The position numbers and the translations under genes were made by a program. Of a stretch of DNA of 33,236 nucleotides, positions 1 to 33,236 are shown one piece after another. The stretch is from positions 1-33,236 of the forward strand of contig JAFNJB010000051.1 of NCBI GenBank assembly GCA_017601245.1. Reading direction: 5' to 3'. How positions within the stretch are numbered: the stretch's first letter is position 1; each line of letters begins with the position of its first letter. The notes below the pieces were generated by a model that was given only the letters and a program-made list of their open reading frames with translations, made no database searches and was not told the origin of the DNA. The DNA is from Candidatus Brockarchaeota archaeon (lineage in GTDB: Archaea > Thermoproteota > EX4484-205 > JAAOZP01).

Positions 1-654
1 GAGAATTGTAGGATAATAAGCTATACTTATACTGAGCCAACGATATTCTTCGAGTTCGCTTATGATACTGCCAAGCTTGCTCATGAAAGAGGTATTAAAA
101 ACACGTTTGTAACAAACGGTTATATGACGCCTGAAGCCGTTAGAATGATTGCACCATATCTGGATGCAGCTACCGTGGACTTTAAGTGTTCAGGAGACCC
201 TGATTGTTATAGGAGGATAATAGGTGTACCAGATGTAACACCTATATATGAATCTCTACTTGAAATGAAGAGGCAAAATATTTTCATAGAGATTACAAAT
301 CTGGTAATTCCAGGTTTTGACGAAGACATGTCTAGTTTCAGAAGCTTAATCAAATGGATTAGAGAAAATCTGGGTGACGAGATACCCATACACATACTCA
401 GGTTCTTCCCGACGTACAGGTTTTCAGATATTCCAGACACTCCTTTGGAGAGTCTTAGGAAAGCATATGGAATCGCTAAAGGAGAGGGTATGAAATTCGT
501 CTATTTAGGAAATGTTCCTGGTCAGTTTGAGGATACTTACTGCCCTAGCTGCGGTGAACTCTTAATTGAAAGATTTGGGCTGAGGATGAGCCGTAATAGG
601 CTTAAGGGAGATAAATGTCCGAAATGCGGAACGAAAATACCCATAGTCGTATAG
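1..654 (+). CDS. amrS: AmmeMemoRadiSam system radical SAM enzyme (AmrS-like), 5'-truncated by window edge
   Basis: Frame is open from base 1 (ENCRIISYTYTEPTIFFEFAYDTAKLAHERGIKNTFVTNGY...) into the listed 176-aa ORF. Contains TVDFK, ITNLVIPGFDED, HILRFFPTYR, VYLGNVPG and a C-terminal CPSCGELL...CPKCG pair typical of AmrS/PflA-like proteins. Confidence 0.85.
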   Translation, partial: ENCRIISYTYTEPTIFFEFAYDTAKLAHERGIKNTFVTNGYMTPEAVRMIAPYLDAATVDFKCSGDPDCYRRIIGVPDVTPIYESLLEMKRQNIFIEITNLVIPGFDEDMSSFRSLIKWIRENLGDEIPIHILRFFPTYRFSDIPDTPLESLRKAYGIAKGEGMKFVYLGNVPGQFEDTYCPSCGELLIERFGLRMSRNRLKGDKCPKCGTKIPIVV

Positions 655-734
655 TTTATTTTTCCAGATATAACTCGTTATTCTAACGTCTTAAAAATAT
701 TTTTAAATACTTTCAAGAACAATTTATCGAAGCA

Positions 735-1532
735 TTGAAGACGATAGGGGTAATCGGTATTGGTAAAATGGGAGGTACGATAGTTAGGAACATTGTTAAA
801 ACAGGAGAGTATAAAGTAATTGTATCCGATGTAGACCTTGAAAAGAGGATTACTGCAGAATCTTATGGAGCAGAGTTCTTTGAGAGTAATAAGGATGTTG
901 CCAAGAATTCCGATATAATTATCCTGGCGGTTAAGCCGAAGGAGGTGCCGATTGTATTGAGGGAGATTAGAGATTTTGCAGACGGAAAAATAATAGTATC
1001 TATAGCAGCGGCTGTAAAACTGAAGTATATGGAGAAGATTATCCCCAATGCGAGATTTATAAGAATAATGCCAAACATATTGATTGAAGTAGGAGAGGCG
1101 TTTATAGCTGTCTCACCCGGTTCGAAAGCTGATGAGAAGGATGTTGAGATTGTCTCTAAGCTCTTCAAAACCATGGGCGAGGTTCAAAGAGTTTCTGAAG
1201 AATTGATGGATGAGATAACTGGCTTCTCTGGAAGCGGTCCTGCATACGTTTTCGTACTTATGGATGCCTTGGCTGATGCCGGCGTGAAAATCGGCTTGCC
1301 AAAGGATCTTTCTCTAAGGATTGCTGCTAAGATGATGCTTGGCTCAGCTAAGATGGTTCTCGAAGGCAAGGGTAAGCCTGTAGAATTAAAGGATATGGTT
1401 GCTACACCGGGTGGAACGACAATAATGGGTCTTTATGAACTTGAGAAAGGTGGTTTAAGGGCGACGCTAATGAATGCTGTAGAGGCTGCTGTCCGGAGGG
1501 CTAGGGAAATATCTGAATATTTTTCAGAATAG
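735..1532 (+). CDS. proC: Pyrroline-5-carboxylate reductase
   Basis: N-terminal Rossmann IGVIGIGKMGGTIVRNI; C-terminal ProC signature region (SGSGPAYVFVLMDALADAGVKIGLP...VATPGGTTIMGLYELEKGGLRATLMNAVEAAVRRA). TTG start; TATA-like tttttaaatac about 25-30 bp upstream. Confidence 0.93.
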   Translation: MKTIGVIGIGKMGGTIVRNIVKTGEYKVIVSDVDLEKRITAESYGAEFFESNKDVAKNSDIIILAVKPKEVPIVLREIRDFADGKIIVSIAAAVKLKYMEKIIPNARFIRIMPNILIEVGEAFIAVSPGSKADEKDVEIVSKLFKTMGEVQRVSEELMDEITGFSGSGPAYVFVLMDALADAGVKIGLPKDLSLRIAAKMMLGSAKMVLEGKGKPVELKDMVATPGGTTIMGLYELEKGGLRATLMNAVEAAVRRAREISEYFSE

Positions 1533-1635
1533 CATTAAATATTTGAATGGGAAAAACATGGATTGTCAACTTAGCTTTTGAAAAACCCTTATATCTCTCA
1601 AAAAATTCCGCCGTTTTTCAATACGATAATTAAAA

Positions 1636-3468
1636 ATGAGCGTTGAGAAGCCACTGTTGGAGTATATTTATTCGCTTAAACCTAAGAAGAGCTTCTCAGA
1701 ATCAGTAATAGCTTTCAAAAGGCTGATTAAATACCATAAGAGGTATATTCCCATTATAATTCTCACCATAACCCTGTCCCTTGTAAGGACATACTTATTC
1801 GTACTTGAACCGTTGTATACTTCTCAAATAATAGACGAGGTCTTAATTGGCGGTAAGCAAGACAGGCTCTTGGAATACCTCATGTTGATTCTGCTCACCG
1901 GCGCAGGTTTTGCAGCAGTAAACTTTTTTGTAAACTATCTCAATGGTTTATTGGCGCTATTCATAATACGGGACATAAGATCAGATTATTACGCTTCACT
2001 ACAAAGTAAATCGTTTAGCTTTTATGATTCAATGCCCGTCGGCGATCTGGTTTCCAGAGCCACTACAGATTTACAAGCCGTAGACGCCTTTTTAAGAACT
2101 TGGATAAGTATTCTTTGCAATGCGGTTTTCTCAGTAATAGTATTTTTCTCAATAATGTATTCAGTAAGCCCTTCAATGACTCTTATATCTATACTGCCGA
2201 TGCCTCTAATCTTCTATTTTACAACAAGGCTCTGGGTTGACACTATGCCTCTTTTTAGAATAATGCAACTGATACTTGGCAGGCTTAGTTCCTATATTCA
2301 GCAGAACATCGTCGGAATGAAGACAGTTAGAATATTTAGGAGGGAAAAAGACATGGTTGAGGGATTTAAGAAGGCGGAGCAAAAATTCGTCGAGACAGCA
2401 ATAATGGCTGGTAGGATACAATCAATATACATGCCCCTGCCCACGGCAATATTGACTTTATCGATAGCAATGGTCTATGTTTATGCTACAGTTTCAATTT
2501 TTAATTTCGGCGCTGCCATAACCGTAGGCAGTATAATACTATTCGCGAGATATATGATGCGTTTAAGCTTTCCGCTGAGAGACTTAAGCATGCTGCTTGG
2601 AAACTGGATAAACGCCTACGCGGGGCTGGAGAGAATATTCGAAGTAATTGATACTCCAGTATCAGTTGAAGACGCTCCCGATGCTGAGGAAATAATCATA
2701 AGGGAAGGGTCTGTTGAATTCCAGAATGTAACTTTTCAGTATGCTAACGGGAGGCCTGTTTTAAAGAACCTGAGTTTTAAAGTAAATCCTGGAGAGAAAA
2801 TCGCCATACTTGGTGCAACTGGCTCTGGGAAATCAACGCTGATTAACCTAATCCCAAGGTTTTACGATGCGACTTCTGGAAGAATATTGATAGATGGCAT
2901 AGATATTAGGAAGTTCAAACTTTCCTGCTTAAGGAGACAAATAGGCATAGTGCCTCAGGACGTATTTCTCTTCTCCGGGACAATTAGGGATAATATAGCA
3001 TTCGGAAAACCAGATGCTTCCATGGAGGAGGTTGTTAAGGCTGCAGAATTAGCTAAGATTCGTGACTTTATAGAGTCGTTACCAGATGGTTACGATACTT
3101 TTGTTGGTGAAAGAGGTGTAACGCTCTCGGGAGGTCAAAGACAGAGGATAACTATAGCTAGAGCCATACTCACAGATCCTAAGATATTGATAATGGACGA
3201 CTCGCTTTCATTCGTAGATGCCAAGACCGAACATGAAATACAAACTGCAATAGAAGAGGCAATGAGGGGGAGGACAACCTTCATAATTGCACAGAGACTT
3301 TCGACTATCAGAAATGCTGATAGAATAATGGTCTTAGAAGATGGCGAAATAGTTGAATTTGGAACTCACGAAGAATTAATGGCTAGAAGCGGTATATACA
3401 GGAAGATCTATGAGACCCAATTCCTAAGCAAATCTGAAACACCATTGGCGGAGGTGGACAGCGAGTAA
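1636..3468 (+). CDS. ABC exporter subunit (TMD-NBD fusion) with degenerate catalytic motifs
   Basis: Six-TM exporter domain plus NBD: Walker A GATGSGKST, signature TLSGGQRQ, Walker B ILIMDD (Asp in place of catalytic Glu), switch region AQRLST (Gln in place of His). Confidence 0.93.
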   Translation: MSVEKPLLEYIYSLKPKKSFSESVIAFKRLIKYHKRYIPIIILTITLSLVRTYLFVLEPLYTSQIIDEVLIGGKQDRLLEYLMLILLTGAGFAAVNFFVNYLNGLLALFIIRDIRSDYYASLQSKSFSFYDSMPVGDLVSRATTDLQAVDAFLRTWISILCNAVFSVIVFFSIMYSVSPSMTLISILPMPLIFYFTTRLWVDTMPLFRIMQLILGRLSSYIQQNIVGMKTVRIFRREKDMVEGFKKAEQKFVETAIMAGRIQSIYMPLPTAILTLSIAMVYVYATVSIFNFGAAITVGSIILFARYMMRLSFPLRDLSMLLGNWINAYAGLERIFEVIDTPVSVEDAPDAEEIIIREGSVEFQNVTFQYANGRPVLKNLSFKVNPGEKIAILGATGSGKSTLINLIPRFYDATSGRILIDGIDIRKFKLSCLRRQIGIVPQDVFLFSGTIRDNIAFGKPDASMEEVVKAAELAKIRDFIESLPDGYDTFVGERGVTLSGGQRQRITIARAILTDPKILIMDDSLSFVDAKTEHEIQTAIEEAMRGRTTFIIAQRLSTIRNADRIMVLEDGEIVEFGTHEELMARSGIYRKIYETQFLSKSETPLAEVDSE

Positions 3469-4526
3469 TGTCAGGTCCTTGGCGTGCTTTCTCTGCACAG
3501 GAAGAGGAAAGAAAGAGGACAGTGTCAGATAAGGTGTTAATCAGAAGATTGTATAATTATGTGAAGCCGTTCAAGAAGAATCTCATAATAGCAATTATTG
3601 CAATAATTCTATCTTCTTTAACGGGATTGATGGCTCCCTATATGCATAAGATCGCAATAGATCAGATAATACAAACCGGAGAGTTGATTAACTTCTTATG
3701 GTGGATTCCTCTATTTGCCATTGTTGTACTATGTAACTTCTTATTCCAACATATTCAAATATTTCAAATGAGGATTATTGGTGAAAACGTCGTTTCAGCC
3801 ATAAGAGATGAAATCATGGAGAAGCTTCAATTTATTTCCCTCAGATATTTTTCGGAAAGTGAGATAGGAAGAATAATCTCTAGGCCCATAAATGATGCTA
3901 ACAATCTCAGAATATTCCTTAGGATGGGTTTTACGAGCATACTGGTAGATACGTCTTCAATACTGGGAGCATTTATAATAATGTTCATGCTTGACTTAGA
4001 ATTGGCTTTAATAGCCCTTTCCTTTGTCCCCCTGGCAATAATAATAGTTTGGATTCTCGGAAAGTATTCGAGAAGGGCGTATAGAAAGACGCTCTCTACC
4101 CTAGCTGGGTTGACTGCAAGGATGCAAGAAGACATTTCAGGCATAAAGATTATACAATCATTTGTACAGGAAGAGAGAGCTAAGAAAAGATTTGATGAAA
4201 CACAGGAGGAAAATGTTAAAGCAAACAAGAATGCGCTATTGGTTTCATCACTCTACCAACCAGTAGTTATTATGGTTAGAATAATTGGTACCATAATAAT
4301 CCTATGGCATGGCTCGGTTTTCGTTGCAAACGGTGCAATAACAGTAGGGACTCTAGTAGCGTTTATAGAATACCAGTTTGCATATTTCATGCCACTCATA
4401 GACCTAGTCAATGTTTCAGATCAATACAATTCTGCAATGGCTGCAGTAGAGAGGTTATTCGACCTGATAGATGCTAAAATAGAAGTAGTTGATCCTCCCC
4501 CTGAAATAGCGGTTGAGTTAAAATGA
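3468..4526 (+). CDS. ABC exporter transmembrane domain only (second subunit, split)
   Basis: Exporter-type TM region ending in the TMD-NBD linker (AAVERLFDLIDAKIEVVDPPPEIAVELK) then TGA. TAATG overlap with upstream gene; ATGA overlap with downstream NBD ORF. Confidence 0.9.
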   Translation: MSGPWRAFSAQEEERKRTVSDKVLIRRLYNYVKPFKKNLIIAIIAIILSSLTGLMAPYMHKIAIDQIIQTGELINFLWWIPLFAIVVLCNFLFQHIQIFQMRIIGENVVSAIRDEIMEKLQFISLRYFSESEIGRIISRPINDANNLRIFLRMGFTSILVDTSSILGAFIIMFMLDLELALIALSFVPLAIIIVWILGKYSRRAYRKTLSTLAGLTARMQEDISGIKIIQSFVQEERAKKRFDETQEENVKANKNALLVSSLYQPVVIMVRIIGTIIILWHGSVFVANGAITVGTLVAFIEYQFAYFMPLIDLVNVSDQYNSAMAAVERLFDLIDAKIEVVDPPPEIAVELK

Positions 4527-5266
4527 TAGAAGAGGTAAGGTTTGAAAACGTTACATTCGGATATGATCCTAATATCCCCGTTTTGAAAGGCATTAGCTTT
4601 ACACTAACTCGAGAAAAGAAGCTGGCTATAGTTGGTCCTACGGGCGCCGGTAAATCGACTATAATAAACCTCCTTGCCAGATTTTACGATCCTGACAGTG
4701 GGAGAATACTTGTAAACGGTCAAGATTTAAGAAATATACGGATCCAGTCTTGGAGGTCTAAGCTAAGTATAGTTCTTCAAGACTCTTTCCTGTTTCCAAT
4801 GAGCGTAAAGGAGAATATCAGATTCGGCAAGCCCGATGCTTCAGATGAAGAAGTTATTGCCGCCGCAAAGGCTGTTGGCGCCCATGAATTCATAATGAAA
4901 CTACCCAATGGTTACGATTACATGATTCAAGAGGGAGCTTCAAATATTTCAATAGGGCAAAGACAGTTGATAAGCTTCGCAAGAACATTATTGGTTAATC
5001 CTGAACTGCTCGTCTTAGACGAGGCCACTTCTTCAATAGACCCATATACAGAATTACTAATACAAAGAGCTTTGAGAAAACTCCTTTCAGGTAGAATGGC
5101 AATAATAATTGCCCACAGGCTTTCAACAATACGATTATGCGACGAGATAATAGTCCTTAACAATGGGGTCATTGTAGAAAAGGGTACGCATGAAGAGCTT
5201 ATGCGTAAGGGGGGATTATACAGCTCATTCTACAAATTACAATTCATAGAGGAAAGGGGCATTTAA
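4523..5266 (+). CDS. ABC exporter nucleotide-binding domain only (second subunit, split)
   Basis: Walker A GPTGAGKST, degenerate signature NISIGQRQ, canonical Walker B LLVLDEATSSID, switch His AHRLST. Confidence 0.92.
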   Translation: MIEEVRFENVTFGYDPNIPVLKGISFTLTREKKLAIVGPTGAGKSTIINLLARFYDPDSGRILVNGQDLRNIRIQSWRSKLSIVLQDSFLFPMSVKENIRFGKPDASDEEVIAAAKAVGAHEFIMKLPNGYDYMIQEGASNISIGQRQLISFARTLLVNPELLVLDEATSSIDPYTELLIQRALRKLLSGRMAIIIAHRLSTIRLCDEIIVLNNGVIVEKGTHEELMRKGGLYSSFYKLQFIEERGI

Positions 5267-5289
5267 ATAGGGAAAACTCCCCCATTAGT

Positions 5290-5337
5290 GTAAAATTTTT
5301 AAAACCGTTTTTTTAAACTGCTCACTGGGGAGGTGCC
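5290..5337 (+). promoter_or_regulatory. Promoter/leader with Shine-Dalgarno for TIP49-like gene
   Basis: AT-rich TATA-like atttttaaaacc followed by ggggaggtg immediately before the TTG start at 5338. Confidence 0.5.
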
Positions 5338-6705
5338 TTGACTGGAGTTAGGGAAATATCTGAATCATTGAGGGAATGGGAAAGAATTGCAGCACATTCG
5401 CATATAACGGGCTTAGGATTAGACGGTTTGAAAGCAAAACCTGTCGGGGGCGGCCTTGTTGGCCAGATAGAAGCAAGAGAAGCCGCCGGGATAGTCGTAA
5501 GATTGATAAAAGAAGGAAAGTTCGCGGGCAGAGCAGTCCTACTTGCTGGCCCACCTGGCACCGGTAAGACCGCGATCGCAACCGCAATAGCTAGGGAACT
5601 TGGAAGGGACGTTCCATTCGTTCCATTAGCGGCTAGTGAAATATTCTCAACAGACATTAAAAAGACGGAGTTCCTAATGCAGACTCTTAGAAAGGCGATA
5701 GGCGCAAGAATACATGAAGTAAGGAAGATATATGAAGGCGAGGTTAAGGAAATCTCCATAGAAAAAGCCCCACATCCCTACAATCCATATCAGCAAATAC
5801 CTGCGGGTGCAACCATAAAGATTGCTACTACTGATGAATCTAAAAGGTTAACAATGGATCAAAGCTTCGCAATCCAGTTAATACAGCAAGGAATAGAAAC
5901 AGGAGACATCGTTCAAATAGACCCTGAAGGTGGGAGAATAGTTAAGCTTGGAAAGAGCAAGAAAAGCGCCGAAGAGAAGAAGGTTGACCTTTCTGTTGCT
6001 CAACTCCTAGATGTTCCAAGCGGCCCAGTTCTTAAAGAGAAGGAGTTTGTTTATCCTGTTACGCTTCATGCTCTAGACATGGCTGCAGCCAGACGCGGTG
6101 GGGACATATTCAGCATATTCTTTGGAGGAAGAGAATCAAAAGAGATAGAGCCCGAGACCAGGAGGGAGGTAGACGAGTACATTAAGACTCTAGTGCAGGA
6201 GGGTAGATGCGAACTATTACCTGGGGTCGTATTCATAGATGAGTGTAGTATGCTTGATGTCGAGACTTTTGCTTTTCTAAACAGAGCTCTAGAACAGGAG
6301 CTAGCGCCGATAATAATCTTCGCAACAAATAGAGGCTTCTCTACCGTAAGAGGTACGGATATGAAAGCCCCTCATGGAATGCCACTCGACCTTCTCGATA
6401 GGCTCTTAATAATAAACACTAAGCCATACACTAAGGATGAGATCAGGAAGATCCTGGAGATAAGAGCATCGGCGGAGAAGATTCCAATAAGCCAAGAAGC
6501 GTTAGATTATTTGACTGAAATAGGTGTTGAAACTAGCTTAAGGTATGCTGTCCAATTAATGGCTCCAGCCTACGAATTGGCTAAGGATAGGAAATCTGAG
6601 AAAATAGAGAAGGAGCATGTGAGTTACGTGTCAAAACTTTTCGTTGACGTTAAAAAATCAGTTGAATACTTAAGGGAATATGAGAAACAATTCCTAGACC
6701 TTTAG
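5338..6705 (+). CDS. TIP49/RuvBL-like AAA+ ATPase
   Basis: AGPPGTGKTAIATAIARELG Walker A, RVBL OB-like insertion (RIHEVRKIYEGEVKEISIEKAP...TGDIVQIDPEGGRIVKLGKS), Walker B VVFIDECSMLD, LDRLLIINTKPYTKDEIRKILEIRA. Confidence 0.93.
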   Translation: MTGVREISESLREWERIAAHSHITGLGLDGLKAKPVGGGLVGQIEAREAAGIVVRLIKEGKFAGRAVLLAGPPGTGKTAIATAIARELGRDVPFVPLAASEIFSTDIKKTEFLMQTLRKAIGARIHEVRKIYEGEVKEISIEKAPHPYNPYQQIPAGATIKIATTDESKRLTMDQSFAIQLIQQGIETGDIVQIDPEGGRIVKLGKSKKSAEEKKVDLSVAQLLDVPSGPVLKEKEFVYPVTLHALDMAAARRGGDIFSIFFGGRESKEIEPETRREVDEYIKTLVQEGRCELLPGVVFIDECSMLDVETFAFLNRALEQELAPIIIFATNRGFSTVRGTDMKAPHGMPLDLLDRLLIINTKPYTKDEIRKILEIRASAEKIPISQEALDYLTEIGVETSLRYAVQLMAPAYELAKDRKSEKIEKEHVSYVSKLFVDVKKSVEYLREYEKQFLDL

Positions 6706-6720
6706 AGAAACGAGTTAACA

Positions 6721-7197
6721 ATGCCTATTACATGGATACTAAACAATATCATTGCAGCGTCTCCAATAGCTAAGAGTATAGAGGATGTTGAATCATGGAA
6801 GAAGGCTGGTGTGAAAGCTATTGCAATACTAGCGGAGCCTCATGAAGTTGCTAGATATTGGGGAAGCCTTAACAATTACCTCAACGTTTTAAACAACAAG
6901 GGTCTTGAATATGTTTATAGTCCCATTAGGGATTTTCAAGCTCCAGAGCTTAATCAATTGAAGAAACTGATAGAATGGATAGAATCTAAAGTAGAAGCGA
7001 ATAAGCCGGTGCTTGTTCATTGCCGTGCTGGAATAGGTAGGACTGGTACGATAATAGCTGCATACCTTGTTAAGAAGGGTTATGAAGCAAAGGATGCAAT
7101 TACCACTGTCAGGAAGTTTATTCCATTAGCACTAGAGGTTGATGAACAAGTATCTGTAGTATACGAGTATCGCGATTCCCTTAAGGCTCTTAAATAA
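6721..7197 (+). CDS. Dual-specificity/tyrosine protein phosphatase family
   Basis: CX5R active site VHCRAGIGRTGTIIAAYLV with upstream general-acid-containing loop SPIRDFQAP. Starts 15 bp after the TIP49-like gene. Confidence 0.9.
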   Translation: MPITWILNNIIAASPIAKSIEDVESWKKAGVKAIAILAEPHEVARYWGSLNNYLNVLNNKGLEYVYSPIRDFQAPELNQLKKLIEWIESKVEANKPVLVHCRAGIGRTGTIIAAYLVKKGYEAKDAITTVRKFIPLALEVDEQVSVVYEYRDSLKALK

Positions 7198-7201
7198 TGG
7201 A

Positions 7202-8515
7202 TTATTTTTTCTCTGTGAATTCTCTAATAAGCTCTTGAGCCCTATCAAACCTTATCTTACCCTCTTTAACCATTTGCTCAGCAACTTTGTCTATAAGGTC
7301 TCCGGTAGCACCAGCCATTATCGCTATGTTCCTTGCGTGAAGACGCATATGGCCTGCCTGAATCCCTTCAAGAGCCAGTGCCCTAAGTGCAGCGAGGTTT
7401 TGCGCTAGCCCTACAGCACCCATTATCCTAGCTAATTCAACAGCAGTCTTGACTCCAAGTATTTTAATAGCTATTTTAGCAACGGGATGAGTCTTAGTAG
7501 CGCCACCTACTATACCCACTGCCATCGGCATCTCCAGAGTGCCGACCAAGTCACCATTCTTGTCTTTCTCCCAAACGCTTAAGGGGAGATACCTGCCAGT
7601 TCTAGCAGCGTATGCATGTGCTCCAGCTTCTATAGCCCTATGGTCTTGTCCCGTAGCAAGAGCCACTGCTACAACCCCGTTCATTATACCCTTATTATGT
7701 GTAGCAGCACGATAAGGATCGCATGCTGCTAGGGCCCATGCAGTTACTATAGCGTCAACAGCCTCTTCTCCTCCCAATTCCTCCTTGGCCACTGTTGTCC
7801 TTGCTCTAACAAGCCTTCTGTCTGCAAGGTTTGATATTATCCTAAGGTATACTTTGCCTCCGGTAATTTTTTCTATGAAAGGAGCAACGGCTTCACACAT
7901 TGTGTTAACAGCGTTAGCGCCCATAGCATCCCTGACGTCGACCAAAAGATGGGTTACGACCATTGGCCCTATTGGGCTTTCCAATACTCTGACTTCAAGG
8001 TCCTTTGCACCTCCCCCAAATTTTACTAGGACAGGATCCTGATCGTTCGCCAGTTTTAGTATCTCCTCCTTATGTTCAAGTATTTTCATCCTTGCTGAAA
8101 AAGGATCGTTAATTTTCGTAAGTTGTACTTGCCCTATCATCACCGGGTCGGTGGCTTCTGTGAAGATTCCTCCTTTGCTCCTCGTCATTTTAGCAGCATT
8201 ACTGGCGGCAGCCACTACTGAGGTCTCTTCAATAACCATCGGTATAACGTATTCCTTTCCGTCTATGAGAAAATTCAGAGCAACAGAGAAAGGATAGGCC
8301 ATCGTGCCGATAACGTTCTCAACCATTCTGTCAGCGATCTCCAGATTTAAATTACCCTCCTTAGAAAGTAATTCAACTTCCTCCGGAGTTAATCCGGCGA
8401 ATTCAGCTATTTTACTCCTCCTTTCCTCTATACTCAGGTTATAAAACCCAGGGATTCTAGATGTTCTATCCATAGCCTTATTCGAAAAGCGGGTTATTAA
8501 AAACATTTCATTCAA
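7202..8515 (-). CDS. Hydroxymethylglutaryl-CoA reductase, class II (degradative/bacterial type)
   Basis: Class II motifs: ENVIGT, VDVRDAMGANAVNTM, LRIISNLADRRL, DPYRAATHNKGIMNG, ATGQDHRAIEAGAHAYA, GTLEMPMAVGIVGGATKTHP, LHARNIA. Catalytic Glu/Lys/Asp/His contexts retained. Confidence 0.95.
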   Translation of the reverse strand: MNEMFLITRFSNKAMDRTSRIPGFYNLSIEERRSKIAEFAGLTPEEVELLSKEGNLNLEIADRMVENVIGTMAYPFSVALNFLIDGKEYVIPMVIEETSVVAAASNAAKMTRSKGGIFTEATDPVMIGQVQLTKINDPFSARMKILEHKEEILKLANDQDPVLVKFGGGAKDLEVRVLESPIGPMVVTHLLVDVRDAMGANAVNTMCEAVAPFIEKITGGKVYLRIISNLADRRLVRARTTVAKEELGGEEAVDAIVTAWALAACDPYRAATHNKGIMNGVVAVALATGQDHRAIEAGAHAYAARTGRYLPLSVWEKDKNGDLVGTLEMPMAVGIVGGATKTHPVAKIAIKILGVKTAVELARIMGAVGLAQNLAALRALALEGIQAGHMRLHARNIAIMAGATGDLIDKVAEQMVKEGKIRFDRAQELIREFTEKK

Positions 8516-8539
8516 CTTTTTTGTTTATTTCAATCTAAT

Positions 8540-8665
8540 TCAGCTACTATTAAAAACGGTTTAAAAACTCATTTACCCATTGATTTTTAAGCACTGTTTT
8601 TAATGCATTTTATACCTAAAATCTTAAATATTCTGAAGGGAAAAAATATTTCAGAGGTAGCCCCC
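8540..8665. promoter_or_regulatory. Divergent promoter region between HMG-CoA reductase and the 461-aa ORF
   Basis: Intergenic AT-rich segment with a perfect inverted pair ATTAAAAAC (8549-8557) / GTTTTTAAT (8596-8604), each in a TATA-like context. Confidence 0.4.
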
Positions 8666-8666
8666 G

Positions 8667-10052
8667 ATGAGCTCCCCCTTGGAAACTGCTGTAGATTATA
8701 GAATGCCGGAGGTTAACGTTATCGGAGGGGGTGACATTGCAGAACATGATTTAAATATTCTTGAAAACATATTCAAAAGATTCTTTGAAAATGAATATGA
8801 AAAAATATTAATGCCTCCGCTTTTTATTTTGGACATTTCTGAGGATGCCGAATTATCAAAAGCAAAGAAGGAAACTAAAATAATTCCAGTTAACGAAAAT
8901 ACTGTAACACTGGCAGGGTACCCCTATATTCTATTGGTTTTAAATTCATGCGGAGCACACGGCATTGTTCACATGCGTCAACTAAGTAGGATAGAGATGA
9001 TGCAAAAATATGTTGATGCTGAAGTCACCATATACTCTTTAATGTCTATACTTAAAGCGAGTATGGGTAGAGGTATTGGTTCATTAGTAAAATTTGACAT
9101 AGAAGAAAGCGATAGAAATCTTATACTTGAAGGTACGGAATTTAGAAGACTGATTGAGAATATGAGAGAAACTCTTCCTTACACTCCCTTCAGAATCGAT
9201 AGAGATAAATTAGTATTACTAGAATCCATGTCCCTATTAAATCAATTTTTAGCATTGGAAAAGCCAGAAATAAGAAAAATCAGAGGTTTAAGCAAGAATA
9301 TAAGTGATGAGATTCATAATAGAATTATGAAGATTCTTATGGAAGATTCTGAGAAATCTTTATACTTAGAATCCATCGGACTGATTTCAACTTTAAGTGA
9401 AATACTTCCAAATACGTATCTCAATCTATTGTTTTACGCAAGTTTCTTGACTAATCTTGGCGCCCAAGGCCTCTTATCGTTAGCTAAGAGTATTGCTTGT
9501 GAGGAGAAGAAAGTCAAAGTATTAGCTATGGTGGAGAGGGAAGTGGAAAGTGGTGGGAATCGTTTAGAACTAATTTTTGAATACGATATTTTCGATTATG
9601 AAAATTTTGTTAAGCATAAAGAAAATTTAATTAGGATAATTGACGAAGGATTAGAAATATGTCGAAAGGGAAGGCCTTTTAACAGATTAAACTATGTGAG
9701 ACAGAAACTGGATAGCGTCAAGACGCCTTCTGAGCTTCAGTTTTTCAGCGATTCTTTTTCACAAACAATATTTAGCAGTAGTCCATCATCTGATCAGATT
9801 CCAATTTACTATATTCATTCAAACGGATCTTCATGTAAAAAGGAAGAAGCAATGCTTTTCTCATCTTTCTTTGCAGACTACATTATCGCAACGAATATTT
9901 TGAATGCTTTATCTACATCAAAAGAAGGCAATATAAAAGGCATTGTGAAAAATGCAATACGGTGTCCCTTTAGGAGAGCACCTCAAATGAAATGTGTATG
10001 GAACCCAGAGTGTGAACATGAGAAAGCGTGGTTGGATTTTATCGGTATTTAA
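8667..10052 (+). CDS. Uncharacterised 461-aa protein with C-terminal Cys/His cluster
   Basis: Long intact ORF. No family recognised from the sequence. C-terminus IRCPFRRAPQMKCVWNPECEHEKAW (C-x9-C-x5-C-x-H), a possible metal-binding tail. Confidence 0.8.
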   Translation: MSSPLETAVDYRMPEVNVIGGGDIAEHDLNILENIFKRFFENEYEKILMPPLFILDISEDAELSKAKKETKIIPVNENTVTLAGYPYILLVLNSCGAHGIVHMRQLSRIEMMQKYVDAEVTIYSLMSILKASMGRGIGSLVKFDIEESDRNLILEGTEFRRLIENMRETLPYTPFRIDRDKLVLLESMSLLNQFLALEKPEIRKIRGLSKNISDEIHNRIMKILMEDSEKSLYLESIGLISTLSEILPNTYLNLLFYASFLTNLGAQGLLSLAKSIACEEKKVKVLAMVEREVESGGNRLELIFEYDIFDYENFVKHKENLIRIIDEGLEICRKGRPFNRLNYVRQKLDSVKTPSELQFFSDSFSQTIFSSSPSSDQIPIYYIHSNGSSCKKEEAMLFSSFFADYIIATNILNALSTSKEGNIKGIVKNAIRCPFRRAPQMKCVWNPECEHEKAWLDFIGI

Positions 10053-10218
10053 CGTATCCCTCTTCAAAAACACACAAACGATTTATCTAACTCTGCTAAT
10101 CCGGCAGATCTCAACACTGGCGTAATGAGACATTTTTACTCAAATCGAAATATTAAACATCGCAACGTCAACTTAAGATAATCATTAGTGGATAGCTTTC
10201 TAAAAATCCTGTCTATAA

Positions 10219-10572
10219 ATGCTTAAAAAGAATCTTTCTGTAAATTACTCCATGTCGGATAGCGTTAATACCTTTAGAAGGTTTCTTGAGAAAAAATCTG
10301 AAGGTATCAGGATCGATAGGAAGGAGGGTAAAGCGTTTTGGGACGTTCCCGTAAATTCGAGCGAAGCGAATTACACCGGTTTTCTAGAATTTGCTTATTC
10401 CACTAACTTGTCTGGGGATTACGTATATCTCGATAGGAGCACGGCATTTGAAATCGTGAATAGACTCAACTGGATGGAGAGCAAGATAAAGAGACTGGTT
10501 AAAAGAGAAAGAATAATGATTTTGCTGCTCTCAGCGGTTTTAATAATAGCTGTTTTAGGGTGGTTAACATGA
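10219..10572 (+). CDS. Small tail-anchored membrane protein, unknown function
   Basis: Hydrophilic N-terminal domain then one C-terminal TM helix (RERIMILLLSAVLIIAVLGWLT). Possible alternative start at ATG 10252. Stop overlaps the ATG of the MoxR gene (ATGA at 10569-10572). Confidence 0.75.
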   Translation: MLKKNLSVNYSMSDSVNTFRRFLEKKSEGIRIDRKEGKAFWDVPVNSSEANYTGFLEFAYSTNLSGDYVYLDRSTAFEIVNRLNWMESKIKRLVKRERIMILLLSAVLIIAVLGWLT

Positions 10573-11774
10573 GTAGTCTAAGACCTCTAGTAAACAGATT
10601 CAAAGAGGAATTAGAGAGGAGATTTATTGGGAATGAGAACATCAAGTCTATTCTGATCCTTAACCTTCTCCATAAAAGGTCTACAATATTAATAAGGGCT
10701 CCAAGAGGCACTGGCAAATCAACGCTCATGCTTCTAATTCTCAAGGGTCTGTTCGGAGACGATTTTGTAGTCATTTCGGGAGCATCTGAAGTTAAGAGGG
10801 GAGAGGTTGTGGGAAGGCTTCACATACCGTCACTTGAAAGAAAGGGTATTGAGAAGGTGCTCTGGGCAAAGTTTGTTGAAGCGCGAGGTAAGGGCATAGA
10901 CGAGGTAAATAGACTTAATCCCTATACTACCGCAAATATTCATCACCTCATGCAGTTTGGAGAAGTTTGGGCGTATGGACAGAAATATACTGTTGAAGAT
11001 TATACTCTAATAGCTAATGAGAATCCCAATGACTCTACGACATTCATGCAACCCCCACCTTTTTACGATAGGTTTGACATAGCTGTATACCTTAATTCCC
11101 TTTCTATAAGCCAGAAGTTTGCATTACAAGAATTTAATGAAAAAAACGGATATGATTTAGTTAGGTCGATGCCTCAAGTAATGAGTTTCGAAGAGCTTTC
11201 TCAAATAAGGAGAGAGGTTGAGGAGACTGAATTAGACCCGGAAATAACTGGGTTTATAAACGTCTTGATTAGAGATTTTCAAATATGTGTCAAGGGTAAG
11301 GAACACAGTAATATGCCTTTACCAGTTTTATGCGAAGGTTGCCATTTCACTAGATTTATATGCAGCAGGGTTAGGGAACCTCCGAGTGAGAGAGCAACAA
11401 TCGTCCTACTTCAATTAGCGAAGGCCAAGAAGTGGTTGGATGGAAACGTTGATGAAAAAGACATATTGGAAATGGCAAAGTGGGTATTAGTACATAGGAC
11501 TGGTTTGCTAAATCCGGAAAAGCCATTGAAAGAAATAGATGAACTTATAGAAATGGAGAAAGAGAGGATGTTTGAAAGAGAGTCTAGAAAGCAGTGGTTT
11601 ATCCTCAATGAGCTATACTCCGGCTTCAACCCGAGCCTATACAGGACGGCTAAGGAAATAGCTGCTGAAGACAATGTCTTTGCAGAAGAGCTTTTCCTCC
11701 TAGAGGAGAAATGGATAAAAGAGGGTAAGATAAGCCGAGAAGAAACTCTAAAGGCCGAATTGGGCTTAGAATGA
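10569..11774 (+). CDS. MoxR-family AAA+ ATPase with four-Cys insert
   Basis: Walker A APRGTGKST, Walker B GIDEVNRL, sensor-1 region LIANENPND...FYDRFD. Start moved from track GTG 10560 to ATG 10569, which overlaps the upstream stop. Cys insert C-x14-C-x2-C-x6-C at about 11286-11363. Confidence 0.88.
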   Translation: MSSLRPLVNRFKEELERRFIGNENIKSILILNLLHKRSTILIRAPRGTGKSTLMLLILKGLFGDDFVVISGASEVKRGEVVGRLHIPSLERKGIEKVLWAKFVEARGKGIDEVNRLNPYTTANIHHLMQFGEVWAYGQKYTVEDYTLIANENPNDSTTFMQPPPFYDRFDIAVYLNSLSISQKFALQEFNEKNGYDLVRSMPQVMSFEELSQIRREVEETELDPEITGFINVLIRDFQICVKGKEHSNMPLPVLCEGCHFTRFICSRVREPPSERATIVLLQLAKAKKWLDGNVDEKDILEMAKWVLVHRTGLLNPEKPLKEIDELIEMEKERMFERESRKQWFILNELYSGFNPSLYRTAKEIAAEDNVFAEELFLLEEKWIKEGKISREETLKAELGLE

Positions 11775-13513
11775 GAATGAACGAGGAGACTATAAGGAGA
11801 ATCTTCGCAGAAGTAAGAAGCGAATTATACTTTCCACCCTGCGAGCTTCAAATAACACATGACAATAAAGAAAGCCCCTTCTTCATTACGGGTTCAAAGA
11901 TTTACATATCTCCAGAATCCATACCTAATGGAGTAGACAAGGAGGAATATTTAAGGTCCGTTATGAGACATGAAGTCGCTCATCTTCATTATTGCCCCTA
12001 CGACGTAAGAACAGCCTACGAACTTATTAAAGAAGCATACGATTCTTGTAGGAACTGGGATATTGCCTACTTTTCTTTTTTACTTTTTTCAGACTTGAGT
12101 GTAGATTGTTTTTACCTTCTTAATAGATTTGGAGAAATACCATATCATGTTAATTACTTCGTTAAGAGCCGATTTGGAATAAATCGGTACATCCAAGAAT
12201 CATACAGGCATTTACTGGGAATTGAGCATAAGGAAGGGAATTTTGAAGTAGAGAATGTTGCTAGACAGCTAAGCATGGTTATGAAGTCTGAGAGGAATTG
12301 GTTTAGTAAAATAAGGCTTTTAGCATTAATACTGGCGAAGAATAAGGTTAGGGTCAAGATACCCAAGAGGATATTCGGCGTAAGAGGAACAATCCCATTA
12401 AGGGAAGATTTGAGTAAAGACAGTATTGAGAGAATATCTCAAGTCCTCGGCGGGATAAAGAATGCGGAGGAAGCTAAGAAGTTCTACGAATACTGGATTA
12501 AGCCGAGGTTAAGGGGTTCGGAAATGGATGAAATAAGACTGAGAATTAAAAAAATGGTTAGGAAAAGTAAAGTTGAAAGCAAGCTTAAAAAAGACAAGAG
12601 CCCGCGGGGTAAGGCAGTTTCCCAAGTAGACCTTAAGATAGGCGAAGAACCGGAATTGCCGACAAGCCTCAGCAAACCATTTGGAGAATTATCAGAGAAG
12701 ATGATCGAAGACACTCTTTGGAGAGTCTTCTGGTATAGGGCTAGAGCAAAGAGAACAATAATGCTCTATCTGGAAGAAGGAAGAATTCCCGAGCCCAGTC
12801 TATCAATAACAACTTACCCGACTGACTGGAATATTGAAGACGAAGTAGAAGACTTAGACATAGAATCCAGTCTTGACGAAGGCAGGTTAAGGGTAGAGAT
12901 AAACACAGTTAAATGGGAAAGTAAGATTATGGGTAAGGGGTCGAGCATGATCATAGCTCGAGTACCATCTAGCCTAATAGTATTGGATGCTAGTAAGAGT
13001 ATGCAATATATTTTTGATGATGCTGCAACCTCAGCATTCATAAACCTTCTCTCCGTTGAAAGAATTGGAGGAAGCACAGCGACTATAACTTTCTCAACAG
13101 AATACTACTATGCAGATTGGCATGATTCTACGCTCGAGAAGGAAATAGCACTAGCATTATACTTCGGGAAAATGACTATAATTCCCCTGAATAAGATTAT
13201 TGAAGTCATTAGTGGAATTGAAAACAGGGTGCTCATAAACATCATAACCGACTGCGGATGGCAGAATATCGAGGAAGCCCTTCCAATCTTAAGCAGCATT
13301 GTTAAAAGCGGTCACACTATAAAAATATTCTACCTTCGCGGAGGCGAATATCCAGAAAGGCTAAAGAGGGTAAGTATGATTAGCGGGGTTAAGATAATAC
13401 CTGTTAAGGATCCGGAGAGGGATTTACATTACTTAGTCATTAAAGAAACTACTGAAGAATATGGAAGCAGAGTAATGTCTTTGAAAGAAAGCGTTTCCGA
13501 TAGCTTGAAGTAG
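11771..13513 (+). CDS. Protein with N-terminal HExxH metallopeptidase-like domain and C-terminal VWA (MIDAS) domain
   Basis: MRHEVAHLHYCPYD (HEVAH at 11969-11983) with downstream FSDLSVD; VWA MIDAS LIVLDASKSM (about 12986) with TITFST and IITDCG. ATGA overlap with MoxR gene. Confidence 0.82.
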   Translation: MRMNEETIRRIFAEVRSELYFPPCELQITHDNKESPFFITGSKIYISPESIPNGVDKEEYLRSVMRHEVAHLHYCPYDVRTAYELIKEAYDSCRNWDIAYFSFLLFSDLSVDCFYLLNRFGEIPYHVNYFVKSRFGINRYIQESYRHLLGIEHKEGNFEVENVARQLSMVMKSERNWFSKIRLLALILAKNKVRVKIPKRIFGVRGTIPLREDLSKDSIERISQVLGGIKNAEEAKKFYEYWIKPRLRGSEMDEIRLRIKKMVRKSKVESKLKKDKSPRGKAVSQVDLKIGEEPELPTSLSKPFGELSEKMIEDTLWRVFWYRARAKRTIMLYLEEGRIPEPSLSITTYPTDWNIEDEVEDLDIESSLDEGRLRVEINTVKWESKIMGKGSSMIIARVPSSLIVLDASKSMQYIFDDAATSAFINLLSVERIGGSTATITFSTEYYYADWHDSTLEKEIALALYFGKMTIIPLNKIIEVISGIENRVLINIITDCGWQNIEEALPILSSIVKSGHTIKIFYLRGGEYPERLKRVSMISGVKIIPVKDPERDLHYLVIKETTEEYGSRVMSLKESVSDSLK

Positions 13514-13598
13514 TAGATTAGATTAGGAGTGTCCATATTTTCGAACAATCCGTTCGTACAATACGGTTAAAAACAAGGCTTCACATCTTAATTATAAC

Positions 13599-14423
13599 AT
13601 GGAGACTTTAAACAAACCGGTCCTCATACTGGGCATAATCGCAGTTATGATAATAGGCGTTAATTTAACCATCTTCATAGGATTCTTCTCTACTTCTATG
13701 CTGAGTCGCAGTACCCCCTATTATAAATCGGAAGACACTTCAATGCCAAAATTTACGATTAGTCCGTACGCTGGAGAACTCGCTACCATTGATGACCAGG
13801 GAAAGCAAACAATCAGCGTATCTGGAATTGGCATGGCTAAGGCGAAGCCAGATAGGGCATTAGTAAGCCTTAGCGTTATTACACGAGCAGATAATGCGAA
13901 GAACGCAGTTTATGAAAACGCTGAGAAGATGAGTATTGTTATAGGGGCTCTTAAAGCCATGGGTATAGCTGAGAAACAGATAGAAACATCTGCATACAGC
14001 TTAACTCCAATATGGGATTATTCTGATAGGAATACGCCAAGAATTACAGGGTATACTTGTCAAAACACAATTACGGTTGTAATTACAGATTTGAACAGGA
14101 TAGGGGAAGTTATTGATGGAGCAATAACTGCCGGTGTGAATCAGGTTTCTCATATTCAATTTACAGTATCGGATGAAACCATGAAACGATTGGAGAAGGA
14201 AGCATTGAGAAACGCGGTAGAGGATGCTGAATCAAAGGCTAAGCTTTTAGCTGATGCTGCGGGAGTGGCTATAGTAAGGTTGATTTCAATAAGTATCTCG
14301 AGTCGAACTTTTGAATCAACTCGAATTACAAACCTATCAGAGGGGGCCGTTTCAACATTGATAATCCCACCTGAAGAAGTCAGTGTGACAATAAGTATCT
14401 CTGCATTATATGAATTCAGATAA
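13599..14423 (+). CDS. SIMPL (DUF541) domain-containing protein
   Basis: N-terminal TM segment; ISVSGIGMAKAKPDRALVSLSV, GIAEKQIETSAYSLTPIWDY...ITGYTCQNTITV, DAESKAKLLADAAGV are SIMPL-type motifs. Confidence 0.9.
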   Translation: METLNKPVLILGIIAVMIIGVNLTIFIGFFSTSMLSRSTPYYKSEDTSMPKFTISPYAGELATIDDQGKQTISVSGIGMAKAKPDRALVSLSVITRADNAKNAVYENAEKMSIVIGALKAMGIAEKQIETSAYSLTPIWDYSDRNTPRITGYTCQNTITVVITDLNRIGEVIDGAITAGVNQVSHIQFTVSDETMKRLEKEALRNAVEDAESKAKLLADAAGVAIVRLISISISSRTFESTRITNLSEGAVSTLIIPPEEVSVTISISALYEFR

Positions 14424-14455
14424 TGCTTTAATAATTCTCTTACGCGATGTGATTA

Positions 14456-14941
14456 TTGCGATTGGACTCTGAAGAAGAGCTAGAATATAAACTGCGAGGT
14501 AAGACTCTTCAAGTTTATCTTCATTTAATAAAATCCGGTACTAATGAAAGCTATGGGGTCAGAGAGATCCAGAGGGCTTTAGGCTTTAAGAGTCCAAGCA
14601 TAGCCTCCTATCACTTGGAGAAGCTGAGAGAACTCGGCCTTCTCACAAAAGATGATAAGGGAGACTATCGCATTGCTAAAGAGGTTAACGTCGGATTGTT
14701 GAAGCTGTACATAAAGATAGGCGGATTCCGATTACCCCGGTTCCTCCTCTATGCCTGTTTCATAACAAGCATGGTTTTCACATACCTTCTGGTTTATCCT
14801 CAAACATTAAGTCTTCACAATCTTTTTGCCCTAATGGTAAGCTTCTCGTCTTTAACAATACTTTGGCTTGAAACACTTCTAATCTTGAGAGAGACTAGGT
14901 TGAGGCCGATTAAAAAAGAGGTTAAAAACGAATCGACTTAG
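14456..14941 (+). CDS. Winged-HTH transcriptional regulator with C-terminal transmembrane hairpin
   Basis: GVREIQRALGFKSPSIASYHLEKLRELGLLTKDDKGDYRIAKEV is wHTH; two hydrophobic segments follow (FLLYACFITSMVFTYLLVY; LFALMVSFSSLTILWLETLLIL). TTG start. Confidence 0.8.
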   Translation: MRLDSEEELEYKLRGKTLQVYLHLIKSGTNESYGVREIQRALGFKSPSIASYHLEKLRELGLLTKDDKGDYRIAKEVNVGLLKLYIKIGGFRLPRFLLYACFITSMVFTYLLVYPQTLSLHNLFALMVSFSSLTILWLETLLILRETRLRPIKKEVKNEST

Positions 14942-14981
14942 TCGATTTATACGAATCGGTGATTTTAAAAATCTTAACATT

Positions 14982-15275
14982 CTACTTTAATAGACCTACG
15001 GCAAATCCTATTAATAGTCCTATTGCAAAAAATTGCGAAGATTCTATCAGTGTTTTAACCCACTTAATTACTGGTAATAATACTCCTAAAAATTTTTCAA
15101 TCTCGCTTCTTGAAACAACACTAATACCTAAGAGCATTAAGATTAGAATTATCAACCCAATTACTACGGCAACCTTCAATGCTTTTGCTATAATGTATCC
15201 TACTCCTATCCCTACTATTAACCCTAATATTGCTACTGGTTCTATCACAGTGATTCTGAATCTTGAAAACGTCAT
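14982..15275 (-). CDS. Small integral membrane protein (FUN14-like, tentative)
   Basis: Strongly hydrophobic with Gly-rich helices (AILGLIVGIGVGYIIAKALKVAVVIGLIILILMLLG; FFAIGLLIGFAVGLL). TATA-like aataaatttata directly upstream on the minus strand. Confidence 0.6.
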   Translation of the reverse strand: MTFSRFRITVIEPVAILGLIVGIGVGYIIAKALKVAVVIGLIILILMLLGISVVSRSEIEKFLGVLLPVIKWVKTLIESSQFFAIGLLIGFAVGLLK

Positions 15276-15338
15276 ATAAATTTATTGTCTTAAGCTTTTT
15301 TGAAAACGCATAAATAATATTCCACAGAAGTAAAAGTC
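15276..15338. promoter_or_regulatory. Compact divergent promoter between small membrane protein and amidotransferase
   Basis: 63-bp AT-rich spacer with TATA-like elements on both strands (minus ataaatttata; plus gcataaataatatt). Confidence 0.45.
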
Positions 15339-16148
15339 ATGTGTAGACTCTTAGGAGCAATGTCCGTTGAGACATGCAGTGTTGAACATTATTTGTTAGA
15401 AGCCGAATGTTCTCTTTTCAAGCAGGCAGTTAAAGGCAGGCAGTCAGACGGTTGGGGAATAGGCTTCTACGTTGGACATGTTCCCATTGTATTCAAGTCT
15501 GAGAAAGCCGTATATGAAGAAGAGGATAAGTTTAGAGAAGTCGTCAAATCTACTAGAGGAAGGATAATAATTGCCCATGTTAGGAAAGCCAGTAATCCAA
15601 GGGGGTTACCGCGTGAGAAATTGATCTCTCCGGAAAATTCCCAACCCTTCAACCATTCCAAGTATCTCCTTGCACACAATGGCTCGATAAACATACCCGA
15701 TGAAGCAATTAAGAGACTCAGCTCCTACAGAGAGTTCATAAGGAGCAATAATGATAGTGAAGTATACTTCTACCTCCTACTTGAGTTAATCGATAGGGAA
15801 AATGATGTTATCGTTGCTTTTAGAAAAGTGGAGAAAACTTTAAAGGAGATATTCGAAGAGGAAAAACCAAGTAAGTTCGAAGTCCCGTTTACCAGTTTAA
15901 ATACAGTATTTTCAGACGGTGATAGGCTATACGCCTTTACAAGATATTTGATTGATCCGGGTAAATCCATATGCTACGGGGATTCTCCACTTTTCGAAAT
16001 GTGTTTTAAGACGGATGGTAGAAATTTAATAGTGGCTTCAGAAAAAGTTGAAAAAGGGAATTGGATCCCCTTGAGAAATAACAGCTTGCTCGTATGTTGG
16101 GCCGAGGATAATAGGATAGAATATGAGGTTTTAGATTTCAATGAGTGA
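15339..16148 (+). CDS. Class II glutamine amidotransferase family protein
   Basis: MCRLLGAMS N-terminal nucleophile Cys; GRQSDGWGIGFYV; IIAHVRKASNPRG; NSQPFNHSKYLLAHNGSI. Confidence 0.9.
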   Translation: MCRLLGAMSVETCSVEHYLLEAECSLFKQAVKGRQSDGWGIGFYVGHVPIVFKSEKAVYEEEDKFREVVKSTRGRIIIAHVRKASNPRGLPREKLISPENSQPFNHSKYLLAHNGSINIPDEAIKRLSSYREFIRSNNDSEVYFYLLLELIDRENDVIVAFRKVEKTLKEIFEEEKPSKFEVPFTSLNTVFSDGDRLYAFTRYLIDPGKSICYGDSPLFEMCFKTDGRNLIVASEKVEKGNWIPLRNNSLLVCWAEDNRIEYEVLDFNE

Positions 16149-16157
16149 ACCAATGGA

Positions 16158-17003
16158 TTAGTAACTTTCTATTAGGATTTTCGGATTGCGGATAAGATCG
16201 CTTGGAGTAATTTTTCTCCTCGGCTTACTAGCCACTATTAAACCTCTGCATTGCCCCCTCTTACTATCCTCGTCCCTTAGAAAATCAATGTCTTCAAAAA
16301 ACAGCCAGGTAATAGCCATTACTTCAGCCAACCCCCAGAAGTACAATGGTAATTCCGCTCTACTCTTTTTCACGAGATCGAACTCCAGCCTCTTAATCTC
16401 GCCGGTTATAGGATCGTAATCGCTATGCATACTTATTACAACCCTTTCCTTAGAGGCCTCGGGGAGTAGGAGCTCATACCCTTTTATTAGAAACATGTAA
16501 ATCTTATCGATTTCATCGATTATGAAAACACCGTTTTCACTAATTGAACTCGATACCGACGCCAAGAGTCTAACTAGCCTCCAAGGATTGAAATGAGGGG
16601 TAGAATTACCGTATAAAAGCCCTATGTCATACTTCTTACCTGTTTCATGGATTTTGAGGGCATCTAACTGTTCAACTTTGACATCTACTCCAACTTCTTT
16701 ACCGAATTTAATAGCTTTCTTTAAAGCAGATTTCCTAAGATCTGTTATAGTCAAGTCGATGCGTTTTCCAGATTCCGCAAAGGCCTTTGCCAGAGCTATT
16801 CCACCTATACCGGTTCCTCCGCATACATCTACCAAACTTATACAATCCCTGTTCGATATTAAAGAGCGTATCCACTCTTGGGCAATAAGTCTCTTAAACC
16901 TCTCCAATGCTTCTTCATACCTCGACCTCCCTTCTTCACTCCAAGGGTCCTCAGGCCAAGGCATAACCTCATATATTTCTTCTAATTTCTTATCCTCGTT
17001 CAA
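16158..17003 (-). CDS. SAM-dependent class I methyltransferase
   Basis: Motif I LVDVCGGTGIGGIALAKAF; LTITDLRKSALKKAIKFG; post-motif DIGLLYGNSTPHFNPW. Confidence 0.8.
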   Translation of the reverse strand: MNEDKKLEEIYEVMPWPEDPWSEEGRSRYEEALERFKRLIAQEWIRSLISNRDCISLVDVCGGTGIGGIALAKAFAESGKRIDLTITDLRKSALKKAIKFGKEVGVDVKVEQLDALKIHETGKKYDIGLLYGNSTPHFNPWRLVRLLASVSSSISENGVFIIDEIDKIYMFLIKGYELLLPEASKERVVISMHSDYDPITGEIKRLEFDLVKKSRAELPLYFWGLAEVMAITWLFFEDIDFLRDEDSKRGQCRGLIVASKPRRKITPSDLIRNPKILIESY

Positions 17004-17124
17004 CCTTTAGCATCAACGTCAATATTTCTTTTAAACCTTCTTCTGAAGAGCCTTTAAGCAAATGCTAAGAAAAGAAATTTAAGTTTAGAAATGGAAAATT
17101 TAGATATTCGCTATATTCAAAGGA

Positions 17125-18870
17125 CTATTGTAACATTTTGAAGAATTCCATTATTCCTTCTCTAATAAAGCTTTCATTTAATATTCCTAATGGAGACTCT
17201 TTCTCCAGTATTCTTCTTGGAATTCTAAGTAAGTCAGGTTTAAAACCCTCTCTTATCTTAAATAGATACTTGTTCTTGAGGATTTCTACTCCTGTTTTTC
17301 TTAAAGACTCTTCTGTAGTATCTAAGCCTATGACTCTCAGAGTTTTTACAACTATCTCAGGCGTGTAGATCCCCCTCGCGAAGAAACATAAAACTAGGCT
17401 TGACAATATTTGACGCCAAGATTCCTCTCTGAAAAGGATTTCAGCTATTTCCTTAGGCGTTCTATTTACGCCAGTTTTAGCATCCTCTTCATCGATGCTG
17501 TATCCCGCACTATCGAGGTGACTATGTCTAGAGCCCGTTGAGAACGTTAGGTAGGCAGCCGGACCAGTGTGATAACCGGGCATCTCGTTTCCTCCAAAAG
17601 ACAACGCGAAATCTAAACCACCATATTTTGAAGCAGCGTATTCAACTCCTCTGGCTAAAGCCGAGTAGAACTCGTTGGGTTGGTGAACTATTTTTCTAAT
17701 AGCCTCCCTGTATGAATTTGAATCTCCCCACTTTAGCTCTATGCCCAGCGTTTCATTACTTGTTATGATCCCCCTCTCATATGCTTCAGTAGCCCAAGCA
17801 AGAGTAACGCCTGTACTTATGGCGTCTAATCCTTGAATTTCTACTTCATCCATTAGCTTAAGCCATTCGACCGGGTCGGTGACACCAAGCATAGATCCAA
17901 GAGCGTACAACGGTTCGTAATCGTATGGGATCATAGTAGTCTTGTAGAAGTATGGCTCGTCTTCATATGGTTCCCTTAAAGTAGCTAAATGTATGCATGC
18001 AACAGGACAGTGAGAACAGGCGATTCTCCTACCTAAATATTTCTGAGCCAGGTTTTCACCAGAGATATTCTCAGCGTTTTCAAGACTAGTTTCTTTCAAA
18101 TTGAAGGATGGTAACGCTTTAAGTTCATTGAGCGGTAGGACGTTAGAGGAAGTCCCAATATCATGATACTTCTTCATCAATAGAGACTTAACAGCCAGAT
18201 TGAATATCTCATCATACACATTCCTGTAATAACCCACATCCCTTATTTTAATCGAGTATTTTCCAGATATTACAATGGCCTTAAGCTTTTTACTTCCGAA
18301 GACCGCTCCAAGTCCTAATCTACCAAAGTGACGGTATGTTTCTACAACAACGCTTGCGTATGAAACCATTTTCTCACCAGCGCTACCGATTCTCATTATA
18401 GTCCTAAAGCCGGCTCCCTTTTCAAGCTCTCTTATCACTCTGCCAACCGTGTAGCTGTTCTCAACACCCCATAGTCCAGAGGCGTCTCTGAAGTACACTT
18501 TATCCCCATGGATTGCCAAGTATACTGGAGTCTCACTAGAGCCTCTTATTACGATTGCACCATAGCCCGCCATGCGGATGGCACTAGCAGTCCTGCCCCC
18601 CGCATGGCTTTCACCCAAGTTTCCAGTAAGCGGTGACTTGAACATTGCAATCGTTTTAGAAGCCATTGGGAATAAACCGGTTAGGGGCCCGACTGAAAAT
18701 ATTATAGGGTTATCAGGCCCAAGCGGATCAGTATTGGGTGGGCATTCCTCGGCAAGAAGCCTTATTGCAACACCTACACCACCTAAATACTCTTCAAATA
18801 AGTCAGGTCTATTCTCAACATGGAAACTTCTTCGCGAAAGATCTACGTAAAGCACTCTGTCAAGCCTCAA
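17125..18870 (-). CDS. Aldehyde:ferredoxin oxidoreductase family (tungsten enzyme)
   Basis: LYVDLSRRSFHVE...EYLGGVGVAIRLL; NLGESHAGGRTASAIRMAGYGAIVIRG; GRLGLGAVFGSKKLKAIVISG; FeS ligands RRIACSHCPVACIH; DAISTGVTLAWATEAYERG. Confidence 0.94.
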   Translation of the reverse strand: MRLDRVLYVDLSRRSFHVENRPDLFEEYLGGVGVAIRLLAEECPPNTDPLGPDNPIIFSVGPLTGLFPMASKTIAMFKSPLTGNLGESHAGGRTASAIRMAGYGAIVIRGSSETPVYLAIHGDKVYFRDASGLWGVENSYTVGRVIRELEKGAGFRTIMRIGSAGEKMVSYASVVVETYRHFGRLGLGAVFGSKKLKAIVISGKYSIKIRDVGYYRNVYDEIFNLAVKSLLMKKYHDIGTSSNVLPLNELKALPSFNLKETSLENAENISGENLAQKYLGRRIACSHCPVACIHLATLREPYEDEPYFYKTTMIPYDYEPLYALGSMLGVTDPVEWLKLMDEVEIQGLDAISTGVTLAWATEAYERGIITSNETLGIELKWGDSNSYREAIRKIVHQPNEFYSALARGVEYAASKYGGLDFALSFGGNEMPGYHTGPAAYLTFSTGSRHSHLDSAGYSIDEEDAKTGVNRTPKEIAEILFREESWRQILSSLVLCFFARGIYTPEIVVKTLRVIGLDTTEESLRKTGVEILKNKYLFKIREGFKPDLLRIPRRILEKESPLGILNESFIREGIMEFFKMLQ

Positions 18871-18876
18871 TGCTCA

Positions 18877-19275
18877 TCACTCCTTTAACTTTATTACGCC
18901 ATAATGGCAATAATTTACGCAGTATCCGCAGTGGACGCATATATTTGGCTTATTTGCTTCATCATCCCAGAAGATTGCACCGAAGGGGCAGGCTTCAACA
19001 CATCTGCCACAACCTATGCATTTAGAACTATTGAGTATTACACCTCCTCCCTTTCTTAATGTCAGAGCATCTGTTATGCAGACTTTCATACATGGAGGGG
19101 AGGGGCAGGCTCTGCACACTACTACTGCAAACCCTCTTTCAACTCCTCCAATGGATTTAACGTGTATTGCTGATTTTGCAAACCCTCCCTCGCCAAACCT
19201 TCTTGAACATGCGAACATGCATAGCTGGCATCCTACACACTTCTCGGTATCTAGTACGGTAAGCCTCTTAACCAT
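18877..19275 (-). CDS. 4Fe-4S ferredoxin, four-cluster (HydN/WOR-partner type)
   Basis: Four cysteine quartets: CVGCQLCMFAC, CRACPSPPCMKVC, CIGCGRCVEAC, CVHCGYCVNYC. Directly upstream of the AOR gene, same strand, 6-bp gap. Confidence 0.92.
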   Translation of the reverse strand: MVKRLTVLDTEKCVGCQLCMFACSRRFGEGGFAKSAIHVKSIGGVERGFAVVVCRACPSPPCMKVCITDALTLRKGGGVILNSSKCIGCGRCVEACPFGAIFWDDEANKPNICVHCGYCVNYCHYGVIKLKE

Positions 19276-19354
19276 CTTTCTCCAAATATCTAAGCCAACT
19301 TATAGTCTTTTCTAAAGACTTAGAATGTAATCAAGATGAACAAAAGTCTATGAT

Positions 19355-20395
19355 TTAACCTTTAAACAGGAATGGCTTTGGAATATATTTTCTCAAGATC
19401 TTCAAAACTCCTCCGCGATTCCCGGCTAAGACCTCTATGTCGTAGTCAGCGTATGATATCCAGTTATTCTTAACTTTAACAGCAGGTTTGAAGTGTAATT
19501 CCAATTCTCCGAAGCAGAGATCAGGGCCTGAATTGTAAGATTGTACGCATCCCTTTGGACCCTGCGGATCCGCTTTCGCAACGTCTAGACATTCATCCTG
19601 GCTCTCAGGAGCCATAAGAGTCCTCATTGAAATCAGGAAGACCTCGTTTTTACCGTATTCAGCATAGTACATTATGCTTGAGCAACCGGGGTTGAGCATG
19701 TCTTCAGGCATAACCCCAAGCTTGTAAACAGCCATGCCGTCTATTTTGAATGATACGTGGTCTCTCGAAACCTTGAGCCTATTCTTCGGTATCGCTCCGA
19801 AATAGTGCACCGGCTTTGCCCTGGGATTTACTGGAACTATGACAGTGCCAGCCTTACCTGGACGTACTTGGGTAATGGACCAAAGGTTTACACCCTCCTT
19901 AACCCCGTTTCTAGCTATTAACGCGTCTCTGACTCTAAGCCTAATGCAACTTAGACCCTTAACACTCGTTTCCTGTAATGAAACTCGCCTCGATAGAGAG
20001 AAACCAATTTTAGTTTTATTCTTGAAGTCTTCCAGCTCCACGTCTTCTTCTAGAATTACGCTTTTAGCATCCGAATGAGTTATCTTCCAGTCTCCAGGAT
20101 CTAGTTGGACGGGGCAGAACCAATCTTCAAAGCTATCTGGCTTTTTATAGAAGAAATTTCTCTCAGGCGAAATCCAGAGCCTATTCCCACCTATCCTCCA
20201 GTCCCTGTTAACAATTGCTTCTCGCGGATTATTAGCAATCCAGAATGGATTTTGCAATTTACCTATGAAGACCCCCAGGATCCTCGCACCGTATTCCGAT
20301 ATTATTACGGAACCGGTATCGCTCTTAAGCTCTACTATTTTCGAAACATCTTTTAAAACATCGATAAGCTGTTCCTTATTCACTATTGCTGACAT
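19355..20395 (-). CDS. Galactose-mutarotase-like (DUF4380/DUF6786-like) carbohydrate-associated protein
   Basis: SEYGARILGVFIG...NPFWIAN...DWRIGGNRLWISPERNFFY resembles the aldose-epimerase-like beta-sandwich family. Start moved to internal ATG 20395 from track TTG 20410. Confidence 0.6.
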   Translation of the reverse strand: MSAIVNKEQLIDVLKDVSKIVELKSDTGSVIISEYGARILGVFIGKLQNPFWIANNPREAIVNRDWRIGGNRLWISPERNFFYKKPDSFEDWFCPVQLDPGDWKITHSDAKSVILEEDVELEDFKNKTKIGFSLSRRVSLQETSVKGLSCIRLRVRDALIARNGVKEGVNLWSITQVRPGKAGTVIVPVNPRAKPVHYFGAIPKNRLKVSRDHVSFKIDGMAVYKLGVMPEDMLNPGCSSIMYYAEYGKNEVFLISMRTLMAPESQDECLDVAKADPQGPKGCVQSYNSGPDLCFGELELHFKPAVKVKNNWISYADYDIEVLAGNRGGVLKILRKYIPKPFLFKG

Positions 20396-20465
20396 TTCGT
20401 GAAGAAACAAGTATTCTAATAAATAAGCTTTTCCTGGCTTACTTATACTAAATAATTAGGTTTAA

Positions 20466-23033
20466 TCAGGGTTCGCGGAATAGAGTGCTTATGAATGGGA
20501 TTAATTGCTCAGAGCCTACTACTGTAGTTTTGCTTTCCATCTGCTTCTCTTTAACAAACTGTAATACTAAGTGCGTGTATATTGCACCCGGCCTAGTGTA
20601 ACCGGCTACAATATAATGAGGACCCTTTTTGGTTTCTCCCTTTTCCTTCTCCAGCGTTGGCCTGACACTATCTGGAGTTATTAGGGAATTACCATGTTGG
20701 AATATGACTCTATCCATCACTTTGTACACTTCTTTACTCTCCCTGATCAGACCGTAGTAGTCTAGGAGCTGGGCGAAAACGTAGTTAGATGCGATATACA
20801 CGTCTTTTCCCTGGTCTGATTCTACCGGTCCGCCGTTTTGAGTACGAGCAGTAGCCCATCCCATGGGAGTCCTATTGTTTCTATAAATTGTCCTAAGGAT
20901 TTTTATTACCCTGTCTTTAGGAATGAAAGGTTCTTCACCCATTGCTATCCAGAACCATAGGCCATCGAGTTGATTAGTCCAAACATCCGTATTTACCTTA
21001 CCCGTCTTCGGATCGTAGCATGTAACGTAATATTGTAGTCTAATTCCACGTTTATTCTTAGTATCTCTCCAAAGCTTCTCATAAATAGTAAAACATTTCT
21101 GGAATATCTCTTCATACTCCTTCTTTGCAGTTTCATCTTTCATCATTTCAGCCATTTTAATCATGGCTTTACAGGAGGCGAGGAAAACATTTGCACTGTA
21201 CGAGTCTATGCCGAATAGGTTTATGTTGTCGAAAGTATTTTTGACTTCATTTGGATTACCCTCTGGAAAACCGTCTCCATCCAAATCTAGTTTTCTCAAA
21301 AACTCGAACCCAAACTTGAGCGTTTGCCAATTTCTTCTTAGAAAGTCGATATCGCCCGTGAATTTAACATTGCGAAGAACCCTTAAAGCCAGTTTCGGGA
21401 AAAGATCTGTCCAGTAATTCGGGTTATACCATGCGTATTCACATACGTTGCGTAAAGCATGTCCCTTTGTCATAGTCCCTAAATCGTGAAACACGCTCCC
21501 CTTGACTTTAGAAGCAGCTCTTATATGTGTCAAAGATTTGCCCTTGTATTCCTCAGGATGATCTTCAAAATGCTTTCTCATTTCGATGAAGTGCGCATGG
21601 AAATGATAGTATCGCTCTCTGGGATCTTCTTGCATAATCGAGTCGATTAAACGCTGGCAAATCTCCATTTCTACATCTGGAAACATCATTATGAGTATCA
21701 TTGAATACCAGTCAACATCTGAGGAATCGATGTATGGGTAATCGAAGCATTCTAGAAACCTCGCTACATCCTTACCGTTTTCATCTTCAATCCAGGCAGC
21801 GGCATTCGACAAGAGGAAGTGAAATTCGTTAAATATCAGCCTTGTTAGTCGCATTGCGCCTTCAAAATCATCCTTATACGATGGGCTTTTTCTTATGAAT
21901 CTAAATATCTTGTTCTGAATGGCAATAGTCCTACTTAACCACTGGAGATAATTATCTAAAGCAATTTTTGCCATCTCTTTAGCTCGGTTTTCCTCATCCT
22001 TAAAATACTTGACATATTTACGTTCAAACCTCGCGCCGTCACAGTACCATTGTTCAGGAAAGTCGAAAACTATAGCAAACGGTATTTTGATTTTAGCCTT
22101 GGGTTTCAAATCGAAGGTAACGCTAATAGCGGCGCCATAATCGTTATTGGCCTGGGGCCTGTGTTTTTCATAAAAGCTCCCGTCATTATTCAATACTAGA
22201 TCCTGTTTCAAACTATTTAGTCTGAAGTATGGTTGCGTATCGATCATAACATTCTCCATTTCAGGTACAGCTATGACCATCCTCTCTCTACTCTCAGAAC
22301 TACCCATTACAACCCCTCTTATGCCGGCGTAGCGAAATTCCTCATGGATATGCCCCTTTAATGGAGTTGAACATATGTATACGCTGTCTTGGTCGATTGG
22401 CCGATACTTCTTTTGTTGAAGATTGACGAGAGACGGTCTAGGTACTACCAAAGTAATTTTTTGAACCTGGTTAGTATTGTTAGTCACCTCATACTCCTCT
22501 ACACCGATCGGCATAAAAGTTTGAATGTTTCCGGATAGAAGAGGAGAAATCAATCTCCTTGTTACCGTAATCTTCTTCAAATCATACGTTATTTCTGCAA
22601 GAGGCGGGGCAATGAGGATTGAAGTCTGTTTCACAGACACGGGCGGGTGATAGTAATTCTCGGAAACAGGTATATCGTCAGGGCTCTCTATAATACTAGG
22701 GTCTTTCGTAGTAAGCATGAAGTATTCTCCTCCTTCTAATACACCGGGCTTAGCTGAAATCTTGGGATTAGGGATACGGACGAAGGGTGCGGAAGCGAAT
22801 TGAATTGCTTTTTGATTCAAAAAGACTAGTCTCCCGGCATCGTTAAGCCTATTGTATAATCCGTCGGGGGAAATGCCTACAGAGCATGTTGGAGCGCCTT
22901 GGATGAAAATGGTCTGGGGGAATTGCATTGTTTTAGACATTCCTTGAAAGTGGATTCCCATCTTATTCTTGACATAGATTTCAGTTATTTTCTCCCCGGA
23001 AATTTTAAACAGTTCAGGTATTTTCAAATCCAT
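20466..23033 (-). CDS. GH116-family glycosidase (GBA2/SSO1353-like), cytoplasmic
   Basis: LIFNEFHFLLSNAAAWIED...ARFLECFDYPYIDSSDVDWYSMILIMMFPDVE matches the GH116 nucleophile region; DLDGDGFPEGNPNEVKNTFDNINLFGIDSYSANVFLASCKAM matches the acid/base region; TNQLDGLWFW. No signal peptide seen. Confidence 0.82.
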   Translation of the reverse strand: MDLKIPELFKISGEKITEIYVKNKMGIHFQGMSKTMQFPQTIFIQGAPTCSVGISPDGLYNRLNDAGRLVFLNQKAIQFASAPFVRIPNPKISAKPGVLEGGEYFMLTTKDPSIIESPDDIPVSENYYHPPVSVKQTSILIAPPLAEITYDLKKITVTRRLISPLLSGNIQTFMPIGVEEYEVTNNTNQVQKITLVVPRPSLVNLQQKKYRPIDQDSVYICSTPLKGHIHEEFRYAGIRGVVMGSSESRERMVIAVPEMENVMIDTQPYFRLNSLKQDLVLNNDGSFYEKHRPQANNDYGAAISVTFDLKPKAKIKIPFAIVFDFPEQWYCDGARFERKYVKYFKDEENRAKEMAKIALDNYLQWLSRTIAIQNKIFRFIRKSPSYKDDFEGAMRLTRLIFNEFHFLLSNAAAWIEDENGKDVARFLECFDYPYIDSSDVDWYSMILIMMFPDVEMEICQRLIDSIMQEDPRERYYHFHAHFIEMRKHFEDHPEEYKGKSLTHIRAASKVKGSVFHDLGTMTKGHALRNVCEYAWYNPNYWTDLFPKLALRVLRNVKFTGDIDFLRRNWQTLKFGFEFLRKLDLDGDGFPEGNPNEVKNTFDNINLFGIDSYSANVFLASCKAMIKMAEMMKDETAKKEYEEIFQKCFTIYEKLWRDTKNKRGIRLQYYVTCYDPKTGKVNTDVWTNQLDGLWFWIAMGEEPFIPKDRVIKILRTIYRNNRTPMGWATARTQNGGPVESDQGKDVYIASNYVFAQLLDYYGLIRESKEVYKVMDRVIFQHGNSLITPDSVRPTLEKEKGETKKGPHYIVAGYTRPGAIYTHLVLQFVKEKQMESKTTVVGSEQLIPFISTLFREP

Positions 23034-23214
23034 AATTACTGCTCACGCCCAAACGGTTGTTCTCACCTTCCAATAAATTTTTCTTCCCACAATATTCTCA
23101 TTATTAGGTTTAGGTTGTAAAATATTCTGAGGCAAGAAAGATAGAAATAACTCCATAAAACTTTAAAAAAGAAATTTGTGCTTGAATATCACGTTACAGC
23201 TTTTTGTACTCGCC

Positions 23215-24990
23215 TTATGGAGCGTTACTTACAGGTAGCTTAGTCGTGGGTGAAGGCTTTATCTTTCCGAAAAGTAGATCGGCTGCGGCCCTTATAGAAT
23301 CTGGTGATGCGCTGAAATTACACACTACAGCATCTGCCTCCTTTGTAACCCCCTCTATGTAGGGATAGTTTGTTACAACAACGACGGTATGTCCAGCTTC
23401 TTTGAGTTTCTTAACCAGATGCCAATTGGTTCCTTCCTTAACGATTCGCGCGTAATAATTGGTCATAACAACTAAGTCTGCTTGTTTAGCGAGTTCGAGG
23501 CATTCTGCCACTTCTTCATCAGTCGCATGGAATGCCGTATCAGTTAAAATCAGATTATACGAATGGTTCGCCATCGCCTCGCAGAACATGTGAGTGTGAC
23601 TGTAAGAATCTTTCCCTAGAAACGCGTATGGAATACGCTGTTCTATCACTAATATTTTCTGATCTTTTTTCAGCGGTAGTATTTTCTTATCATCACGCAG
23701 TATCATTAATGCCTTCCTCGCAACATTTAAAGACAGATCTATGACTTTTTTGCTTCTTACTATAGCACGTGTTTTATTTGGATCCATCTTCCCCGCTTTT
23801 TCAAACAAACCCTGGTCGTATTTCATTGCCAATAGGTGTCTAACAGCATCGTCAAGTCTTTCCTTAGGCAACTCGCCGGTTTCAACAGCCTCTTTTATCC
23901 TGAAGAAGGCCTGTGACCTTGATTCATCATCTGCCTTAAGGAGGATAGTGTCAACTCCAGCCTTCAGTGCTAATACGCATGCTTCCGGAACAGGCCACCT
24001 TCTAAGTATAGCGGCCATACCGATAGCGTCGGAGACTATTACACCGTCGAACCCTAACTCGTTTCTCAAAAGGTCGATTAGAATACGTGGTGACAGTGTT
24101 GCAGGCATGCTCTCATCATAAGCCGGGTAGACGGTATGTGCCGTCATAATTGCCTTTATCCCCGCGTCTATTACTGCTTTGAAGGGGTAAAGCTCGACTT
24201 CATGCATTCTCTTTTTGTCCGCCCTTATTACATCCAATTCATCGTGTGCATCAATTCCAGAGTCTCCTCTACCGGGGAAATGCTTTGCTGTCGCCACTAG
24301 TCCCCCATCTTGAAGGCCCTTGGTCAAGGCGACTGCAAACTTTGCACAAACCTTAGGATCGTCGCTAAAAGACCTTACTCCAATCTCTGGATTCCTAGGA
24401 TTCGTATTAACGTCGCAGACCGGTGAATATATTTGAGTAATACCCATTGCGCTTAATTGTTTTCCGATTGTTAGACCAACCTGGTAGGTTAGACGTACGT
24501 CGCCAATGGCTGCTAGACCCATAGGAGGTGGGAACTGCCTTATTCCTCCAGAGGTATAGTCGTTTTTGAAATCGCCTTCAAAATCGATGGTTAGGTGTAG
24601 AGGAATCCCGGAAGGCCTGCTCATAGCAATTTTCTGTACTTTATTCAGAGCCTCAGTATATTCTTCTGGAGTTATGCTGTAGCCGGGAGTAGTAGGATTG
24701 AAATATGTTTCTGCTATCTTAAAGTAACCCTTCGGCGGTTTAAAGTTCGGGTCTATTTGAGAACGTCCCCAGTAGAGATTCTTACAGGTTTCAAGAGTGT
24801 AGGGTTCTAGGCATAGGCCTCCTGCGTGTAGTTTTGTAATCATTTCATAAGTGCTAGGCGTAACTATATTACCACGCCATGTGAAGGTTAGGCATTGCCC
24901 CACTTTCTCCTCCAGGCTCATGCTCTTTAGCTTTCTCTCAACGAAGGCATCTCTCTTCTTAGTGTCTTTCTTCCTACCTGTTTTTGCCAT
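23215..24990 (-). CDS. Glycoside hydrolase family 3, NagZ-type (beta-N-acetylhexosaminidase or related)
   Basis: VATAKHFPGRGDSGIDAHDELDVI (His/Asp dyad motif of NagZ-type GH3), KAIMTAHTVYPAYDESMPATLSPRILIDLLRNELGFDGVIVSDAIGMAAI (nucleophile region). No signal peptide seen. Confidence 0.9.
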   Translation of the reverse strand: MAKTGRKKDTKKRDAFVERKLKSMSLEEKVGQCLTFTWRGNIVTPSTYEMITKLHAGGLCLEPYTLETCKNLYWGRSQIDPNFKPPKGYFKIAETYFNPTTPGYSITPEEYTEALNKVQKIAMSRPSGIPLHLTIDFEGDFKNDYTSGGIRQFPPPMGLAAIGDVRLTYQVGLTIGKQLSAMGITQIYSPVCDVNTNPRNPEIGVRSFSDDPKVCAKFAVALTKGLQDGGLVATAKHFPGRGDSGIDAHDELDVIRADKKRMHEVELYPFKAVIDAGIKAIMTAHTVYPAYDESMPATLSPRILIDLLRNELGFDGVIVSDAIGMAAILRRWPVPEACVLALKAGVDTILLKADDESRSQAFFRIKEAVETGELPKERLDDAVRHLLAMKYDQGLFEKAGKMDPNKTRAIVRSKKVIDLSLNVARKALMILRDDKKILPLKKDQKILVIEQRIPYAFLGKDSYSHTHMFCEAMANHSYNLILTDTAFHATDEEVAECLELAKQADLVVMTNYYARIVKEGTNWHLVKKLKEAGHTVVVVTNYPYIEGVTKEADAVVCNFSASPDSIRAAADLLFGKIKPSPTTKLPVSNAP

Positions 24991-24996
24991 TTTATC

Positions 24997-26265
24997 TCAC
25001 CTCGTGGTGATTACCTCCTGTGGTTGCAACTCCCACTCCCATTTACCGCGGTTATTCGGTCCAACCCAGAATTCACCCTCTTTTCTCCAGCCCTCTTCAT
25101 TGATAACCATGTCTTTAGTCTTCCACCCTGATTTAATCCTTCTCGTCAAGTCGTCAAACCCCTTATTCCATGAGAGCCCATCGGGAACAGTGACATTCAT
25201 GCTTCCAGCCGCATTTCCATACCTTAAGCAGGATTCAATTGAGTATTTTCTGATGAATGCTGCAACAAAACCCGCGATTGCGGAATCGCCAGAGCCAAGT
25301 GCGCCGACGAATTTCTCCTCTTGGTAGACGGGGAACCAGAGTTCACGGTTAGCCCAGTTATCCAAGTTTGCACATTTTGCTGCTCCGAATTTTTCAAGGC
25401 GATCCTTATCAGCAGTCCTTATGTAAAGACCCCTATATCCGCATTTTATTAGAACTACCCCAGCTCCCATTTCTATCAATTCTTCACCCATGGTGGAGAC
25501 TTCTTTAACAGTTATATGGTCGAGAACGCTTTCTTTTGGTTTAAGTCTCGCTTTCTTCTTGAGGAATTCATCTTTATGGAGGAAGTAAAATATCTCCTCT
25601 ACACTCGGCGCCATAATATCCGTCAAAGGAACCCAGTTTTTAAGTATTGCTATCCAGTCAGCTTGACCCGCGGGGCTATTCTCATCTGGAAGCGAGAGAT
25701 CAAGCATGGTTGTAGTATCTAATTCCTTAGCTTTCTTGAGTATTTTCTTCAACTCTTCCCCTTGATTTTCATAGAGTTTTCGCATCCATGGAGGATAGCC
25801 GAAGAGTAGAAGTTTTGCACGCCCCACGAGGTCGAAATCCATATCATCATAGCCAAAAGTATCGTTTGCACCACAGTGATGAAGGTAGAAACGGTCTATT
25901 CCCGGAATACAAATCGCAATAGTATATGAGGTTGATTCGCCATCTACCATTTTAATTCCCTTGAAACGCCCTTCGTTCTTTTCATACCAGTCTAGAACCA
26001 GTCTACCGAACTCGTCGTTCCCCACTTTTCCGATTAATTCTGTTTTTACGCCGAGTCTGCGAATAGAAACACCAGCATTAGTAACTGGACCACCAGCTGC
26101 GATGACGCATTTACCCATGTTAATCATTTTTCCGGGGATTAGAACGTCGGTGATGTTCTTCACCTCCCCTTCGATCAAAAAGGCCGGTATTATATCAAGG
26201 CAGAGATGGCCGGCAGACACAACATCAATATCTTTCTCCATCTTCATTATTTGCTCCCTCCTCAA
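24997..26265 (-). CDS. PfkB-family carbohydrate kinase
   Basis: CVIAAGGPVTNAGVSIRRLGVKTELIGKVGNDEFGRLVLDWY; C-terminal FVGALGSGDSAIAGFVAAFI (GAGD-like anion hole). 6-bp gap to the GH3 start. Confidence 0.9.
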   Translation of the reverse strand: MRREQIMKMEKDIDVVSAGHLCLDIIPAFLIEGEVKNITDVLIPGKMINMGKCVIAAGGPVTNAGVSIRRLGVKTELIGKVGNDEFGRLVLDWYEKNEGRFKGIKMVDGESTSYTIAICIPGIDRFYLHHCGANDTFGYDDMDFDLVGRAKLLLFGYPPWMRKLYENQGEELKKILKKAKELDTTTMLDLSLPDENSPAGQADWIAILKNWVPLTDIMAPSVEEIFYFLHKDEFLKKKARLKPKESVLDHITVKEVSTMGEELIEMGAGVVLIKCGYRGLYIRTADKDRLEKFGAAKCANLDNWANRELWFPVYQEEKFVGALGSGDSAIAGFVAAFIRKYSIESCLRYGNAAGSMNVTVPDGLSWNKGFDDLTRRIKSGWKTKDMVINEEGWRKEGEFWVGPNNRGKWEWELQPQEVITTR

Positions 26266-26398
26266 CTATTTTATTTTGCACATTGTGTTTTGTCATAGCA
26301 ATGGGTTAAAAATCTGAGTACTTTATATTTTTTTCTCCATAATTAGCTAGGGGATAATCTCATAGGCTAGATTAGGGACAGAGAATCTTTTCTCCGAG

Positions 26399-26422
26399 TT
26401 TTCCATATTAAAACTTGGAAAA
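26399..26422. promoter_or_regulatory. Inverted repeat in the nurA promoter region
   Basis: TTTTCCA-tattaaaact-TGGAAAA: perfect 7-bp arms, 10-nt AT-rich spacer, 33 bp upstream of the nurA ATG. Confidence 0.4.
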
Positions 26423-26455
26423 ACGTTAAATTTGAGAGCTATGTTTTTACTCTGA

Positions 26456-27742
26456 ATGTCAGAGGAACAGTTCTTTCAAATATTCCTAGAAAGGATACGT
26501 GAGACATTAAGCAGACTCAACCCTGTAGATTTTAACAATTCCATCTTTACAAACGCCTATTTATCCAAGTGGAATGCTTTTGGAGAAACAATTAAGCCGC
26601 AAGGTGCAATCGTTGCATGCGATGGAAGCTTTGGGGAATCAAGCTTTTCAGGGGGTTTGGTAGTTATTGTTGCAAGGGCAATCGCCCATATCTACTCATT
26701 GAACGATAATAGGATTACAAGCGTTTTTGAAGTCGACACTAAAGCGGGCTATAGGCTGGAGGGTAGAACACTATTCATGAAGACCCTTGAATTAAGGGTT
26801 TTAAGAAGGGCCCTTGAGAAAGCCCTTGAAGAACATATTGAAGCCTTTGGAATATTCGACGGCAGTCTCTACCTCACATTCCTCCACCATAAGGATCGTT
26901 TAAAGAAGATTTCTTCGGTTTTTGAGGATTACGTTAGAGAACTTTCAAACATTCTAAAACTTGCAGAAAAAGGTGTTAAAATAATCGGTGTTTCAAAAGA
27001 TAGCGATATAAACTACCTGCGGGCAAAAGTTGTTACCAGTGTTTTAACAGAGCTATGCAAAGGGATGAGCAATGGAATAGCTCGTAGGAGGAGCTTGAAA
27101 AAACTGCTTAAGGACATTACGAGTAAAGGCTTAGAATGCTTAGACGAATCTTTAAGATCCCTTTGTTTAAGAGAATTAGAGCAGGATTTTTCAGACGAGG
27201 GTCTTTATAGCGAGTTAACATTAGAACCGGGTTTCACAACACCCCTACTACTAGCACCTCAGACCATTTTCCTGACAGGGGAATCTAAAGCAAACGGCTG
27301 GCGTGATACTAGTTTTAGGAGACACATTGGAAAAGACGAGGATTTATCAGGTGTCTTAAAGAGCCTAGACGAGTATTTTTCAAGCACGCCGATAGCACTA
27401 ACCTACTGGAAGCCTCCCAATATGTCCGTGGTCTACAGGCTGGATGTGCCTGCGAGCCTCCTCGGATACTCCGGGAAATGCGAAGACTTAACTGAAGACG
27501 TTTTCTTAGAAGGACGTGATTACCTGGAGAGTATGAAGAATATAGTGGGCGTATTGAATTGGATGAGGCATGGGCCATATGCAGTATATCCGATTGTAGA
27601 AGTGGATAGTATTGCAAAGTTGGATAGGAGTCTTTACAAGAGTGCTTATGAACCTGTTATTGTTGAAGAGCTTAAGAAGAGGGGGTTTAAAGTTAACCCT
27701 AGGAAGAGAAAAATAAGAGATATTGTGCTGAGGGGATACTAA
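26456..27742 (+). CDS. nurA: NurA 5'-3' nuclease
   Basis: VACDGSFGESSFSGGLVVIVARAIAHIY, EAFGIFDGSLY, LDVPASLLGY; position immediately before herA. Confidence 0.88.
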   Translation: MSEEQFFQIFLERIRETLSRLNPVDFNNSIFTNAYLSKWNAFGETIKPQGAIVACDGSFGESSFSGGLVVIVARAIAHIYSLNDNRITSVFEVDTKAGYRLEGRTLFMKTLELRVLRRALEKALEEHIEAFGIFDGSLYLTFLHHKDRLKKISSVFEDYVRELSNILKLAEKGVKIIGVSKDSDINYLRAKVVTSVLTELCKGMSNGIARRRSLKKLLKDITSKGLECLDESLRSLCLRELEQDFSDEGLYSELTLEPGFTTPLLLAPQTIFLTGESKANGWRDTSFRRHIGKDEDLSGVLKSLDEYFSSTPIALTYWKPPNMSVVYRLDVPASLLGYSGKCEDLTEDVFLEGRDYLESMKNIVGVLNWMRHGPYAVYPIVEVDSIAKLDRSLYKSAYEPVIVEELKKRGFKVNPRKRKIRDIVLRGY

Positions 27743-29295
27743 TGGAACCGCTTGGAAGGGTAATAGAAGAATCCACACCATTTAGATTCGTCTTTAAAAC
27801 GAGCATAGATAATCCAATAGCACTCCATGATTACGTCTACGTTGAAATCAACAATGTTGAAGATGGGAGGGTTAGTAGAGAGAGGGTCTTGGCTGAGGTC
27901 ATAGACCTAGGCTCTAAGAACCCACTAGCTACCGAAAAGCTTGTAGCAGAACAGCAGGTTGCAACGTATTCTTACAAGCTTGTCACAGCTGAAGTCGTCG
28001 GCTATCTTAAAGATGGTAGGATAGTAAGGCCTAAAGTAGCTCCCGATCCTAACTCCCCGGTTTACAAAGCGGATGACGAGTTTCTGCAAGCCTTCTTCTC
28101 AGGCGTTGATAATAGGATACCTTTGAAAGTGGCGGCACTACTCAATAGGCCTAGGATAAGCGTTCCCATCCACCTTCAAGACCTCCAGTTCCACCTTGGA
28201 ATTTTCGCCGCAACAAGGGCTGGGAAATCTTATTTCGCGGGAAAACTAATCGAGGAAATTCTGATCAACACTCCATTTCCAGTCGTAGTAATAGATATTC
28301 ATGCTGACTATGTGATGATGGATAGGAAGCCGGATGGGACTAAACATGGCGATTTCAACGTTGTAGTCTACTACCCGCCTAAAGCACCTAGGATTAGTGG
28401 CGTGACAGCAGAGCAGAGAGAGCTCCAGTTAAGCCCGGAGAAACTGACCCATGAAGCTTTGGCAACGCTCTTAGGCGTAACATTGGGCGAGAGACAGAGA
28501 ATAATATTGAGAAGAATATTGAAGAAGCTAAAATCTGAGAGGAAAGCTTTCGGTCTTAATGATGTAATTGCTCAAATAACTGAAGAGTTGAATAAAACAG
28601 ATGAGAATGGAAAATATTTGCTAAAAGGAAATGAAAGAGCGAGGTATGAAAGCCTACTTGATAGACTGGAGGATTTAGGAGAAGATGTTTCCCTCCCCCC
28701 TACTGGAATGGATGTTTCCGAATTGCTCCAGCCTAAAACACTAAGCGTAATCTGCTTGAATGGCCTACGCTCTAAAGTCCAAGATGCGTATGCAAGCATA
28801 ATCGTTGAAATGCTTTTCAAACATCAAGTTTCAAGTAAGGATGAAAAGAATTTCATGCCAGTTTTCCTCTTCATAGAAGAGGCGCATAGAATAGCATCTG
28901 GAGAGGGTGGAGGATATGCTGTAAGGACCATATCAACAGCAATAAGGGAGGGGTCGAAGTTCGGCCTCTTCATAGTTTTAATAAGCCAGCGGCCCAGGAA
29001 TATCGATCCAGATATTTTAAGCAACGTAGGTAACTATGCAGTAATGCGCATTACTAATCAGCAGGACCAGAGCGTAATAGAGAATGCTAGCGAAAGCTTC
29101 TCGCACCGGCTTATAGAAGACCTCCCGGGGTTAAACCAGGGCGAGGCGGTATTGGTTGGACCGTTCGTACCCCTCCCGGTGCATGTTAAGACTTTGGAAA
29201 GGAAGACGATGCATCACGGGGTTACGCCGGAATTAAACGTTTTAATGAAGAGGATTAACGAGGCGCTTGAAAAGAGGGAGAAGAGCAGGTGGTAG
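27742..29295 (+). CDS. herA: HerA DNA translocase/helicase
   Basis: HLGIFAATRAGKSYFAGKLIEE Walker A, VVVIDIHADYVMMD, FLFIEEAHRIASG Walker B, VLISQRPRNIDPDILSNVGN, RITNQQDQSVIENASES. TAATG overlap with nurA. Confidence 0.95.
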   Translation: MEPLGRVIEESTPFRFVFKTSIDNPIALHDYVYVEINNVEDGRVSRERVLAEVIDLGSKNPLATEKLVAEQQVATYSYKLVTAEVVGYLKDGRIVRPKVAPDPNSPVYKADDEFLQAFFSGVDNRIPLKVAALLNRPRISVPIHLQDLQFHLGIFAATRAGKSYFAGKLIEEILINTPFPVVVIDIHADYVMMDRKPDGTKHGDFNVVVYYPPKAPRISGVTAEQRELQLSPEKLTHEALATLLGVTLGERQRIILRRILKKLKSERKAFGLNDVIAQITEELNKTDENGKYLLKGNERARYESLLDRLEDLGEDVSLPPTGMDVSELLQPKTLSVICLNGLRSKVQDAYASIIVEMLFKHQVSSKDEKNFMPVFLFIEEAHRIASGEGGGYAVRTISTAIREGSKFGLFIVLISQRPRNIDPDILSNVGNYAVMRITNQQDQSVIENASESFSHRLIEDLPGLNQGEAVLVGPFVPLPVHVKTLERKTMHHGVTPELNVLMKRINEALEKREKSRW

Positions 29296-30566
29296 AGTTG
29301 AAAATAGGTGTTTTTGCAGATACTCATGTAGGCAGGAAAATACCGATTGAAATAGGTGAGCTCAGGAGACTCGCATACCGCCATGCTTTCACGCAATCCA
29401 TAAACATATTCATTGAGGAGGGTGTTGACTACATTATCCATGCAGGCGACCTATTTGAAAAACGCAGTATGACTTCCGAAGACAGCGTCTTTGTGAAAGA
29501 AGAGTTTCAGAGACTCGTGAATTCGATAAAGGAAAAGCATGGTAAAGATGTCTCAATATTCATCGTAAGAGGAAACCATGATGGAAGCTTTGATAACAAT
29601 GCTATAGATTTCGTAAAGCACCCGCTGGCAAAGTATCTTAAAGTAGTGGGTGAATCCCTAATGAGAGGAGAGGAAGAATTTTATACGGACGGGAGAATAA
29701 TATTAGCCGGTTTACCATATCACCCCCATATTTCACGTATCTTCAATGATGTTAAGCCGCTTATAGGAGAGATGTTTAGGGCAAGAGAATTGCCTAAAGT
29801 ATTCTTACTGCATAATTTCATCCAAGGGTATCATGACGTCCCACCGGGGACACCTCCACATAATTTTTTAAACATGAGCGATTTTAAAGGATTGAACGTA
29901 GACATCGTTATAGCTGGACACTACCATATGAAAACCAAGCCGGTTGAAGAAGATGGCATTATCTTCCTAACCCCAGGTGCTACAGAAGCCATAGACCTTT
30001 CCGATGAGGGACCTTTCGGAGTATACATTTTTGAAACAGGGAGTATGCCAAGGTTTATTCAAATAAAGCCATTGCATGAGATACGTAATTCTAAGGTAGA
30101 TTCAATGGGAGCGGTTAAGCCCAGGGAATGGTATGTGGATAATGCTTTGAAAGAAGCTAATGCATATTACTCTTACTTGAAGGAAAAAGGTATTGACGGC
30201 ATATTAAGGATCGTGATATCGGGATATCTGGAAGAAAGAGACCCGTCGACGATAGATTTCGCTTTAAAGAAAGAGTTTTCGAAGCTAGTGGGTCAAACAG
30301 GGCTTTTACATGTAGACCTGGTTAATCGTGTTGAGGAGGTTCCGCAGAAAATAGCTTTTCCGAAAATGGGTACGAGTTTAGACTATGTAGCTACTGTTCT
30401 AAAGCCGTTGGGAGAAGACATCGATGAAGCGATGAGCCTCGTTGAAGAGATAAGTATTGTTCTAGAAGAGAAAGCAAGTCAGAAAACTGGATTACTAACT
30501 GGATTAGATCGGTCGCGTTATGTTAAGCGTTGGCTAGAAATATTTGAAAAAGTGAAGATTAAATGA
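29289..30566 (+). CDS. mre11: Mre11 nuclease
   Basis: Phosphoesterase motifs FADTHVGRK, IIHAGDLFEKR, VRGNHDGSF, LLHNFIQGYHD, VIAGHYHMK. Overlaps the herA stop. Confidence 0.93.
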   Translation: MVELKIGVFADTHVGRKIPIEIGELRRLAYRHAFTQSINIFIEEGVDYIIHAGDLFEKRSMTSEDSVFVKEEFQRLVNSIKEKHGKDVSIFIVRGNHDGSFDNNAIDFVKHPLAKYLKVVGESLMRGEEEFYTDGRIILAGLPYHPHISRIFNDVKPLIGEMFRARELPKVFLLHNFIQGYHDVPPGTPPHNFLNMSDFKGLNVDIVIAGHYHMKTKPVEEDGIIFLTPGATEAIDLSDEGPFGVYIFETGSMPRFIQIKPLHEIRNSKVDSMGAVKPREWYVDNALKEANAYYSYLKEKGIDGILRIVISGYLEERDPSTIDFALKKEFSKLVGQTGLLHVDLVNRVEEVPQKIAFPKMGTSLDYVATVLKPLGEDIDEAMSLVEEISIVLEEKASQKTGLLTGLDRSRYVKRWLEIFEKVKIK

Positions 30567-32554
30567 GCGCCGTAATAGAGAAGCTGATTCTGAAGAATTT
30601 CGAAAGATATAAAAGGGTTGAAATAGATTTCTCAGCAGGGCTTAACCTAATAAAAGGTAGAAACTCCACCGGTAAGACCACTATTTTAAATGCTCTGACC
30701 TTTGCGCTTTTTGGAGAAGCCCCAGAGGTGAAAAACAAGCTGTTAGTATCTAGGCTTCCAGGGTCCAGCGAAATGGTTGTATACGTTAAATTCAGAAGCC
30801 CCAGGAACGGTCAAGTTGTTGAAATAGAGAGGAGGGGCAGCCTCGATAAGAATGGGGACTACAGAACTGAGAATAGAACTCTTAAGATAAACGGTAAAAT
30901 TATACCGGTGGATAGTGAGGAGTCTTTGAAGGAGAAGGTCACAGAACTCTTAGGGATGAGTTTAAGGAAATTCCTAAATCTAGTCTACGTGAGACAAGGG
31001 GGTTTAAACGAAATACTTTCACCAAATAGGGACCAGATGGATTCAATACTGGGAATAACTCTTTTAAGAGAGATTAGGGAGCAGTTTGAAGAAGCACGCA
31101 GGGAATTAGAGAGATTTGAAGGCAGGGATGTCGTCACTGAATTACGCATATTGGAAGAGCAAATACCAAAATACGATTCTGACTTAAGCTTCATAAACAA
31201 AGATATTGAAAATCTTGAAAAAGAAGTAAAGGAATTAGATGAAGTAGTTAGGAAAGCTGAATCTGTAGAATTAAGCGAGCTTCTCGCCAACGTAAGGAGT
31301 AGAGACCTTATCGAACAGGAATTGAACAGGAATAATTCTAGGATTCAAGTATTATTGGAGCAATCAGAAGTATCGTCCGTAGAAGAGTTGGGAGAGAAAA
31401 TGAGGCTTTACAAGAATAGGCTTGAAAGCCTGAGTAATGAGAAGAACAAGCTTGAGGAAGTTATAAAATACTACGAGGATAAGTGGTCAGTAACAAGAGC
31501 ACAAATAGAAAATATCAAAAATCAGATTAGGGAGCGTGAAGGCCTTGCAGAAAAAGGCTTATCCAAGTGTCCTAAATGTGGCCAGGAAATCAATCCCTCA
31601 ATCCTCCGGAAGATAATCGATGAAGACCGTGTTTTATTGGATAGGCTTGAAGAAGAGGAGAAGGTTTTAAGAGAGGCTGTTGATTCAAGCAGAATGAGGC
31701 TTAAACAACTTCTCGACGAGCTTAAGCAAGTTGAAAGCAGATACTTAAACTATAACTCTACTATGGATAAGATAAGAGAAAATCAGAAGGCTCTTGAGGA
31801 ACTCTTGAATAAGAAGAGTAACGTTCTAAAAGCGATATCTGAAAAATTGGATGGTCTGAATCTCCCGTTTAAACCTGAAGATCCTGATTTGATGGTGAAG
31901 ATAGCTCAACTACTTCCAATCCAACCGGAAGAACTTGCGAGAAAGAAGAAGGAGTTGGAGGATAGGAAGAAGACATTAGAAGATAAGAAGCGTAGACGAG
32001 ACAAGCTCTTGGAAGAATTTGAAAAAGCAAAGAAACTTAGAGATAGGCTTAGGGAAAGATTTGAAAAAGCAAATCTAGTGAGAATGCTTGTCCAGTCGAT
32101 TGAGAAAGCAATCGAAGATAGAAGACGTGAGCTTCTGAAGCGAATAGAGTTTAAAGCCTTGGAATATTATAAAACCATGACTGATCAACACGTTTATGAT
32201 GCTATTAGGATAGACCCCGAGGATTATTCCGTGTGGGTTCATCCAAAGGGATTGACAGAGCCGATACCGGCAAACAGAGTAGGCGGAGGGCATCAGACCA
32301 TAATATCTCTCGCATTACGTCTAGCCCTACTAGATTCATTAAACCTACGCTCCCTCCTAATACTCGATGAGCCTACTTACGGTGTTGATTCTCAAAACCT
32401 GCCGCAAGTAGCCAATTACATAGGCGAGGTCTCAAAACACCTATCACAAATAATACTCGTTACTCACCACAATATCTGTGAAGAAGAGGCGTCGAATATC
32501 ATAGAAGTAAGCGTTCAAGAAGACGGGTCGTCTAAAGCCGAGATTAAAATGTAG
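30563..32554 (+). CDS. rad50: Rad50 ATPase (short coiled coil)
   Basis: Walker A IKGRNSTGKTTILNALTFALFGEAPEVK; zinc hook CPKCGQEI (residues 336-339); signature region NRVGGGHQTIISLALRLALLDSL; Walker B SLLILDEPTYGVD; VTHHN. ATGA overlap with mre11. Confidence 0.93.
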   Translation: MSAVIEKLILKNFERYKRVEIDFSAGLNLIKGRNSTGKTTILNALTFALFGEAPEVKNKLLVSRLPGSSEMVVYVKFRSPRNGQVVEIERRGSLDKNGDYRTENRTLKINGKIIPVDSEESLKEKVTELLGMSLRKFLNLVYVRQGGLNEILSPNRDQMDSILGITLLREIREQFEEARRELERFEGRDVVTELRILEEQIPKYDSDLSFINKDIENLEKEVKELDEVVRKAESVELSELLANVRSRDLIEQELNRNNSRIQVLLEQSEVSSVEELGEKMRLYKNRLESLSNEKNKLEEVIKYYEDKWSVTRAQIENIKNQIREREGLAEKGLSKCPKCGQEINPSILRKIIDEDRVLLDRLEEEEKVLREAVDSSRMRLKQLLDELKQVESRYLNYNSTMDKIRENQKALEELLNKKSNVLKAISEKLDGLNLPFKPEDPDLMVKIAQLLPIQPEELARKKKELEDRKKTLEDKKRRRDKLLEEFEKAKKLRDRLRERFEKANLVRMLVQSIEKAIEDRRRELLKRIEFKALEYYKTMTDQHVYDAIRIDPEDYSVWVHPKGLTEPIPANRVGGGHQTIISLALRLALLDSLNLRSLLILDEPTYGVDSQNLPQVANYIGEVSKHLSQIILVTHHNICEEEASNIIEVSVQEDGSSKAEIKM

Positions 32555-32560
32555 ACGACC
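32526..32560. repeat. Perfect 9-bp inverted repeat (stem-loop) spanning the rad50 stop codon
   Basis: GGTCGTCTA (32526-32534) ... TAGACGACC (32552-32560), 17-nt spacer; followed by GCCTAGGC palindrome at 32565-32572. Confidence 0.6.
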
Positions 32561-32775
32561 AGGTGCCTAGGCCCCCATTATTTAGGTGTGAACATCCAGC
32601 TTGATCGATTTGTCGGGTAGAATTGCTGTATAGCGATTTGATCCAACAGGGTCATCAAGCGGGAAAGACCTTTGTCACTTGTTAAGGTTTGGAGCATTGA
32701 AACAGACCTATGCTTTAATTTCAGTCAAATCGTAAATCACTGAGAAAAATATTCCGAAATAGAAGGTTTTGATTA

Positions 32776-33236
32776 TTAGAGACTGATTAACATTTCCTCC
32801 AATATCTTTATTGTTCCCTCTTTCTTAGCTTTAAGCCTCACTCTTTTAAGATCTATTTTCGTAAACTTCATTATCCCCTTAACGTCTTCAATATCCTTCG
32901 CAGCTTTGTCTTTTGATACTGTTGCCTTAATCATCCGTAGCTTCGCTAAAATCAATTCCTCAGGATCTTGGAAAAAAGTATTTACATCGAAAATCGTGCC
33001 CTTCCTCTTTTTAAACTTCCTTTCAGAAAATATTATGTCAACACTGTAAGGAGACTTCTCATCATTAATTGTTAGAATCTTATACCCAGATTTCAACACT
33101 TTCCTTATTGTTTCTTTTTCGACCTTAAGTCTTGCCCTTTTAAGAGCTGAAACAAGTTTGTCAATATCTTTTTCACTAGAAACCGTTACCATAATATCAA
33201 TATCAACAGTAGTACGCGGGACTCCATAGAAACTAG
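32776..33236 (-). CDS. Nucleotidyltransferase-fold protein (AbiEii/DUF6036-like), N-terminus beyond window edge
   Basis: Reading upstream of the track ATG (33192) the frame stays open to the window edge: FYGVPRTTVDIDIMVTVSSEKDIDKLVSAL, the GxxRxTxDIDxxV nucleotidyltransferase motif. Also ILTINDEKSPYSVDIIFSE and DPEELILAKLRMI. Confidence 0.72.
   Translation of the reverse strand, partial: SFYGVPRTTVDIDIMVTVSSEKDIDKLVSALKRARLKVEKETIRKVLKSGYKILTINDEKSPYSVDIIFSERKFKKRKGTIFDVNTFFQDPEELILAKLRMIKATVSKDKAAKDIEDVKGIMKFTKIDLKRVRLKAKKEGTIKILEEMLISL

Follow-up and report, generated by a model that had tools for sequence, protein, structure and literature searches.

What kind of machinery is encoded by three tightly coupled genes in a draft genome of the Brockarchaeota (Thermoproteota; 1.3 Mb, 92% complete)? 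The genes lie in a window of 33,236 nucleotides, the whole stretch of DNA analyzed here (contig C43 of that genome). A sequence-only reading had proposed a membrane-docked pair of a MoxR-type AAA+ ATPase and a VWA protein, combined with an associated metallopeptidase. The gene coupling, the conservation among relatives and the predicted structures were therefore examined together.

Gene order and co-inheritance

The first gene encodes a small tail-anchored protein of 106 aa (TA, 10252-10572, + strand), the second a MoxR-like AAA+ ATPase of 401 aa with a Pfam AAA_5 match (AAA, 10569-11774, + strand), and the third a protein of 580 aa with a predicted N-terminal zincin-like domain and a C-terminal VWA domain (VWA, 11771-13513, + strand). 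An exact re-check agreed with the ORF coordinates first read and placed ATGA overlaps at 10569-10572 between TA and AAA and at 11771-11774 between AAA and VWA. The 4-base overlap is not fixed among relatives, in which the junctions run from large overlaps to gaps of ~20 bases. The first ORF does open at 10219 as had been read, but its translation probably begins at the ATG at 10252, since the proteins of relatives start at the position corresponding to MSDS...FRRFLE and a box-A-like stretch, TTAAAAAG, can be read ~26 bases upstream.

The VWA protein used as query gave matches in 19 of 61 genomes. In a sample of 400 Thermoproteota genomes, the VWA profile gave 39 strong matches distributed over 12 family-level groups, together with six further weak, VWA-only matches, and the AAA profile was strong in 38 genomes, the trio proteins being clearly set apart in score from the matches ranked after them. 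Both families occur jointly in 37 genomes, and the mismatches are fragmentary copies: the pieces in G002 and G265 reach contig ends, and G384 holds just a 92-residue C-terminal VWA remnant within a contig. This remnant (L150, G384:C40, 4728-5003), with no AAA or TA match close by, seems to be what is left of a degraded copy, or else an assembly error.

Wherever the contig extends far enough, a TA gene precedes AAA, also at loci overlooked by a simple gene caller. One genome, G291, has its VWA gene on a different contig from TA-AAA. The recurrence of the trio is more than chance, because the same genes in the same order and on the same strand are found across the 12 families with varying flanking genes. 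TA-AAA-VWA is a real conserved module, present in many uncultivated archaea and in line with the sequence-only reading, which had named loss of joint conservation as the observation that would count against it; such loss was searched for and not seen. The pairwise distances of AAA and VWA were correlated with r = 0.93 (32 loci), a high value that shared ancestry alone could yield. Two AAA genes from draft genomes, L089:5678-6913 (G372) and G025:C14:3003-4181, each contain one in-frame stop, which may reflect a pseudogene or a sequencing error.

No neighbors recurring consistently across families, which were sought as a clue to the client, were found near the trio. In the window, a 461-aa orphan ORF (8667-10052) is situated between an HMG-CoA-reductase-like gene and the trio; it features a Cys/His-rich C-terminus, has no family match and did not group with any ORF from the relatives sampled, in which the HMG-CoA-reductase-like gene adjoins TA. 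In G006, transposon-like ORFs (zinc-ribbon, TnpB-like; L027:3600-7850) lie just 3' of the trio; the rest of the genus carries a SIMPL-domain gene at this place. An anti-phage defence role was rejected, as just weak partial ATPase matches were obtained and the locus looks chromosomal. A viral or plasmid element was rejected as well: a pattern scan of 2.9 million viral contigs revealed no AAA or VWA relatives, no VWA relatives were found in plasmids, and the sole plasmid AAA match (pMETHO01) is distant.

Tail anchor, Cys4 insert and probable zincin-like domain

The TA protein carries a single hydrophobic segment (about 10513-10569, + strand; 19-aa Kyte-Doolittle value 2.73) that reaches the C-terminus and is preceded by six Lys/Arg residues, and it has no N-terminal signal. 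All 32 relatives share one C-terminal hydrophobic helix followed by a tail of 0-10 residues, with no further membrane segment and usually with a basic flank before the helix. The assignment as a tail-anchored protein, made at first sight of the sequence, is thus borne out by a helix anatomy kept throughout the family. The AAA and VWA proteins are devoid of such a segment, with highest 19-residue means of 1.6 and 1.4, respectively. According to the positive-inside rule, the remainder of TA would be on the cytoplasmic side. TA matched no family in Pfam, NCBIfam or PADLOC. Its proposed role as a membrane dock is plausible in view of the tail anchor, and from the gene coupling we infer that it binds AAA or VWA; alternatively, TA might have a regulatory role or be a membrane protein acting on its own.

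AAA possesses a Walker A motif (APRGTGKST, 10698-10724, + strand, containing GTGKST), a Walker B motif (DE), an invariant DRFD and an Arg finger region, which together with the AAA_5 core identify it as a MoxR-like AAA+ ATPase. Against Pfam, AAA_5 was above the curated cut-off (3.8e-7), and AAA_lid_2 and AAA_3 were below it; among 16 members, AAA_5 was matched in 16, AAA_lid_2 in 10 and AAA_3 in five. The closest PDB chain is 2r44. A helix-2 insert in the AAA+ core is a feature of MoxR-like ATPases (PMC7159879), of which seven subfamilies have been listed (PMC3893208); AAA could not be placed in any of these seven.

The Cys insert noticed in AAA is indeed present and separates the AAA core from the helical lid (C240/C255/C258/C265, 11286-11363, + strand), and its four cysteines, spaced as C-x14-C-x2-C-x6-C, are invariant in every trio copy covering the region. 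The Cys4 insert is probably a metal site. The segment is wholly missing from the five generic MoxR ATPases that ranked highest in the phylum, and its Cys pattern recurs in three distant ATPases, namely L135 (G028), L148 (G215) and the ATPase of plasmid pMETHO01 from Methanomethylovorans hollandica (L151, P0001; hhalign E 3.8e-17), so that a wider archaeal Cys4 MoxR subfamily exists. A VWA protein is encoded directly after the L135 and L148 ATPases, and that of L148, on a contig cut upstream, features a HELGH motif and a 4-base ATGA overlap. No TA homologue was found at L135, nor a VWA homologue among the annotated neighbors of the pMETHO01 ATPase gene. The latter (L151:5917-7665) has an extra C-terminal region. 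At L135 (G028:C8, 1199-6779), the Cys4 MoxR and VWA genes belong to a run that includes pilin-like and large secreted-protein genes and adjoins a TadC-like gene, a context pointing to a connection of that distant relative with pili or secretion.

The third protein ends in a VWA domain (12965-13468, + strand) with a complete MIDAS, composed of D406-x-S408-x-S410 (DASKS, 12986-13000), T469 (13175-13177) and D494 (13250-13252), and none of the five residues varies among 35 full-length relatives. With a MoxR-like ATPase encoded adjacent to a VWA protein whose MIDAS is intact, the two form a pair of the MoxR-VWA kind, as had been supposed. No family was matched by the VWA protein in Pfam, NCBIfam or PADLOC. 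The AlphaFold model of the whole protein had a mean pLDDT of 74, and its top Foldseek match was NorD in the NorQD complex, followed by ArnB and others.

The N-terminal domain of the same protein (residues 1-252, 11771-12526, + strand) is predicted to combine a minimal zincin-like fold with a helical bundle. Modelled alone by AF2, it reached a pLDDT of 88.5, and the two most probable Foldseek matches in the PDB were the minimal archaeal zincins proabylysin (0.97) and projannalysin (0.94), both at E ~0.5. A profile comparison with MJ1213 (4qhj) gave a sub-threshold match (E 0.085). Although the matches are statistically weak, a zincin-like fold is likely.

Within this domain, the stretch H67-E-V-A-H71-L-H73-Y-C75-P-Y-D78 (11969-12004, + strand) is conserved in the form RHxxxHxHxCPY(D/N). 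Among the 35 full-length copies, H67 and H73 are present in all and H71 and C75 in 34 each, and position 68 is Glu in 17 copies and one of eight other residues (T/D/A/Y/I/H/W/N) in 18. At least two changes are needed on the tree to explain the distribution of Glu68, which all 16 members of the section of the tree around the window protein possess and which also occurs in L093. Both motifs that had been read in the third protein, the HEVAH (residues 67-71) and the MIDAS, do exist there, but HExxH is not a feature of the family. The postulated active metallopeptidase has to be given up as the family function, since the catalytic Glu is lost in 18 of 35 copies. As the ligand-like residues persist whereas the catalytic base is variable, the function of the family as a whole cannot hinge on peptide hydrolysis of the usual zincin type, and the N-terminal domain is read as a zincin-like, putatively metal-binding, non-working protease.

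A putative membrane-tethered machine and its rivals

In NorQD, an ATPase ring cooperates with a VWA adaptor that contacts the client through its MIDAS (PMC9976466). By analogy with NorQ/NorD, AAA would assemble into a hexameric ring on which VWA docks, the MIDAS metal would hold an acidic patch of the client, and ATP hydrolysis would pull the client open or into shape. TA would hold the machine against the membrane on its cytoplasmic side, and the client would then be a complex in or at the membrane whose genes lie in another part of the genome. The N-terminal domain of VWA might hold a metal ion via His/His/His/Cys and serve as a client- or ring-binding domain with no protease activity. The Cys4 insert might stiffen or gate the AAA lid, as a structural zinc site or, less likely, as a redox or Fe-S sensing site. 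That the operon encodes such a membrane-tethered MoxR/VWA remodelling machine, with a non-protease N-terminal domain and a Cys4 structural zinc or sensor site, is the reading we favor, with modest confidence. L135 without a TA gene, pMETHO01 without a VWA gene nearby and the separation of VWA from AAA in G291 are points against it.

The clients of described MoxR/VWA pairs were searched for in 30 trio-bearing genomes, in every one of which a known partner would be expected. Heme-copper oxidase/NOR, the NorQD client, was found in none of them (control genomes match), and neither was the large subunit of the MoCo CO dehydrogenase, the CoxDE client. CobN/ChlH (Mg/Co chelatase) was found in two. 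RuBisCO, the client of CbbQ/CbbO, was present in 16 genomes, and the complex-I 49 kDa/hydrogenase family in 22 (PF00346, the complex-I 49 kDa family, also matches hydrogenases), both being absent from the window's genus; complex I is one of the partners reported for RavA/ViaA. Each of these clients is therefore missing from some or all trio-bearing genomes and was rejected as the partner of the trio. A secretion-type ATPase family, the only tested client family present in the window's genome, was found in 30/30 and is uninformative, because it also occurs in trio-less genomes and in all controls. The client would thus lie outside the tested families, or be of too general a kind for such a test.

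These counts bear on the idea that the trio is a metal- or cofactor-insertion chaperone of the NorQD, CoxDE or cobaltochelatase type, with the Cys4 and His/Cys sites as carriers or sensors of the metal. MoxR/VWA pairs of assigned function often act in this way (PMC9976466, PMC3893208) and the trio has two conserved putative metal sites, but the lack of the known clients, present in numbers from none of 30 genomes for COX1/NOR and MoCo dehydrogenase to 22 for complex-I/hydrogenase, makes the idea rather unlikely; another metalloenzyme may still be the client, and the idea overlaps with the membrane-tethered machine. A working zinc protease in VWA, which would turn the trio into an AAA+ protease docked on the membrane and serving quality control or maturation cleavage, is more doubtful still. 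The zincin-like fold is plausible, the HEVAH of the window protein is intact, its nearest relatives on the tree and L093 all have the Glu, and the distant L148 carries HELGH; a core protease, however, should not tolerate the replacement of this Glu in more than half of the copies, which required two or more changes on the tree and left the other parts of the trio as they were.

The trio might also assemble or regulate a type IV pilus-like or other secretion or surface structure, as archaeal MoxR/VWA genes are known from predicted surface and secretion loci (PMC5898192). The TadC-like and pilin-like neighbors of L135 and the universal presence of the secretion-type ATPase are consistent with this, but the former context belongs to a single distant relative and to no trio locus, and the latter extends to genomes lacking the trio and to all controls, leaving this the least probable of the three alternatives.

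A further extension of the membrane-tethered reading is put forward more tentatively, as a possibility that falls short of probable: the trio may represent a dedicated MoxR/VWA class distributed over many lineages of the Thermoproteota, in which TA delivers the ATPase to the membrane, two metal sites, the Cys4 of AAA and the His/Cys site of a pseudo-protease, exert control, and the client is one unserved by the described pairs. MoxR/VWA machines are widespread and few have known clients, and the archaeal ones have scarcely been studied. Since the trio is compact, strictly co-inherited and equipped with its own candidate anchor, it renders an archaeal MoxR/VWA role directly testable. The N-terminal domain of VWA also provides an example of a protease-like domain inside an AAA+ machine that has kept its metal-site residues and lost the catalytic one.

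Comparison with known MoxR/VWA systems

The trio resembles NorQ/NorD in combining a MoxR-clade AAA+ ATPase and a MIDAS-bearing VWA partner in one operon, and among PDB folds the third protein is matched best by the NorD VWA domain. It differs in the extra tail-anchored gene, the Cys4 insert and the zincin-like N-terminal domain, and the trio-bearing genomes are without heme-copper oxidase/NOR (0/30). CoxD/CoxE, CbbQ/CbbO, CobS/CobT and ChlI/ChlD likewise pair a MoxR-clade ATPase with a VWA partner and differ in that their clients occur in none or only some of the trio-bearing genomes. RavA/ViaA is a MoxR/VWA operon acting at the membrane (PMC9489729), a precedent for the location proposed for the trio machine. 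RavA and ViaA bind lipids directly, whereas the trio encodes a separate tail-anchored protein, and no RavA- or ViaA-specific family match was found in the trio proteins.

A parallel in architecture and gene order is offered by the DUF2201 pairs of bacteria and archaea (PF13203 putative metallopeptidase plus PF09967 VWA-like), in which a MoxR gene is followed by a protein with an N-terminal HExxH-type and a C-terminal VWA domain. The pairs on Synechocystis and Mycolicibacterium plasmids even share the 4-base overlap, and the Glu of DUF2201 is variable too, as exemplified by HVATH in L104. DUF2201-type pairs (L104, L105) were also noticed in two sampled Thermoproteota genomes without the trio (G027, G048). 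In contrast to these pairs, none of 16 trio members matched the DUF2201 profile even at E 10. Pairwise profile comparison gave E 0.0012 for the VWA part and E 0.19 for the N-terminal domain, whose hhalign alignment is in register at HExxH and not significant. The third His of DUF2201 (HExxHxxxxH) is replaced by HxC in the trio protein, the ATPases paired with DUF2201 have no Cys4, and no annotated tail-anchored gene adjoins the inspected pairs.

The suggestion that this locus is an undescribed system can accordingly be divided. It stands insofar as no curated family in Pfam, NCBIfam or PADLOC covers TA or VWA, only generic AAA families cover AAA, and no paper combining MoxR, a tail-anchored protein and archaea was retrieved in the literature searched; it does not stand for the general pattern of MoxR with an HExxH/VWA protein, which is already known from the bacterial DUF2201 pairs. 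What is known is the pairing of MoxR with a zincin-like/VWA protein, and what is new is the tail-anchored subunit and the archaeal Cys4 subfamily.
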